Source: Corynebacterium freiburgense (GTDB lineage Bacteria; Actinomycetota; Actinomycetes; Mycobacteriales; Mycobacteriaceae). Taken from it: a stretch of 64,000 nucleotides of DNA. Positions within the stretch are counted from its first letter, which is position 1, and every line of letters begins with the position of its first letter. This document shows positions 1-64,000 of this stretch, in pieces. Position numbers and translations under genes: made by a program. The notes below the pieces were generated by a model. That model made no database searches and was not told where the DNA came from. It worked only from the letters and a program-made list of their open reading frames with translations. Location: contig NZ_CP047355.1 of NCBI RefSeq assembly GCF_030408815.1, positions 434,001-498,000 on the forward strand, given 5' to 3'.

Positions 1-737
1 CCAATGTCGAGGGAGTTCAATTTATCCCTGAGCTTTCCACTGTTGAAGTAGAGGCGCCAAAAATCACGGTTAACGGTGGAACTTCGGACGTTCAAATTCG
101 GAACGTGTATTCGGAGCTTGGCAAGTTTAAGGTCACCAAGACTCTTGCGGGGCTGACAGGTGAATTGGCTGGTAAGGACCGCGACTTTGAGATCGAAGCA
201 CTGTGGACACTTAATGGGAAAGAAGAATCAAAGATCTTCACCATTAAGGCAAACCAGGTTGTAGAAGATTTCCCGGCATTGCCGATCGGTACCAAGGTAC
301 GCCTCCAAGAGACTCGCCCTCGTGATAATGCAATTGCCCACTGGGTTACCCCAGGCTATCGCTCCGAGACTCCAGGTGCAGTTGAAGACTATCGCGATGG
401 CACCGCGGTGCTCACTATTCAGCCGAATACGTTCGCGAATCCCGAACTGGTTACTATTACGAACACTGCAAACCCGCCATGGTGGTGGCTCTTAGTGCCA
501 CTCGTCCCACTTGCTTCAGGTAACGCTGGTTCTTCCGGCACCCCAACCCCGCCGGCCCAAGGTAATGCTGCGGCGCCGAGTGCTCAGGGCGTCGAAAAGC
601 AACAGCAGCCAGCACAAGCTGCGAGCCAACGCCTCCTTGCGCAAACCGGTGCATCGGTGCTCGGTATTGTTGCGGTTGCTGGAATTGCAGTAGCTGCGGG
701 TGTATTCCTGGTGCGCAGGAGCCGTAAAAACTCCTAA
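1..737 (+). CDS. Sortase-anchored surface protein, C-terminal part (5' end outside window)
   Basis: The reading frame is open to the window edge, so only the last ~245 residues are present. The visible part contains an Ig-like/DUF5979-type repeat (pattern ELGKFKVTKTLAG, then FEIEALW) followed by NPPWWWLLVPLVPLA, a Ser/Pro/Gln-rich wall-spanning linker and a cell-wall sorting signal. That signal is LAQTG, a hydrophobic helix (VLGIVAVAGIAVAAGVFLV) and the basic tail RRSRKNS. LAxTG is a known corynebacterial variant of LPxTG, so the protein is probably cleaved by a sortase between T and G and linked to the wall. It could be an adhesin or pilus-type protein; the N-terminal domains that would tell are missing. 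A hairpin terminator follows directly. Confidence 0.85.
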   Translation, partial: NVEGVQFIPELSTVEVEAPKITVNGGTSDVQIRNVYSELGKFKVTKTLAGLTGELAGKDRDFEIEALWTLNGKEESKIFTIKANQVVEDFPALPIGTKVRLQETRPRDNAIAHWVTPGYRSETPGAVEDYRDGTAVLTIQPNTFANPELVTITNTANPPWWWLLVPLVPLASGNAGSSGTPTPPAQGNAAAPSAQGVEKQQQPAQAASQRLLAQTGASVLGIVAVAGIAVAAGVFLVRRSRKNS

Positions 738-751
738 ACCCACCTCATAGT

Positions 752-786
752 AAAGGTCGAGTGTTAAAAAGGCGCTCGACCTTTTT
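752..786 (+). terminator. Rho-independent terminator of the surface protein gene
   Basis: AAGGTCGAG pairs with CTCGACCTT around an A-rich loop and is followed by a T run. It lies 15 nt after the stop codon of the LAQTG protein gene and before glmM. Confidence 0.85.
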
Positions 787-860
787 CTTAGGAAAAATTC
801 AGTACTCACACTTGGGGGATATGTCCAGAAAGATACGCTCAGAGGTGCATAATAGACCCC

Positions 861-2204
861 ATGAGTCGACTTTTTGGAACTGATGGTGTGCGTGGTCTGG
901 CAAATCAGCGGCTGACTGCCTCATTGGCCCTGCGTTTAGGTGCTGCGGCGGCACATGTGCTGACAAGCGAAAATCGAACCTCCAAGCGGCGCCCTGTGGC
1001 TATCGTTGGGCGGGACCCACGCGTATCCGGGGAAATGCTTGCAGCCGCACTTGCTGCAGGCATGGCTAGCCAAGGTGTCGACGTCCTGCGCGTAGGCGTT
1101 CTCCCAACCCCCGCTGTGGCCTTCCTAACAGATGACTATGGTGCAGATATGGGTGTTATGATCTCTGCCAGCCACAACCCCATGCCAGATAATGGCATTA
1201 AATTCTTTGCAGCTGGTGGACATAAACTTGCCGATGAAGTTGAAGACGAAATCGAAGCAGCCATGGATAAACTCCCCGAAGAAGGCCCCACGGGGCATGG
1301 AATCGGACGTGTTATCGAGGAATCAACAGACGCAATGGAGCGCTACCTCCAGCACCTTTCCCAATCTATCCCTCACAAACTCCAAGGCATCAAAGTAGTA
1401 GTCGACTGTGCAAACGGCGCAGCTTCTGAAGTTGCCCCCCTCGCATACGGCACCGCAGGGGCCGAAGTAATAGCAATCCATAACACCCCAAACGCCTACA
1501 ATATTAACGATAACTGCGGCTCCACCCATATCGAACAAATCCAAAAAGCAGTTATCGAACACGGAGCTGATCTCGGTCTAGCCCATGATGGCGATGCCGA
1601 CCGCTGCCTCGCCGTAGATGCCGAAGGCACCGTCGTAGATGGCGACCAAATCATGTCTATCCTGGCGCTCGCCATGAAAGAAAACGGCGAACTGCGCAAA
1701 AATACGCTCGTAGCTACCGTTATGTCCAACCTTGGACTCAAACTCGCCATGGAAGCAGCTGGAATCACGCTTCGCACCACCGCCGTAGGCGACCGCTATG
1801 TCCTCGCAGACCTCAATGCTGGCGGCTTTAGCTTAGGGGGTGAACAATCCGGACACATCGTTATGCCTGATTATGGCACCACTGGCGACGGTGTTCTGAC
1901 CGGTCTAGCACTCATGGCCCGCATGGCAGAAACCAAACGCACCCTAAAAGACCTTGCCACCGCAATGACGGTACTCCCACAAGTATTAATCAATGTGCCA
2001 GTGGCCGATAAGTCAGTGATTGCGACCCATCCAAATGTATGTTCCGCTATCGAGGCAGCCGAAGCTGAACTCGGTGACACCGGACGAGTGCTCCTGCGTG
2101 CCTCTGGAACAGAAGAGCTTTTCCGAGTCATGGTAGAAGCACCCACCGAAGAAACCGCCCGCAAAGTTGCTGGCCGACTCGCCGCAGTAGTAGCCGATGT
2201 ATAA
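861..2204 (+). CDS. glmM: Phosphoglucosamine mutase
   Basis: Converts glucosamine-6-phosphate to glucosamine-1-phosphate in the cytoplasm, the step between GlmS and GlmU on the way to UDP-GlcNAc for peptidoglycan. The 447 residues are full length for the family. The start [15 protein letters not shown] is typical. The catalytic phosphoserine loop SASHNP is at about residues 102-107 (Ser104 the likely phosphorylated residue). The Mg-binding loop DGDAD is at 243-247 and the phosphate-binding RASGTE is near 413. An AGAGGTG sequence upstream may serve as RBS. glmS lies 3 kb downstream in the same direction, as in mycobacteria (Rv3441c/Rv3436c). No terminator is obvious before the repeat element that follows. 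Confidence 0.97.
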
Positions 2205-2279
2205 ACCCACTAAAAAAGTACTGCTCTTCCTATAGTTTGGCTCCTAGCTGGTTACTGTTGAGTTTGGTTTCCAGCTAGA

Positions 2280-2785
2280 TTCCTTTGGGGGTGGGGTTTG
2301 GGTTTGGGGTTTGGGGTTTGGGAAAGGCAGATTTGCGTTGTGGGCTCCTGGTTCGGGGGTGTAAGCTGGGGAAATGTTGTGGTGGGTTGTGGGTGATGTG
2401 AAATCTGCCTTGTTGGGTGGTGGGGAGTGTCAGATCTGCCTGATTTTCGGGGCGGCGGGCTGGTTTCCCGAGCCTCTGGACCGCTTGACCCGGTGTTTCA
2501 TAGGCGTACCCTATTAAACTAGTGATGTTTTTATCCCGATTGTCGCAGATTCCATAAAATCGGCCGAAAAAATGGAATCTGAGACAGCCCCCGAATAGCA
2601 GCTCGACCAGTACCCCGACCACTACACGATCGGTAGCCCCAAAAGCCAACCACCTCGCAACCGGCCCTCTAAAAGGTCGACCAGCCCCACCCAAACCCAG
2701 GTCACGGGCCACGAGCGCCACAAACCAAGCCACAAACCAAGTCGCAAACCAAGTCGCAAACCAAGCCACAAACTGAACAGAAACA
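2280..2785 (+). repeat. Dispersed intergenic element, family 1, copy A (single hairpin)
   Basis: Shortest copy of a non-coding element also present near 9.0-9.9, 45.0-45.65 and 55.86-56.5 kb. The left arm has AGGCAGATTTG, GGGGGTGTAAGCTGGGG, GAAATCTGCC and CAGATCTGCCTGATTTT. A conserved junction ACCCTATTAAACTAGTGATG leads into one 46-bp palindrome at 2541-2586. The right arm has AACCCAGGTCACGGG and a CCAAACC-rich low-complexity tail, including a 12-bp tandem repeat at about 2718-2772. Open frames crossing it are composed of the repeat text and are not credible genes. The other full copies have three palindromes; this one has one. Confidence 0.85.
2541..2586. repeat. 46-bp palindrome unit, family 1 (copy A)
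   Basis: TGTCGCAGATTCCAT, a 16-bp centre, then ATGGAATCTGAGACA: 14 of 15 positions pair. The centre is itself a small palindrome (TCGGCCGA) flanked by A runs. Confidence 0.9.
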
Positions 2786-2933
2786 CATAGGCACACAAGC
2801 CCCAAAATCCCCAATAAACCTATAGCCCCAGAAGAAGATCCCATAGTTTTCTACTAGCAGGGAACCTGAGTTTGTGGTTGTTGCGTCTAACTAGGCGATT
2901 GGGTTGCTTCACTGGTCGTGGGGAGGTTTGGAA

Positions 2934-3233
2934 GTGTCGGGTTTTGAGTTTGATCCGGTCGTGGTCCATGAGCGGTTGGACCGGCTGATTGCGGATTTTG
3001 ATGGCAGGCACAGGTCGTTCGCTGACGGTGGGCCAAGCTTTCCTGTGGAAGCTGCTGGTAGGGGGTTTGCTGATTATGGTCGGCGTATTGCGGCGATGTT
3101 GAACGGGATTCATGCTGCTGGGGAGGTGCGTACTGGGAGGCTGGTTGAGGGATGCAGATTTGCGCGGGATTCGGTGTTGGGGGTGTGTGATTCGGATGGG
3201 GTTTTGGGTTCGGAGTTAAGGGGGTTGTGGTGA
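2934..3233 (+). CDS. Small helical protein, Rv3440c-like
   Basis: A 99-residue protein of unassigned function. GTG at 2934 is chosen because GGGGAGG lies 7 nt upstream; an in-frame ATG at 2904 has no such site. The sequence is helical with a conserved-looking Phe/Arg pattern (ERLDRLIADFDGRHRSF). Position and size match mycobacterial Rv3440c next to glmM. Length and helix pattern recall type VII secretion-associated proteins, but no WxG motif is present, so that is only a possibility. It is first in a three-gene run: its TGA overlaps the GTG of the next gene. Confidence 0.7.
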   Translation: MSGFEFDPVVVHERLDRLIADFDGRHRSFADGGPSFPVEAAGRGFADYGRRIAAMLNGIHAAGEVRTGRLVEGCRFARDSVLGVCDSDGVLGSELRGLW

Positions 3234-4087
3234 GTGCGGGGGAGTTGGTGGTTGGGTATTCGTCGGCTGTTGAGGATTTGCGTTGTGCGTCGCGGGGTTT
3301 GTGGTTGGGGCCTGCGTTAAACCCGGATTTGCTTTCCGACGCCGCGTCCGCTGTGGATGGTACTGACCCTTCGGCGCTTCTGGAGTGTACACATTTGGCT
3401 GTGGGGGATAGTGAGGATTTTGTTGGTACCCAGGAGTCGGTATCTGGGGTATTTCATGAGTTAGGGGATTTCGGAGATGGTTTGCTGGGTGATTGTTTGG
3501 AGGTGTTGTCTGCGGATTGGGGTTCGCATAGGGAGGCGGTGCGGTTTATTGAGCAGCAAACGGCTGAGTGCGCTGCGGCGATTAATACGATTGCTCAAGA
3601 TTCGGGGGAAGTGCTTCGAGCGTTGTGTGAGGAGTTGCAAGGAATGATCGGAGTGTTGTGCGCGCAGTTGCATACATTGGATCCTGCGGAGCATTCGGCA
3701 GCGTTTCGGGGGTGTATTGACGCGGCGGGGGAGCTTATTGATCGTGCGGGCACGTTTATTTTAGGTGTATGTGAGGATCGTGATGAGGCGTTGGGGTTGT
3801 GTTATGACCAGCTTTTGGGAATGGGAGAGCCGATTGCTGTGCCGGGGAATCCACTAGTGAATTTGGTGGAAGAACCTCCTGCAAAGCCTATTCCGGTGGT
3901 TCATGCGGAGAGCAGTAAACCAGAGGCACCAGTCCCAGATGTGCCAGCAACAAAAGTCCCCATTCCTGAACCTTTGCCATCGGATACACCTGCGCCGGAG
4001 GCTCCAGCACAGCAGGAGCCTGCCAGTGAAGAGCCGGTTGGTGGGGCGTCGAAACGCGGTGGGGCAAGGAAGGCTGGTGCCTGGTGA
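3230..4087 (+). CDS. Rv3439c-like protein with Pro/Ala-rich C-terminus
   Basis: About 285 residues: an acidic helical N-terminal region of ~205 residues with several Cys, then a Pro/Glu/Ala-rich tail (for example PAPEAPAQQEPA) ending in a basic GGASKRGGARKAG. No signal peptide is evident. The start is GTG 3230, overlapping the previous stop as GTGA with AAGGGGG 5 nt upstream; GTG 3227 is the alternative. The gene is strongly G/T-rich on the coding strand, unlike neighbouring glmM. The mycobacterial gene at this place (Rv3439c) is also Ala/Pro-rich. Its function is unknown. Translational coupling with both neighbours suggests one complex or pathway. Confidence 0.65.
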   Translation: MSAGELVVGYSSAVEDLRCASRGLWLGPALNPDLLSDAASAVDGTDPSALLECTHLAVGDSEDFVGTQESVSGVFHELGDFGDGLLGDCLEVLSADWGSHREAVRFIEQQTAECAAAINTIAQDSGEVLRALCEELQGMIGVLCAQLHTLDPAEHSAAFRGCIDAAGELIDRAGTFILGVCEDRDEALGLCYDQLLGMGEPIAVPGNPLVNLVEEPPAKPIPVVHAESSKPEAPVPDVPATKVPIPEPLPSDTPAPEAPAQQEPASEEPVGGASKRGGARKAGAW

Positions 4088-4290
4088 CAACTACAAATGA
4101 GTTTTCAGACTTTATCGAACAATTTCGGGTGCGCGCGGCGAGGAGACTCAGTGAATTTGAGGCTGAGATGGAGAAGACCCGCGCGGCGAGTATGCGGGCA
4201 ATGCAAATGCCCCGGGAAGAGGCGGCGCCGTACGGGTCAAGGCCAGCACCAGGTCCGGTGCAAAGTGTGCTGAGAAAAAGGCGCTTGTAA
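4084..4290 (+). CDS. Small basic protein, third gene of the coupled operon
   Basis: 68 residues, GTG start overlapping the preceding TGA by 4 bp. The N-terminal ~45 residues form a charged amphipathic helix (FIEQFRVRAARRLSEFEAE) and the C-terminus is Pro/Arg-rich (SVLRKRRL). It is not recognised as a member of a named family. Its stop lies 1 bp from the end of the convergent hydrolase gene. Existence is supported by the start overlap and helical charge pattern; its function is unknown. Confidence 0.55.
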   Translation: MTTTNEFSDFIEQFRVRAARRLSEFEAEMEKTRAASMRAMQMPREEAAPYGSRPAPGPVQSVLRKRRL

Positions 4291-4291
4291 C

Positions 4292-5125
4292 TTAACGGGA
4301 GAGGAAGCCAGCGAGTGGGCTTTCAGGTTCGGATTCGGACAAGTTTGCTACTCGTTTTGCAGTTACCTCAAGGGCAGAGAATGGGGCGTATTTTTTATCC
4401 CCAGTAACGCGGTGCAATAAAAATCCGGTAGCGAGCCCGCGGGCGGTTTCTTGAGCGGAAAACTCCGGCCAACCAAGACCCATGGCGGTTTTTAACATAA
4501 TTGACTCGGAAAAACCGCTTGCAGAAGCATTGGTAATTTTCCGGTAGGCCACGGGGCCTTTCCAATTGCGGGCAAGTTCCACCGGATCGCCAGAATGGAA
4601 AATTGAATCCTTGCCTGCGTCTAAAATCAGGCCAGGAATGTCTACATTATTCGCCGCAGACTCAGCGGAAGGACTGGTAGTTGCTGGATAAATAGCCACG
4701 ACCGCCCGTGTTTTCGGCCGACCAGCAGCCGCCAAAACTGCGCAACCACCGCCCATTCCATGGCCAATTAAACCAAGTTTTCCAGGAGAAACCGTGATGT
4801 TTCCATTTCCTAATTTTACTCCGGCGGCAATCTGCAATGCCGATTCTAAATCGGCCGCAAAACCACGATGATTTGGGGCGATCCCTTGCTCAGTATTCGG
4901 GGCGGCCACCACAAAACCCCAGCTGGCAAAATGTTTGAGGGTATTGTGATAGCGCCCAATATCCGTCATCCAATCATGGCCAAAAGCCAGGGCAGGAAGA
5001 CCATTCCCTTCGGCAGGGGCATAGATTTTTCCTGGTAAACCAGCGAATTCTAAATCACCAGCAAGGACACGATGCGGCCCTCGTTTGCTCAATTTGGATA
5101 ATTGCTTTTTTAAATTCTCAGCCAC
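4292..5125 (-). CDS. Alpha/beta-hydrolase-fold protein lacking catalytic residues (Rv3438-like)
   Basis: 277 residues with the layout of the dienelactone hydrolase/cutinase-like branch: FGHDWMTD near residue 49 (oxyanion region), nucleophile elbow at 121-127 and acid loop ILDAGKD near 168-173. The elbow reads GHGMGGG where active relatives have GHSMGGG, so the nucleophile serine is a glycine (codon GGA, Gly123). The expected GASH histidine loop reads NASASG (199-204), so the catalytic His is also missing. It is probably a non-catalytic binding or scaffold protein. Gene order matches mycobacterial Rv3438 beside glmS. It is transcribed divergently from glmS. Confidence 0.8.
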   Translation of the reverse strand: MAENLKKQLSKLSKRGPHRVLAGDLEFAGLPGKIYAPAEGNGLPALAFGHDWMTDIGRYHNTLKHFASWGFVVAAPNTEQGIAPNHRGFAADLESALQIAAGVKLGNGNITVSPGKLGLIGHGMGGGCAVLAAAGRPKTRAVVAIYPATTSPSAESAANNVDIPGLILDAGKDSIFHSGDPVELARNWKGPVAYRKITNASASGFSESIMLKTAMGLGWPEFSAQETARGLATGFLLHRVTGDKKYAPFSALEVTAKRVANLSESEPESPLAGFLSR

Positions 5126-5270
5126 AATGCTTAAGGATAGTTCAACTTAGATACTATTGCCGGGGATACGCGCGCCTAATACCGAATTCCTTGCCTAGAA
5201 AACTTGTATTTCTAAGGGCGTGAGTTGCGTTTTCCTTCAATCTCAGCAACTTTGCATTATTCTTTGCTGC

Positions 5271-7136
5271 ATGTGTGGAATCGTAGGATATATCGGTGGC
5301 CGTGAAGGCCTGCAAGTTGCGCTGGATGCATTACGGCGTATGGAATACCGCGGATATGATTCCTCAGGTATTGCTATTGCAGACGGCCACGGGGGTTTAG
5401 AAACAGTAAAACGGGCTGGGAAAATAGCAAATCTAGATGATCGCATTGCGGAATTAGGGGAGAGTAGCTTTCAAGGCCATACTGCGATTGGTCATACTCG
5501 TTGGGCGACTCATGGCCGTCCAACTGATATAAATGCGCACCCGCATCTTTCATTCGATGGCAAAGTAGCCATTGTTCACAATGGGATTATTGAGAACTTC
5601 TCACAATTACGGCAAGAGCTAGAACGTGAAGGGATTGAATTAGTCAGTGAAACGGATTCTGAAGTAGCTGCTCATCTTCTTGCCCGTGCATATAACGAAG
5701 GGGAAACTGCGGGCGATTTTCAGGCAAGTGCACTCGCGGTGTTAAACCGACTTGAAGGCGCGTTTACATTATTGTTTTTGCACGTCGATCACCCAGATAT
5801 GATTATTGCCGCGCGGAGATCGACGCCGCTTATCATCGGCGTCGGCGAAGAGGAAATGTTTCTGGGCTCCGACGTGGCAGCGTTTATTGCCTATACTCGT
5901 GAAGCCGTTGAACTTGAACAAGATAATGTTGTGATCCTAACCAAAGGTGGCTATCAGATCCTGGATTTTGATGGTAACGCTGTAGCAGGCAAACCCTTTA
6001 CCATTAACTGGGATTTAGCTGCTGCTGAAAAAGCAGGATTTGACTCCTTTATGATGAAGGAAATCCACGAGCAGCCAGCCGCAGTCCGCGATACGCTATT
6101 CGGCCATCTACGAGATGGGCGGATCATTCTGGATGAACAGAATCTTACAAATGCCGACCTTAAGGCTGTAAATAAGATTTTCGTAGTAGCTTGTGGTTCT
6201 GCTTATCACTCCGGCCTGCTTGCCAAATACGCTATCGAACACTGGGTGAGGATTCCGGTGGAGATTGAAGTGGCATCGGAATTCCGTTATCGCGACCCAG
6301 TGCTGGATTCCCGAACATTAGTGGTCGCTGTATCGCAATCAGGGGAAACCGCAGACACTCTGGAGGCGGTGCGCCATGCGAAGGCGCAAGGAGCCAAAGT
6401 GCTGGCTGTGTGTAATACCAATGGTGCTCAAATCCCTCGGGAGTCTGACGCCGTGCTCTATACGCATGCCGGCCCAGAAATCGGCGTTGCGTCTACCAAG
6501 GCATTTTTAGCGCAGGTCGCAGCAAACTACATCGTTGGTTTGGCATTGGCCCAGGCGAAAGGTACGAAATATCCTGATGAAATAGTGGATATTTGGCGGG
6601 ATTTGGAAAGCATTCCAGCGAAGATTGAATCACTGCTTTCCTGTGAGGAAGAGGCGCAGCAAATTGCGGAAACACTTGGTCCAATTCCCACAATGTTGTT
6701 CCTAGGGCGTGGGGTCGGGTTCCCAGTGGCGTTGGAGGGAGCATTAAAACTCAAGGAATTGGCGTATATTCATGCGGAAGGATTCCCAGCTGGGGAATTA
6801 AAGCATGGTCCGATCGCACTAATTGAAGATGATCTCCCGGTGGTTGTGGTTGTTCCTAGTCCCCGAGGCGTGAAAGTTTTACACTCGAAGATCGTGTCGA
6901 ATATTCAGGAGATTCGGGCTCGTGGTGCGAAAACAATTGTGATTGCGGAAGAAGGGGATACCGCAGTAGAGCCATATGCTAATTGGCTGATTCGAATTCC
7001 AGAGTCTTCCACCATTATGCAGCCACTTTTGGCTACCGTCCCATTGCAATTCCTGGCGGCGTTTATTGCGAGAGAATGCGGCAATGACGATATTGATAAA
7101 CCACGGAATTTGGCAAAGTCTGTGACAGTCGAATAG
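5271..7136 (+). CDS. glmS: Glutamine-fructose-6-phosphate aminotransferase (isomerising)
   Basis: Makes glucosamine-6-phosphate from fructose-6-phosphate and glutamine, the first step of UDP-GlcNAc synthesis. The start is placed at ATG 5271 because the N-terminal nucleophile Cys must follow Met (MCGIVGYIGG); the upstream in-frame GTG at 5220 would bury it. It encodes 621 residues: an Ntn glutaminase domain (HTRWATHGRP, EYRGYDSSG), then two SIS sugar-isomerase domains (CGSAYHSG, SQSGETADT, EGAxKLKELAYIHAEG) and the usual C-terminal DKPRNLAKSVTVE. No strong Shine-Dalgarno is visible. No glmS ribozyme-like sequence is apparent upstream. Confidence 0.97.
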   Translation: MCGIVGYIGGREGLQVALDALRRMEYRGYDSSGIAIADGHGGLETVKRAGKIANLDDRIAELGESSFQGHTAIGHTRWATHGRPTDINAHPHLSFDGKVAIVHNGIIENFSQLRQELEREGIELVSETDSEVAAHLLARAYNEGETAGDFQASALAVLNRLEGAFTLLFLHVDHPDMIIAARRSTPLIIGVGEEEMFLGSDVAAFIAYTREAVELEQDNVVILTKGGYQILDFDGNAVAGKPFTINWDLAAAEKAGFDSFMMKEIHEQPAAVRDTLFGHLRDGRIILDEQNLTNADLKAVNKIFVVACGSAYHSGLLAKYAIEHWVRIPVEIEVASEFRYRDPVLDSRTLVVAVSQSGETADTLEAVRHAKAQGAKVLAVCNTNGAQIPRESDAVLYTHAGPEIGVASTKAFLAQVAANYIVGLALAQAKGTKYPDEIVDIWRDLESIPAKIESLLSCEEEAQQIAETLGPIPTMLFLGRGVGFPVALEGALKLKELAYIHAEGFPAGELKHGPIALIEDDLPVVVVVPSPRGVKVLHSKIVSNIQEIRARGAKTIVIAEEGDTAVEPYANWLIRIPESSTIMQPLLATVPLQFLAAFIARECGNDDIDKPRNLAKSVTVE

Positions 7137-7156
7137 TTTTTCATTTCGACATACAC

Positions 7157-7191
7157 AAACCCCGACTATGTGAATAAGTAGTCGGGGTTTT
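7157..7191 (+). terminator. Terminator of glmS
   Basis: AAACCCCGACT pairs perfectly with AGTCGGGGTTT, followed by a T-rich end. From here to the next gene at 7515 I see only a GGAAGG ribosome-binding site (7501-7506) and no further recognisable feature. Confidence 0.9.
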
Positions 7192-7514
7192 GTAGCAATA
7201 ACTTATTGATCTCCTGCAGTTTTACCGAGTTTTTACTATTAATTTGTATTGTGGGTTACGAACCCTGGCTCTATCAGTAAACCTGCAGGTCTGGGCGTCG
7301 ATACGCAATCATGGGGGTAGTGGTTTGCCCGGGTGTAAAGGCGTGCACAATGACTTCTATGCCAAACACAAGCGCGAATCTTTGGTGCTGTCGAACCTTG
7401 TTTTATACATTCATTATGTTGTCCAAAGTTGTGGGGGTACTTGAGAATCCCGGAGCGAAACAAATTTGATATGGGTGGTGTGGTAACCCTTTTGCCTATT
7501 GGAAGGACACCTCA

Positions 7515-8288
7515 GTGGCTGTGGCAATGGCAATGCTGCTTCAACATCAATCCGATCCGGAAGTCACCGAAGAAGCATTACGAACCCAATTAATGGAAGA
7601 CTGGCGAGATTTCGACTCCGCAAGCCTCACACGATCCGAAGCTGACGAAGGAGTCCTCTCCTTTACATACGGGAACTACGTGATCACGCTAGCGCAAATA
7701 CAACAACCCATGCTGGAACTTACCCATATAAACGAACTATGCGCGGCGAGTAGACTCTGGCCAGATGAAGTAGCCTTTGATACCGACTACCAAGCGCACA
7801 CTATCGTTAGTGTGGCGGGGCTTGGCCCAAACGATGAAATGGAAGTTTCCGCGCTGCTCACACAAGTTATTGCATCATTGATCGCCATATCGTCTCAAGG
7901 ATTCGCAGTGTTTTGGGAAGGTGCACAGCATTTGGCATATCCCGGATTTGTGCGCGAACTCGCGCTGAAAGAACTGCCGCAACCACTGCCTGCAATCTGG
8001 GTTTCCTACAATATTGGTCCGGGTCCCACCGGAAAACTCGCGGCACTTACAGTAGGGCTCGACCGTCTTGGCCTTATGGACGTAGAAATCCCAGACGCAC
8101 AAAAGCCAGGACGCGAAACCCTCGAAATCCTTATGCGCACAGCCGCCTATCAAATGGAAAATCGAATCCCAATAGATAACGGCATAGTCATTACTGGTTC
8201 GGAAAACACGAAGATCAATGTAGTGTATGGTCCGTCAATGATTCCGCAAGACAAAACTGTCATTCAACTCCATATCGAATCTGCATAG
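7515..8288 (+). CDS. DUF4261 domain protein
   Basis: 257 residues, soluble, acidic. GTG start with GGAAGG 8 nt upstream. The C-terminal ~75 residues carry the DUF4261-type signature (a Gly-rich DNGIVITGSE followed by INVVYGPS and a final beta strand). The central part is an alpha/beta region with FWEGAQHLAYP. DUF4261 proteins are uncharacterised; several occur among immunity-like genes of toxin systems. That context is suggestive here because DUF4274 and DUF1963 genes also occur in this window. No toxin gene is adjacent. Confidence 0.7.
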   Translation: MAVAMAMLLQHQSDPEVTEEALRTQLMEDWRDFDSASLTRSEADEGVLSFTYGNYVITLAQIQQPMLELTHINELCAASRLWPDEVAFDTDYQAHTIVSVAGLGPNDEMEVSALLTQVIASLIAISSQGFAVFWEGAQHLAYPGFVRELALKELPQPLPAIWVSYNIGPGPTGKLAALTVGLDRLGLMDVEIPDAQKPGRETLEILMRTAAYQMENRIPIDNGIVITGSENTKINVVYGPSMIPQDKTVIQLHIESA

Positions 8289-8338
8289 TTCACAGCTACT
8301 AGGCTTGAGTGGTGTCAACCTTTTCCTAGTCCCTAGCT

Positions 8339-9013
8339 ATGCATAAAGAAATGAATTACCAGCCACCCACATTGACCGTAGACCTTGTAGCCTTTCAGCT
8401 TGAAAACAACGAACTGACCGTGCTTCTACTACGGCGGGTGGCAGCACCTTTTCAAGGAGAACTTGCACTTCCAGGAGGCTACAACTGGAAAGGTGAAGCC
8501 ACTCAAAATGCCCTTGCCCGAATAGCCCAAGATAAAATCGGCCTAAATATCCACACCGAACTCGGATTTTTCGAACAGTTATACACGTTTGATACTGTAG
8601 CTAGAGATCCTCGGGGGCATGCCGTATCTGTGGTCTATCTCGGCTGCGGGGCGAATATCCACCTCACCGAAGGAAGCCATAAGGGCGCTTTTTACCCAGT
8701 AAGTGCACTACCGCAATTAGCGTTTGATCACAATGAAATTGTGCATTATGCGCACCAGCGGCTGAAAAACAAAATAACCTACAGCAATGCCATTAGCGGA
8801 CTCTTGCCGCAAGAATTCACATTGTCCCAATTGCAAGCGGCTTACCAAGCTGTACTTGGGCGCAACATAGATAAACGAAATTTCCGCAAGAAAATCCTGA
8901 GCCTTCATGCCATTGAAGAAACCGGAAATCAATGGCGCGAAGGTGCCCATAGGCCCGCGAAACTCTACCGATTCCAAAACCCAGAATTCGAAGAATTCGC
9001 AGCGCCATTCTAA
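8339..9013 (+). CDS. NrtR-like transcription regulator with degenerate Nudix domain
   Basis: 224 residues: an N-terminal Nudix fold (LPGGY near 45-49) and a C-terminal winged-helix domain (~140-224), the plan of NrtR regulators of NAD metabolism, which sense ADP-ribose. The Nudix box (47-69) keeps Gly47, Glu53, Arg61, Gly68 and Leu69, but the metal-binding glutamates of REuxEE are Ile62, Asp65 and Lys66, so hydrolase activity is unlikely. This supports a regulator. No nad gene is next to it; its targets lie elsewhere or are unknown. Start ATG 8339; ATG 8351 is possible. A family 1 repeat begins 8 nt after the stop. Confidence 0.8.
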   Translation: MHKEMNYQPPTLTVDLVAFQLENNELTVLLLRRVAAPFQGELALPGGYNWKGEATQNALARIAQDKIGLNIHTELGFFEQLYTFDTVARDPRGHAVSVVYLGCGANIHLTEGSHKGAFYPVSALPQLAFDHNEIVHYAHQRLKNKITYSNAISGLLPQEFTLSQLQAAYQAVLGRNIDKRNFRKKILSLHAIEETGNQWREGAHRPAKLYRFQNPEFEEFAAPF

Positions 9014-9020
9014 GGTGCAA

Positions 9021-9890
9021 TGTGAACTCGCCTGGGAAAGTGGAGTGGGTTTTTGTTCTATGGTGCTTGGGGTGGTTTGGGAGGGCTGTGGGTTTGGGGA
9101 TGGCGGGGTGGGAGGGCTGTGGGCAGGACCTTGGGAGTGTTTTGGGCGGGCCTGGGCTGGGCCTAGATAGGCCTAGTCAGGGCCTGGGAAAGGCTCGGGC
9201 AGGCAGATTTGTGTTGTGGGCTTTCGGTTTGGGGGTGTGAGCTGGGGAAATGTTGTGATGGATTGCGGGTGATGTGAAATCTGCCTGATTTCGGGTGATC
9301 GGGTGTCAGATCTGCCTGGTTTTCGGGGCGGGTTGGCTGAAAATTCCAGGGTTTCCCGGGTGTTTGAGTTGGCTTCCTGGAGGGCGGGCTGGTTTCCCGA
9401 GCCTTTGAGCCGCTTTACCTGCAGTTTAATAGGCGCACCCTATTGAACTAGTGATGTTTTCATTCCTACTGTCGCAGATTCCATAAAATCGGCTGAAAAA
9501 ATGGAATTTGTGACAGCAACCCATGTTGTACACAACTATTGACCTGGGGTTTGTCGCAGATTCCATAAAAACAGCGAAAAAAATGGAATCTGTGACAGGT
9601 TCTCTACCTATCGTGTCGCAGATTCCATAAAATCCGCCGAAAAAATGGAATCTGTGACAACACGCCCAACCAGCACCCAAAAAGTCCGGCCAGCGCCCAA
9701 AAAGACTGAGCACATCCTGGCCAGCAGCCCGAAAAGATTAAGCACCTCCCACCCAACCCATATGCACCCCAACCAAATCGCAGGTCACCGGACGCGCAAA
9801 ACCAAACCACAAGCGCAAAACCAAACCACAAGCGCAAAACCAAACCACCGGCCAAAAACCAAGTCACAAACCCCAAAACCCACAAACGAA
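9021..9890 (+). repeat. Dispersed intergenic element, family 1, copy B (longest copy)
   Basis: Begins TGTGAACTCGCCTGGGAAAG, a start shared with copy C (45022). It contains the GGCAGATTTGTGTTGTGGGC left arm, the junction CACCCTATTGAACTAGTGATG, the three-palindrome array (9470-9659), then a right arm with CCAACCAGC/CCAGCGCCCAA repeats, CGCAGGTCACCGGACGCG and three 19-bp tandem repeats (9794-9850). Nothing in it looks like a coding gene; frames running through it encode only the repeat text. It fills the gap between the NrtR-like gene and the DUF4274 gene. Confidence 0.88.
9470..9659. repeat. Triple palindrome array, family 1 (copy B)
   Basis: Three 46-bp units at 9470-9515, 9552-9597 and 9614-9659, each TGTCGCAGATTCCAT...ATGGAATYTGTGACA. 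The 36-bp spacer ends TTGACCTGGGGTT; the 16-bp spacer holds CTACCTATCG. Confidence 0.93.
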
Positions 9891-9938
9891 AGCCAGCCCA
9901 ACAAGCAGGTATCAGCGTATTTAGGGTGGCTGCTGGTT

Positions 9939-10526
9939 CTACTGTGGCCAGAGGGTGTCAGGGATTTCCCATACGGGACCTTCTTTTGCCATGTCTGCTA
10001 TTTCTGGATCTTCGTAGGCATTAGGAAGTTGGTTGGCAAACCCATTATCGCGGGCTTTGGTGTCTATTAGCAGTAGTAGGCGGGCATTGTCTGCATGAAT
10101 GCTGTCTTTGGGAATATCACTTGGGTGTCCATGGGTAATGGCAAAGTATGAAGGCGTGCAATGCCAGAAAATCATTCGAGCCGTTCTGATATCGCAATTT
10201 GGGTTTTTGATGATCTGCTCAAGCGGCCAGTATCCATCATCGAAATTATAGTCTTTGGCCAGGTAGTGAAGTTCTTCTGGCTTGGCAACTGCCTGGTATT
10301 CATTGCTTATTTCTGTTTGGTATTCCTGAAATCCAAGGGTTCGTTGCCGCAGATGTTCTTGATAGAGCAGGCGTCCTTCCGGGGTTTTGCTTATTGGGGT
10401 GATATCGCAATCTTCCATTTCTTCTGTGAAGTCTTGCTCGTCCAGCTGGGTGTAGTAGCTGTCTCCCGCGATAGTGCCGCGGATCTGTAGGAGATCGAGC
10501 TCGTAACTCCTTGCTGCGGTGATCAT
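9939..10526 (-). CDS. DUF4274 domain protein
   Basis: 195 residues, soluble. The central segment HYLAKDYNFDDGYWPLEQII, followed by PNCDIRTARMIFWHCTP, is the DUF4274 signature (FDDG, then CD and a Phe-Trp). The N-terminal ~75 residues are specific to this protein. DUF4274 has no established activity and often appears near toxin/immunity clusters. The gene stands alone, convergent with copy B of the repeat element. Start ATG 10526; an RBS-like AGGAG is not clear. Confidence 0.75.
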   Translation of the reverse strand: MITAARSYELDLLQIRGTIAGDSYYTQLDEQDFTEEMEDCDITPISKTPEGRLLYQEHLRQRTLGFQEYQTEISNEYQAVAKPEELHYLAKDYNFDDGYWPLEQIIKNPNCDIRTARMIFWHCTPSYFAITHGHPSDIPKDSIHADNARLLLLIDTKARDNGFANQLPNAYEDPEIADMAKEGPVWEIPDTLWPQ

Positions 10527-10944
10527 ATGGGTCCTTTTGTAGCGGAGGTAGGAAGTCTTGTGAGTTTATTGTAATTCGTGGTGTTAGTGAGGTCATTGTT
10601 TATCCTGGGGATAATAGGAGTATTGCGCGCGATTCTCGAATTTATATTTTGGTACATTGCGTTATTTACATGCATTGTATTTTGCTGAAACTCTCCTATA
10701 TGAAGCTCAATAAAAAAATTGATAAGTCCTGTAAAAAGGATTCATTAACAGTGAGATTTACATGTAGGGAATCTGCGATACTTACAAGGTAAGGTGTGCT
10801 ATACATGCTTTGAACTGCAGAAAAGGCGTCTTTTATTTCATGTTTAATCCCTGTGAATTTAGCAATTAGAATCGCTGAATTTTGCCACGCCGAAGATCTA
10901 AATGTACCCCTACTTTGCGTGCTTGGAAACTAAGATGTGTTTCT
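10527..10944. other. Intergenic region without recognised genes
   Basis: An AT-rich stretch between two divergent genes. It must hold promoters for both, but I could not assign boxes with confidence. No repeat, RNA gene or credible small frame was seen. Confidence 0.5.
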
Positions 10945-12204
10945 ATGGAGCCTTTGTTTCCTGCCGAACTGGTAGACCCGCTTTTAAAGGAAAGTTTTGC
11001 CCAAAATGGGGCTGGGGTTATTGATCATGCTCAGTCTCAGGTGGTTGCAAAGGATATGGGTCAGCTTATTCCTATTGAACGTAGGATTGCTGATGTTGTG
11101 GTGGCTGCAATGAGTGGTGGCCGTCATGTGTTGTATCCACGTCGGGTGCTTTTGGTAGCTGGTTCGGGGTGGCGGGGCAGTGTGGGGCTTATAAGTGCGG
11201 TTGAATTGCTTGGTCGTGGTATTGCTGTGGAGGTATTTTTTGCGGCTGGGGGTGCAAAGCAGCTTCGTAGTTTAGAGTTCCAGCGTTATATTAGCGCTGG
11301 TGGCAAGGTTTTTAATTGGTTGGAAGTTTTTAATTCGAATTCGATTGGGGCGGAATTTGATCTTGCGGTCAATGCCCTTGATTTAGGTGATGAATTCGAA
11401 TATCACACTGTCTTGTCGTTGCCTACGGTTGCTATCGGTGTGCCTACGGCGCAGTGGAAAGCGGATTGTTCTATTGCTATTGGCTGGGCAACCGTTGAGC
11501 ATATGCAATTCGGTGGTCGGGTGTTTATTGCTCGGGTTCCAGTGGAAAGTCCAGGGCCTTCGGAAACCTATGGGGTGCGAGTTGCTCGTCGTGATGCTTC
11601 GTATCTAGGTATTGAGGGGGTTAAGGAGCTGCGGGAGCCACGCCATCGTTCTCCATATGGTGGCCGGGTTTCTGTGGTTCCGGCGCGGGTGGGGATTTTA
11701 GGTGGCACGGTGAGTCGTACTGCGACTCATGTATTACCGGCGTTAGCAGCCCAACGGTATGCCGGGGTGGAAGTAAGTATTGTGGGGCGCTTGGACCAGT
11801 CGCCCGCAGAGCTTCCCGAGGCTTCGGTAGTTGGCTCATTAGAGCAAGTTCGTGGGCCCAGCCCTGATTGTTGGGTGATTGTCGACGGCGCGAGCGCTGC
11901 GCAAGTCGCGGAGGTAAAACGTAGTGGGACTCCATGGTGGGATGGGCGTGGTGAACGAATCTTAAGCCAAGATTTCCAGGTATTTCCCGGCCCTATCACC
12001 ACGATTCGCAGTGCCGACCAAACCATTGTTGTTGATACAGAATTACAACGTGTCCTTGGCCCAGGTGCTCGGGACGTATTACTTGGACTCTTGGCGGTAA
12101 ATGAAAATCCCGTTGTTGCTGTTCAGGCTTGGGCAGAGGCCGTTGCGGCGGTGGGTGAGCCTTGGCGTTTTGTTGCGGGAAGCCGGGTCGTCGAAAAGCT
12201 ATAG
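10945..12204 (+). CDS. Degenerate NAD(P)HX epimerase/dehydratase paralogue
   Basis: 419 residues from ATG 10945 (MEPLFPAEL; the longer frame from 10882 has a non-conserved basic leader). The sequence can be laid over the true NnrD encoded at 18772: VLLVAGSGWRGSVGLISAVEL aligns with the epimerase nucleotide-binding loop GSGGNGGDALYAATEL, but the NGGD core is lost. The catalytic DIPSGVD stretch is replaced by TVAIGVP. In the second half, GPGARDVLLGL aligns with PGSGDVLSGL, keeping the Asp but not the Gly pair. It is therefore a probable inactive or re-purposed paralogue. A strong hairpin follows at 12292. Confidence 0.7.
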   Translation: MEPLFPAELVDPLLKESFAQNGAGVIDHAQSQVVAKDMGQLIPIERRIADVVVAAMSGGRHVLYPRRVLLVAGSGWRGSVGLISAVELLGRGIAVEVFFAAGGAKQLRSLEFQRYISAGGKVFNWLEVFNSNSIGAEFDLAVNALDLGDEFEYHTVLSLPTVAIGVPTAQWKADCSIAIGWATVEHMQFGGRVFIARVPVESPGPSETYGVRVARRDASYLGIEGVKELREPRHRSPYGGRVSVVPARVGILGGTVSRTATHVLPALAAQRYAGVEVSIVGRLDQSPAELPEASVVGSLEQVRGPSPDCWVIVDGASAAQVAEVKRSGTPWWDGRGERILSQDFQVFPGPITTIRSADQTIVVDTELQRVLGPGARDVLLGLLAVNENPVVAVQAWAEAVAAVGEPWRFVAGSRVVEKL

Positions 12205-12291
12205 CGGTGTTTTGTATATCCCAAACTTGTTCAGGGGTCCGTTTGGTCACATTTGGTGATTTCGCCACTTTTTCGGTGTAGCATCTGAGAA

Positions 12292-12330
12292 GCGCCCATC
12301 TTGCCTCCTAAAACTAGGCGAGGTGGGTGC
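12292..12330 (+). terminator. Strong hairpin, probable terminator
   Basis: GCGCCCATCTTGCCT pairs with AGGCGAGGTGGGTGC (15 pairs, three of them G-U) around a 9-nt loop, followed by TATTT. It lies 88 nt after the NnrD-paralogue stop. It also argues against a start codon at 12301 for the next gene. Confidence 0.65.
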
Positions 12331-12387
12331 TATTTGCAGCCTTTGGAAATTCTATCAATCTTGGTCCTAAAGATGAGGGTTAGCTGT

Positions 12388-12888
12388 ATGCATGAGGCCT
12401 TAAATGGCTCATCTCGAAGCGTTCGCGCTTGGTATAAAGAGTCCTGGTCAATGATGGTTCAATATGAAAAATCCACCGATGCTGAGCTTGTTGCAGCGGT
12501 GGATCAAGGTAAAATACCCCAACTACTACCTCCCGAAGATTTCAGCAATATCGAACGTAAAAAGCACTGTGGCAGGTTTTCTAATTTTATTGCCGCAGTT
12601 CTTTATGCAGTAATGTTCGGTGGCATTATCGGACTGGTCTTCGGGCTCCCCGTGTATTTCATTTGGGGCATTCAACGCCCTGAACTCTGGCTCCTTGGCT
12701 TTCTTGCCCTTGTAGTTTTTCTCTATTGCTCCAACCAGTGGGGTGGAAAGTCTGAATCTAATAGGAATGCACGCCACTATAAAAAGTTCTATCAACGTTG
12801 CACTACTGAAGCGCGAGAAGCAACCCGGCTACTTCGAGAGGAGGAAACTATTCCCCGACAATTACGTTATACCGGCGATGCAGCCTAA
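12388..12888 (+). CDS. Two-helix membrane protein of unknown function
   Basis: 166 residues from ATG 12388, chosen because GAGGG lies 8 nt upstream and the longer frame from 12301 overlaps a terminator-like hairpin. Two membrane helices (FIAAVLYAVMFGGIIGLVFG, extending to YFIW, and LWLLGFLALVVFLYC) form a hairpin, with charged cytoplasmic N- and C-termini. No family is recognised. It is convergent with the MerR gene at 12909; nothing links it functionally to the ABC locus. Confidence 0.6.
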   Translation: MHEALNGSSRSVRAWYKESWSMMVQYEKSTDAELVAAVDQGKIPQLLPPEDFSNIERKKHCGRFSNFIAAVLYAVMFGGIIGLVFGLPVYFIWGIQRPELWLLGFLALVVFLYCSNQWGGKSESNRNARHYKKFYQRCTTEAREATRLLREEETIPRQLRYTGDAA

Positions 12889-12908
12889 CTACGGCGGGGC
12901 GTCGAAAA

Positions 12909-13718
12909 TCATTCTAAATAGTCTCGCAATCGTTGAAACGAAAGGTTAACAAACCGCCGATGTACGGCGGTAGGCGCCGCCGATAAGCACAATAATTGGG
13001 CGGCGCGGTTATGGGCAAAACGGCGAATTAAGTCAATTGCTGAAGGGGGCAGCTCCCCATAACCTTCCAAAATCTTAAATGCTTTATCTACTAGTTCTTC
13101 ACACATTTCTTCGGATATTTGGGGGAGTTTCGCAAAGGAAACATAAAAATCCGCGATTTCGTTCGGATTTGCCATACTCAAAAACACCGAAATGTCTTTA
13201 TTAATAAAACCCAATTGGGCCGCAAGTTCGATGAGCGTTCGCTCTCGCTGAAATAACGCCAATGCCAAGCGGCAGTCTGATTGCGCAATCAGTGATTCGA
13301 TAGCATCATAGGTGTCTGCCAAATCCTTAGGTAAGGCAGTGTCTGACTTGCCTTCCGCTTGTCTGCGCAACGCTAAAAGCCGATGGCGTTGTGCCTCCAG
13401 TTCAGTGATCCTCTTGCTTAAAGAATCGATGGCTTCATCGATTGCTGCCACACTCCGCGTAACCAAATGAGGTGGAGCAGAATCCTCTAGTTCTGCTGGT
13501 AAATGGTCTTGAGAATCACCAAGGTGGCGGGGGATTTCTGCCAACGGAATACCCGCATTTGCCAATACTCGAATCCGCACGAGCCTAGCTACATGTTCGA
13601 ACCCATAATCGCGCCATGCGCCGTGTTGAGGTGGAACCGGCAATAATCCAATTGCATGATAGTAACGCACTGTACGCACCGAAACACCAGCTATTTCAGC
13701 AATATCAGATACCCTCAT
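12909..13718 (-). CDS. MerR family transcription regulator 1
   Basis: 269 residues. The N-terminal MerR helix-turn-helix begins MRVSDIAEIAGVSVRTVRYYH, followed by the wing (GAWRDYGFEHVARLVRI). A coiled dimerisation helix (about 88-125) follows, then an ~140-residue helical effector region with no conserved metal-binding Cys. It is a paralogue of the regulator at 15364-16134, sharing the whole architecture. Its own promoter has the MerR-type 19-bp spacer and a dyad, so autoregulation is likely. The -10 hexamer ends 6 nt before ATG, so the mRNA is probably leaderless. It probably senses the substrate of the adjacent ABC exporter. Confidence 0.88.
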   Translation of the reverse strand: MRVSDIAEIAGVSVRTVRYYHAIGLLPVPPQHGAWRDYGFEHVARLVRIRVLANAGIPLAEIPRHLGDSQDHLPAELEDSAPPHLVTRSVAAIDEAIDSLSKRITELEAQRHRLLALRRQAEGKSDTALPKDLADTYDAIESLIAQSDCRLALALFQRERTLIELAAQLGFINKDISVFLSMANPNEIADFYVSFAKLPQISEEMCEELVDKAFKILEGYGELPPSAIDLIRRFAHNRAAQLLCLSAAPTAVHRRFVNLSFQRLRDYLE

Positions 13719-13724
13719 ATTCCC

Positions 13725-13755
13725 ATTTTCCAGTGTTACCTAAGGTCACAGTCAA
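13725..13755 (-). promoter_or_regulatory. MerR-type promoter/operator of regulator 1
   Basis: On the minus strand: -35 TTGACT (13750-13755), a 19-bp spacer containing ACCTTAGGTAAC, -10 GAAAAT (13725-13730). The dyad ACCT-t-AGGT is at the same spacer position as in the two sister promoters at 16141 and 18659. Confidence 0.75.
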
Positions 13756-13782
13756 GCGTTATACGCGGAAACTGAGATTGTT

Positions 13783-15330
13783 TTAGCAGTGCAGGTCGCG
13801 GCTTTTTAAAACAATAAGCCCAAGTATTGCAGTGCAAATACCAATTACGAGCATAATAAAGTTTTCGGTTAAATGTTCGTGAGCTGGCCAGGCGAATACG
13901 GAAACGTTTAGAAGCCAAGTTGGGAGCTCTAGTAATGTGCCAAAAAACTCCATAAAACCTGAGGTAGCTACAGGTATCCAGGCAATGGAAGGGGTCCCAA
14001 ATCCGGTGCAAGCGATTGCAAAACAACTCAGAAGAAAAATGCCAGGCAGATAATCAATAATCGCCAGAAACGTAGGTTGGAAAAGATCTTTACCACCGCT
14101 TATTTCGGCAGTCATGGCGGCAATAAACGCGCATCCGAAAGTCGCGAATACCGCAAAAACGGTGGATAGACACCAATCAATTAGCAATGGTTGGATGCGG
14201 GATTGCCCAGTAGTTATTTCTGGAACTAGTGTTCCGTTTGTTTCATTTCGCGCATAGCTTAATGAGGCTAAAACCGCAGCACAGCTCAAGAGAATGCCAA
14301 TTACAATAGCAATAAACTTTGCATATATTTCCGCTTGAGCAGTTTCTCCGGTGAGAGCATGGACCAAATTGGCGGTATTTGGGGATTTCTCTAGCAGGGA
14401 GTTCATTTCACCAGTGACTCCAAAAAAGCATATTGTGATTACCGTGAGGGCTGTTGACCAAGCAAAATATAATTGAGAACAATGTCGGACCCGGAGTGTA
14501 ATTGGGTTAAATGGTGTGCTGATCGTTGTCCTATGTAATTGTGGTAATTGAAACCATGTTTGATCAAGATCGCGTCGAATGCTAAGGCTTATCGTGATAG
14601 CGATTGCGAGAACGCCGACGAATATCCATAGTGGCCATACTATATTCGATTCAAACGGCTGTACGAGGTCGCGCCAAGCAATTGGGGTCCACCATCGCAG
14701 CCATGCGATATCCCAAATGTCCGAACACACTCGCGCTATAACCATAATGGCCAGGCAATGAAATGCGGCGATTCGTGCGTTGCGGGCCGTTCCGCAAAAG
14801 TTTCCACAAAGTATGCCGATGATGCCGCTTGCCATCGTGCTGAGGGTAATGCATTTACCTGCAATAATGCACTGATACACAGTGGATTCGGGTTGTAGCA
14901 TTAAGGCTGCTGCCACGCCAAGTCCTAGAACGCATGTGCTTATTAACGTCGTACATAGTGCCGCAAGTATCGGGGATCGGCGATCTATTCCTTGTGCAAG
15001 CACAAGTTCGGTAATGCCGTCTTCTTCAATGCCTCTAGTGAGTGAAACACCCAGGAGAATAGCCATGACGCTACCAAGCAAGATCACCCACATTCCAACT
15101 TCCCATATAGTAAACGCCGGTATTGTGAGCGGATCTGGAATGTGCCCATACAGTACTCGAAGGCCTAAATTCGGACGCATCGATTCCGCGAGTCGATCAA
15201 GCTCAAATGCATTTGGGTAGGTTTTACGATACGCATGAGGAACCGCTATGCAGAGCGCTATGAGTGGGATCAGCCATGCGGTTAGAAAACCAAGTTTGGC
15301 CTGGAGGTTTGTCCGAAGTAATGTCCACAT
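13783..15330 (-). CDS. ABC exporter membrane protein 2 (large ABC-2/TnrB-like permease)
   Basis: 515 residues with about 12 hydrophobic helices in two halves of six, as in the large permeases of actinobacterial antibiotic exporters. It starts MWTLLRTNLQAKLGFLTAWL and carries the conserved EEDGITELVLAQGI loop after the second helix pair. It is a paralogue of the permease at 16178-17803. It lies 33 nt downstream of MerR 2 and should be co-transcribed with it. It has no ATPase of its own; the single ATP-binding protein at 17800-18651 may serve both permeases. Confidence 0.85.
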   Translation of the reverse strand: MWTLLRTNLQAKLGFLTAWLIPLIALCIAVPHAYRKTYPNAFELDRLAESMRPNLGLRVLYGHIPDPLTIPAFTIWEVGMWVILLGSVMAILLGVSLTRGIEEDGITELVLAQGIDRRSPILAALCTTLISTCVLGLGVAAALMLQPESTVYQCIIAGKCITLSTMASGIIGILCGNFCGTARNARIAAFHCLAIMVIARVCSDIWDIAWLRWWTPIAWRDLVQPFESNIVWPLWIFVGVLAIAITISLSIRRDLDQTWFQLPQLHRTTISTPFNPITLRVRHCSQLYFAWSTALTVITICFFGVTGEMNSLLEKSPNTANLVHALTGETAQAEIYAKFIAIVIGILLSCAAVLASLSYARNETNGTLVPEITTGQSRIQPLLIDWCLSTVFAVFATFGCAFIAAMTAEISGGKDLFQPTFLAIIDYLPGIFLLSCFAIACTGFGTPSIAWIPVATSGFMEFFGTLLELPTWLLNVSVFAWPAHEHLTENFIMLVIGICTAILGLIVLKSRDLHC

Positions 15331-15363
15331 GGGCTCATTGTCTGGTGTGACGTGGCGTAGCAG

Positions 15364-16134
15364 TCAAGGCTTCGTTTCGAGTTCCTTGAGGTAGTCATTA
15401 ATCATGGAAAAAACAATCTCGGAGTAACGCTGATGCCCTGGCGCTGGGTAGGCTGCGCGAACAAGTAATCGAGATGTGCGGCTGCGCCAGATTCTTCGTA
15501 GTGTCGGAATGGCAGCAGCCGGCGGAGGACCGCAACGACGAACAATGTCTACGGCACGCTCCGCAAGTGCATAGCACTGTTCCTCGGTCCATGAGTCAGT
15601 TCCAAGCTGTGCGAAGCTAAGATAAAGGTCGGAGATTTCTTGCTGGTCGATTTGCCTAAAAAACAATGCGAAGTCGGGGTGGAAAAATCCCAGGCGAATA
15701 CCCAATTCCACCAGGCGTTTCTTTAGATACAAAAAGCGTAGCGCTTCCCGTGAGCCAGTAGCTCGTATTGCCGATTCGGCACGCTCATAGAAGCTGAGCA
15801 TTTCTGCGCTCATAAGGGAATTGGATGTTGTATTTGAGTACCTGCGGATGGATTCCAAGCGGTGGCGGTGCTCTAAAAGCGTTGCGATCTGGGCGTCGAC
15901 ATGCGAAATTGCCTGCTCAATAGCGGTGCTTTCGTGGGTATCGTGGGGGATCTCCGATAATGGAACGCCAGCCTCAGCCAATGTTCGAATAACTAGGAGG
16001 CGTTCTAAATCGTCGATCCCATAGTTCCGCCAAGCTCCCCGCCGCGCCGGGAGAGGAAGTATGCCGACATTATGATAGTGGCGGATTGTGCGGACCGAGA
16101 CGCCTGCAATCTCCGCGAGATCCGAAATCCTCAT
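15364..16134 (-). CDS. MerR family transcription regulator 2
   Basis: 256 residues. The MerR helix-turn-helix (MRISDLAEIAGVSVRTIRHY) and wing (GAWRNYGIDDLERLLVIR) lead to a dimerisation helix and a C-terminal helical domain closely resembling regulator 1. Its promoter (16141-16171) has the same 19-bp spacer arrangement, and the -10 box sits 6 nt before the ATG. It is followed by the second permease. Duplication of a permease-regulator pair is the simplest origin. Confidence 0.88.
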   Translation of the reverse strand: MRISDLAEIAGVSVRTIRHYHNVGILPLPARRGAWRNYGIDDLERLLVIRTLAEAGVPLSEIPHDTHESTAIEQAISHVDAQIATLLEHRHRLESIRRYSNTTSNSLMSAEMLSFYERAESAIRATGSREALRFLYLKKRLVELGIRLGFFHPDFALFFRQIDQQEISDLYLSFAQLGTDSWTEEQCYALAERAVDIVRRCGPPPAAAIPTLRRIWRSRTSRLLVRAAYPAPGHQRYSEIVFSMINDYLKELETKP

Positions 16135-16140
16135 ACCTTT

Positions 16141-16171
16141 ATTGTGAAGTGTTACGTAACGTTCGAGTCAA
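16141..16171 (-). promoter_or_regulatory. MerR-type promoter/operator of the regulator 2-permease 2 unit
   Basis: Minus strand: -35 TTGACT (16166-16171), 19-bp spacer with ACGTTACGTAAC, -10 CACAAT (16141-16146). The predicted transcript start falls at or next to the ATG at 16134. Confidence 0.78.
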
Positions 16172-16177
16172 GCCTCG

Positions 16178-17803
16178 CTAACATCGAAGGTCCCGGCGTT
16201 GAAATAAGTAAGCTCCGATGACCAAGGCAATTACACCACCAGCGCACAATATCAAGGCGCCATCCCAATCTGGCTGCTGAATGTTTTTATGTGCTGCCCA
16301 GGCGAATAGGGAAGTGTCCATCATCCAATCCGGAGCTTGAAAGAGTTCCCCAAAGTATGTGATTACACCCGAATACGCTAGCGGTATCCATGACAGCCAT
16401 GTCAACCTACTAGAGATACCAATACAAAGAATGGCGAAACCAGCGAGTGCAATCATTGGCGGAATCTGATCAACAGTGGACCATAAAGCAGAATCAAATA
16501 CGTCTTGGGGTGATGCAGAAGCCGCATTCCCAACGGATTTCACACTCCAATAGGCGGCCCAAGCGCCCAATGGGGCCGAAATTGCAACAGCGCAACAGCC
16601 AGCAGCACATGCGATAAGCCAGTCGATTACTGGGACCACATAGTGTGATTTTCCGGTAGTAAATACTGTATTGAGAAAACCTTTGTGTTCATCCCGGGAT
16701 GTAGCGCAACACAGTTGAATGACAGCACAACAAAGCAAGATAGCTATGATTGTGCTCATCATTTGAATATATATTGTGCTGATGTCTGTGGAACCCAGCA
16801 TTTGCTCTAACATTATTGCGGTTTCAGGGGATACCTCTAAGAGCTTATTCATTTCTCCGAGAATTGAGAGAAATAAGGTACCGGTTGAGGTAATAGCGAT
16901 AATCCACCACACTATTGGGGAACGTTGATTATATAGGCGCAATTGCACTAAACTCATACCGCGCGGATTTGGTTTTGGTATTTTTTGGAAAAACTTGTGG
17001 AATAACGGGATATTCCAGTGTTCCTGGATGTCTCGTTGTTTTATAAGCAGTGGTGCAATAAAGGCAAAAATAATTGCCGCAAATACAAATAACGGCCAAA
17101 TATTGTTTTCTATAAACGGCTGGATAATGTCTTTCCATCCGAAAGGAGTTGCCCAGCGCAGCCAACCTAGATCGAATACATCAGCAATTATTCGAATCAC
17201 AAACATAATGCCTAAAAATGCCAAACTCATACCACGTGCACCACGTGCCGTTGGTGCTATTTGGGCGGCGATCAGTGCGAATGTGCCAAAAGCGCCAATG
17301 GCCAGCGCGAAACTGCACCCCGAAAGCAGGCTTGGTAGCCAGTCAAAACCTTCTAAAAACGCTGATTGTGCATATAAAACCAGTGTGCATACGATACCGA
17401 ATGCAAGGCATGTAATCCCTAATGTATATAGGGCGGCACATAGCGGGGTGCGCTGGCTTATACCGGTGACTCGAATGAGTTCTGTGATTCCATCTTCTTC
17501 TGCTGCGCGGGTGAGTCGTACAACCAGGAGGATTGCCATTACGCCACCTAGAATGACAAGCCAGGTCCATAGTTCCCACATAGTCCAAGTGGCGTAATTA
17601 AGTGGGTCCGGCGTTACACCATACAGTACTCGTGTGCCTAGGTTTGATCTAAGGGTGTCCGCTAGGAGTGTGAGTTCATCCAGGTTGGGATAGGTTTCTT
17701 TATAGGAAATCGGGGAAGCTCCAAGCAATGCTGCCAGGGGAATAATCCAGGCCAGCAGAAACCCAATTCGGGTACGAAGGTTAACTCGAATAAGTGTATT
17801 CAT
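16178..17803 (-). CDS. ABC exporter membrane protein 1 (large ABC-2/TnrB-like permease)
   Basis: 541 residues, about 12 membrane helices, starting MNTLIRVNLRTRIGFLLAWI. It carries EEDGITELIRVTGISQRTPL, matching the loop in permease 2, so the two are paralogues. Its start overlaps the end of the ATP-binding gene (ATGA type), giving tight coupling. Together they form a multidrug or antibiotic-type exporter in the cytoplasmic membrane. The substrate is unknown. The MerR 2 promoter lies in the 43-bp gap just after its stop. Confidence 0.87.
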   Translation of the reverse strand: MNTLIRVNLRTRIGFLLAWIIPLAALLGASPISYKETYPNLDELTLLADTLRSNLGTRVLYGVTPDPLNYATWTMWELWTWLVILGGVMAILLVVRLTRAAEEDGITELIRVTGISQRTPLCAALYTLGITCLAFGIVCTLVLYAQSAFLEGFDWLPSLLSGCSFALAIGAFGTFALIAAQIAPTARGARGMSLAFLGIMFVIRIIADVFDLGWLRWATPFGWKDIIQPFIENNIWPLFVFAAIIFAFIAPLLIKQRDIQEHWNIPLFHKFFQKIPKPNPRGMSLVQLRLYNQRSPIVWWIIAITSTGTLFLSILGEMNKLLEVSPETAIMLEQMLGSTDISTIYIQMMSTIIAILLCCAVIQLCCATSRDEHKGFLNTVFTTGKSHYVVPVIDWLIACAAGCCAVAISAPLGAWAAYWSVKSVGNAASASPQDVFDSALWSTVDQIPPMIALAGFAILCIGISSRLTWLSWIPLAYSGVITYFGELFQAPDWMMDTSLFAWAAHKNIQQPDWDGALILCAGGVIALVIGAYLFQRRDLRC

Positions 17804-18651
17804 GACGTTGCCTTGTGGTAGTAATCCATAAAAATATCTTCAAGGCCAGCTGGGGTGCAGGTGATATGTGTTGCCTGGGCATGAAGCAATGTTTGGAGTT
17901 GGGTGGGAATATCGTCTCCACTATGAATGGCATCATAGTGTGACCCATTGGGAAGTGTTGCGGTGATTCGGGATCCGTGTAGGTGGGTTAGTTGTTGGAG
18001 TTGCCCGGTTTCTACCACCTTGCCATTTCGGATAATTGTGATGTCATCTGCCAGTTCTTGGACTTCGGAGAGGATATGGCTAGATAGCAGTACGGATGCT
18101 CCCTCGTTCACGCGTTCGCGAATACAGCTTGCAAATTCACGTTCCATAAGGGGGTCAAGCCCAGAGGTTGGTTCGTCGAGTACAAGCACATCCACGTCCG
18201 CCGCGAGTGCCGCAATAATCATGATTTTTTGCCGGTTGCCTTTGGAATATGCGCGTATTCGTTTGGTGGGGTCGAAAGCGAACCGCTCAATTAGTTCAGC
18301 CCGTCGTTTTGGGTTATCTCCATGGGTCCGATCCCGTAACCGTGCCAGTGTTGTGAGTGCCTGCCCGCCAGTCAGATGTGGCCATAATGCGACATCGCCG
18401 GGTATATACGCGACACGACGCGTTGCCACGGCTGGATTGCGTACAGGATCTTGCCCCAGTAATTTGATCGACCCAGCATCTGGCCGTATTAATCCAAGCA
18501 GTGCTCGAATTGTTGTGGATTTTCCGGCACCATTGGGGCCTAGAAATCCATGCACGGTTCCTGTTCTCACTTCTAAATTAAGTGTATCGACGGCCGCGAC
18601 CGTACCGTATCGCTTGGTTAGTCCCACGATTTCAATCGGTTGAGTGTTCAT
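17800..18651 (-). CDS. ABC exporter ATP-binding protein
   Basis: 283 residues, DrrA-like. Walker A is GPNGAGKST (about 40-48), the Q-loop region follows, the signature is a divergent AYSKGNRQK (about 137-145), Walker B is VDVLVLDEPTSGLDP and the switch His is in LLSSHILSE. The C-terminal ~75 residues are the extra domain of drug-export ATPases. It is the only ATPase of the locus and overlaps permease 1. Its promoter at 18659-18689 is MerR-type, and the -10 box ends about 8 nt before the ATG. Confidence 0.93.
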   Translation of the reverse strand: MNTQPIEIVGLTKRYGTVAAVDTLNLEVRTGTVHGFLGPNGAGKSTTIRALLGLIRPDAGSIKLLGQDPVRNPAVATRRVAYIPGDVALWPHLTGGQALTTLARLRDRTHGDNPKRRAELIERFAFDPTKRIRAYSKGNRQKIMIIAALAADVDVLVLDEPTSGLDPLMEREFASCIRERVNEGASVLLSSHILSEVQELADDITIIRNGKVVETGQLQQLTHLHGSRITATLPNGSHYDAIHSGDDIPTQLQTLLHAQATHITCTPAGLEDIFMDYYHKATS

Positions 18652-18658
18652 AGTTTTG

Positions 18659-18689
18659 ATTGAAACCTGTGACGTTACGTCCTAGTCAA
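18659..18689 (-). promoter_or_regulatory. MerR-type promoter/operator of the ABC exporter
   Basis: Minus strand: -35 TTGACT (18684-18689), 19-bp spacer with ACGTAACGTCAC, -10 TTCAAT (18659-18664). The dyad ACGT-a-ACGT has the same spacer position as the two regulator promoters, so one or both MerR proteins should control the exporter. Confidence 0.75.
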
Positions 18690-18771
18690 GAGGCTCTTTC
18701 AATTGTGCACAATAAATCTTGCTTGTTTGCAGCAAGTCGTAGTCACTTCGCTAGGGTGTGCGCCTAACCTT

Positions 18772-20193
18772 ATGAGTATGCGCCCGCTTTATACAGTCCA
18801 ACAGGTTCGTGAAGCTGAAGCTCCGTTACTGGCGGCTCAGGAAACTCCAGACGAGCTGATGCGTAAAGCCGCCCATCAGGTTGCGCTTGCTGCGCGGCAG
18901 ATGCTTGGTGGTACGTTTGGCCGGATTTTAGTATTGGCTGGTTCTGGGGGTAATGGTGGCGATGCACTCTATGCAGCTACGGAGTTAAAGGTAGCTTCAT
19001 TGGAGGCTGTATTGATGGGGGGTCGTGTGCATCAGCCTGCATTAGCCGCTTTTGAAGCAGCCGGTGGAGTCGTTGTGGAAAAGCCGCTAGGGGAGTATTC
19101 CCTGGTGATTGATGGTATTACGGGGATTGGGGGCACTGGGGCATTGCGTGATTGGGCAGCCGGAATTTTGGCTGAGGTGGATGCGCCGATTTTATCGGTT
19201 GACATTCCTTCTGGTGTGGATGCTGATACTGGCGCTACGCATGGTGCTCATGTGCGGGCGCAGCGCACTATTACCTTTAGTGGTTTGCGCTATGCGCATG
19301 CGTTTTCGTCTGCGTGCGGGGAGGTGCAAGTAGCGGATATTGGTTTGGATTTTCCGCCAGCGAAGGCGTTTTTATGGAACGCGCTGCAAGATAGTATTCC
19401 GCTGCAGCTGGAGCCCCGGGAATCAGATGATAAGTATAGCGGTGGAGTCGTTGGCATTTGTGCTGGTAGTGAGCAATATCCTGGTGCTGGTGTATTGTGT
19501 GCTTCGGCTGCTGTGCATGCCACTCCAAGCATGGTTCGATTCATTGGAACCTCTGTTCCAATGCCGGAGATTGTGCCGCACCCCTCGGTTTGGGAGGCTG
19601 GCCGGGTGCAGGCTTGGGTGTATGGTCCAGGACGGGGAGATGCTGATGAATTGGCGGAGCTATTGGGGCGCCCAGAACCATTATTAATCGATGCCACAGG
19701 TTTGACTGTGCTTGCCAAAAACCCAGAGTTGCGGGAGCAGTTAAAGCAGCGTCAGGCTGCTACAGTGCTTACTCCTCATGTGGGGGAATTTGTGCAGTTG
19801 GTGGAAGGGTTTAAGTTGCCGGTAAATCTGGAAAATTGGGTGGTTTCGGCGGAGCAGCTTGCTGCACATACGGGGACGACAGTGCTATTAAAGGGGCGGC
19901 GCACTGTGATTACAAATGCACAAGATCCCACGAATATTGTTGATTTGGGGAGTTCATGGGCGGCAACGCCAGGATCTGGGGATGTGTTGTCTGGGCTGGC
20001 GGGGGCGTGGTTGGCTACGCCGTATCTTGCTGAATTTGGGTCGGTTAAGTTGATTACGCTTGCGGCAATGATTCATGGGCAGGCCGCAGAGATGGCGGCC
20101 CGCACTGCATATGGGTATGCGCCGACGTCAGCATCCTTGATTTTGGATGCGATTCGCCCGGCTACTGCTCGGGTATGTGGTTTCGCTGGATAA
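18772..20193 (+). CDS. nnrD: Bifunctional NAD(P)HX epimerase / ADP-dependent dehydratase
   Basis: 473 residues from ATG 18772 (ATG 18778 also possible); the in-frame ATG at 18703 would add a non-conserved leader. It repairs hydrated NADH/NADPH. The N-terminal YjeF_N epimerase domain has GSGGNGGDALYAATEL near residue 57 and DIPSGVDADTG near 145. The C-terminal ribokinase-like dehydratase has KGRRTVI and the catalytic-Asp motif PGSGDVLSGLAGAWLA near 400. Both active sites are intact, unlike the paralogue at 10945. alr follows, as in mycobacteria (Rv3433c region). Confidence 0.93.
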   Translation: MSMRPLYTVQQVREAEAPLLAAQETPDELMRKAAHQVALAARQMLGGTFGRILVLAGSGGNGGDALYAATELKVASLEAVLMGGRVHQPALAAFEAAGGVVVEKPLGEYSLVIDGITGIGGTGALRDWAAGILAEVDAPILSVDIPSGVDADTGATHGAHVRAQRTITFSGLRYAHAFSSACGEVQVADIGLDFPPAKAFLWNALQDSIPLQLEPRESDDKYSGGVVGICAGSEQYPGAGVLCASAAVHATPSMVRFIGTSVPMPEIVPHPSVWEAGRVQAWVYGPGRGDADELAELLGRPEPLLIDATGLTVLAKNPELREQLKQRQAATVLTPHVGEFVQLVEGFKLPVNLENWVVSAEQLAAHTGTTVLLKGRRTVITNAQDPTNIVDLGSSWAATPGSGDVLSGLAGAWLATPYLAEFGSVKLITLAAMIHGQAAEMAARTAYGYAPTSASLILDAIRPATARVCGFAG

Positions 20194-20278
20194 AGGCGAA
20201 GGCCGCAAACCCTAAGAATGTGCAAAAGAAGAGTATTTGTGCAAATGCTAGTAGTTCTGCTACGCCGATCTTTAACAT
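20162..20278 (-). CDS. Possible 38-residue single-helix membrane protein
   Basis: ATG at 20276-20278 is preceded (minus strand) by GGGGTGAGAG, a good ribosome-binding site. The product is MLKIGVAE, one strongly hydrophobic helix (LLAFAQILFFCTFLGFAAFA) and a short polar tail FIQRNHIPEQ. It overlaps the 3' end of nnrD by 32 bp in convergent orientation. The helix and RBS make it more than a chance frame, but nothing else proves expression. Function unknown. Confidence 0.45.
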   Translation of the reverse strand: MLKIGVAELLAFAQILFFCTFLGFAAFAFIQRNHIPEQ

Positions 20279-20413
20279 TACTCTCACCCCGTTTCGAGTT
20301 TGATGACACCTCCATCATACGTGCTTGCAGGAGTTTTTGACTAGCATTGTGTTGCCGCAATCGGGGGTTACTAAGCATGGCGTGTGCTCATGCTCGTGGC
20401 AGAATACGTAGAT

Positions 20414-21511
20414 ATGGATTTGCTCACCTCGGTTATTGATCTTGATGCCATCGCGCACAATACTCGCCTGCTAAAACGGCATGCTGGTAGTGCGCAGCTT
20501 ATGGGTGTATTAAAAGCAGATGGGTATAATCACGGCGCACTCGAAGTAGCACGAGTTATGGCTGGTGCCGGGGCTGATCAGTTTGGAGTGGCTACATTGG
20601 GGGAGGCATTGGCGTTGCGCGGTGGGGGCGTCGATAAGCCGATTTTGGCGTGGATTTGGGATGCAGCTGCAGACCTCAACCCTGTGCTCGATGCCGGCAT
20701 TGAATTAGGCCTTCCCAGTATTGCCCATGTTGAACGGGTATGCGCACTAGGGCGGCCTGCGCGAGTATCCCTGAAATTAGATACGGGGTTGGGCCGTTCA
20801 GGTTTAGTTGAGGATGATTGGGGCAAAGCCTTCACATTGCTTCGCGACGCCCCAAACCTTACCCTCACCGGCTTATTTACGCACTTTGCGTGCGCCGACG
20901 AAGTGGAAAACCCCCACAATAACCTACAAATCGAACGCTTCCGTAAGGCGATTCGGCGTGCCCGTGAGTTCGGCCTGGAAGTCCCGATAAACCATATGGC
21001 GAATTCCGCTGGGCTACTTATGCATCCTGATTCCCATTTCCAATTGGTGCGTCCCGGGATCGCCCTTTATGGATTAAGTCCCATTGCTGGCCAACAATTT
21101 GATCTTCGGCCAGCAATGTCCTGGATAGCGCGAGTGACAGTGGTCAAAAAGCTCCGCGCTGGTGAGGGCGTAAGTTACGGTCTTTCCTGGCATGCCCCCG
21201 AAGACGGTTTTGTGGCGATTGTCCCCTGCGGTTATGCCGATGGTTTGCCCAGGGCATTACAAGAGAAAATCACAGTAGTAATCAATGGGCGCCCATACCC
21301 TCAGGTAGGCAGGGTATGTATGGACCAAATCGTTGTGTGGTTGGATAAGGATACTGTTCCACAAGGAGCGCAAGCCATACTATTCGGCCCTGGGCATAAC
21401 GGAGAAATGACCGCAGATACCATTGCCACCGCATTGGGCACAATTAACTACGAGGTAGTTTGCAGCCCCCGCGGGCGAACAAATCGAACCTATATTGGAG
21501 GTGCCTTATGA
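20414..21511 (+). CDS. alr: Alanine racemase
   Basis: Interconverts L- and D-alanine for peptidoglycan; PLP-dependent, cytoplasmic. About 365 residues from ATG 20414 (MDLLTSVIDLDAIAHNTR); ATG 20390 and GTG 20384 are in frame upstream. The PLP lysine is in VLKADGYNHGA near residue 35, and the catalytic tyrosine loop GEGVSYGLSW is in the second half. MANSAG and RPGIALYG are typical. It is first gene of a run with tsaE, tsaB, rimI and tsaD; its TGA overlaps the tsaE start. Confidence 0.95.
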   Translation: MDLLTSVIDLDAIAHNTRLLKRHAGSAQLMGVLKADGYNHGALEVARVMAGAGADQFGVATLGEALALRGGGVDKPILAWIWDAAADLNPVLDAGIELGLPSIAHVERVCALGRPARVSLKLDTGLGRSGLVEDDWGKAFTLLRDAPNLTLTGLFTHFACADEVENPHNNLQIERFRKAIRRAREFGLEVPINHMANSAGLLMHPDSHFQLVRPGIALYGLSPIAGQQFDLRPAMSWIARVTVVKKLRAGEGVSYGLSWHAPEDGFVAIVPCGYADGLPRALQEKITVVINGRPYPQVGRVCMDQIVVWLDKDTVPQGAQAILFGPGHNGEMTADTIATALGTINYEVVCSPRGRTNRTYIGGAL

Positions 21512-21987
21512 ACGCAATAACTCGGCGCCTGGAAACCGCCGCTGATACCCAAGCATTAGGCGAGGAAATCGGCCGCACTTTAACTGCGGGCGACCTGGTT
21601 ATTCTCGATGGCCCTCTTGGTGCCGGAAAAACCACCTTTACACAAGGACTCGCGCGGGGCCTACAAGTAAAAGGCCGAGTAACCTCCCCAACATTTGTGA
21701 TTGCCCGAGAGCACCGGTCCCTGGTAGGCGGCCCAACACTTATTCACGTAGACCTTTACCGACTCCTCGACGAAGACGCAACCGGCACCACAGACCCCTT
21801 AGGCGCATTAGATTCCTTAGATTTAGATACTGATCTCACACATGCAGTAGTAGTGGCGGAATGGGGTGGTGGGATTGTCGAACAGATCGCCGCACGTTGC
21901 TTAAAAGTGTCGTTCGACCGAGAAACTGCCGTACTGGAAGACCCCAATTCGGAAGCACGCCTGATTTCTTGGGAGTGGTTGTCTTAG
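21508..21987 (+). CDS. tsaE: tRNA t6A synthesis ATPase TsaE
   Basis: 159 residues from ATG 21508, overlapping the alr stop (ATGA) with GGAGG at 21497-21501. Walker A is GPLGAGKTTFTQGLARGL, followed by SPTFVI and the HVDLYRL and VVVAEWGGG motifs of TsaE. It acts with TsaB and TsaD in threonylcarbamoylation of adenosine 37 in ANN-decoding tRNAs. The C-terminal LISWEWLS is echoed by a second copy of the same DNA 34 bp downstream (see the direct repeat). Confidence 0.95.
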   Translation: MNAITRRLETAADTQALGEEIGRTLTAGDLVILDGPLGAGKTTFTQGLARGLQVKGRVTSPTFVIAREHRSLVGGPTLIHVDLYRLLDEDATGTTDPLGALDSLDLDTDLTHAVVVAEWGGGIVEQIAARCLKVSFDRETAVLEDPNSEARLISWEWLS

Positions 21988-22012
21988 GTCCGGCTTGATC
22001 TCTTGGGAGTGG
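21962..22012 (+). repeat. Short direct repeat spanning the tsaE stop
   Basis: TGATTTCTTGGGAGTGG (21962-21978) recurs as TGATCTCTTGGGAGTGG (21996-22012). It looks like a small tandem duplication of the end of tsaE that lengthened the tsaE-tsaB gap. Confidence 0.7.
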
Positions 22013-22039
22013 CTACGTTGGGGGGTTAGGCTGTATCTC

Positions 22040-22687
22040 GTGCTAGTTCTTGCAATTGATACATCCACTTCAACCATTGTTACTGGTGTAGTGCGCGATG
22101 GTTCTACACTTGCAGAGCGGATCCTTGTGGATTCTGGTCTGCACAATGAGGAACTTATCCCGCGCATTCAGGAAGTATTGCAGGAGGCAAACCTTACGTT
22201 CGCTGATCTTGATGCGGTTGTTGTTGGGTGTGGCCCCGGCTTGTTTACTGGCTTACGCGTTGGCATGGCTACTGCCGCCGCTCTGGGGGATGCCCTCCAT
22301 ATTCCCGTACACGGTGTTTGTTCCCTCGACGCCATTGCCCAGCGTATCGACGCCCCGACAGCCCTGGTCACCATAGACGCCAGGCGCCGCGAGGTGTTTT
22401 GGGCTCGATATACCGAAGGGACTCGTACCCAAGGTCCCGAAGTTGCAGCACCACAAAGCCTTACTGAAAATGCAGACGTAGTGAATGTGCCCGAACACCT
22501 TTCCGATTTAATCCCAGCGCAAGGACGCCGAACATATCTTCACCCCACACCTGCGGCGCTTATTGCATGTGCGGATTTCCAATCTCCAGCGGAGCCTTTA
22601 AAGGCTTTATATCTTCGTCGCCCCGATGTGAAAGAACCCAAGCCAAAACCCAAGAGCCCTGCGGTTCCTGATGTGGAGCTACGCTAA
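22040..22687 (+). CDS. tsaB: tRNA t6A synthesis protein TsaB
   Basis: 215 residues from GTG 22040 (VLVLAIDTSTS); in-frame upstream codons run through the duplicated end of tsaE and are unlikely to be used. TsaB is an inactive ASKHA-fold partner that dimerises with TsaD. Motifs are AIDTSTS at the N-terminus and GPGLFTGLRVGMATA near residue 70. The C-terminal tail is Pro/Lys-rich (EPKPKPKSPAVP). Its TAA overlaps the ATG of rimI. Confidence 0.92.
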   Translation: MLVLAIDTSTSTIVTGVVRDGSTLAERILVDSGLHNEELIPRIQEVLQEANLTFADLDAVVVGCGPGLFTGLRVGMATAAALGDALHIPVHGVCSLDAIAQRIDAPTALVTIDARRREVFWARYTEGTRTQGPEVAAPQSLTENADVVNVPEHLSDLIPAQGRRTYLHPTPAALIACADFQSPAEPLKALYLRRPDVKEPKPKPKSPAVPDVELR

Positions 22688-23142
22688 TGGAGATGCGCCG
22701 TTTAGCCGCACATGATGCACCTGCTTGCGGCGACCTAGAACTAATTCTTTTCCCCGAAGATTCCCCCTGGCCCGCCAACGCTTTCGAAGCAGAGTTCCGC
22801 AGTCCGTTCAATTTTTATATCGGATTATTTGACCCCGAACTCATAGGCTATGCGGGGCTTGCAATGCTAGGTCCTTCAAGTAATCCTGAATTTGAAATTC
22901 ATACCATTGGAGTAACCCCAGAACGTCAAGGCGAAGGCTTGGGAAGACTTCTTATGGACCAATTAATCGCCGCAGCCGATAACTATGGTGGCCCGATTTA
23001 CTTGGAAGTCCGAACAGATAATGAACCCGCTATTGGCTTATATAAAAGCTATGGGTTTACCATTACTGGCACCCGAAAACACTACTATCAGCCCTCCGGG
23101 GCAGATGCATTTAGCATGAAACGAGAAGGCCGTAATGAATAG
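22687..23142 (+). CDS. rimI: Ribosomal protein S18-alanine N-acetyltransferase, RimI-type GNAT
   Basis: 151 residues. GNAT fold with the acetyl-CoA loop [18 protein letters not shown] at about 78-95, [18 protein letters not shown] and the C-terminal [11 protein letters not shown] typical of RimI. It acetylates a protein N-terminus, classically ribosomal S18. It sits between tsaB and tsaD with both junctions overlapping, the usual actinobacterial order. Confidence 0.93.
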
Positions 23143-24184
23143 CGCAATCGTCCTTGGCGTGGAATCTTCCTGCGATGAAACAGGCGTGGGGATCGTACGT
23201 GTGAGCTGGGATGATACTTCCGACCCCACGTTTGAAATCCTGGCTGATGTGGTGGCTAGCTCCATGGATCAACATGCTCGTTTTGGTGGTGTTATCCCTG
23301 AAATCGCCTCACGAGCCCATCTTGAGCAAATTGTCCCCGTAATGCGCGCAGCACTCGCTGAAGCTGGCGTAGAGAAACCCGATGTTGTTGCTGCAACTGT
23401 TGGCCCGGGTCTCGCTGGCGCGTTACTCGTAGGTGCGAGCGCTGCCAAAGGATACGCTGCTGCCTGGAATGTACCTTTTTACGGAATCAACCATTTAGGC
23501 GGACACGTTGCTGTGGCGAATCTTGAAGGTGAACCATTGCCTCACGCTATTGCGTTATTAGTCTCCGGTGGGCACACCCAATTGCTTGAATTAAATGGCA
23601 CTGACATGCGAGAGCTTGGCTCCACGCTTGACGACGCCGCGGGCGAGGCCTACGACAAAGTGGCACGTTTGCTGCGTTTAGGATATCCAGGCGGGCCGAT
23701 CGTGGATACGCTTGCCCATCGCGGTAACCCAACAATCGATTTCCCGCGCGGCCTAGCCAAAAAAACCGACTCCCGTTATGACTTCTCATTCTCTGGCGTA
23801 AAAACAGCAGTAGCCCGCTACATCGAAGCCGCCGAACGCAAAGGCGAAGTAATCTCCGTAGAAGACGTGTGCGCTTCCTTCCAAGAAGCCGTCTGCGACG
23901 TACTTACGTTCAAAGCAATCCGCGCTTGCAAAGACACTGGTGCCAAAGTCTTGCTCCTTGGTGGCGGTGTCGCTGCAAACTCCCGACTCCGTGAACTTGC
24001 CGCAGAACGCTGCGCCAAGGAAAACATCGAGCTGAGGGTCCCATCACCAAAACTTTGCACTGACAATGGGGTAATGATCGCAACTTTCGGTGCCCAACTC
24101 CTAGCTAGTGGAGCAAAGCCATCACCCCTTACCATCGGTTGCGACCCTTCCCTTGAAGTAGAAACCCAACAAATTAATGCTTGA
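23135..24184 (+). CDS. tsaD: tRNA t6A transferase subunit TsaD
   Basis: 349 residues, catalytic subunit for transfer of threonylcarbamoyl to tRNA A37. ASKHA fold: [16 protein letters not shown] at the start, iron-binding HLGGH near 110, [24 protein letters not shown] and [14 protein letters not shown] 23135 lies inside the end of rimI. It ends the alr-tsaEB-rimI-tsaD operon. A small hairpin (24189-24205) without a T run follows. Confidence 0.96.
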
Positions 24185-24261
24185 ACAGTCAGTTTCTTAA
24201 ACTGAGCCCCTTAGGTGTTGAGGGCTGATCAGCCTATCAACCTCGGGTTTGGGGTGGTGGG

Positions 24262-24392
24262 TGATATAAAATTGCCATCTTTTTTAAAAAGTTGCCCTTT
24301 TTGTATCATTGACCTCTGTAAAACCCCAGGTCAGAAAATAGCGAATGGTACAAAATGGAGGGGTTTTTAAAAAAGTTGTATATTTTGTAACA
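24262..24392. repeat. Double palindrome, family 2 (copy 1)
   Basis: Two 47-bp units, 24262-24308 and 24346-24392, separated by a 37-bp spacer. The ends of the first are TGATATAAAA and TTTTTGTATCA; the inner part is rich in T and A runs with GTTGCCC. The spacer contains TTGACCTCTG and AAAACCCCAGGTCA, nearly identical to copy 2 at 36350. The second unit's 3' arm is altered (TTTTGTAACA). It lies between tsaD and a DUF1963 gene. Confidence 0.88.
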
Positions 24393-24443
24393 AATGTACA
24401 CAATGCAAAACTTTTATTTAAGCCTTTGGCCTAGGGCAACCTA

Positions 24444-25244
24444 CTAAAAACATTGCCAGGAATAAAACACGTGACTAAAATCCTTTCGCTCCAAATCCGG
24501 TGATGAAATAAAGAAGTGCCCAACACCAGCGTCGCCCCAACTGATTTTTACCTGGGAATCGGGGGTATCTTCGCTATCAATTTGTAGCAGGAGCTCTAAT
24601 GATGGGTCGTTTCGCGGATCATCCTGTATAAAGAGAGGCCAGCCTCCTGCGTAAATGTGACGCCCTTCATGGGTCATGCTGTCCCAAATTTCAGCTTCTG
24701 AAATCCCTGCTTTTTCGGCGGCCAATATAAACTGCTCATCATTAACTGAGGGAAGCTGTTCGTATGGTTTTCCGGTTACTTCGAAATAGCCATTTCGGAT
24801 AGGGGTGGCGATTTCTGCATGGTGGTAGGCAAGTTTGGCATTCGCATATTCCTGCTCAGGCATCAACCGAACTACTGAGCCTTTGGATTTCTGATTGGCG
24901 CTTGTGTCAAGTCCAAAGACACTGTCGTCGCCAACGAAAAATTGCAGTAAGCCAGAATTTGGAAAGTTTGTTCGTTCGGGTAGTTGGGCAAGATTTAGTT
25001 GCGCAAGATGAATCAGCGGTCGTTCGCATTGGTCCGTTGGCCATGGAAAATTTTTTGATATTAACGCAGCCCCACCTAATCTCGAATTTTGCGGGGTAGT
25101 TTTTACTGCTTGGCACATCTTTTCCGGCATAGCTATCCGCGGCGTAAGCTGAAGTGCCGTGGTTAATCGAAATTGAGTTTTAAAAAACGATGCGTGGTGT
25201 TGTAAGTGTTTCGGGATTTTATCTCGTAGCGGTTGAGGGTGCAT
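24444..25244 (-). CDS. DUF1963 (YwqG-like) protein, paralogue 1
   Basis: 266 residues, soluble. It has the family pattern SRLGGAALIS, FPWP, LIHLAQLNLAQLPER, SGLLQFFVGDD and the end WGDAGVGHFFIS, with a final YSWQCF. It shares this with three more genes at 26064, 26909 and 27806. DUF1963 has no proven enzymatic role; members occur as immunity-type genes near polymorphic toxins. It is separated from the other three by the AbiEi antitoxin gene. Start ATG 25244. Confidence 0.85.
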   Translation of the reverse strand: MHPQPLRDKIPKHLQHHASFFKTQFRLTTALQLTPRIAMPEKMCQAVKTTPQNSRLGGAALISKNFPWPTDQCERPLIHLAQLNLAQLPERTNFPNSGLLQFFVGDDSVFGLDTSANQKSKGSVVRLMPEQEYANAKLAYHHAEIATPIRNGYFEVTGKPYEQLPSVNDEQFILAAEKAGISEAEIWDSMTHEGRHIYAGGWPLFIQDDPRNDPSLELLLQIDSEDTPDSQVKISWGDAGVGHFFISSPDLERKDFSHVFYSWQCF

Positions 25245-25360
25245 TTTTAATTTTATTCCCTTAAGCTCTAGTGTGCTCTCGTATTGGGTGCAATCGTGTG
25301 GGGACTAGAAACACCACGCAAACTTGCTGCTAAAGTTACCGTGTGAACATTTAGGAGTTG

Positions 25361-25948
25361 GTGTTGGCTAGATTGCAAGTGCCGTATGTATTTACGCTGG
25401 AAGATGCCCGTACTTCCGGATTACGTAAAGATGAGGTTTATGAACTCGTGTCCATGGGCGTTATTCATCGTATTGGGCGTGGAGTTTACGAGCAAGATGG
25501 GGTTTTACCTAGTGAAACCTCAATTCCAATAGGGGTAAGTTTGGTTCGCCCGGAGGCAACTTTATGTTTGCAAAGTGCCTTAGCATTTCACGGTTTATTG
25601 GATAAAACCCCTGAACGGCATCATATTTCCGTCCCGCGCGGGATGCGTTTTCCTGCTGGTTTTCAAACTGTGGATTGGCATAGTTTTGATCGTTCCACCT
25701 ATGATTTTGGGCGCGAAATGCATAGTGCTGAAGGTGATTTGCAATTCGCGGTATATGATCCGCAGCGTACGCTTCTCGATTGCTTCCGCCTATTGCATAT
25801 TCTGGGCGAAGAGACCGCCATGCAGGCACTTCGCGCTTGGTCGGAGGAAAGGGATAATTCCCTGGATGAGTTGCGCACGCTAGCTCAGCATCTCCCCGGC
25901 GTGGAATGGAAGCTAATACCGGCGATTTCAGAAATAGAATCTATATAG
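25361..25948 (+). CDS. AbiEi-type antitoxin / type IV toxin-antitoxin regulator
   Basis: About 195 residues. The N-terminal winged-helix (FTLEDARTSGLRKDEVYELV, then GVIHRIGRGVYEQDG) and a C-terminal AbiEi domain (ATLCLQSALAFHGLLD, HHISVPRG, PQRTLLDCFRLL) are those of abortive-infection antitoxins, which repress their own operon and counter a nucleotidyltransferase toxin. AGGAG lies at 25353-25357; TTG 25358, GTG 25361 and TTG 25364 are all possible starts. The toxin partner directly downstream is reduced to a stub. Confidence 0.85.
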   Translation: MLARLQVPYVFTLEDARTSGLRKDEVYELVSMGVIHRIGRGVYEQDGVLPSETSIPIGVSLVRPEATLCLQSALAFHGLLDKTPERHHISVPRGMRFPAGFQTVDWHSFDRSTYDFGREMHSAEGDLQFAVYDPQRTLLDCFRLLHILGEETAMQALRAWSEERDNSLDELRTLAQHLPGVEWKLIPAISEIESI

Positions 25949-25976
25949 CCGCCATTCTGAGCTTAGGGAGACTAAG

Positions 25977-26087
25977 TTGGGTGCATTCACTAACAAAAAT
26001 AAGATTTACGACGCCCACGTCCGCAACCTTGAGCGAAGTGTTTTGCCTCAGCCTGTCGCCGGGTTAGTAGCAATCCCAGGTATATAG
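25977..26087 (+). pseudogene. Truncated AbiEii-like toxin gene (5' stub only)
   Basis: Right after the antitoxin, TAGGGAG (25964-25970) precedes TTG 25977. That frame gives GAFTNKNKIYDAHVRNLERS and ends after 36 residues, running into the 3' end of the convergent DUF1963 gene. A toxin of the AbiEii type would be about 250-300 residues, with GSxxxxxD and KGG motifs that are absent. Position and RBS point to the remnant of the partner toxin, with the break at about 26064. Identity as AbiEii is inferred from the neighbour, not from catalytic motifs. Confidence 0.5.
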
Positions 26088-26885
26088 CACGTTCTCAAAA
26101 TTTAATTCTGCGAGGTCATCGGCGGTAATAAAAAAGTTAGCTACCCCCATATCTCCCCACATGATTGAAACCGAATCGCTGGAATAAGTGCTGTCTATCT
26201 GAAGCAAGAGTTCATACTTTGCGGGGTCTTTTCGTAAGTCGTTTTGCGTAAAGAATGCCCAGCCTTTACCAAAAATATGTTTGGGCACTTCGAGCTCTTC
26301 GTATTCTTCCCAAATATCATCGAAAAAATCGACGCCGTGTTGTTCCGCAATTTTTTCGGCTTCAGCGTCCACAATCGTCATGTATTGGTCAAAGCGTTTT
26401 GCATTGACTTCAAAATACCCGCCATCAATACAATCGGCTTGTGTTTCTATCCCACCTTCAGCACGGACATTCGAGTCCAATGCTTGAAGGTCGGTCGCAG
26501 GAATGTATCGAACCTTACGATGTTTTGGTGAATCCAGGTTCTCTGGATAGTCATCCCAGTTCATTCCGTAATCACCATCATTTGCAATAAAGAACTGTAG
26601 TAATCCCTCTGTTGGGTAGCCTTCTCGTTCGGGAACTTCTGCGAGATTTATTTGAGCCAGATGCAGGAAGGGTTTTCCGTTAGGCGCGATTGGCCAGGGC
26701 CAGCTATCACTTACAAAAGCTGGGCCTCCGATACGTGAACCACTGGGCGAAGCGGAAATTTTTGACCCCGGCTTTACTTCGACTGGCGTTAATATCAGTG
26801 CGGTGGTCTGCCGTATATGAGTCTCCAAAAAATCTTGGTACTTTGTAATGCTCTCTGGCAGCGGGAATTTCAGTATTTCTGTCAT
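26064..26885 (-). CDS. DUF1963 (YwqG-like) protein, paralogue 2
   Basis: 273 residues from ATG 26885 (MTEILKFPLPESITKY). The frame could start at 26924, but that would overlap the gene upstream and adds a non-conserved leader. Family motifs are SRIGGPAFVSDSWPWP, FLHLAQINLAEVPEREGYP, GLLQFFIANDGDYG and WGDMGVANFFI with the end LYTWDCY. Third of four in transcription order, 23 nt after paralogue 3. Its 3' end defines the breakpoint of the AbiEii stub. Confidence 0.85.
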   Translation of the reverse strand: MTEILKFPLPESITKYQDFLETHIRQTTALILTPVEVKPGSKISASPSGSRIGGPAFVSDSWPWPIAPNGKPFLHLAQINLAEVPEREGYPTEGLLQFFIANDGDYGMNWDDYPENLDSPKHRKVRYIPATDLQALDSNVRAEGGIETQADCIDGGYFEVNAKRFDQYMTIVDAEAEKIAEQHGVDFFDDIWEEYEELEVPKHIFGKGWAFFTQNDLRKDPAKYELLLQIDSTYSSDSVSIMWGDMGVANFFITADDLAELNFENVLYTWDCY

Positions 26886-26908
26886 GGATTCGCTTTTCTG
26901 TTCAGGAT

Positions 26909-27724
26909 TTAACAGCAATCCCAAGTGTAAAACACCTGGGAAAAATCAAGTTTTGCAAGGTCATTCGGGTGGATAAAGAAATTCGCGACTCCTGCGTCGC
27001 CAAACATAATTTCAATTGGTTGATCAGCTTCGAGAGTCGAGTCAATTTGCAAGAGCAATTCCAACCCAGATTTCGCTAGATTGCTGTCATATCTGGGGTC
27101 TTCCTGTGTGAAATATGCCCAACCACCACCAAAAATATTATTTGGTTGATTTAAGTCCCAGATACCGTACTCCAAGCTTTGGCTATCTTCCGGGAAACCT
27201 TTTTCCGGAAATTGATAATCTGACGGCAGTGGGAACTGATCAAAAAGTTGCCCTTCTACTTCAAAGTATCCATCCCCATAAATCGCATCACTTTGATTTT
27301 CTAGGGTGCCTTCTAATCGACTGTTTTCTAATTCAGTTGCTGGGAGATAGCGGACCAGATTCCCGCCGTGGTCAATGCCAAAAGCTTCATCGTCAGCGTG
27401 GAAAAACTGCAATAATCCGTCTGTCGGATAACCTTCCCGAATGGGCATTTCAGCGAGATTAATCTGCGCCAAATGCATCATAGCTTTGTCTCTTGTGTCC
27501 AGCGGCCAAGGATGGTTATCCGTTACGACTGCTGGCCCACCGATGCGTGAACCAGTCGGATTAGCCTTTGCTTTGGTAGGAACTGAGTCTCTATCGTCAA
27601 CCACCACAGGAGAAAGATGCAGCAGTGTAGTCCTGCGTGTATTTGATTCAAGAAAAGCGCGGTACGGTTCGAACTTTTGCGGGATTTCCGCTTGAAAAGT
27701 TGAAGTAAACGTCATGCCGTGCAT
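26909..27724 (-). CDS. DUF1963 (YwqG-like) protein, paralogue 3
   Basis: 271 residues (ATG 27724; ATG 27715 also possible). SRIGGPAVVTDNHPWP, MMHLAQINLAEMPIREGYP, DGLLQFFHADDEAFG and FGDAGVANFFI, ending FYTWDCC. It is closest to paralogue 2, with which it shares the REGYPT block, so the pair probably arose by a recent duplication. It is transcribed with it. Confidence 0.85.
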   Translation of the reverse strand: MHGMTFTSTFQAEIPQKFEPYRAFLESNTRRTTLLHLSPVVVDDRDSVPTKAKANPTGSRIGGPAVVTDNHPWPLDTRDKAMMHLAQINLAEMPIREGYPTDGLLQFFHADDEAFGIDHGGNLVRYLPATELENSRLEGTLENQSDAIYGDGYFEVEGQLFDQFPLPSDYQFPEKGFPEDSQSLEYGIWDLNQPNNIFGGGWAYFTQEDPRYDSNLAKSGLELLLQIDSTLEADQPIEIMFGDAGVANFFIHPNDLAKLDFSQVFYTWDCC

Positions 27725-27805
27725 GTTACAGCCAGAGCTTTAATCACACTCTGGCAGTTTAGAACATGTTTACTATCTTCTTTATTTGCTCGACTCTGTT
27801 GGACA

Positions 27806-28648
27806 TTAATAAGAATCCCAGTAATACAGAACATTTTTAAAATTCCAGGCTTGCAGGTCTTCGAGTGGCATCAGGAAGTTCGCAATTCCGGAATCGCCCC
27901 ATGCCATCTTCACATTAGTAGTGCGTTCTCGAATGGGTAGCAACGTGAGTAAGGTGTGGTTATAAAAACTCAGCTGAGCTTGATCTTCTTGGGCAAACTT
28001 TGCCCATCCGCCGCCGAAAATTGCCTTTGGGCCAGCGTGGACACGCTCGTCTAAATCGGAAGTAAGTGCGTCTTCAAACAACAGGCCGTGTTGGACTAAG
28101 TCATTATAGAACGTTATGTCGGATGGACTTGGGTATTGTTCGTAGATAACAGGGGCGACTCGAAAGTAACCATTCTGAATGCTTTTTGCCTGGGTTCGTA
28201 AACCACCTTCAAGTCTTCCATTCTCGTATTCGCTGGCCGGAATGTACCGAACTTCCCGGTTGTGGGGGTTCGCATAGTTAGTTGGCGGTAGAAAGTCATC
28301 GTCATCGATTCCGTAATAGCCGTGGTCTGCGATAAAAAACTGGAGCAGTCCGTCCTTTTTGTAATAGGGGCGTGGTGGTATTTCCGAAAGATTTATCTGT
28401 GCAACAAATTGCATTCTTTTCCCATGCCGGTCACGAGGCCAAGGGTTCTCGGGGGTAATGAATGCTGCTCCTCCAATCCGGCTACCCGTTGGATTTGCTG
28501 TAATTTGCCGTGGAATATGGTTCAGCATGTGGATCGGTACACCACGGGTCATGAGTCCAACTGGTCGCAATATGTAGTTTTTTAGAAAGCTTCGGTGCTT
28601 TGCCATGCTATCTGTAAGGGGTGTGCTCAGTAGGGGGTGTGCTTTCAT
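27806..28648 (-). CDS. DUF1963 (YwqG-like) protein, paralogue 4
   Basis: 280 residues from ATG 28648 (MKAHPLLSTPLTDSMAKH); longer starts to 28735 and a shorter one near 28607 exist and no RBS decides. SRIGGAAFITPENPWP, FVAQINLSEIPPRPYYK, GLLQFFIADHGYYG and WGDSGIANFLMP, ending LYYWDSY. It is the most divergent of the four: Cys in the last motif is Ser and the REGYP block is changed. It is first of the 4-3-2 transcription unit, 81 bp before paralogue 3. Confidence 0.82.
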   Translation of the reverse strand: MKAHPLLSTPLTDSMAKHRSFLKNYILRPVGLMTRGVPIHMLNHIPRQITANPTGSRIGGAAFITPENPWPRDRHGKRMQFVAQINLSEIPPRPYYKKDGLLQFFIADHGYYGIDDDDFLPPTNYANPHNREVRYIPASEYENGRLEGGLRTQAKSIQNGYFRVAPVIYEQYPSPSDITFYNDLVQHGLLFEDALTSDLDERVHAGPKAIFGGGWAKFAQEDQAQLSFYNHTLLTLLPIRERTTNVKMAWGDSGIANFLMPLEDLQAWNFKNVLYYWDSY

Positions 28649-28821
28649 GTGGACTACGGTACTTAGGGCAGGGTTTTGTTGTGGATGTTTTACCCCCAGG
28701 GTGTCGTTCTGTCTTTGTAGCTGTTTCGCCCACATGGTCGATATGAAACTATATATACTTTGTTTCGGCGTGACTTTGAAAAGTGTCTTTGGTGGTTTAG
28801 ATCGGCAGAACTTGTGCTTCC

Positions 28822-28960
28822 AAATCCCTCGAAATTCAGGCAGATTTTACACGCCCCAGCAGCCGATAAGGCAGATTTCGCGTCGCCTACAATCTGCAGC
28901 CCTGTTTTCCCAGCTCACACCCCCGGAACCAAAGCTCGAAATGTAAATCTGCCTTTTCGC
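28822..28960 (-). repeat. Degenerate partial copy of the family 1 element (left arm only)
   Basis: Read on the minus strand it gives AAGGCAGATTT, GGGGGTGTGAGCTGGG, GCGAAATCTGCC and AAATCTGCCTGAATTTCG in the same order and spacing as the left arm of copies A-D, but with many changes and no palindrome array. It lies between DUF1963 paralogue 4 and groES. The rest of this gap (28649-28821, 28961-29096) holds C-rich low-complexity sequence and nothing recognised. Confidence 0.7.
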
Positions 28961-29096
28961 CCGTCCCGCCCGCCCCATCCGTCCCACCTGCCCCAGCTGC
29001 CCGGACCACCCACGCGCCCGCCCGACCATAAATCAAGCCACGCGACCTAGTGGGCGGCCTAGCAATCGGCGGCGTTTATGCTGCGTACCTTGAAGG

Positions 29097-29123
29097 CTGG
29101 CACTCTCGAGGGTAGAGTGCCAG
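29097..29123 (+). promoter_or_regulatory. CIRCE operator (HrcA site) of groES-groEL1
   Basis: CTGGCACTC, 9 nt, GAGTGCCAG: a perfect inverted repeat with the spacing and core of CIRCE elements, to which the heat-shock repressor HrcA binds. It is 100 bp upstream of groES. Confidence 0.92.
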
Positions 29124-29222
29124 TGAGGTTGTCTGACACACAGTTGTTCACCCGCGACGACGGCTGTGCTGGGAGTTGCAACCGGCACATATTCAACTGC
29201 TTTCACAATGGAGGAATTCATC

Positions 29223-31144
<1,922 letters not shown>

Positions 31145-31162
31145 TTGATTTTCACTCCGAAA

Positions 31163-31218
31163 GCTCGCTACTTTTGCAAACCTCACTTTAATGAGGTGTA
31201 CCAAAGTAGCGAGTTTTT
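31163..31218 (+). terminator. Terminator of groES-groEL1
   Basis: GCTCGCTACTTT pairs with AAAGTAGCGAG, enclosing an inner hairpin CCTCACTTTAATGAGG, and ends in TTTTT. The following 175 bp up to sigD hold no gene; the whiB3-type gene found here in mycobacteria is absent. Confidence 0.88.
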
Positions 31219-31394
31219 GCACTTTGTAGCACTATTGCGATGACGTCAGAAAATGGGGTTGTGCACTACTTATACTTTAGATGCAGGGGCTTTACACTTA
31301 AAGGGAACCTGAGACACCGCGGGTTTCATTTCGCGGTACGATTGGGCCTTGTCATGTTTTAAAACGTCGCATACCTGAAGGAAGGGGTTCGCCG

Positions 31395-31964
31395 GTGAGT
31401 GAGTCTGAGGCTGAGCTTGCTGAGCTTGTGCCACTTGCTGCTGAGGGTGACCGGAGGGCCCTGCAACGCATTATGCAAATTATCCACCCTCAGGTGCTCC
31501 GATACGCTCGCGCACGCTTAGGCGGCGGTCGTCATCCTACCCCGGAGGATGTAGCACAAGAGATATGTCTTGCGGTGTCCACTTCTGTGGGTTCCTACGT
31601 AGATCGTGGTCGACCTTTTATGGCCTTTGTCTATGGGATCGCTTCCAATAAAGTTGCCGATGCACACCGAAGTTTTCATAGGGATTTGTCTAACCCGACT
31701 GAAGAGCTCCCTGAGCAATCAGTTGAGCACGACACACCTGAAGAATATGCAATGGTCAGCGATGGAAGTAACAGAGTACGGCAACTTCTCGATGATTTAA
31801 GTGACAAGTCTCGCGACATTATTATTTTGCGTGTATTTGTCGGATTATCTGCAGAAGAAACTGCAGATATTGTTGGAAGTACCCCTGGTGCGGTTCGTGT
31901 TGCACAACATCGTGCGCTCGCTTCGCTCCGAAAGCAATTGGAAAACGTGGGAGAGCGTAGATGA
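31395..31964 (+). CDS. sigD: ECF RNA polymerase sigma factor SigD
   Basis: 189 residues from GTG 31395 with GAAGGAAGGGG upstream. Sigma region 2 (LRYARARLGGGRHPTPEDVAQE, then GIASNKVADAHR) and region 4 (IVGSTPGAVRVAQHRALASL) are clear. In corynebacteria and mycobacteria SigD controls cell-envelope genes and is held by the membrane protein RsdA, which is the next gene here with an ATGA overlap. Confidence 0.94.
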   Translation: MSESEAELAELVPLAAEGDRRALQRIMQIIHPQVLRYARARLGGGRHPTPEDVAQEICLAVSTSVGSYVDRGRPFMAFVYGIASNKVADAHRSFHRDLSNPTEELPEQSVEHDTPEEYAMVSDGSNRVRQLLDDLSDKSRDIIILRVFVGLSAEETADIVGSTPGAVRVAQHRALASLRKQLENVGERR

Positions 31965-32863
31965 ACAATCTTCGCGGTGTCGAAGACTCAGGCGCGGAAG
32001 AGTATCAAGACGAACTGGTGCTCGCAGATGACGCGTTCTTGGATGACTTGGCTCGTGGATTGGACCCGTCAGACGGCAGTGATGAGCTGGCAGGGCTTCT
32101 CCTGGGTTTAAAGGCCGAGGTAGACGCGCCAATGCCGCCTGCACCGGTACTTTCCGATGCGCCTACAACAATGATGCCACCATTAAGGGATGTGGTTTTA
32201 GATCGCGAAAATCCGCCTGCACCGACTACCGAACTAGAGTTTGAAGACTCTGAAAACTCTGAGGAAGTAGCGGAAGTTATTGATCTTTCTTCACGGCGTA
32301 AAAAGCGTAGCTTTAGGCAAGCCTTTATACATGGGGTTTTGGGGGCTGCTGCAGCAACACTTGCAATTGCTGGTTCTGGCATTGTTATTTACAATGCGGG
32401 TCCAGAATCGCCCCTCTGGCCAGCTCACGTCGCACTATTTAATGATCATGCTGCAGTAGTTGAACTTGCATCCACACTCGAACAAGCAGATGATCTACGT
32501 GCCCGTGGTGAGGTTGAACGCGCACTCGAATTATTGGACGAAGCACGCACGATGGCCGCTGATATGCAGGCAAAGCGTAATAGTGAGAATGCATCAGCTG
32601 CCACAACTGTGACCGTGACTCAGCAACCGACATCTACCCACTCAACTTCGACGGAGATGCCGGAAGAGCCAGCCCCCGCACCAGCCCCACCTCCGGTTAC
32701 TGTGACGACTACTGTAACAATCGTGCCGCAGCCTGCGCCGTCATCCCCGCAGCCGCAACCCTCGCAGCCAACTGGATCTGATAACCCAAACCCCAGCCCA
32801 GTTGAACCTGCTCAACCTTCCCCAGTCGATCCAGCCCCTCCAGGTGACAATTCAGGGGGGTAA
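31961..32863 (+). CDS. rsdA: Anti-sigma-D factor RsdA
   Basis: 300 residues. The N-terminal cytoplasmic segment with DDAFLDDLARG and ELAGLLLGLKAEVD (about 25-55) matches the sigma-binding part of RsdA. One membrane helix (GVLGAAAATLAIAGSGIVIY) lies at about residues 120-140. The long extracytoplasmic tail is Thr/Pro-rich (PAPAPPPVTVTTTVTIVP). It overlaps sigD by 4 bp, so it should be made in step with its sigma factor. Release is probably by regulated proteolysis, as known in mycobacteria. Confidence 0.9.
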   Translation: MNNLRGVEDSGAEEYQDELVLADDAFLDDLARGLDPSDGSDELAGLLLGLKAEVDAPMPPAPVLSDAPTTMMPPLRDVVLDRENPPAPTTELEFEDSENSEEVAEVIDLSSRRKKRSFRQAFIHGVLGAAAATLAIAGSGIVIYNAGPESPLWPAHVALFNDHAAVVELASTLEQADDLRARGEVERALELLDEARTMAADMQAKRNSENASAATTVTVTQQPTSTHSTSTEMPEEPAPAPAPPPVTVTTTVTIVPQPAPSSPQPQPSQPTGSDNPNPSPVEPAQPSPVDPAPPGDNSGG

Positions 32864-32915
32864 TTTATTCGCTGCCCCGCAGTGTGGTATTCCCCTCGAT
32901 GTGTCTAAAGTGTAG

Positions 32916-33299
32916 TTAGGAGTCTGAAGTACTGGCAGCTAGGCCATCCAGATAGCCAATGCAATAGTCCCAAGGTACATACCATAAAACACTTGGTTCG
33001 GCGCTTGGCTCGTGTACCGCGGCTAGTTCATTATTTAAAATGGCCTGCATATTTGCGGCCATAATATCCCAATCGTAGTAGTGGTTTTCTTCACATTCTT
33101 CACAGAAAAATAAGATGCCTTTGATTCCGCGGGGTTCAAGTGCTTGGCGGAATTTGTAGAGCAGATGCAGATCTAATTCAACCTGCAATTGTTCTTCCGG
33201 GGTAAGGGGCGGGAATTCTTCTTCATTATCTAAAAAAGAGGCAGGGTCGTTTGGGTCGTTGGCGAATGGGTCTGGGGGCATACGGTCATTAAAGTCCAC
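32916..33299 (-). CDS. DUF5319 protein, Rv3412-like
   Basis: 127 residues, very acidic. It has MPPDPFANDPNDPASFLD at the N-terminus, FFCEECEENHYYDWDIM near 85 (a possible metal or redox Cys pair) and WYVPWDYCIGYLDGLA at the end. Position between rsdA and guaB is the same as mycobacterial Rv3412. The family is conserved in actinobacteria without known function. It is transcribed against both neighbours. Confidence 0.85.
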   Translation of the reverse strand: MDFNDRMPPDPFANDPNDPASFLDNEEEFPPLTPEEQLQVELDLHLLYKFRQALEPRGIKGILFFCEECEENHYYDWDIMAANMQAILNNELAAVHEPSAEPSVLWYVPWDYCIGYLDGLAASTSDS

Positions 33300-33485
33300 A
33301 CTGCCACACTATTGGTCAAGACATTTCTCCGGCAACTATCGGGCCCGTGTAACCCCAGAAAACCCCGAGGTTAATGGGCTTTTATGTCTTTGATTTGAAA
33401 AGTTACCTTCTGGGGCCGAAAAGGACTAGGCTTGATGCAACTTAACTTGCCTGCTGTCTGATAAAAAGCACAGGTGAAGTCATGA

Positions 33486-35042
<1,557 letters not shown>

Positions 35043-35053
35043 GGACCACCTCA

Positions 35054-36214
35054 ATGCGAAATACCGTTGAAATCGGCAAAGGCCGGGAAGCACGCGTGAG
35101 CTTCCGGCTCAACGACATTTCAATCGTGCCGAACCGGCGAACACGTTCTTCAAAAGACGTAGACACAACCTGGAATATTGACGCATACTCATTTGAATTC
35201 CCGGTAATCTCGCACCCGGCCGACGTGCTCTCATCCCCGGAATTTGTGATCGAAATGGGGCAGCTCGGAGGACTTGGCGTATTGAACGCCGAAGGGCTAT
35301 GGGGACGATACGCCGACACCGAGGCCGCCTTCGCACAAGCTCATGAAGCCGCTATCGACGAGGATGGACACCACACCTACGGTGCGACCTCTGCCACGGA
35401 GAAACTCCAAGAACTGTATGCGGCACCTATTAATGAAGCCCTTCTTACCGAGCGCATCGCGCAAATCAGGGATGCGGGCGTTACTGTAGCCGTACGAGTA
35501 TCCCCCCAGCGTGCACGCGAAATCGCCCCAGTGGTAATCAAAGCTGGTGCCGAAATCCTAATAATCCAAGGCACATTAATCTCCGCTGAACATGTCGCCG
35601 AAGGCGGGGAACCGCTCAACCTCAAAGAATTTATAGGCACCCTAGACATTCCTGTAATTGTCGGCGGGGTTGTTGACTACAACACCGCACTCCACCTTAT
35701 GCGCTCCGGGGCGGTCGGTGTAATCGTTGGCGGCGGAACGAATACCAACTCCGAAACCCTCGGCATGGACCTACCAATGGCAACCGCACTAGCAGATGCT
35801 GCGGCTGCTCGCCGAGACTATCTTGACGAAACTGAAGGCCGATATGTACACATCATCGCCGACGGGGAAATTACCACGTCCGGTGATGTTGCCAAAGCCA
35901 TTGCTTGTGGTGCCGACGCCGTTATGCTCGGTGCGCCGCTTTCAGCAGCGACCGAAGCCACAGGTGGAGGTATGTACTGGCCTTCAACAGCGGCACACCC
36001 ACGATTCCCTAGAGGAACCATCGAATGGTCGGCGTACAACTACGATGACAAAGCCACGCCAATCCCTTTGGCTAAAATCTTAAAAGGTCCCTCTACCGAC
36101 CCGTTCGGACTGCAAGATATCGTTGGCGGATTACGCCGTGCCATGGCAAAAAGCGGTTACACGAACATTAAGAACTTCCAAAAAGTGGAACTTAATGTTA
36201 TCTACTCCTTTTAG
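35054..36214 (+). CDS. guaB3: GuaB3, IMP dehydrogenase-related protein without CBS domains
   Basis: 386 residues, TIM barrel of the IMPDH/GMPR family in the actinobacterial GuaB3 branch (start EIGKGREARVSFRLNDISIVPNRRTR). The loop that holds the catalytic Cys in GuaB reads GGGTNTNSETLGMDLPMATA here, so that Cys is missing. The CBS pair is also absent. In Mycobacterium tuberculosis the equivalent gene (Rv3410c) has no demonstrated IMPDH activity. It is co-transcribed with guaB. Codon use is much more C/A-rich than the first half of guaB. Confidence 0.93.
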   Translation: MRNTVEIGKGREARVSFRLNDISIVPNRRTRSSKDVDTTWNIDAYSFEFPVISHPADVLSSPEFVIEMGQLGGLGVLNAEGLWGRYADTEAAFAQAHEAAIDEDGHHTYGATSATEKLQELYAAPINEALLTERIAQIRDAGVTVAVRVSPQRAREIAPVVIKAGAEILIIQGTLISAEHVAEGGEPLNLKEFIGTLDIPVIVGGVVDYNTALHLMRSGAVGVIVGGGTNTNSETLGMDLPMATALADAAAARRDYLDETEGRYVHIIADGEITTSGDVAKAIACGADAVMLGAPLSAATEATGGGMYWPSTAAHPRFPRGTIEWSAYNYDDKATPIPLAKILKGPSTDPFGLQDIVGGLRRAMAKSGYTNIKNFQKVELNVIYSF

Positions 36215-36263
36215 AGGCGCGCCTCCTTTAAGAGTCGTGCCTCCTTTAAAAGTCGCGGTGTGA

Positions 36264-36310
36264 GCGGGGCATTGAAGGCCCATATTCTGGATTACATTGG
36301 GTGCCCCGCT
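36264..36310. terminator. GC-rich inverted repeat after guaB3
   Basis: AGCGGGGCA and TGCCCCGCT pair across a 29-nt loop; no T run follows, so termination is possible but not certain. Just upstream, CCTCCTTTAA-type text is repeated twice (about 36220-36254). Confidence 0.4.
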
Positions 36311-36349
36311 TGTGTGCGGTGCGTTGTTTCTGCTGGTCGCAGGAGCAGG

Positions 36350-36480
36350 TGATACAAAATGGAGGGGTTTTTTAAAAAGTTGCCCTTTTTGTGTCATTGA
36401 CCTCTGCAAAACCCCAGGTCAGAAAATAGCGACTGGTACAAAATAGAGGGGTTTTTAAAAAAGTTGCCCTTTTTGTATCA
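36350..36480. repeat. Double palindrome, family 2 (copy 2)
   Basis: Two 47-bp units (36350-36396, 36434-36480) with a 37-bp spacer. Ends are TGATACAAAA and TTTTTGTGTCA, then TGGTACAAAA and TTTTTGTATCA; centres share GAGGGGTTTTT and GTTGCCC. The spacer has TTGACCTCTG and AAAACCCCAGGTCAGAAAAT as in copy 1. The rest of the gap to 36672 contains a hairpin with GGTCTGCCT and AGGCAGATCC arms (36612-36648). Confidence 0.9.
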
Positions 36481-36672
36481 CTTGTGGTCCGGGGCACTCT
36501 GACAGCCAAGACTCCTTGAAAACACTGTGCAATATAGAAGCATTAGTTTTGTTCGAGAAGTCCAGTGCTTCTACCTCCAGATCGTGCGTTCTGGATCTGG
36601 TCAATGGGTTAAGGGTCTGCCTCCGCTGTGCTTTCGAAGGCAGATCCTTGGCAATTACAACTCCTCGATGTT

Positions 36673-37649
36673 TTAGACCTTTTCGGGCATAGCCGAGGAG
36701 TGATGGCTGGTAATCAACCATTGCGTGCCATCCCAACGGTAGGTGAATGTATAGCGAGCTTTGGTCTCTGTGCCGTCTTCGTATTTAAAGGTGTAGAGGC
36801 CTGAATCCGTCGCCGTATTGCAATCCGCTTCGATCCAGCGATCGTCGATTGTGCCCACGGGCTTCTTTTCAAGGAAGTGGGCAAAATAATCTTCCTTTTC
36901 TGCGGGGGAGAATCGAACTTTATTGGATACTGTGGGGAGCAATACGGAGTCTGGGGCATAGTTTTCCACTACTTTTGCTGGGTCTCCGGTTGCTAATGAT
37001 TCGTTCCAGCGGTCAAAGGGGGCGGCGATCTCCTCATCGGATTCATTTGCTGCGCACATCTTCATATCTATGATTGCTTCTGGTGAACCGGTTGTTCCCG
37101 TTGCAGCAGGTAGTTCGGTATTTGCGTCAGCCTCGGGCATGGCCGAGGAGTGGTGGCTCTTGATCTTCCATTCATCGTTTTCAAGTTCGTAGACGAATGT
37201 GTATCGTGCGGCAACCTTGGACCCATCTGCGTAGGTGAAGGTGTAGGTACCTGCGTCGATTGCTCGATTACAGTCCAGTTCAATCCAGCGTTCGTTTACT
37301 TGGCCGTCAGGCTTTTTCTCGAGCCAATGCTCGAAATAATCTTGTTTTTCAGCATCGGTTAACCGAACTTTGTTTGAGACTGTGGGGAGTAGGACTGAAT
37401 CGGAAGCATAGTTTTCTGCGACCTTGGCGGGGTCTCCACTCTTGAGGTCATCGTTCCAACGGTCAAAAAGCGCGCTGATTTCAGTTTCGGTAGTGCTTTT
37501 ACAGGTGTCGTCGGATGAAGCCTCAGCAGTCACTGTGGTTTTTGCGCGGAAGTGTCTTGCGCATTGGGAGTGGTGGAAGTGTCGCTGCTGCAGGATGCCA
37601 GCAATAGTGCTGTAAGGGTGATGCCTCCCAAAGCGAGTGATTTCCTCAT
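36673..37649 (-). pseudogene. Frameshifted lipoprotein with two tandem SnoaL/DUF4440-like domains
   Basis: From ATG 37649 the frame gives a clear lipoprotein signal (MRKSLALGGITLTALLLASC) and then stops after about 40 residues. The long frame continuing to 36673 joins at an A5 run (T5 on the plus strand, 37539-37543); one extra A there would restore a single protein of about 325 residues. The body has two copies of a ~115-residue domain (FDRWNDDLKSGDPAKVAENY, then SVLLPTVSNKVR, ERWIELDCN and SHHSSAMPE), each resembling NTF2-fold SnoaL/DUF4440 proteins. It is either a true frameshift, a phase-variable homopolymer, or a sequencing error. Confidence 0.75.
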
Positions 37650-38048
37650 GACTGTGCCACTTTCCTTTCCGTGAAATAGCCACAAAATATCGAATAAAAA
37701 TTCGACTAAACTCGGGTTGTCGAAAACCCATTACGTACTATGCTTTCATTTTCTGTGGCAAAAGGTTGTAAACGTGATAGGTCTCTCAAATCTTTTGTGG
37801 TGCACGTTTATCGTATACAATGTTTGTTTTAGAAACTTAAGCTTATGATGAAAATGCGCTGAAATCGTGGGAGCCCTAAAGAAAAATTCAATAATTTGTT
37901 CGATTTCAGTGAAATTCGTTTGATTGCGCGAGGGCGCAACTATGCTCCGCCCTCGATGGAGGGAGTGGTGTGCCACGCCTGGGGTTGTTCTGTAGCTTTG
38001 TAGCAGCAATATTGAAAAAGTTTTGTATCACACACTTTGGGGATATAT
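37650..38048. other. Intergenic region between divergent lipoprotein genes
   Basis: About 400 bp, AT-rich, presumably carrying both promoters. No repeat, RNA gene or regulatory motif was recognised. Confidence 0.4.
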
Positions 38049-38573
38049 ATGTGCAAAAAGGCGCTGATTATCGGTTTACTTCTTGTTTCTTTTGGGGCTA
38101 CAGCCTGCAGTAGCGTACAAGAGACTTCGGGATCCCAATCCACTGTGGAAGAAAGTTCGGTAGCCGCGTCTAATCCTGACCGTAGCTTTATTGGCACTGG
38201 GGAAGAAGTAGATGCTCCTGAAGGTTTTGATCCTTTAGGGACTGGGAAAGTATATGAGGGGAGCTACTCAGTGACCGCGGCTCAAGGCAGTGATTTGCGT
38301 CCACAGTATGCATCTATAAAAGGGACTGCGTACTTTGATTTGGGTGATTTACAGCCGCTCGAGGATGATCTTAAGGTGGATGTGTTTGTCCAGCAGGGAG
38401 GGGTTAGTGTGATTGTGCCAAATGGTGTTCCGGTGAAGATTCAGTGCGCAGAGGCGAGTGGAGAGCACGGCTGCAAAGATCAAAGTTTTCATGAAGGGGG
38501 CGAGGGTAAGACATTGACTTTGGTGCTCGATTCTAAGGATGGGCCTGTGGAGGTGGCGGAGCTGCAGCATTAG
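38049..38573 (+). CDS. Lipoprotein, [10 protein letters not shown] family (1)
   Basis: 174 residues from ATG 38049 (MCKKALIIGLLLVSFGATAC); the lipobox is GATAC. A Ser-rich linker precedes a ~110-residue beta domain beginning [20 protein letters not shown] and containing YFDLGDLQPL and VSVIVPNGVPVKIQC. The last pattern recalls the C-terminal beta domain of LiaF/DUF2154 envelope-stress proteins, but this is a weak resemblance. The same domain is present in the next gene (38841). Probably exported and membrane-anchored; function unknown. Confidence 0.75.
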   Translation: MCKKALIIGLLLVSFGATACSSVQETSGSQSTVEESSVAASNPDRSFIGTGEEVDAPEGFDPLGTGKVYEGSYSVTAAQGSDLRPQYASIKGTAYFDLGDLQPLEDDLKVDVFVQQGGVSVIVPNGVPVKIQCAEASGEHGCKDQSFHEGGEGKTLTLVLDSKDGPVEVAELQH

Positions 38574-38840
38574 GGGCGTCGAAAAGGATTCAAAATGGAT
38601 TTATGGCACACTGCCTAAATCGTTGCAAGTTCGTTATTGGATATTTGTCATTTTTTGCTTAGCGTGAACGAGGGCTGGGGCATTTTGAACTGCGGTTTTA
38701 TGAGTAATTCTGTGAGTCTGCCCCCAAATAGTGGGACTCAACCTAAGGGTATCTGAAGAAACTTGCGGGCATGTAGTGGAATTTCTGTAGCTTGAGGAAG
38801 GCGATACTTCTATAGCGCTTGCGCAGGGAAAGGGATCTGA

Positions 38841-39440
38841 ATGCTAAAGAAGACTTCAACTACAGGCTCGATTATTGCTGCTGCAGCTTTATTGGTAGCG
38901 TGCAGCAATACTGCAAGTGAGGTGGAGTCTGCCTTGTCTTCGGCTTCTAGCGCCCAATCGAGCGTAATGTCAAGTGCTGAATCGCAGGCTAATTCCATGA
39001 TGTCGGAGGCTTCGTCAGTAGCCAATGAAGCTACAGCTGCTGTTGGTGAAGCTGCCAAAGCATTTGAAGGTTTTGGTGCTGAGATTCAATCACCTGAGGG
39101 TTTTGATCCGCTGGGAACCGGAAAAATCTACGGTGGCGCCTATAAAGTCACTGCCCACAGCATCGATCAGTTAGAAGAAAACTATGCATCGACAGGTGGT
39201 GCTGCTGAATTTGATCTCAGTGGCTTACAGCCGCTTGCGGAAGACCGGACGGTAAATATCTTTGTGCATGAAGGCGATGTAAAGGTTGCGCTTCCATCTA
39301 TTGTTCCGGTACGTGTGGTATGCAATGCAGGTAATGGCACTGCGGAGTGTAGCCCCGAAACTTATAATCCTGGTGCCACTGGTGGGACATTAACGCTGAA
39401 TATCGAGACGCATCAGGGTGCAATCGGAGTTAATCAGTAG
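38841..39440 (+). CDS. Lipoprotein, [10 protein letters not shown] family (2)
   Basis: 199 residues; AGGGAAAGGG precedes ATG 38841. Signal with lipobox LLVAC, then a ~55-residue Ser/Ala-rich linker ([19 protein letters not shown]), then the domain shared with the previous gene: [47 protein letters not shown]. It is a tandem paralogue with a longer linker. guaA starts 26 bp after its stop but has its own likely promoter. Confidence 0.78.
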
Positions 39441-39452
39441 TATGCAATGCAG

Positions 39453-39467
39453 TAGAATACATTAGCG
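39453..39467 (+). promoter_or_regulatory. Likely -10 box giving a leaderless guaA transcript
   Basis: TAGAAT at 39453-39458 is 8 nt before the GTG start of guaA, with TTAATC 17 nt upstream of it as a weak -35. No Shine-Dalgarno is present between them, consistent with a leaderless mRNA. Confidence 0.45.
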
Positions 39468-41035
39468 TGACTCAGCAGATCCATCGCCCTGTGCTTGTTG
39501 TAGATTTCGGGGCTCAATACGCCCAGCTTATTGCCCGTCGTGTGCGTGAGGCGCGCATGTATTCTGAGGTGATCCCTCACACTGCGACTGTTTCGGAAAT
39601 ACAAGCGAAGAATCCGGTTGCGCTTGTACTTTCGGGCGGTCCTTCTTCTGTATATGCGGAAGGGGCGCCAGCTCTAGATCCAGAAATTCTAAATCTAGGG
39701 TTGCCGGTATTTGGTATCTGTTATGGGTTCCAGGCGATGACTCATGCTTTAGGGGGAACTGTCTCGCATACTGGTAACCGAGAGTATGGTCGAACAGATC
39801 TTTATGTATCTGGGGGTGTGCTGCATAAGGGGTTTGAGCAGACTCACAAGGTTTGGATGAGTCATGGTGATGCGGTGTCTGTAGCGCCAGACGGGTTTGT
39901 TGTAACCGCGCAATCGGAGGGTGCTCCTGTTGCTGCATTCGAATGTCAAGAGCGACGAATGGCTGGTGTGCAATATCATCCCGAAGTATTGCATTCACCT
40001 CATGGCCAGGAAGTTTTGGTTCGGTTCCTTACAGAAGTTGCAGGTTTAAAACAGGATTGGACACCCGCAAATATTGCCGAAGAGCTTATTGAGGCAGTGC
40101 GCGAAAAGGTAGGGGAGCATGGCCGGGCTATTTGTGGTTTGTCTGGTGGTGTTGATTCTGCTGTTGCGGCGGCATTGGTGCAGCGCGCAATTGGTGACCG
40201 GCTCACATGCGTGTTTGTGGATCATGGTTTGTTGCGAGCTGGTGAGCGGGAGCAAGTGCAGCAGGATTTTGTGGCTGCCACAGGGGCGAAACTTGTTACA
40301 GTTGATGAGCGTGAGGCTTTTTTGGCAAAGCTTGCGGGCGTGACAGATCCGGAGGCAAAGCGAAAGGCTATTGGGGCGGAATTCATTCGCTCGTTTGAGC
40401 GTGCGGTTGCCGGAGTGCTTGCCGACGCCCCGGAAGGCTCCAGTGTGGACTTCCTCGTTCAGGGTACTTTGTACCCTGATGTTGTTGAATCTGGTGGTGG
40501 CTCAGGAACCGCAAATATTAAAAGCCACCACAATGTTGGTGGTTTGCCAGATGACGTAGAGTTCCAACTTGTGGAGCCATTGCGCCTGCTCTTTAAAGAT
40601 GAGGTGCGCGCCGTCGGCAAGGAACTTGGGTTGCCAGAAGAAATAGTAAACCGGCAGCCATTCCCTGGGCCGGGGCTAGGTATTCGTATTATTGGTGAAG
40701 TTACCGAGCAGCGTCTGGAGACCTTGCGTGCTGCGGACCTGATTGCCCGGACCGAACTCACGAATGCTGGGCTCGATGCCGAAATTTGGCAATGCCCGGT
40801 GGTTCTTCTTGCAGATATTCGCTCTGTAGGGGTTCAGGGCGATGGCCGTACATATGGACACCCGATTGTATTGCGGCCGGTGTCCTCCGAGGATGCAATG
40901 ACTGCAGACTGGACGCGGCTGCCTTATGATGTACTGGAAAAAATCTCTACCCGCATTACAAATGAAGTTCCAGATGTGAACCGAGTGGTACTCGATTGCA
41001 CATCCAAACCTCCAGGAACTATTGAGTGGGAATAA
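39467..41035 (+). CDS. guaA: GMP synthase (glutamine-hydrolysing)
   Basis: 522 residues from GTG 39467. Amidates XMP to GMP using ATP and glutamine. The class I amidotransferase domain has the nucleophile in [10 protein letters not shown] (about residue 87) and the His in GVQYHPEV. The ATP pyrophosphatase domain has the P-loop [16 protein letters not shown] near 225. The C-terminal dimerisation domain ends [13 protein letters not shown]. With guaB upstream this gives the complete IMP-to-GMP branch within 8 kb. Confidence 0.97.
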
Positions 41036-41062
41036 GCTGAACGTACCTCAGTAATGGTGCTG

Positions 41063-42418
41063 TTATAGCACCATTGCGGCGGTCCAACCTGCGATCAGTA
41101 GGGGAATATTAAAGTGGAGGAAGGTTGGGATAACGGACCCCGTAATATGGTCGTGTTGGCCGTCGGCATTCAGGCCTGCGGTGGGGCCGAGGGTGGAATC
41201 GGATGCTGGGGATCCAGCATCTCCAAGGGCGCCAGCGGTACCAATAATAGCGACGGTCGCGAGCGGTGAAAACCCCAGTGAAGTGCATAGCGGCACGTAA
41301 ATTGCGGCAATAATTGGAAGGGTGGAAAACGAGGATCCGATTCCCATCGTGACAATTAACCCCACAATAAGCATTGCCATTGCTGCTGCGGCTTTACTAC
41401 CTGCGAACAGTGATGCGGAGGCATCTACAAGCGGAGTGATTTCTCCGGTGGCATTCATAACGGAAGCAAAACCCTGTGCGGAGATCATAATAAAGCCGAT
41501 GAGTGCCATCATTTTCATGCCGGAGGTGAATACATCGTCAGCCTCGCGCCAATTTACAGCACCCGTAACCATAAAGATACTGAGACCTACAAGCGCGCCA
41601 ACCAGAAGAGAATTCGCTTGAAGATCCATAGATTGCATAACAACCTGGATGGTAAATGTAGCAACAATGGCAAATAATGCTACGAGGATTTTGTATTTTG
41701 AAATTTCATTCGGTGCAGTAGCACTTCCAGCCGTAATTGGAATGTCTTCATAGGTGCGGGGGCGTCGATACGTAACAAAAACGGCGAGCAGCACACCGAT
41801 AATCATGCCGAATGCGGGGATTCCCATTGCAGTCATAACATTGATATTTGAAACATCCATGCCAGCATCAGCAATATTGCCCAGCAAAATATCGTTAAGG
41901 AAGATGCTACCGAAGCCGAGCGGCAAGAACATATATGTGGTCACAAGACCAAAGGTCATAACGCATGCGACCGCTCGACGATCCAATTGAAGCTTATTAA
42001 ATACGGTAAGCAGCGGTGGAATTAACAAAGGAATAAATGCAATATGGACGGGGATCAAGTTTTGGCTCATAATGGCCATTGCCATAATGCCTAAGACGAG
42101 CCCCCATTTCGTGGCGGCGTGTGCTTTGGCATTGAGGCTTTCATTTGTGGAACCAATTTTGGCAATAAGCCAATCAGCAAGCAGGTTTGGTAGCCCGGAA
42201 GCCGCCACGGCCATGGCAAAAGCACCTAAAAGTGCATAACTCAATGCGATCATTGCGCCGCCAGACAAGCCTTCCTGGAACGCCACCATTGTGCCATCGA
42301 GTCCTAGGCCACCGACCAGGCCACCAACGAGTGCGCCAATAAAAAGCGCCAACACAACATGCACACGCGCAAGCGCAAGTGCAAGCATGACAATTACGGC
42401 GAGCAATACAGCATTCAT
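41063..42418 (-). CDS. Na+/H+ antiporter family membrane protein (YuiF/NhaC-like)
   Basis: 451 residues from ATG 42418 (MNAVLLAVIVMLALALARV); a start at 42448 would add a basic leader. There are about 11-12 membrane helices. The N-terminal helix pair with LARVHVVLALFIGALVGGL, the SYALLGAFA helix, SQNLIPVHIAFIPLLIPPLL and the C-terminal DAGSPASDSTLGPTAGLNADG loop are typical of the YuiF branch. It probably exchanges a cation or an amino acid; the substrate is not settled for the family. It is a single gene, divergent from the two-component system. Confidence 0.82.
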   Translation of the reverse strand: MNAVLLAVIVMLALALARVHVVLALFIGALVGGLVGGLGLDGTMVAFQEGLSGGAMIALSYALLGAFAMAVAASGLPNLLADWLIAKIGSTNESLNAKAHAATKWGLVLGIMAMAIMSQNLIPVHIAFIPLLIPPLLTVFNKLQLDRRAVACVMTFGLVTTYMFLPLGFGSIFLNDILLGNIADAGMDVSNINVMTAMGIPAFGMIIGVLLAVFVTYRRPRTYEDIPITAGSATAPNEISKYKILVALFAIVATFTIQVVMQSMDLQANSLLVGALVGLSIFMVTGAVNWREADDVFTSGMKMMALIGFIMISAQGFASVMNATGEITPLVDASASLFAGSKAAAAMAMLIVGLIVTMGIGSSFSTLPIIAAIYVPLCTSLGFSPLATVAIIGTAGALGDAGSPASDSTLGPTAGLNADGQHDHITGSVIPTFLHFNIPLLIAGWTAAMVL

Positions 42419-42594
42419 GCATATTAACTTATGTGTAAACCGCCTCACCTCATAATTTCAAGGGGGTGAGGGGGTATATTATTCGGTTGAGTGTGAATTT
42501 TTCCTTTGGGGGCTATGTATTTTGGCTGTAGTCCGGGTAGTGCAAAACGTATTACTGGCAAAGATACCTTGAGAAATTAAGTGCCATTATCCTT

Positions 42595-42619
42595 CAGGGT
42601 TTTCCCTGAGAAAACCCTG
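42595..42619. promoter_or_regulatory. Perfect 10-bp inverted repeat upstream of the PspC sensor kinase
   Basis: CAGGGTTTTC, 5 nt, GAAAACCCTG, located 54 nt before the kinase start and inside its probable leader. No T run follows. It could be an operator for the cognate response regulator or an RNA hairpin. Confidence 0.5.
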
Positions 42620-42672
42620 GAAGTCTTGCTTTGGGGTTGTTGGGTTTTTCTTTGCGTGGAACGATCGGAATT

Positions 42673-43893
42673 ATGCAATCTCCATATCCTACGTTTACGC
42701 GCTATCGTCAGGGGCGAGTCGTCGCTGGTGTGGCGAATGGTCTTGCTGGCCACCTCAACGTAGATATACTCGCGGTGCGTTTGGTTTTGATTTTCACAAT
42801 GCTTTTTGGCGGAATCGGCGCATTGTTTTATGCGCTTGTATGGATTTCCACAAAACTTGAAGATGCACCAACAAGCTTCCAAGGAGGCCAACGGAGATTT
42901 GGATCTGTTGTACTTCTATTTGTAGGCGCCTTAGGGGCAATTGGGTCATTTTCACTGTTCACAGGGCTTCAAGGCAGCATTCTTTTAGCATTTATTGCGT
43001 TGGGCTTAGGGGCTGTGCTGGCCTGGCAAGCAATGGACCAAGGTGTAGAAGCTTTCGGTTCTTCACGCGGTGTGCTGACTATTTTGGCCGGAGTGTTGCT
43101 CTTGGGCTCAGGTGTGGTGCTAGCGCTTTTAAACTGGGATAGTTCTGCTGTATTTATGGCATCAATCGTGTCCGTAGTACTTACGCTAGCAGGGGTACTG
43201 GTCCTCGGAATACCAATTTGGCTACGGCTATGGGATGCGCTTTTGGAATCCCGGGCAGAAGCCCGAGCCGAAGCCGAACGTGCCGAGATTGCCTCACGCT
43301 TGCATGATTCTGTACTGCAAACATTGGCGCTGATCCAAAAACAAGCTGATGATCCGCAGAAGGTTATTCGGTTAGCGCGTTCCCAAGAGCGTCAATTGCG
43401 GCAGTGGCTTTTTGGCTCAGAAAACACTGAACCCAAAACAACATTTACTGCATTGGGAAGGGCCTGTGCTGAAGTTGAAGATTTATTTGGATTACGTATT
43501 GTCCCGGTGACTGTAGGGACAGATGTGCCATTAACAGATGAGACTCGATCGGCAGTATTGGCGGCACGGGAATCTATGGTCAATGCAGCAAAGCATGCGA
43601 ATGTGAACTCCGTAGATGTGTATGCAGAATGTTTTGATGAGGTAGATATTTATATTCGAGATCGGGGCCCAGGGTTTGTAATGGAAGAGATTCCTCAGGA
43701 TCGACATGGGGTAAGGGATTCGATTATTGGTAGAGTGCAGCGAGTAGGGGGTGAAGTGGTTATTCACTCAAATAATGAGGGCACTGAAGTGCATATTCAT
43801 GTGCCTAAAGGGGAAGAAAAAACTGAATCAACGGTACTGAATTTTCCCGCAGGATCATTCACACACGGTCGCAATGAAGGCTTAGTATCGTAA
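42673..43893 (+). CDS. PspC-domain sensor histidine kinase
   Basis: 406 residues from ATG 42673 (MQSPYPTFTRYRQGRVVAGV). The N-terminal PspC domain (VANGLAGHLNVDILAVRLV) with its helix is followed by four more membrane helices, a short coiled region, a HisKA_3 dimerisation segment with the phospho-acceptor His211 (RLHDSVLQTLALIQK) and a HATPase domain (RESMVNAAKHANVNSVDVY, DRGPGF). This is the envelope-stress kinase type that pairs with LuxR/NarL regulators. The partner starts 9 nt after the stop. Confidence 0.92.
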   Translation: MQSPYPTFTRYRQGRVVAGVANGLAGHLNVDILAVRLVLIFTMLFGGIGALFYALVWISTKLEDAPTSFQGGQRRFGSVVLLFVGALGAIGSFSLFTGLQGSILLAFIALGLGAVLAWQAMDQGVEAFGSSRGVLTILAGVLLLGSGVVLALLNWDSSAVFMASIVSVVLTLAGVLVLGIPIWLRLWDALLESRAEARAEAERAEIASRLHDSVLQTLALIQKQADDPQKVIRLARSQERQLRQWLFGSENTEPKTTFTALGRACAEVEDLFGLRIVPVTVGTDVPLTDETRSAVLAARESMVNAAKHANVNSVDVYAECFDEVDIYIRDRGPGFVMEEIPQDRHGVRDSIIGRVQRVGGEVVIHSNNEGTEVHIHVPKGEEKTESTVLNFPAGSFTHGRNEGLVS

Positions 43894-43902
43894 TATTGCT
43901 GT

Positions 43903-44592
43903 ATGTGCACAGTTTTTCTGGTTGATGATCACTCAGTTTTCCGCTCTGGCGTGCGTGCCGAAATTTCGGGAGAGTTAGATATTGTTGGAGAAGCAGGCAC
44001 GGTAGAGCAAGCTATAACTGGCATTGCGAATACAAAACCAGATGTAGTGCTCCTTGATGTTCATATGCCTGAAGGCGGTGGTCAAGCCGTGATTCGGGGT
44101 GTAGATACGCAAGCTAAATTTTTAGCGCTTAGTGTTTCTGATGCCGCTGAAGATGTGATTTCTGTAATACGTGCTGGAGCACGTGGTTATGTAACAAAAA
44201 CAATTTCTGGACCGCAACTGATTGACGCTGTACATAGAGTCCATGCTGGTGACGCAGTATTTTCGCCTCGGCTTGCGGGCTTTGTGCTTGATGCATTCTG
44301 TGCGCCCGACCGAGATGCTGGTACAGGGGTGGTTGATGCTCCTGAAACAGATCAAGCAACCGAAAGCGGGCAGAAGAGTAATAATGCCGATCCCGTAATC
44401 GACGCCCTGACCCGACGGGAATTAGAAGTGCTGCGGCTTCTAGCCCGTGGCTACACATATAAAGAAATAGGCAAGCAATTATTTATCTCTGTGAAAACTG
44501 TGGAGACGCACGCTTCGAATGTACTGCGAAAGACGCAGCAATCAAACCGGCATGCGTTAACACGTTGGGCGCAATCACATTCGTTGGATTAA
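43903..44592 (+). CDS. NarL/LuxR-type response regulator
   Basis: 229 residues. Receiver domain with phospho-acceptor Asp52 (DVVLLDVHMP), acidic pair DD at 8-9 and Lys near 106 (YVTKTISG). An Asp/Glu-rich linker leads to the LuxR helix-turn-helix (LTRRELEVLRLLARGYTYKE, then SVKTVETHASNVLRK). It forms a two-component pair with the preceding kinase. The repeat element C begins about 430 bp downstream. Confidence 0.94.
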   Translation: MCTVFLVDDHSVFRSGVRAEISGELDIVGEAGTVEQAITGIANTKPDVVLLDVHMPEGGGQAVIRGVDTQAKFLALSVSDAAEDVISVIRAGARGYVTKTISGPQLIDAVHRVHAGDAVFSPRLAGFVLDAFCAPDRDAGTGVVDAPETDQATESGQKSNNADPVIDALTRRELEVLRLLARGYTYKEIGKQLFISVKTVETHASNVLRKTQQSNRHALTRWAQSHSLD

Positions 44593-44623
44593 TGGAAACG
44601 TGATGTAAATATAGTTGGGTGTG

Positions 44624-44854
44624 TTAATTTGGTTGTTGTGGAATTGCTGAGGAAAGAAAACCGCACCCTAACGCTAGTGTAAAAGCACCAATAATGGTCC
44701 AAACCAGCGATGAACTGGCCACTTTTTGACAGGTGTCAATGCATAGTAATGGTTGTGTTTCTATTAGGTGCATGCCCTGGAGGAACCATAGTAAACCTAT
44801 GGAGGCAAGGATCGCGCCAAAGAATACATGAAGTATTCGTCTGAGAAACCTCAT
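44624..44854 (-). CDS. Small two-helix membrane protein
   Basis: 76 residues from ATG 44854, with AAGGAG 7 nt upstream on the minus strand. The frame is open much further upstream, but that part is repeat text. It starts MRFLRRILHVFFGAILASIG, then two membrane helices separated by a loop with two cysteines (LLCIDTCQKV) that could be disulphide-linked outside the membrane. It ends ASSSLVWTIIGAFTLALGCGF and a short tail. Function unknown; its stop is 32 bp from the response regulator stop (convergent). Confidence 0.7.
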   Translation of the reverse strand: MRFLRRILHVFFGAILASIGLLWFLQGMHLIETQPLLCIDTCQKVASSSLVWTIIGAFTLALGCGFLSSAIPQQPN

Positions 44855-45021
44855 AAGGTAAACTCCTTTTCCTGCTAAAATTTGCAGGCGGTGATCACTT
44901 ACAGGTGCGATAATATACCGCTGAACAGCGGAGTTGCTATAGGCATTTGTAATTTTGTTTGAAGTGTTACCAAACCTAGTCGGAGTGGTAATCGGTGGAA
45001 TATTAGGCCTTTTGGAGTAGC

Positions 45022-45650
45022 TGTGAACTTGCTCGGGAAAGTCTGGAATGTGTCTGGGAAGGCCTAGCCAGGCCTGGGAAAGGCAGATTTGTGTTGTGGG
45101 CTTTCGGTTTGGGGGTGTGAGCTGGGGAAATGCGGTGGTGGGTTGTGGGTGATGTGAAATCTGCCTGATTTCGGGGTGGTGGGGTGTCAGATCTGCCTGA
45201 TTTCGGGGCGGGTTGGCTGGTTTTCCAGTGGTTTGGCTGGCTTTCCGAGCCTTCGGGCCGCTTTCCTGGGTGTTTGATAGACGCACCCTATCAAACTAGT
45301 GACGTTTTCATGTCGAGTGTCGCAGATTCCATAAAATCGCCTTTAAAAATGGAATTTGTGACAGCAACCAACATTGCACACAACTGTTGACCTGGGGTTT
45401 GTCGCAGATTCCATCAAAACAGCGAAAAAAATGGAATCTGTGACAGGTTCCCTACCTATCGTGTCGCAGATTCCATAAAATCCGCCGAAAAAATGGAATC
45501 TGTGACAACATGCCCAACCAGCGCCCCGGGAAGGACCAACTAGCGCCCAACCAGCGCCCAAGAAGGGCCGGCCAGCGCCCAACCAGGCCTAATCAAAAGC
45601 AACCCACAAACCCCAACACCAAGGCCAGCGCAAACCCCCAAAACCCCTGT
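45022..45650 (+). repeat. Dispersed intergenic element, family 1, copy C
   Basis: Starts TGTGAACTTGCTCGGGAAAG like copy B. Left arm GGCAGATTTGTGTTGTGGGC is followed by GGGGGTGTGAGCTGGGG, GAAATCTGCC and CAGATCTGCCTG. The junction CACCCTATCAAACTAGTGACG and the three-palindrome array (45318-45507) follow. The shortened right arm has CCAACCAGCGCCC repeats and lacks the AGGTCACCGG block. It lies between a small membrane protein gene and imuA'. Confidence 0.88.
45318..45507. repeat. Triple palindrome array, family 1 (copy C)
   Basis: 46-bp units at 45318-45363, 45400-45445 and 45462-45507 with spacers of 36 and 16 bp, identical in layout to copy B. The first unit's centre is altered (ATCGCCTTTAAAA). 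Confidence 0.93.
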
Positions 45651-45725
45651 GGGGGTAGTTCTGTTAGGCGGATGTCCTACCCTTCATCCTTGCGTACATC
45701 CGTTCGACAAAGGATACTAAGCTAT

Positions 45726-46445
45726 ATGTTGGGAACAAATGTTCGATTAGATGACCTTTCGGGAATATCTCAAGCTGAGCGTATTCATGCCTTGCGTGCC
45801 TGCATGGAGGCCATAAGTGCACCAGCATTAAATGTGGAGCATGTAGACACGGTTTCCAAGCATGGTGATAATGCCGTAAAATTGCATTCTGAACTGGGAG
45901 AAATTATGCCTGGGGGTGGGTTGGCAAGGCGCGCAATTACTATTATGGCAACGTGCCCAATGTTGGTGTTAGAGATTATTGGGGATGTTACTTCTCATGG
46001 TGGGCATGTAGGGGTTATTGGCTGGCCCAACCTTTGTTTCGCTCATGTGAGCGAATATCGGGATGCATTTTCCAGGTTGGTTCTAGTGCCAGATCCGGGT
46101 TTGGAGCCGCTCGCCATTGCTGCAACATTGGCGGAGGGATTAGATCTAGTGTTCTGTTATTTACCTAATGTAGAGGTCACGCCTTCGCGTGCGCGTCCAT
46201 TATTGGCAAAGTTGCGCCATGGGAAAGCCGCTGTTGTTCTTCTGGGGGCAGAATGTATATCACCTGCGGCTAGAGTGCATGCTACGTTGGCGGGTTTTTA
46301 TGGTGTTGGCCAAGGAACGGGTCGTATTCGAACTATAAAAATAAAGGTAGATGTGTATTCCAAAGGGGCACCAATGCGTAGCACCGCAGTGTATATCGGG
46401 GCGCCTCTTGCGGTGGATCCGCAACCAATATTGCGGGCAGTGTAG
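45726..46445 (+). CDS. imuA': ImuA'-like protein, SOS mutasome
   Basis: 239 residues from ATG 45726 (MLGTNVRLDDLSGISQAERI); upstream in-frame sequence belongs to the repeat element. A RecA-like core without an intact Walker A, as in actinobacterial ImuA' (Rv3395c), which links ImuB and DnaE2 in translesion synthesis. GGGLARRAITIMATCPMLVL and GVIGWPNLCF are core strands. A LexA-like box lies over codons 2-7, and TACTAA 5 nt before the ATG suggests a leaderless, LexA-blocked transcript. imuB follows after 14 nt. Confidence 0.82.
   Translation: MLGTNVRLDDLSGISQAERIHALRACMEAISAPALNVEHVDTVSKHGDNAVKLHSELGEIMPGGGLARRAITIMATCPMLVLEIIGDVTSHGGHVGVIGWPNLCFAHVSEYRDAFSRLVLVPDPGLEPLAIAATLAEGLDLVFCYLPNVEVTPSRARPLLAKLRHGKAAVVLLGAECISPAARVHATLAGFYGVGQGTGRIRTIKIKVDVYSKGAPMRSTAVYIGAPLAVDPQPILRAV
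45731..45746 (+). promoter_or_regulatory. LexA (SOS) box at imuA'
   Basis: GGGAACAAATGTTCGA matches the actinobacterial consensus TCGAACA-nn-TGTTCGA at 12 of 14 defined positions. It sits just after the predicted transcript start. Confidence 0.75.
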
Positions 46446-46459
46446 GGGAGTATGGGAAA

Positions 46460-47938
46460 ATGCGTTTTGCAGCATTATGGTTTCCTGATTGGCCGGTGCA
46501 GGCTTTAGGGAAACCTGGGGCTTTGGTGGCAATCGAACGGGCTGGGGAAATTCGCGTGTGTAGTCACGCTGCGCGTGGGTTTGAGGTTCGGCGTGGGATG
46601 AGGGTGCGGCAGGCTCAAGCGCTTTGTCCACAATTGCAAGTGGTTTCGGAGGATATTTCTCGGGATGCGCAGGTATTTGAGCAGGTAGTTCATAGTTTGG
46701 ATGCGGTCGTTGCTGGTGTAGAGGTTATGCGCCCCGGATTGGTAGTGGTCGATATTTTGGGGGCTGCACGATATTACGGCGCTGAGGATTCCCTCATAGA
46801 GTTGCTTATCGACGCCGCGGCAATGTGCGGCGTTGATTGTTTTGTGGGGGCTGCCGATGAGATCACCACTGCTGTTATTGCGTCTCGGGTATCTGCGATT
46901 GTGCCTATTCAGTATTCCCAAGAATTTCTATCTCAACAGCCAGTCAGTGTTCTTCTTGCTGAAGAAGCATTGGGCGTTGATATTGCTACTGTGCAGGTAT
47001 TACAAAATCTTGGTATCCGCACATTGGGGGATATTGCACACCTTGGGGCGCGTGATATAGCTGCTCGATTTGGTGCGCACGGTATGCATATTTTTCAAAT
47101 TGCGGTAGCGGATACACAACGTTGTATAGCTCCGAAGTTGGAGGAAGTAACATTCCATACCACATATATTCCCGATGATCCTATTGTTCGTGTGGATACT
47201 GCTGCTTTTGTTGCCAGGCAATTAGCCAGTGAACTTCATATGAAGTTGCAACATTATGGTGTGGTGTGCCAGCGGCTATGTATTCAAGCTGAGTTTGCTA
47301 ATGGAGATATTGTGGAGCGTACTTGGCGTACTCGGAAAGCTCTTTCGGAATCCGGTATGGCAGATCGGGTGAGATGGCAATTGGATGGTTGGCTGACCAA
47401 CCGTGCGTTAAATGTGGCCGCTGAAGAAGGTGGCATTGTGGCGTTAACGCTTGATCCTGTGGAAGTTTCACTGCCTGAGCATCGTGCTTTGTGGGGAGAT
47501 GATTGCACTGATGAGCATGTGCAACGAGTGATTGAGCGGGTGCAGTCTACTTTGGGATCGGATAAGGTTTTACAACCGTATTACGCGGGTGGATTGGGGT
47601 TGACACAGTGCGTGAAGTTTGTGAGTTATGGCGAGCCTACAGTGGAACAACCTGTGTGGAATGGGGCATTATTGTCTCCCCATCCGGGGTGTTTAGTCAC
47701 TGGGATTGCGTATCTTTTTGATGAGGCTGGGAATGCTATTTATTTGGATAAAGAATCTTTATTGAGTGCGCCCCCGGCTAGTCTTCGATTTGCGGCAATA
47801 AATCTGCATATTACGGCTTGGGCTGGGCCGTGGTTAGCGGGGAGCTGTGCACGCATGCAGGTTGTGGCGGATTCTTATGCGTATGTATTGCGTTGGGAAC
47901 AGGATGGCCAGTGGCATCTTGAGGCTAGTTACACCTAG
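46460..47938 (+). CDS. imuB: ImuB, Y-family polymerase-like mutasome scaffold
   Basis: 492 residues. Y-family fold (RFAALWFPDWPVQAL at the start, ARGFEVRRGMRVRQAQALCP, LGIRTLGDIAHLGARDIAARFG helix-hairpin-helix). The acidic residues of active Pol IV/V are not in place, as in other ImuB proteins that act as a hub binding the beta clamp, DnaE2 and ImuA'. ATG 46460, 14 nt after imuA', so it is under the same LexA control. dnaE2 is 11 kb away instead of adjacent. Confidence 0.92.
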   Translation: MRFAALWFPDWPVQALGKPGALVAIERAGEIRVCSHAARGFEVRRGMRVRQAQALCPQLQVVSEDISRDAQVFEQVVHSLDAVVAGVEVMRPGLVVVDILGAARYYGAEDSLIELLIDAAAMCGVDCFVGAADEITTAVIASRVSAIVPIQYSQEFLSQQPVSVLLAEEALGVDIATVQVLQNLGIRTLGDIAHLGARDIAARFGAHGMHIFQIAVADTQRCIAPKLEEVTFHTTYIPDDPIVRVDTAAFVARQLASELHMKLQHYGVVCQRLCIQAEFANGDIVERTWRTRKALSESGMADRVRWQLDGWLTNRALNVAAEEGGIVALTLDPVEVSLPEHRALWGDDCTDEHVQRVIERVQSTLGSDKVLQPYYAGGLGLTQCVKFVSYGEPTVEQPVWNGALLSPHPGCLVTGIAYLFDEAGNAIYLDKESLLSAPPASLRFAAINLHITAWAGPWLAGSCARMQVVADSYAYVLRWEQDGQWHLEASYT

Positions 47939-47941
47939 TAG

Positions 47942-47992
47942 GTGGCTACCATAGTTTTTGAGGCCACTGGGTACGGTTTCGGGGTTTTCAGC
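47942..47992 (+). pseudogene. Possible fragment of an AMIN-like domain
   Basis: Just after imuB the plus strand encodes TIVFEATGYGFGVFSYE, echoing RIVFEATGSGTPGWIVDYS of the AMIN-like lipoprotein that is encoded on the opposite strand next to it. About 15 codons; no start or stop consistent with a working gene. Could be a relic of an inverted duplicate or chance. Confidence 0.3.
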
Positions 47993-48651
47993 TATGAGTT
48001 ATGCAGGATATCTACAACCACTCGCGTGGGGTTTTCCAGTATTTGCACTGAGTATGGTTGGCGTTTGCCTTTAATTCCCACAATAAATTGTGATTGCCCT
48101 TCAAAGGTTCCAGCGTCCACAATATCGGTGACCATAGTGGTATTGAGTTCTACTCGGCCGATTTCTGGGTTTGGGATACCAAGTTCAAAGGGGTAGGTAG
48201 TACCGGTGATATGGACTTCTAGTGCGGTTTCGCCGGGGACGTCAATGGGGTCTCCGGTGGTGTGTTGGGTAGGTTTATCCGAGTAATCCACTATCCATCC
48301 CGGGGTCCCGGAGCCGGTGGCTTCAAAGACGATTCGGTCGAAGCCATTATGACTTGCCGCTCGAACTGAAGTAATAACTATATTGCCTGGTGCTTCTGGT
48401 GCATGGGTGCGCGGTTCGAGGGAGGCTTCTCCAAGTGGGGATAGTCCGGCATGACTGGTTGCCGTGGTGGAAGGGTTGCTCGAATGGCTGGTTGAATTGG
48501 TATTTTCTGTGGTGCTGGAAAAGCTGGTGGAATTATTGGTATTTGTTGGTATTTCTGGGGCGCAGGCTCCAAGTAGCCCGGCCATAATGCAGGCACTGAA
48601 CGTACAAGCAAGAAAACCTCGGGGCACGCCGAGGGGGGATCGAGCAGACAT
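47992..48651 (-). CDS. AMIN-like domain lipoprotein
   Basis: 219 residues from ATG 48651 (MSARSPLGVPRGFLACTFSA); lipobox GLLGAC. A Ser/Thr/Asn-rich linker (~60 residues) precedes an AMIN-like beta domain (VRAASHNGFDRIVFEATGSG, IPNPEIGRVELN, GKRQPYSVQILENPTRVVVD). Such domains target peptidoglycan-associated sites. Exported and lipid-anchored; partner unknown. Convergent with imuB. Confidence 0.82.
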   Translation of the reverse strand: MSARSPLGVPRGFLACTFSACIMAGLLGACAPEIPTNTNNSTSFSSTTENTNSTSHSSNPSTTATSHAGLSPLGEASLEPRTHAPEAPGNIVITSVRAASHNGFDRIVFEATGSGTPGWIVDYSDKPTQHTTGDPIDVPGETALEVHITGTTYPFELGIPNPEIGRVELNTTMVTDIVDAGTFEGQSQFIVGIKGKRQPYSVQILENPTRVVVDILHNS

Positions 48652-48741
48652 ATTGTTAGCGTATCTACAAATTGCGAACAATCTAGCTTGCCGGGCCGAT
48701 TGTAAACGAATTGTTGTAAAACCTCGCTATTGTAGTGACTT

Positions 48742-49626
48742 ATGAGCATCAATACTCGTTGTTCAGCAACTACTCATGAATCGCTTCCGGGTACAGCGAA
48801 GACCGGTGGGGTATTTGTGCTGCTAGAACACTTGCACGGTTGGGGGAGGGATGTTTTAGACGGTGATGCTTTTGGTTCAGACCTTACGGCAGATATTAAA
48901 GCGCATTTAAAGAAAACGGATTCGCAGCTTCAGTTAATTCGGAAACCGGGGAGATCTGCGGGCCATCAACTGCATAGACGCTTGTATATAGTGTTTTGCG
49001 AATTAGGGGTTATTGAAACATTGCTTGTAGAAAGCCCAGCGGCAATTTTACGGCTTGATCTTACTGGCCCTGGACGTAATCGCGCTGAGCTAGTCGAACA
49101 CCCAATTGCATTGGTATGTACTCATGGAAAACGAGATATGTGTTGTGCATTAAAAGGCAGACCAGTGGCTGCCGCAATGCAAACATGTTTTTTCGGTAAT
49201 GAAATCTGGGAATCTTCTCATACCAAGGGGCATCGTTTTGCCCCGTCAATGTTACTGTTCCCCTGGGGATATTCATATGGTCGTCTTAATGCGCCAGCCG
49301 CCATTGATATGCTTAAGCACGCCACGCTCGGTGAAATGTTTCTCCCAGGCAATCGTGGGCGAGGCGTATTCGATGCCCCCGGCCAAGTTGCGGAGCTTGC
49401 CGTAGCCAAATTGCTTCTCGACGCCTCGGAGCCTCTGTCCCCAGGCACGCTTATGGTTGTTGCGGATGGGGAGTTCGCACGAATCGTCGGACACCCCGAT
49501 GGCCGCAAATGGCGAGTGATGCTAGAAAAACAGCACATCGAAGAAATCATTGCCTCATGCGGAGATGACCCGAAACCCGGGTCATCCTGGGTGGCAGTTG
49601 GTATCGAGCAACTACGTCAACATTGA
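48742..49626 (+). CDS. Sucrase/ferredoxin-like family protein
   Basis: 294 residues. The family motif CTHGKRDMCCALKGRPVA (about 132-149) carries the paired cysteines expected to bind a [2Fe-2S] cluster in a thioredoxin-like fold. TKGHRFAPSMLLFPWGYSYG follows, with the conserved His and Trp-Gly. Probably an electron-transfer protein; its reaction is unknown. ATG 48742; the 3' end overlaps the convergent methyltransferase gene by 15 bp. Confidence 0.87.
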   Translation: MSINTRCSATTHESLPGTAKTGGVFVLLEHLHGWGRDVLDGDAFGSDLTADIKAHLKKTDSQLQLIRKPGRSAGHQLHRRLYIVFCELGVIETLLVESPAAILRLDLTGPGRNRAELVEHPIALVCTHGKRDMCCALKGRPVAAAMQTCFFGNEIWESSHTKGHRFAPSMLLFPWGYSYGRLNAPAAIDMLKHATLGEMFLPGNRGRGVFDAPGQVAELAVAKLLLDASEPLSPGTLMVVADGEFARIVGHPDGRKWRVMLEKQHIEEIIASCGDDPKPGSSWVAVGIEQLRQH

Positions 49627-50886
49627 GAGCAAGAACACGCTATCTTGCTTTGCGTCAACACGATGCGTTACCTGCGCAGGTAAATGCAGAATCTTTCCGG
49701 GGGTCAAAACCTCTTGGCGCTCTCCAATGCTAAAGACCACTTCACCTTCTAAACACTGCACCGTAATCGGATGTGCACTTCGATGATCTTCCAGTGACTG
49801 CCCGGCCTTAAACCTCATGGCAATCAAATTGACACCCTCCGCGCTAAGCAACCGTTGCACCGCAGGGGAATCACCATCGGTGGCGGATGGGGCGTCGATA
49901 AGCACATTAAATACATTGGCCTCAGCAGCACGTTGATCCGCGGGCGCACCCATATGAATATCAACCTTTTCGCACACCAATGACACCGCGGCCAAATGCT
50001 CTTTATGCTGCGTAAACGTGCGCCTCATCTCCAGCACCCGAGCCCTAGCCTCCGCATCCCGCAGCAGATTCAACATAATCTTGCCCACCCGCGGGCCCTC
50101 ATCCGCAATCATCTGCTTTGGATCCAATAACCCCATGGGAGCCGTTCGCGCCGCAACCACACGGAACCCCTGAGCCTCCAATAGCTCAGACCACTCCGCT
50201 ACCGTCAAAGGCCTCGCATTCACCTTAATACTCCGGGCCAAAGCCTTCCGCAGATCATCCGCAGCCTCCTTGGGAAAATCATCTGGCACCAAAGCCAACT
50301 CATGAATGGCATACAAACCACCCGGCTCCAAAATCCGCCAGGCCTCTGAAATAATCGCAGCCTTACCCCGCTCACCCTGCATAGTCAACATGGCCTCGCC
50401 AATCACAAGATCAGCGGAATTCGCGTCCAACCCAGTGCTATCCGCAGGAGCCTGAACAACCTTTCCCTGGTGGGCAATAGCCAACTCAGTCGCCGCAACC
50501 GCCTGAGCATCTGCATCAACACCCACATAGGAAGCGGGCCGACGCTCAAAAATCTCACCCGCAGTCAACCCCAAACCAGGAGCCAACTCTACAACCCGTT
50601 TTCCAGTCGGATTCGCAGTATCTACCATCCATGAAGTCAGTTTGCGGCCACCAGGCCGTAAAACCCGCTTACCCAAACGAGCAAGAACCCAATGGCCCTG
50701 CAAATGCTTTGCGCCGGACTTTGCCTCATTCTTATGATCGTGCTGATCCGGACGAGCGGAAGTGTTGTCTTGGGGTGTGTTGGAGTCAGGCGTGTTGTCT
50801 TGGGGTGTGTTGGAGTCAGGCGTGTTGTCTTGGGGTGTGTTGGAGTCAGGCGTGTTGTCTTGGGGTGTGTTGTCCGGTGTGGTCAT
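49612..50886 (-). CDS. SAM-dependent methyltransferase fused to a C-terminal cupin
   Basis: 424 residues from ATG 50886 (ATG 50895 also possible). The N-terminus is four copies of the decapeptide DNTPDSNTPQ (encoded by exact 30-bp repeats). A class I methyltransferase follows (VVELAPGLGLTAGEI, GVDADAQAV, ADLVIGEAML, EPGGLYAIHEL), then a cupin (EDHRSAHPITVQCLEGEVVF, LHLPAQVTHRVDAKQDSVFL). The cupin may bind a metal or small ligand that controls methylation. The substrate is unknown; gene stands alone. Confidence 0.85.
   Translation of the reverse strand: MTTPDNTPQDNTPDSNTPQDNTPDSNTPQDNTPDSNTPQDNTSARPDQHDHKNEAKSGAKHLQGHWVLARLGKRVLRPGGRKLTSWMVDTANPTGKRVVELAPGLGLTAGEIFERRPASYVGVDADAQAVAATELAIAHQGKVVQAPADSTGLDANSADLVIGEAMLTMQGERGKAAIISEAWRILEPGGLYAIHELALVPDDFPKEAADDLRKALARSIKVNARPLTVAEWSELLEAQGFRVVAARTAPMGLLDPKQMIADEGPRVGKIMLNLLRDAEARARVLEMRRTFTQHKEHLAAVSLVCEKVDIHMGAPADQRAAEANVFNVLIDAPSATDGDSPAVQRLLSAEGVNLIAMRFKAGQSLEDHRSAHPITVQCLEGEVVFSIGERQEVLTPGKILHLPAQVTHRVDAKQDSVFLLSMLT
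50762..50871 (-). repeat. Exact 30-bp tandem repeat in the methyltransferase-cupin gene
   Basis: Copies begin at 50762, 50792, 50822 and 50852; the shared core is GTGTTGTCTTGGGGTGTGTT. The unit is a multiple of three, so copy-number change alters only the length of the N-terminal tail. Confidence 0.92.
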
Positions 50887-50976
50887 TGTAAACATCCTGG
50901 TAGTGGGAGGGAATAAACAATGATTCTAATTGTACCCGGAAAACATGCATGAGAAATGCATGTTTTGTGTATGGGG

Positions 50977-51837
50977 TTAGCGAGCAGGCAGCAAAGCCTT
51001 ACTTTCCATTGCTTTAGACAACTCAACCGTAAGATAACCGGAATCCTTTGCAGCCTGGATAAAGTTCCAAATAACTACTGCAATGAGTGCTGAGTAAATC
51101 AAAATCCCAGTAATTACAAGCACGTAAACTGGTGTAGTAACTACATAATTCCAAAGGAAATGAACCGCAAATGCAAAGAGGAACCAGAATGATGCCACGG
51201 ACACGCGCCATAGGGTGGAACGCCCCAAAGCAAATAATGCTAACCCAATGCCAAATCCGGTAAAACCAGCAAACATAAGATGAAGTCCAGGCCCAAAAAT
51301 GGTCCGGCCGATCCACATTAATGTAACCCCAAGTAAATCAGAACTTGGATTTAATAAGGCACCTTCTGATGCATAACTAAAATTCTCATAAACATCAAAA
51401 CCTGTTCCCACCAGCATGCCGGTGGCCAGGCCATGCCAAGGTCGATTCAATCCACGGAAACTATACAGAATAAGAAGAATCCCAATGGCTTTAGCAATTT
51501 CTTCGGGATAACCACCTGCGAATGAAGCCAAAAAATCATCCAAAGAAAGTTTGGCGACCAAGTCCACGATGGGTGGCGCAATGAAAGTGGCCAAACCAAT
51601 AGATCCGAATGCGCCCCATGCTAAACAGGCGGGCGCCCAAAGGAAATGACAATTCTTTGGCCAAAAGGGCGTGAACCGCAAAACCATCAACACTAATGCG
51701 GTGTGAATTATCATAAAAAGCAAATTCGCCCCGGTTGCGGTGAGATCTACAATTAACACCGACAATGAAATTAAAAAGGAAAGTGGAACGGAGAGGAGCA
51801 ATAAAACACTAAGGAGACTTTTAATAAACTTACTCAT
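50977..51837 (-). CDS. PrsW-family intramembrane metalloprotease
   Basis: 286 residues, about 8 membrane helices. Conserved PrsW motifs are present: EEIAK at 112-116, FDVYEN at 147-152 and a membrane His (GLHLMFAGFTGFGIG) near 182. PrsW proteases cleave anti-sigma factors or other membrane proteins within the bilayer. The start overlaps the stop of the preceding gene (ATGA), suggesting that the upstream protein is its partner or substrate. Confidence 0.88.
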   Translation of the reverse strand: MSKFIKSLLSVLLLLSVPLSFLISLSVLIVDLTATGANLLFMIIHTALVLMVLRFTPFWPKNCHFLWAPACLAWGAFGSIGLATFIAPPIVDLVAKLSLDDFLASFAGGYPEEIAKAIGILLILYSFRGLNRPWHGLATGMLVGTGFDVYENFSYASEGALLNPSSDLLGVTLMWIGRTIFGPGLHLMFAGFTGFGIGLALFALGRSTLWRVSVASFWFLFAFAVHFLWNYVVTTPVYVLVITGILIYSALIAVVIWNFIQAAKDSGYLTVELSKAMESKALLPAR

Positions 51838-52487
51838 GCCGCATCTCCGAGTTCTTCAGCGCCGTGTGGGGAAATAGGAAGGGGAGGTAAACGAGGTGGA
51901 GTATCAGCATTATTTCCAGAAGGATCAGGCCGGAACTGTGGTAACTCATCACTATTAGAGAGGCGCTTCCAAATTAAATCAGCCATAATCTCGTAGTTGT
52001 TGCCTTGAACCACAGCAACTAAGACTTGGTTTTTATAGTCGCCGGATCCTTCCATGGTAATAACACTTGCCTGGATGATTTTATTATGGATTCCGGCCCG
52101 GTAGACATTAGATTTCTCAATTACTTGAGCTTCAAGGCCAGAATTACTAAATGTTGATTGCCGTAACATACGGCGGGTTAACTTCTCCATATTTTCGTCT
52201 GATTCCACAACAAAAGAAGTTACAACTGTGCCACTACAATCCCATGTAAGTGCAAATGGACTGTCGATCACAGTTTCACACAGAATTTCTGAATCATCGC
52301 CATTATGAATAGGGACTTTCCAATCCAACAAAGGGCCTGAGAGCTCAATCTTTGAAAGCCGGACAGAAGATTCAGGCTCTGGGATTATCAAATTCAAAAT
52401 GCCAGGCAAAGCAGCAAGGAGCACAAATACCAAAGAAATTACTGCGACTTGCTTACCCTTTGCATCAGGTTTGAGACGATAATCCAT
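51834..52487 (-). CDS. Membrane-anchored protein upstream of PrsW
   Basis: 217 residues: a short cytoplasmic head (MDYRLKPDAKGKQ), one membrane helix (VAVISLVFVLLAALPGILNL), an extracytoplasmic ~150-residue alpha/beta domain with two Cys (ILCETVIDSPFALTWDCSG) that may form a disulphide, and a Pro-rich tail. No named family recognised. Coupled to prsW, so it is a candidate substrate or regulator of that protease; this is an inference from position only. Confidence 0.7.
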   Translation of the reverse strand: MDYRLKPDAKGKQVAVISLVFVLLAALPGILNLIIPEPESSVRLSKIELSGPLLDWKVPIHNGDDSEILCETVIDSPFALTWDCSGTVVTSFVVESDENMEKLTRRMLRQSTFSNSGLEAQVIEKSNVYRAGIHNKIIQASVITMEGSGDYKNQVLVAVVQGNNYEIMADLIWKRLSNSDELPQFRPDPSGNNADTPPRLPPLPISPHGAEELGDAA

Positions 52488-52635
52488 GCAGCAAGCTTAG
52501 CCGAGAGCTAAAAGACTTGGTTAGCTGAAGGCTTTTATGCTGGGTGGAGATAATCAGTATGAAAATTTGGCGAGGATCCAGACCGCAGCGATGATGTGGA
52601 TCGCTTCGGTTGTGGACTGCCGGTTACCTGGGGGT

Positions 52636-52755
52636 TGTCGTTTAATACACCATGTTGTGCACAATTGGTGTGTTTGGCGACAAAACCATGGCTCTAGAGG
52701 CTGTTCGGTGACGCTTTTTACACCAATTGGACACAATATGGTGTATTTGGCGACA
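52636..52755. repeat. Double palindrome, family 3
   Basis: Two 47-bp units, 52636-52682 and 52709-52755, spaced by 26 bp. Both end GGTGTRTTTGGCGACA; the 5' ends are TGTCGTTTAATACACCA and TGACGCTTTTTACACCA. ACCTGGGGG directly precedes the first unit, as in the family 1 spacer. No coding gene is credible in 52488-53009; a 12-bp tandem repeat (ATGGCTGACGTT) lies at 52800-52836. Confidence 0.78.
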
Positions 52756-53009
52756 CCCCTAGATCTCCAGGTTGGAATGGGGAATGCGCGCAGATCTCTT
52801 ATGGCTGACGTTATGGCTGACGTTGTGGCTGACGGGGCTGCTGAGGTTAAGGGAGCTCAACCTGTTACATAGGCTATCGGACGAACCGGCAGATCTTGCA
52901 ACAACGAAGATAAAAACACAGCTAGTCCAATAGCTTTGGAGCAGTGACATCAAAGGGTTGGCGCAGTAACACCAAGAAAGGAGCCCACCCCCCGATATCA
53001 AATGCCCTT

Positions 53010-53705
53010 TTATCGGCGCATGATTTTTGCGCTGACCCAGTTGCCCAGGAATTGGGCAATTTGCACGATGATAATAATGACGATTGTGGCTACTAGGGTG
53101 ACTTCCCAGTCGAAGGCTTGGTAGCCGTAGGTGATGGCGAAGTCGCCGAGGCCGCCGCCACCGATATATCCAGCCATTGCAGACATATCTACTACTGCGA
53201 TAAAGATAAAGGTGTAGCCAAGGATTAATGGGCCGAGTGCTTCGGGGATAATTACGCTGGTAATGATTTTCCAGGGTGAGGCTCCCATTGCGCGTGCTGC
53301 TTCAATAACTCCTGGGTCGATGGCCACAAGGTTTTGTTCTACGATGCGGGCGACGCCGAAGGATGCGGCAATAGACATAACAAAGACTGCTGCATCGGTG
53401 CCAATGGTCGTGCCAACGAAAGCGCGGGTTACAGGGCCAATGGCGGTGACCAGGATAATAAAGGGGATTGGGCGAACTAGGTTCACTAGGATATTGAGCA
53501 CCGTGAAGATCGGTTTATTGCTTAATACGCCTTGGGGCCGGGTGGTATAGAGGAGGATTCCAAGGGCTAGACCGATAATGCCGCCTGCCACCATGGTGAT
53601 GCTCACCATATAAAGTGTGGTCCAGATAGCGTCTTGGAAGCGGTCGCTGAGGCGTGACCAGTCGGCAGCGAGTGTCACGTCAGCTGCGAGTGTGACGGTG
53701 TTCAT
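53010..53705 (-). CDS. metI: D-methionine ABC transporter permease
   Basis: 231 residues, 5 membrane helices. DAIWTTLYMVSITMVAGGII at the N-terminus and the EAARAMGASPWKIITSVIIPEA coupling loop, which contacts MetN. GGGLGDFAITYGYQ near the end is typical of MetI. Third gene of metQNI, overlapping metN by 4 bp. Imports methionine. Confidence 0.94.
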   Translation of the reverse strand: MNTVTLAADVTLAADWSRLSDRFQDAIWTTLYMVSITMVAGGIIGLALGILLYTTRPQGVLSNKPIFTVLNILVNLVRPIPFIILVTAIGPVTRAFVGTTIGTDAAVFVMSIAASFGVARIVEQNLVAIDPGVIEAARAMGASPWKIITSVIIPEALGPLILGYTFIFIAVVDMSAMAGYIGGGGLGDFAITYGYQAFDWEVTLVATIVIIIIVQIAQFLGNWVSAKIMRR

Positions 53706-54733
53706 CGTTGGATCTCCTGGACTTCGGTGGTGGCGGATACTGATTGGTAAAACTCTTCGACGGCTTCTTCGGGTCCGGTGAGTCGGACGGTGACTTTGCC
53801 AAAGGAGTGTTTTTGTAGGGTGGTCATGCCGCCGTGGACGATGCTGACTCCAACCCCGGCTTGGGTAGCTTTGGCGCTGGCCGCAAAGAATCCGGACTCT
53901 TCGGTGAGGGTGATGGTAAAGAGTCTGCCCTGGTGGGCAAGGAGATCGTCGGATTCTACCTGGTCAGGGGTGTTTCGCAGGGAGGTGGAGACGAATCGTT
54001 GGGCTACGGCGGTTTGTGGATTGGAGAACACTTCGTAGACAGTGCCGTGTTCAACAACGCGGCCATTTTCCATAACGGCTACACGGTCAGCAATGGAGCG
54101 TACTACGTCCATTTCGTGGGTGATTACCACGATGGTGATTCCGAGTTCTTTGTTTACTTTTCGGAGTAGTTTGAGTACTTCGTGTGTGGTTTCAGGGTCG
54201 AGGGCGGAGGTGGCTTCGTCGGCAAGGAGAAGTGAGGGGTTATTGGCCAGGGCACGGGCGATGCCTACGCGTTGTTTTTGGCCGCCGGAGAGTTGTTCGG
54301 GGTAGTTATTGCCTTTGTCGGCGAGTCCAACAAAGGCAAGGAGTTCGGCGACGCGGCTTTCACGTTGGGACTTTTCGACGCCCGCAAGTTTCAGAGGGTA
54401 GGCAACGTTTCCGGCGGCTGTCCTTGAGGAGAATAGATTGAATTGTTGAAAGATCATGCCGATTTTGCTGCGGAGTTTTCGCACTTCGCGTTCAGGCAGG
54501 GAAACAATATCCACTCCATCAAGCAGGATCTGCCCCGAGGTTGGGGTGTCCAACCTATTAATCATTCGGACAAGTGTTGATTTGCCAGCTCCGGAATAAC
54601 CAATGACGCCGAGAATTTCTCCGGGTTCAACGGTGAAGGTTACGTCGTCAAGGGCTTTGGTTTCTTGTTTGGAATTCCGGAAGGTTTTATTGAGATTTCG
54701 GAATTCAATGCGGGTGCCTCGGGGCTCGGACAC
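53702..54733 (-). CDS. metN: Methionine ABC transporter ATP-binding protein
   Basis: 343 residues. Walker A GYSGAGKST near 43, signature LSGGQKQRVGIARALA, Walker B LLLADEATSALDP and switch HEMDVV. The C-terminal ~80 residues form the NIL methionine-sensing domain that inhibits transport when methionine is abundant. It lies between metQ and metI; the gap to metQ carries a strong hairpin. Confidence 0.95.
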   Translation of the reverse strand: MSEPRGTRIEFRNLNKTFRNSKQETKALDDVTFTVEPGEILGVIGYSGAGKSTLVRMINRLDTPTSGQILLDGVDIVSLPEREVRKLRSKIGMIFQQFNLFSSRTAAGNVAYPLKLAGVEKSQRESRVAELLAFVGLADKGNNYPEQLSGGQKQRVGIARALANNPSLLLADEATSALDPETTHEVLKLLRKVNKELGITIVVITHEMDVVRSIADRVAVMENGRVVEHGTVYEVFSNPQTAVAQRFVSTSLRNTPDQVESDDLLAHQGRLFTITLTEESGFFAASAKATQAGVGVSIVHGGMTTLQKHSFGKVTVRLTGPEEAVEEFYQSVSATTEVQEIQR

Positions 54734-54766
54734 GTTTCTTCCTCATTTCCTTTGGTGGTGTAAACG

Positions 54767-54805
54767 TTTCGACGCCCCGGGCAGGTGGCGCGCGGGGCGT
54801 CGAAA
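54767..54805. other. Strong hairpin between metQ and metN
   Basis: TTTCGACGCCCC pairs with GGGGCGTCGAAA (12 bp) around a 15-nt GC-rich loop; A/T flanks. Within the operon it may attenuate read-through so that the binding protein is made in excess. Both arms contain the frequent octamer GGCGTCGA. Confidence 0.7.
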
Positions 54806-54815
54806 AGCAACAGCA

Positions 54816-55679
54816 TTATTTGAGTGATTCCTCAATGCGGTCCAGGATTTTCTGCAGTTCTTCTGGGGAACGCTTGACTGGAACGGAAGTGCCGCCGGAA
54901 TCTTCTGCTACAGCATCGAGAACTTCTTGATCGTGCCACAATTCAGCGAGTTTAGCGACCTTAGGATCGTCTTTATCCTTGGCTTTGGTAACGAAAACAT
55001 TGATAAACGGTTCCGCCGAAGGGGAGGATGGATCATCTTGGTAGATAGCGGAATTGGGGTCGATACCAGCGCGGTCGAGGAAGGAGTTATTAATAATGGC
55101 GGGGGTGCCTTCACCATATGCAGTGGTGGTTTGGGCGGCGTCGACAGGCGTGACCTTGACTTTTGATTTGCCTTCGTCAATATCAGCAGGGGAAGGCGTG
55201 ATAATTCCTTCTTGCTTAAGGGTTAGCAACCCGGCGTCTGCAAGCACATTAATGGCACGGCCCTGGTTGGAAGAATCTTTAGGGATAGAAATGCTTTGGC
55301 CTTCGATACCATCTAAACTGTCGTGGTCTTTCCAAAACAGTGCTAGTGGCACAACTTCAGTCGCCCCAACGGGGGTGAGATCATCATTGGAACCAACGTT
55401 ATATTCCGCGAGGAAAAGTAAATGCTGGAAAAGGTTTACATCAAGTTGGTCTTCGCTGAGTGCGCGGTTTGGAGTGTTGTAATCGCCAAAATTTACGATC
55501 TCCAGTTGAATCCCGGCATCATTGGCTTTCTTTTCAAATACTTGCCAAGCTTTTTTGCTGCCATCGGTGGTACCAATACGCACAACCTCATCAGAGCCTG
55601 AACCACTTCCACAGGCTACGAGGCTAGAAGCGGCAATAATGGCAGCTGCCGCTAGAGAAGTAAAACGACGAAACGACAT
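54816..55679 (-). CDS. metQ: Methionine-binding lipoprotein
   Basis: 287 residues; signal MSFRRFTSLAAAAIIAASSL with lipobox LVAC. NlpA/MetQ fold: VRIGTTDGSKKAWQVFEKKA, VNLFQHLLFLAEYN, SIPKDSSNQGRAINVLADAG. It delivers methionine to MetNI at the outer face of the membrane. First gene of the operon. Confidence 0.95.
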   Translation of the reverse strand: MSFRRFTSLAAAAIIAASSLVACGSGSGSDEVVRIGTTDGSKKAWQVFEKKANDAGIQLEIVNFGDYNTPNRALSEDQLDVNLFQHLLFLAEYNVGSNDDLTPVGATEVVPLALFWKDHDSLDGIEGQSISIPKDSSNQGRAINVLADAGLLTLKQEGIITPSPADIDEGKSKVKVTPVDAAQTTTAYGEGTPAIINNSFLDRAGIDPNSAIYQDDPSSPSAEPFINVFVTKAKDKDDPKVAKLAELWHDQEVLDAVAEDSGGTSVPVKRSPEELQKILDRIEESLK

Positions 55680-55750
55680 TTTCTTAGGTCCTTTAAAAAT
55701 AGACAGAGCTTTCTGGTTTGCCTGAGTACTCTAACAGGTGGGAGTCAATC

Positions 55751-55766
55751 TGTACAGCTCGGTCTA
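55751..55766. promoter_or_regulatory. Possible McbR-type operator upstream of metQ
   Basis: TGTACAGCTCGGTCTA fits the corynebacterial McbR consensus TAGAC-n6-GTCTA perfectly in one half and 3 of 5 in the other. A TTGACT lies at 55743-55748 on the minus strand. McbR represses methionine genes in Corynebacterium glutamicum. Confidence 0.4.
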
Positions 55767-55859
55767 TTTTTGGTGGTTGCGGCGGGTTTTGGACTACTTC
55801 CCATTTGTTGAATTCTTTGACTAACTTTTGTGCAGGGTGGGCCGTGGGGCTTTAACGCC

Positions 55860-56505
55860 ACGTATTTCGCTCGGTTGGTCTGGCGAGGGGCTGGTTTTGG
55901 CTTGTTTATGGGGTGGTTTTGGCAGGTGGCCGGTAGGGGTTGTGGTTTGGTTTTTGGCCGGTGGTTTGGTTGTGTGCGTCCGGTGACCTGGGATTTGCTT
56001 AGTGCTGGTCGGTCTTTTTGAGGCTGGTTGGGTGTGTTGTCACAGATTCCATTTTTTCGGCTGTTTTTATGGAATCTGCGACACGATAGGTAGGGAACCT
56101 GTCACAGATTCCATTTTTTTCGCTGTTTTTATGGAATCTGCGACAAACCCCAGGTCAACGATTGTGTGCAATGTTGGTTGCTGTCACAGATTCCATTTTT
56201 TCAGGCGATTTTATGGAATCTGCGACAGTAGGAATGAAAACATCACTAGTTTGATAGGGTGTGCCTATTAAACACCCGGGAAAGCGGCTCGAAGGCTCGG
56301 AAAGCCAGCCAAACCACTGGAAAACCAGCCAACCCGCCCCGAAAATCAGGCAGATCTGACACCCCCCACCCTCAAACCAAGAGCCCACAACACAAATCTG
56401 CCTGCCCAGACCCTTCCACATCAGTCCCGGGCCTCCCAAACTCACAGCCCTAACTCACAGCCCAAACCTCAGAGCTCCCGACGCACCCCTAAACACCATA
56501 GGACA
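55860..56505 (-). repeat. Dispersed intergenic element, family 1, copy D (reverse orientation)
   Basis: Reverse complement of the layout of copy B: right arm with CCCAGGTCACCGGACGC and CCACCGGCCAAAAACCAA (55.86-56.03 kb), array at 56038-56227, the junction with ACTAGTTTGATAGGGTG, then the left arm ending in CAAATCTGCCTG and CTATGGTG text near 56500. Located between the metQ promoter and the peptide-binding lipoprotein gene. Frames in it are repeat text, not genes. Confidence 0.87.
56038..56227. repeat. Triple palindrome array, family 1 (copy D)
   Basis: 46-bp units at 56038-56083, 56100-56145 and 56182-56227. The spacers are 16 and 36 bp, the mirror image of copies B and C. AAACCCCAGGTCA is in the 36-bp spacer. 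Confidence 0.93.
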
Positions 56506-56617
56506 ATAAGCCAGTCCAACTTTTGGGGGTAGGCTCAGTTTTCCGGGGGTGTTGCCACGAACCTCCTGCATGCTTGGGCTAGCCTCGTGGTGACCCACAG
56601 TGAGGAAGAGTTGAGTT

Positions 56618-58120
56618 ATGGATCGTCGGCAGTTTCTGAAATCAGCAACACTTGGGGCAGCTGGAAGCGTCCTCGCAGGCTGCGGAATGGAAATAGCGAG
56701 CTATGAGGCGTTTACAGCGCCGGCTCCTTCAAAAGCTGGTCAGTTGCGGATTGGAGCACTGGGGAACTTAAAAGACACAATCGATCCTGCAACCGCAAGC
56801 GGTCCCGCCACCTGGGCCGCAATCTATGCGATTTTTGAATCCCTGGTGATTACTGGTCCGGATGGCCCAGTGTTCCAATTGGCAAAACGCATTGAGCACA
56901 ATGAAGACGCTACGCTTTGGACTATCTACCTGCGGGATCAAGCTACATATTCGGATGGTAGTGCTGTAAGTGCTTTAGATGTTATTCGGTCGTATAAATA
57001 TCTTGCAGGAAAAGCACCATTTGCCGGGTTGTTGGAATGCCTAGATTTGGCAAAGAGCAAATCCTTTGATGAAACCACAGCAGTATTGCGGCTGCATGAA
57101 CCGCGTTTTGATTTTATTGAGACCGTACTAGCTGTAATTAGTCCGGTGTTTAAAAACGGTGATCCAACTTCCCAGGTGGGCTCGGGTCCGTATGTATTGG
57201 ATGGTGGCAACGCGGAATCTGGTTGGAAATTTAAAGCGAACCAGCATTACCCACCCGCTTGGCGGCTTTCAAATGGGCTGGAAATCCATACGATCAATGA
57301 TGCGGATAAACGAATCCGTGCATTAAATGCCGGCGATATTGATCTTGCGATTGATGTATCCGCAAATGCGGAGCAACTATTAATGGGGGATGCGGAAATT
57401 TGGAATGCTGGGGCGCATGATACTCGTAACCTGGGGTTCTTTTTGCACACGGCTTCTAGTCCGTTTGATTCCCAGGATGCGCGAGAAGCTTTTAAACTCG
57501 CCATTGATCGGGAGAAACTCGCTGGGGTGATTTTTGATGGCTATGGCAAACCTGGCAATGATCTTCCGGGGCAGGAATTGCAAGGTTTTCCGCGGGGGTT
57601 GCGCAAGAAGCGCGATAAGGATGAGGCAAAGAAGATTTTCGACGCCGCGTCCGTACAGAAACTCACAATTACCACTGCGGAATTGTGTCCAGGAATGAAT
57701 GATGCGGCGTTTCTTCTAGTGGACCAGTTTCAGGAAGTTGGCGTAGAACTTACGGTAGAGGAGCACGATGTAAGCACGTATCTCAGTGATTTTGGTCCGA
57801 AGCAAACCCAGCAAGTCCTTGCCGCAAGTTTGCCGAATTTGAAATTAGAAACTGCAATTGCGCTCTATGGTGGACCCGAAAGTATGTTCAATCTTTCTGG
57901 CTGGGGGCAAGAGGGGGATTGGCCGACGGAACTTGCGGAATTCGCCAGCAATGATACTGATATCGAGCGTGAAGATATGATTGAGCAGCTTGCAAGCACC
58001 TTCGCGGATAAGGGAGCATTTGTACTTTGGGGGGTGAGAAAGTCCCACCATGCACGCGCAAAAGGTATCCCCAATGTGCATATGCACTTGGGAATACCTA
58101 TCGTGAATGCGGTTTCTTAG
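56618..58120 (+). CDS. Solute-binding protein family 5 (peptide/nickel type), Tat lipoprotein
   Basis: 500 residues. The N-terminus MDRRQFLKSATLGAAGSVLA with GC after it has both a twin-arginine motif (RRQFLK) and a lipobox, so it is probably exported folded and lipid-anchored. The family 5 fold shows TIDPATASGPATWAAIYAIF, the DGSAVSALDVIRSYKYL motif and FKLAIDREKLAGVIFDGYG. No permease or ATPase genes adjoin it, so it either serves a transporter encoded elsewhere or has another role. Confidence 0.88.
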   Translation: MDRRQFLKSATLGAAGSVLAGCGMEIASYEAFTAPAPSKAGQLRIGALGNLKDTIDPATASGPATWAAIYAIFESLVITGPDGPVFQLAKRIEHNEDATLWTIYLRDQATYSDGSAVSALDVIRSYKYLAGKAPFAGLLECLDLAKSKSFDETTAVLRLHEPRFDFIETVLAVISPVFKNGDPTSQVGSGPYVLDGGNAESGWKFKANQHYPPAWRLSNGLEIHTINDADKRIRALNAGDIDLAIDVSANAEQLLMGDAEIWNAGAHDTRNLGFFLHTASSPFDSQDAREAFKLAIDREKLAGVIFDGYGKPGNDLPGQELQGFPRGLRKKRDKDEAKKIFDAASVQKLTITTAELCPGMNDAAFLLVDQFQEVGVELTVEEHDVSTYLSDFGPKQTQQVLAASLPNLKLETAIALYGGPESMFNLSGWGQEGDWPTELAEFASNDTDIEREDMIEQLASTFADKGAFVLWGVRKSHHARAKGIPNVHMHLGIPIVNAVS

Positions 58121-58347
58121 GTGACGAGTTTTTCGTCACCCCAGTCGATAGGCGGGCTCTTCTTGCCGCGCCGGGCATAGATAATCCTTGCGGCTGCGAA
58201 AGTGCAGATCACTAGGGGTATTAGCATCCAGGAGGCGAAGGGGTCGCCATCGATGAGTGGAATTGCTGTAAGGGTGGCGATCATGATCACAATCGCAAGC
58301 CAGGCGTCGAGTTCGGTGGCTTCCAGTGATGAAAGATTTTTGAGCAT
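58117..58347 (-). CDS. Small two-helix membrane protein
   Basis: 76 residues: cytoplasmic MLKNLSSLEATELDA, helix LAIVIMIATLTAIPLI, short loop DGDPFAS, helix WMLIPLVICTFAAARIIYA, then a basic tail RRGKKSPPIDWGDEKL. No family recognised. Its stop overlaps that of the binding-protein gene by 4 bp (convergent). Confidence 0.65.
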   Translation of the reverse strand: MLKNLSSLEATELDAWLAIVIMIATLTAIPLIDGDPFASWMLIPLVICTFAAARIIYARRGKKSPPIDWGDEKLVT

Positions 58348-58765
58348 GGTTCATCCTTGAATTTGAAGTAATAAGAAACGGGGATACAAGGCCCCTATCC
58401 TTCATCAAAGTTGAGCGCAAAACTAAAGTAAAGAGGCGGGGATCATTCGATATTGGATTGATGTTGATTCGTGCCCTATCGACAAGTCGGGGAAAGCAAA
58501 CCTGTGTGATTGGAGTCGCACTTCTCATTATTTTTCTTAGTTAGTGGATGGTGTGCAATCGGAAAAATCTTTGTCCACAATGGATCATTTTTGTGCGATT
58601 CGGCGAGGTTGTAGAGGGTATTCTACCCTATCTGAGCGGGGTTAACCGGGGGTGTTGTCGTGTCACTAAAGTGCGAAATTTAGTAGCGTTATAGCAGGTT
58701 TGCGCGCTGCTACAGTTGTCAGCGTTTAGCTAATTTTAAGCCTATGTACAGGAAGGGGTCTTTTT
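58348..58765. other. Intergenic region without recognised genes
   Basis: Contains a small imperfect hairpin (about 58612-58632, GGGTA/TACCC) and the AGGAAGGGG ribosome-binding site of the next gene. Nothing else was identified. Confidence 0.4.
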
Positions 58766-59080
58766 ATGAGGCGCCAAATGCTGGTCCGTTCTCGGATGCT
58801 CGTTACCGTTTCACCGGCGGAATATGGGGAGGCGGCCATGCAAGCATTGCAAAGTGCGATCGAAGAGATGCAGCAAGCTGAAGGTGAGCATCAATTCCTT
58901 AAAGCAGAGGTGGCAGGTGCTCGCCGAGCGGGGCGACTTTACATTATTTTTGATATCGAACTTGATTCCGTAAATGAAGCTGGTCGCATTAGCAAGAAGG
59001 CGGCGGAAGAAGTTTTCCAGCTTGTTGATAGTGATGAATATACTTTGGAGGCGGGAAGTCACTTTGTGATACCGGTCTAA
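58766..59080 (+). CDS. Small conserved-looking protein upstream of dnaE2
   Basis: 104 residues; AGGAAGGGG is 11 nt before ATG 58766. An acidic helix (EYGEAAMQALQSAIEEMQQA) precedes a beta-rich part (RLYIIFDIELDSV) and another helix (ISKKAAEEVFQLV). No family recognised. Its stop is 18 bp before dnaE2, but the LexA box lies between, so dnaE2 has its own promoter element. Confidence 0.6.
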   Translation: MRRQMLVRSRMLVTVSPAEYGEAAMQALQSAIEEMQQAEGEHQFLKAEVAGARRAGRLYIIFDIELDSVNEAGRISKKAAEEVFQLVDSDEYTLEAGSHFVIPV

Positions 59081-59082
59081 AA

Positions 59083-59098
59083 GCGTACATTTGTTCGC
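59083..59098 (+). promoter_or_regulatory. LexA (SOS) box at dnaE2
   Basis: GCGTACATTTGTTCGC matches TCGAACA-nn-TGTTCGA at 11 of 14 defined positions and directly abuts the dnaE2 ATG. Confidence 0.72.
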
Positions 59099-62000
59099 AT
59101 GGAGTGGATGAATGCGCGGCCGCTGAGCTGGTCAAAATTAGAGCGCATTCTTTCCGGAAAGCCTGTGGGTTCACTCACGCCCGTTAATCATCTAAGCGTG
59201 GATGCGCGACCGGTAGAGCGTGGCAAAAGCACCATTGCGTTTGCCGAACTTCATGCAAATAGTAGCTATAACTTTCTGCGAGGCGCTAGTAACCCAGAAA
59301 TGATGGTTGCTTCCGCTGTAGAACTAGGGTTAGCGGCATTAGCACTTATTGACCGTGACGGACTATATGGAGCGGTGAAGTTTGCGGAAGCAGCAGCTCA
59401 ATATGATCTACCTACAGTATTCGGGGCGGAACTTTCATTGCCAGAAGGAGTATTGGCAGTATTGGTTCGTGGACCTGAAGGATATCGGCGACTTTCGCAA
59501 GTGATTACGGAAGCTAAAATGCTGGGTGGGGATAAAGATAGTATGCAATACCCACCGCTTGCAGAGCTTGCTGCTCGCGCTGGGAAGCACTGGCAAATAC
59601 TCGCAGACCATACATGGGCACCGAATATTCACCATCTGGTAGAGCACTTTGGTGCAGACCAAGTCGCATTGGAATACCAAGTCACCGGCACCCCAATCGA
59701 CGCCGATCACTATGAAATATTGGATGCAATTCCAGATTTACGCCGCATTATTACTGGTAATCCTGTCGCCGCAACGCGTGCCGACGCCCCGCTTGCCGCA
59801 GCAAAACACGTATTACGCGGTGGCAAACGGCATGAACTTCACCCCACTGGCGGCATGTGGTTACGCAATGGTGACACACTTGCACGTGCTTGCCCAACAA
59901 TGCGAACCCATCTTGAGACCACGCTTGCAATAGCTCATGAATGCGCATTTCCCTTGGCTCTTGTGGCCCCAAATTTGCCGCCACACCCAATCCCGGAATC
60001 CTATACCGAGGCGACATGGCTGGCGGAACTTACCCGAGACCGCGCTAAAAAACGGTACGCGACCCGCCCTGAAGATATTCGTGTCCGAGCTGAACAACAA
60101 ATTGACTATGAATTAGAAGTAATTGCCGAGCTTACCTTCCCGGGATATTTCCTGATTGTTAGTGACATTATGGACTTTTGTAATGCACAAGGAATCCTTG
60201 CACAGGGGCGCGGATCCTCCGCAAATTCAGCAGTGTGTTTTGCACTTGGCATAACAAATGTTGAACCTATTCAAGCCGGGTTACTTTTTGAACGTTTTCT
60301 TTCCCCGGAGCGAGACGGGCCGCCCGATATTGATATTGATATTGAATCTGGGAGACGGGAAGAAGTAATTCAATATGTGTATCAAAAGTATGGTCGGGAT
60401 AATGCAGCACAAGTGGCCAATGTAATAAGCTACCGCTGGAAAGGTGCACTTCGGGATGCTGCCAGGGCGTGTGGGTATCCTCAAGGAACCATTGATGGTT
60501 GGTCGCGCGGCGTCGATACGCCGCCGGATCGCGTAACCCAATTGGCGCAGAAATTCCTTGGTCAGCCGCGCCACCTGGGAATACACTCCGGCGGGATGGT
60601 TATTTGTGATCGGCCAATAGCAAGCGTGGTCCCGGTGGAGTGGGCGCGTATGAAAGATCGTTCGGTAGTGCAATGGGATAAAGATGATTGTGCCGCCGCT
60701 GGGCTAGTAAAATTCGATCTACTCGGATTAGGCATGCTTGAAGCACTCCACCACATGATTGACCTGGTGTTTGAACAACATGGGAAAACAATAAACCTCT
60801 GGGAACTCGATCTTGCAGATCCGGAAATCTATGCCATGCTTTCGCGTGGTGACGCCGTTGGCGTATTTCAGGTGGAATCCCGCGCCCAACTAGCCACTCT
60901 GCCACGTGTACAGCCAAAAGAATTCTTTGACCTTGTGGTGGAGGTGGCCCTGATACGACCCGGCCCAATTCAAGGTGGCTCGGTACACCCATATATTCGG
61001 CGGCGAAATGGTCATGAACCCGTTACATTTGACCACCCATGCCTAAAACCCGCACTTGCAAAAACACTGGGTATACCACTTTTTCAAGAACAACTAATGC
61101 AGATCGCCCGTGATGCGGCAGGCTTTACTGGGGCGGAAGCAGATAGTTTACGGCGAGCAATGGGATCTAAACGATCCCCGGACAAAATGTCGGCATTAAA
61201 GGCACGGTTTTTACAGGGGCTACTGGAAACTCACCGCATTGATGGCGAAATTGCAGAAAACTTATGGAATAAAATGCTGGCATTTGCCGCATATGGTTTC
61301 CCCGAGTCACATTCACAATCATTTGCAGCTTTAGTGTACTTTTCTGCCTGGTTTAAACGCTATTATCCGGCAGAATTTTGTGTGGGACTATTACGGGCCC
61401 AACCAATGGGATTCTATTCACCACAATCTTTAATTGCCGACGCCCGCAGACACGGCGTGGGCATTGACCCTGTTTGTATCCAACATTCCGGCGTCGAAGC
61501 AAGTTGCAATAATGGGCGCATCCGTTTAGGGCTAAATTCAATTGCAGGCCTAGGTGACGCCGAACGTATCGTGCAAGCTGCTCCGTTTTCCGATATTGCG
61601 GACCTGGCCAGGCGTGCCAAACTTAAAGTTAGTGAAGTTGAAGCATTAGCACGTGCTGGTGCCCTCGACTGTTTTGGCATTTCGCGCAGACAGGCGCAAT
61701 GGGCTGCGGGCATTGCCGCCACCGAGCATGAGGGAATGCTTCCAGGGCTTTCGCAAATAACACCTCCAGCTTTACCGGGGATGTCTGCATTCGAACTCAT
61801 GGCGGCAGATATTGCAGCTACAGGGATTACACCACACGCTCAACCAATCTCTCTATTGCGAGAATGTCTCGACGCCCAAGGCATCCGACGCGCCAGCGAG
61901 TTGTTGCAGATTGAAGATGGCCGCCGCATTACAGTTGCCGGTGTGGTTACACATAGGCAGCGGCCACAAACCGCAGGCAATGTCACATTTTTAGGAATGG

Positions 62001-62200
62001 AAGACGAAACGGGGCTGATAAATATTATGATTAGCCCCGGACTTTGGCACCGCCAACGAAGACTTGCGCGCACCTCAAAAGCCCTGATAGTTCGAGGAAT
62101 TGTGCAAAATGCCTCAGGGGCGGCAACAATTATTGCGGATAAACTCGAGGCACTTGAACCTGCAGAATTCCTTCACCGAGGATCTCGTGATTTCCGCTAG
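59099..62200 (+). CDS. dnaE2: Error-prone DNA polymerase III alpha, DnaE2
   Basis: 1033 residues. Damage-inducible C-family polymerase that performs mutagenic translesion synthesis with ImuB and ImuA'. The PHP domain (FAELHANSSYNFLRGASNPE, then LALIDRDGLYG) is N-terminal. The palm has GILAQGRGSSANSAVCFALG and the catalytic aspartates PDIDIDIE at about 410-417. FPESHSQSFAALVYFSAWFK and the C-terminal OB fold (ITVAGVVTHRQRPQTAGNVTFLG, start near 940) are typical of DnaE2. ATG follows a LexA box immediately, leaving little room for a leader. Confidence 0.96.
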   Translation: MEWMNARPLSWSKLERILSGKPVGSLTPVNHLSVDARPVERGKSTIAFAELHANSSYNFLRGASNPEMMVASAVELGLAALALIDRDGLYGAVKFAEAAAQYDLPTVFGAELSLPEGVLAVLVRGPEGYRRLSQVITEAKMLGGDKDSMQYPPLAELAARAGKHWQILADHTWAPNIHHLVEHFGADQVALEYQVTGTPIDADHYEILDAIPDLRRIITGNPVAATRADAPLAAAKHVLRGGKRHELHPTGGMWLRNGDTLARACPTMRTHLETTLAIAHECAFPLALVAPNLPPHPIPESYTEATWLAELTRDRAKKRYATRPEDIRVRAEQQIDYELEVIAELTFPGYFLIVSDIMDFCNAQGILAQGRGSSANSAVCFALGITNVEPIQAGLLFERFLSPERDGPPDIDIDIESGRREEVIQYVYQKYGRDNAAQVANVISYRWKGALRDAARACGYPQGTIDGWSRGVDTPPDRVTQLAQKFLGQPRHLGIHSGGMVICDRPIASVVPVEWARMKDRSVVQWDKDDCAAAGLVKFDLLGLGMLEALHHMIDLVFEQHGKTINLWELDLADPEIYAMLSRGDAVGVFQVESRAQLATLPRVQPKEFFDLVVEVALIRPGPIQGGSVHPYIRRRNGHEPVTFDHPCLKPALAKTLGIPLFQEQLMQIARDAAGFTGAEADSLRRAMGSKRSPDKMSALKARFLQGLLETHRIDGEIAENLWNKMLAFAAYGFPESHSQSFAALVYFSAWFKRYYPAEFCVGLLRAQPMGFYSPQSLIADARRHGVGIDPVCIQHSGVEASCNNGRIRLGLNSIAGLGDAERIVQAAPFSDIADLARRAKLKVSEVEALARAGALDCFGISRRQAQWAAGIAATEHEGMLPGLSQITPPALPGMSAFELMAADIAATGITPHAQPISLLRECLDAQGIRRASELLQIEDGRRITVAGVVTHRQRPQTAGNVTFLGMEDETGLINIMISPGLWHRQRRLARTSKALIVRGIVQNASGAATIIADKLEALEPAEFLHRGSRDFR

Positions 62201-62204
62201 TTTA

Positions 62205-62882
62205 TTACCACCGGAATTTTTTAAAAGCCAAGGCAGCTGCGGTGATTGCAATGGCAAGAAGGATATAAAACGATACTGCTACTTCTTGAAGGGCGGCGCC
62301 TTCCCATAATCCAGTCAACATTGAAGTTGTTTGCCAAGTGGGCGAGTACTGCGCATATTGTTTTGGAAGTGTAATAACCCCAGAGGTAAGCATCAATACG
62401 ATCATTAATAGATTGCCAGCAATATTTGCGGTTTTGTTATTTGGGAAGATCGATGAAAGCAATATTCCTAGCGATTGAAAAGCGAGTAATGCTAGTAGTA
62501 CACCGCCAATAATTGGTGGCAATGCTCCTTGTGGAGGTGCATTAAATACAAACCATCCAAGTGCCAATGTGCCTACTATACTGCAAAGAAGAACTAGTAG
62601 ATCGACAATAAGTAATGCGGAAATAATAGTGCGGGAGCGTAATGTAGTGATTCGTAGTCGATCAAATACCCCGTCTTCCCGCAATGCAATAATATTTTGA
62701 GGAATTAAGAAGGTGCCCCATATGGACAATGCGATAGCGGGGTAGGCGTAAAATACAGTTTGCTCCGGAAAGAAATGGCTCATTACTGCAAATAAACAAG
62801 GTGTAAACAATAATGCGAATATACTTGCCGGGTGGCGGAGCCGGCATCGAAGGAAAATAGAGATTACACGTAGATAGGTCAT
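62205..62882 (-). CDS. ABC-2 type exporter permease
   Basis: 225 residues, six membrane helices (for example SIFALLFTPCLFAVMSHFF, LLIVDLLVLLCSIVGTLALG, NIAGNLLMIVLMLTSGVITL). Start overlaps the end of the ATPase gene by 4 bp. With it forms a two-gene exporter of unknown substrate. Convergent with dnaE2 (4 bp apart). Confidence 0.85.
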   Translation of the reverse strand: MTYLRVISIFLRCRLRHPASIFALLFTPCLFAVMSHFFPEQTVFYAYPAIALSIWGTFLIPQNIIALREDGVFDRLRITTLRSRTIISALLIVDLLVLLCSIVGTLALGWFVFNAPPQGALPPIIGGVLLALLAFQSLGILLSSIFPNNKTANIAGNLLMIVLMLTSGVITLPKQYAQYSPTWQTTSMLTGLWEGAALQEVAVSFYILLAIAITAAALAFKKFRW

Positions 62883-63805
62883 GAGGCTTTTTGTTCCTCA
62901 TGAATGCGGCGGCCAGTCAGATTATAAAAAACGTCGGAGAATTTAGGTTCTGTGATTTCTAAATCTGTTACCTGAATGCCATAGGCGGCGAGGTGCGCTA
63001 ATATTCGGTGTACAAAACCACCTTGGCCGTACACTGTCAGTGAAAGTCCTTCTTGAACAATTCTGGTAACGCCAGCCAGTTCTTGAATGTTTGGCCCCTG
63101 ACCAAGTGGCTGATCTAGAGAGAGGAACGCAGCTGATTCACCTACGCAACCACGAATAAGGCTAGGAGCCGACCCAAACGCAAGGCATTTTCCATGGTCA
63201 ATAATGCCCACTCGATCGCACCGATGTTCTGCCTCGTCAAGATCGCGGGTGGCAAGCAAAACGGAGGTGCCATAATCGCACATAAGGTTAATGGCTTCCC
63301 AGATGTCTTCGTGCTCTTCGGTGGATAGGGAGTGCGTGAGTTCGTCGAGTACTAAAAGTTCCGGCTGGTGCAAAAACGAAAGTCCAATAGAGAGTTTTTG
63401 TTGTTCTGGTGCCGTAAGTCGGTGAACGGGTGTTCGTTTTACGGTGTCTAAATTCAGTGAGGTTAGAAGATCATTCCAAGGAACTACCCTGTTATATAGG
63501 GTGGAGAAAAACCTCATATGTTCTGCCACGGTAAGGCGTGGAATTAAAGCAGGTGTTTGAGTCTGTATTCCAATGCGCGGAGCGATGGAATGATGATCTG
63601 CAATGGGGTGTTTTCCAAAGACTTCGATTGTTCCTTTTGTCGGACTATCCAAGCCAATAATGCAGCGCAAAAGAGTGGTTTTACCTGCCCCGATAGGTCC
63701 AAGAATGCCGAGTATTTCACCTTCCTCGATTTGGAAGGAAACGTTCTGTAATGCCAGCGTGTCACCAAATTGGCGCGTGACATTCTTGCAGAGAACTATC
63801 GGCAT
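62879..63805 (-). CDS. ABC exporter ATP-binding protein with degenerate signature motif
   Basis: 308 residues from ATG 63805, with AAAGGAAT upstream (the frame extends to 63826). Walker A GPIGAGKTTLL is intact. The ABC signature normally LSGGQ reads LTAPEQQKLS, Walker B is LLVLDELTHSLS (Pro of DEP replaced by Leu), and the switch His is absent from LLATRDLDEAE, where an Arg stands. These changes suggest weak or altered ATPase activity. Coupled to the permease at 62205. Confidence 0.85.
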   Translation of the reverse strand: MPIVLCKNVTRQFGDTLALQNVSFQIEEGEILGILGPIGAGKTTLLRCIIGLDSPTKGTIEVFGKHPIADHHSIAPRIGIQTQTPALIPRLTVAEHMRFFSTLYNRVVPWNDLLTSLNLDTVKRTPVHRLTAPEQQKLSIGLSFLHQPELLVLDELTHSLSTEEHEDIWEAINLMCDYGTSVLLATRDLDEAEHRCDRVGIIDHGKCLAFGSAPSLIRGCVGESAAFLSLDQPLGQGPNIQELAGVTRIVQEGLSLTVYGQGGFVHRILAHLAAYGIQVTDLEITEPKFSDVFYNLTGRRIHEEQKAS

Positions 63806-63951
63806 CGAGATTCCTTTCCATAGCAATTATGAAGGGTGCAGACAGGTGAGGGTGAATGACGGGGGCACTAGCAAGTCGCATCCTGCGGATTTCTTATTGG
63901 TAGAAGCATCGCTTCGATGTTTGAATCGAAAACCATTGCATAGAGAATAAG

Positions 63952-63987
63952 CCTTTTGGGTGGAATGTTTACACTCCAACCAAAAGG
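63952..63987 (+). promoter_or_regulatory. Hairpin overlapping a ribosome-binding site at the window end
   Basis: CCTTTTGGGTGGAATGT pairs with ACACTCCAACCAAAAGG (mostly perfect, one mismatch, short loop). The 3' arm contains the AAAAGG of AAAAGGAG, a likely Shine-Dalgarno for a gene that begins at or beyond position 64000. It may control translation of that gene. Confidence 0.5.
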
Positions 63988-64000
63988 AGCTAGAACTTAT

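Follow-up and report, generated by a model that had tools for sequence, protein, structure and literature searches.

What is the palindrome-bearing DNA that recurs in gaps between genes on this Corynebacterium chromosome, and what holds its internal spacing so constant? In the window, meaning the whole 64-kb stretch that was analysed (GC content 50%), the first-pass annotation had reported a near-identical element at 2.3, 9.0, 45.0 and, inverted, 55.9 kb, and had offered three options for it: a structured RNA, a protein-binding array, or a REP/BIME-like element. All four copies are present, with hairpin and junction matches far above controls. The 46-36-46-16-46 array that had been claimed for three of them is exact at 9470-9659 (+), 45318-45507 (+) and 56038-56227 (-), and the varying loop centres that had been quoted were found in the sequence. 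On balance, we consider the element as a whole to be probably a high-copy, non-autonomous MITE-like element with IS3-type ends that carries a DNA-level protein-binding array. The assignment of the ends and the MITE character is highly probable; the array as a putative docking site for a protein on DNA, a reading from sequence, falls just on the probable side. The features of the four copies are as follows, with positions in the window.

2326..2370, + strand: copy 1, left-arm module (GGCAGATTTGTG-like); pattern match at genome 436326-436370, 3 mismatches
2495..2519, + strand: copy 1, small hairpin (GTTTCATAGG..CCTATTAAAC); read from the sequence, conserved across copies
2541..2586, + strand: copy 1, lone 46-bp hairpin, the array cut down to one unit; half-site script
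9023..9050, + strand: copy 2, left terminal repeat, IS3-type; family-motif score 32, best of 20 flank shuffles 12.5
9202..9246, + strand: copy 2, left-arm module; pattern match at genome 443202-443246, 0 mismatches
9424..9448, + strand: copy 2, small hairpin (GTTTAATAGGCGCACCCTATTGAAC); sequence and family consensus
9470..9515, + strand: copy 2, hairpin H1; half-site script
9516..9551, + strand: copy 2, 36-bp spacer with the TTG..CACAA...YTGACCTG motif common to the second species; cross-species comparison
9552..9597, + strand: copy 2, hairpin H2; half-site script
9598..9613, + strand: copy 2, 16-bp spacer (GGTTCTCTACCTATCG); junction pattern and half-site script
9614..9659, + strand: copy 2, hairpin H3; half-site script
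9660..9919, + strand: copy 2, C/A-rich right arm; its right end hardly exceeds noise (score 12, highest of 20 shuffles 11)
45024..45317, + strand: copy 3, left arm, with the module at 45082-45126; weak terminal repeat at the start (score 13.5, best of 20 shuffles 12)
45318..45507, + strand: copy 3, 46-36-46-16-46 array; half-site script
55790..56537, - strand: copy 4, whole element; left repeat at 56537 (29.5, shuffles 12), right repeat at 55790 weak (13, shuffles 12)
56038..56227, - strand: copy 4, 46-36-46-16-46 array; half-site script

The element runs in the order left end, left arm, small hairpin, array (H1-36-H2-16-H3), right arm and right end. The left end is TGAACTTGCCCCCGAAAGTTAGACTGG-like and the right end, on the opposite strand, is TGAACTGCTCCCCGTTTGTTGGACT. 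The left arm is G/T-rich, often with a GGCAGATTTGTG...AAATCTGCC module, and the right arm is C/A-rich; their mean G+T fractions (0.65-0.71 and 0.22-0.34) hold regardless of the directions of the flanking genes, which indicates that the arms belong to the element. The small hairpin has the consensus GTTTGATAGG-CNCAC-CCTATCAAAC. Each 46-bp hairpin consists of two copies of the 15-bp half-site TGTCRCARATTCCAT about a centre that is mostly 16 bp long: among 186 loops, 166 are of 16 bp, 13 of 17, 2 of 14-15 and 5 of 25-28, with none of 18-24. The half-sites alternate in direction at intervals of 31, 51, 31, 31 and 31 bp. The spacers between hairpins are exactly 36 and 16 bp in all 62 three-hairpin clusters, and also in a further copy found by another route (L188); one two-hairpin cluster has a 48-bp spacer instead. 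CRISPR was set aside on inspection, the units being palindromic.

The family has at least 75 copies in the 2.96-Mb host genome by our count: three 46-bp inverted repeats are present in 63, two in 6 and one in 6. This tally is a lower bound, made up of 71 clusters (three hairpins in 62, two in 5, one in 4) from a script that finds half-sites and accepts loops of 11-30 bp, plus four copies reached through other search handles (three hairpins in L188, two in L190, one each in L187 and L189). The copies are spread along the chromosome from 190 kb to 2.94 Mb. A 35-base hairpin pattern with up to 3 mismatches has at least 193 forward and at least 194 reverse matches genome-wide, largely the same places since the pattern is near-palindromic, and the reversed-pattern control has 0; for the 46-base H2-H3 junction the counts are 29 forward and 36 reverse (65 in all; control 0). 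Other parts of the element lead back to the array. The end motif as a handle found 12 places, all 12 with hairpins (three in 10, two in 1, one in 1), and the left module found 35, again all with hairpins (three in 30, two in 1, one in 4), although both patterns were derived from array-bearing copies and so are not fully independent handles. The family that the first-pass annotation recognised is thus real, but its copy number had been understated and its outer ends missed: the 15 copies with both ends measure 510-1026 bp, with a median of 807 bp. Separately, the left-arm GGCAGATTT...AAATCTGCC module has a relative at 28866-28956, inverted and diverged (74% complementary to 45079-45169), which no array adjoins.

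Because the end motifs were first read from copies of the element itself, an external test was required. With up to 2 mismatches, the end motif occurs in 83 of 242 Corynebacterium genomes, the host genome counted, and in several of them it forms inverted pairs about 1.4 kb apart. One such pair (L168 in genome G408) bounds a 1,438-bp interval with ATC on both sides and two ORFs of the IS3 kind, a 269-aa ORF with rve, rve_2, rve_3 and HTH_21 and a 160-aa ORF with HTH_28 and HTH_Tnp_1 among its domain matches. We then compared the flanks of 62 copies with only the 26 bases of the ends of the L168 insertion sequence (IS), counting a score of at least 12 as a match. Left flanks matched the left end of the IS in 22 of 62 and its right end in 2; right flanks matched the right end in 15 of 62 and the left end in 3; the wrong strand was matched 0 times on either side. 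Some left arms align with this IS for about 60 bp, and many copies are without a recognisable end. Where recognisable, then, the ends of the element match those of an IS3-family IS with left/right polarity retained, and the statement in the first-pass annotation that the element matches no IS design does not hold; a match to a known IS end was among the outcomes that the annotation itself had listed as counting against its view. A family end motif, built from the same copies that it scored, gave left ends at 15 or more in 29 of 62 copies and right ends at 12.5 or more in 24, both in 15 and at least one in 38; the left cut-off exceeds all shuffles (maximum 14.5) and the right cut-off lies below the maximum shuffle (14.0).

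IS3 target duplications are 3-4 bp long. Duplications of 3 or 4 bp flank 5 of the 15 two-ended copies, compared with 1.7 expected (p 0.005 in a joint test that was post hoc; taken singly, 3-bp n=3, p 0.06, and 4-bp n=2, p 0.17), and when the right cut-off is raised to 14.5, nine two-ended copies are left, 4 of them with a duplication. Copy 4 in the window has AAAC on both sides, a possible target duplication. These flanking repeats are suggestive of target duplication. Across the arrays of the 71 clusters there were no convincing gene calls; of two overlapping ORF calls, one is short and weak and the other reads as an upstream extension of a neighbouring gene. IS3 proteins compared with 66 element stretches and the window gave weak matches, the best of which is a C-terminal remnant beside the copy at 1939104.

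No close relative of the L168 IS3 transposase was found in the host genome. Three OrfB matches there reach 25-36% identity. Two are interrupted by stop codons, and the open one, the rve match L145, has ends that, read by eye, differ from those of the element. The Y1 transposase domain PF01797 gave 0 matches in the host genome at E 0.001, where the same search was positive in 5 of 14 control genomes. With neither a close IS3 transposase nor a Y1 transposase found, the elements look stranded.

To place the array beyond the host, we searched other genomes. BLAST of 421 bp against 242 Corynebacterium genomes, scoring at most two candidates per genome so that weak relatives may be missed, matched three. 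One is the host, the metagenome-assembled genome (MAG) G549 reaches 77% identity, and the third shares no more than a 22-base motif. A pattern scan with one mismatch of 401 evenly drawn genomes of the family, a sample outside which G549 falls, matched the host genome only. An exact-pattern scan of a collection of 84,980 species, which may omit records of or near the host genome, returned 31 stretches, all from the MAG Corynebacterium sp. S17M_Sa_7, which we take to be the same assembly as G549. A phage or plasmid origin was considered and rejected, with no match in viral_contigs (exact pattern) and none in plasmids or phages (blastn).

The array of this second species, where complete, is 46-36-46-15-46-36-46, with half-site intervals of 31, 51, 31, 30, 31, 51 and 31 bp. 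There are 31 central 15-bp junctions; both 36-bp spacers are present in 15 and one or none in 16, several of these at stretch ends. In 6 of the 31 stretches the units follow one another about 461 bp apart. The consensus of 30 arrays is quasi-palindromic: 102 of its 135 positions agree with the reverse complement. On both sides of the centre the outer half-sites are mostly CAGATT and the next inner ones mostly CAAATT. This mirroring about the array centre suits DNA better than a transcript. The two species have in common the half-site TGTCRCARATTCCAT, most of the spacing and part of the 36-bp spacer (TTGCGCACAA..GYTGACCTG); they differ in arms, loops and central spacer. The first-pass annotation had allowed that copies might occur only in this strain with no conserved spacing in relatives, and the second species keeps the spacing. 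Around its arrays we found no clear trace of IS3-type ends (best local score 14), which suggests that the array there moves or is kept otherwise. We also considered shared insertion sites as a sign of common ancestry. For one of three gaps that we read, the two species have the array on opposite sides of a gene that, from its motif, we take to be the RNase P RNA gene; independent arrival is therefore possible, and shared sites were not used.

Two further repeats came up in these genomes. At L069 in the MAG, the last hairpin and its spacer are tandemly repeated in 82-bp steps, so arrays can also grow by a single unit. In G417, another Corynebacterium, L041 and L043 hold a 27-bp tandem repeat, AGGCAGATCTGACACGGCAGGAAAACC, that has 22 bases in common with the left arm.

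Could the palindromes instead act as RNA, with transcription through the array yielding a small RNA, an attenuator or a terminator? Folding calculations on the 9.0-kb array gave a strong structure (z -10.6 for the + strand, -7.5 for the - strand), but such strength is expected of any inverted repeat. The compensatory changes that the first-pass annotation had suggested looking for were sought in 41 distinct arrays, drawn from the 43 of 62 that are exactly 190 bp: with the commonest pair as reference, 0 of 45 stem pairs are altered on both sides, and 301 of 500 shuffles equalled or exceeded the covariation score. The lean of departures towards G-U is evidence on the side of RNA. In all 62 copies, read on the H1-to-H3 strand, 239 of 270 non-Watson-Crick departures are G-U and 31 are unpaired, and one H1 pair is seen as G-U, A-U and G-C; this lean, however, rests on few ancestral changes that are common to many copies. 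There was no match to Rfam 15 at the gathering threshold in the 64-kb window, and the consensus has no T-run after the hairpins. Three-hairpin elements between tandem genes share the direction of the genes in 11 cases and oppose it in 19 (p 0.20), no clear orientation bias. Together with the mirror symmetry in the second species, these results make a structured RNA improbable. The third option, a REP/BIME element that owes its movement to a REP-associated tyrosine (Y1) transposase, is far less probable still. BIMEs, as outlined in one account, are clusters of REP palindromes, alternating, regularly spaced, intergenic and reported to bind protein (PMC2817692), and our element, itself high in copy, resembles that outline in its alternating palindromic units, regular spacing and intergenic position. 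It differs in its units of 46 bp, whose arms are 15 bp and whose centres are mostly 16 bp, in its exact 36/16 spacing and in recognisable ends of IS3 type, and the RAYT search that had been suggested turned up no PF01797 match in the host genome. Thus, among the three options first offered, the putative protein-binding array is preferred, and the other two are not supported.

The harder question is whether the array is kept by selection or is uniform for another reason. A dead or selfish IS3-type MITE could carry a functionless array made uniform by recent spread and by ectopic conversion among about 200 near-identical hairpins, and recombination among the copies is indeed pervasive. All four gametes occur in 187 of 253 informative site pairs in 43 arrays, hairpin and loop types swap among hairpin positions, and the reduced copies that we read retain whole 46-mers. 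Such heavy recombination explains part of the likeness of the copies and perhaps of the stem conservation. Copies in the host genome differ least in the stems, at 0.000-0.058 substitutions per site, and in the 16-bp spacer (0.015). Values are 0.083-0.164 for loops, 0.127 for the 36-bp spacer and 0.165 for the small hairpin with the junction, and the arms diverge most, at 0.34-0.46. Neither spacer has indels; stems have almost none (about 0.002 or less per site), and arms and loops do contain them. The first-pass annotation had argued for constraint on stems and rigid spacing, and low stem divergence, invariant 36/16 spacers and variable loops bear this out. Between species (43 x 23 arrays, 23 of the 30 second-species arrays being usable), the H2/H3 stems differ at 0.08-0.10, loops at 0.51-0.61 and the 36-bp spacer at 0.36; H1 stems (left 0.30, right 0.12) were dropped because the offset misses H1 in some second-species arrays, where H1 left reaches 0.43 within the MAG. 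Conversion alone would let the stem consensus drift, yet the half-site is the same across species where loops and 36-bp spacer differ at 0.36-0.61, and spacer lengths stay constant while arms and loops change length. As conversion alone leaves the same half-site across diverged spacers unexplained, we infer that the half-sites are under selection, and we hold a functionless array to be rather unlikely. Alternatively, the array could be a host site for chromosome organisation or segregation, older than the IS3 ends and capturing them later in the host species. Its presence in two species with different flanks and the scatter of copies from 190 kb to 2.94 Mb fit this idea. By BLAST, with no more than two candidates scored in each genome, it occurs in only 2 of 242 genomes of the genus, which would be odd for a host-essential site, and we consider this origin unlikely.

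Under the preferred reading, an IS3-type MITE-like element with a protein-binding array, the element would be a unit of about 0.5-1.0 kb, found between genes in the copies examined, that was probably spread in trans by an IS3-family transposase. A candidate protein would bind the 15-bp half-sites, alternating in orientation around A-tract centres, and the A-tracts in the hairpin centres may favour bending. Selection would keep the half-sites and their spacing, and ectopic recombination would shuffle variants among the copies. The half-site intervals come close to whole helical turns (3 and 5), which would let a protein occupy one face of the helix; the loop expansions of about 11 or 22 bp fit the keeping of phase, but the two A-tracts per centre could slip by about 11 bp, so helical phasing is suggestive only. 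A bolder version is a tentative possibility: the array may be a dedicated nucleoprotein site for a putative new binder on one helix face, carried across species on different mobile ends. If that were true, a chromosome-wide set of protein-DNA complexes would have travelled as cargo, possibly organising the nucleoid.

Among known systems, IS3-family IS and IS3-derived MITEs come closest, with the same polar terminal repeats where these are recognisable and a possible 3-4-bp duplication; like the IS3-derived MITEs, our element has no transposase found inside it and many intergenic copies. Its body is a conserved palindrome array, and the array itself was not seen in the L168 IS. In one review, type II MITEs are characterised by similarity limited to terminal repeats, and MITEs by a length of 50-500 bp (PMC10969869). 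Our element is larger than that range and no close transposase was found in the host genome; the length given there is descriptive rather than defining, and we therefore use the term MITE-like. In our view the kind is established and the family new: the element is MITE-like and of IS3 type, and what is unusual is its conserved internal array. Titles and abstract openings, a search that leaves preprints and most subscription papers outside it, contained no published description of such an element.

Pneumococcal BOX elements are built of modular units. The Correia element of Neisseria carries an IHF site inside a MITE body, according to the same review (PMC10969869). The likeness of our element to both is one of description, and it differs from them in being mostly of three units (63 of 75 copies) with invariant spacing in three-hairpin copies. 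In this element the conserved part is the interior, common to two species, while ends and arms decay; MITE bodies are usually regarded as degenerate filler. Should a binder exist, some 200 near-identical sites, distributed about a single chromosome by transposition, would serve as a natural experiment in the spread of protein-binding sites by mobile DNA and would offer direct access to a new DNA-binding protein. Even with no binder, the family remains a clear example of concerted evolution, in an orphaned MITE.

A home-made gene caller based on hexamers placed the 71 clusters, a set without the four later copies, in 33 tandem, 24 convergent and 14 divergent gaps; the window itself has 31, 13 and 12 gene pairs of these kinds. 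Of the three-hairpin elements in convergent gaps, 18 are on the minus strand of the genome and 3 on the plus strand; this holds in both chromosome halves and may be chance.

Finally, two other palindromes resemble the array in part. Outside the counted clusters, L087 (G000:C1:765112) is a shorter palindrome, GTGTCACAGA-N11-TCTGTGACAC, that has the outer half of the half-site in common and may be bound by a host regulator. Another repeat, to all appearance unrelated, has at least three copies (3 of 22 candidates scored): two in the window, at 24260-24397 and 36348-36485, and a third at genome 2422984-2423115. Its geometry is similar: two inverted repeats of about 47 bp, TGRTACAAAA...TTTTTGTRTCA, stand about 37 bp apart by hand count, with TTGACCTC..CAGGTCA in the spacer.
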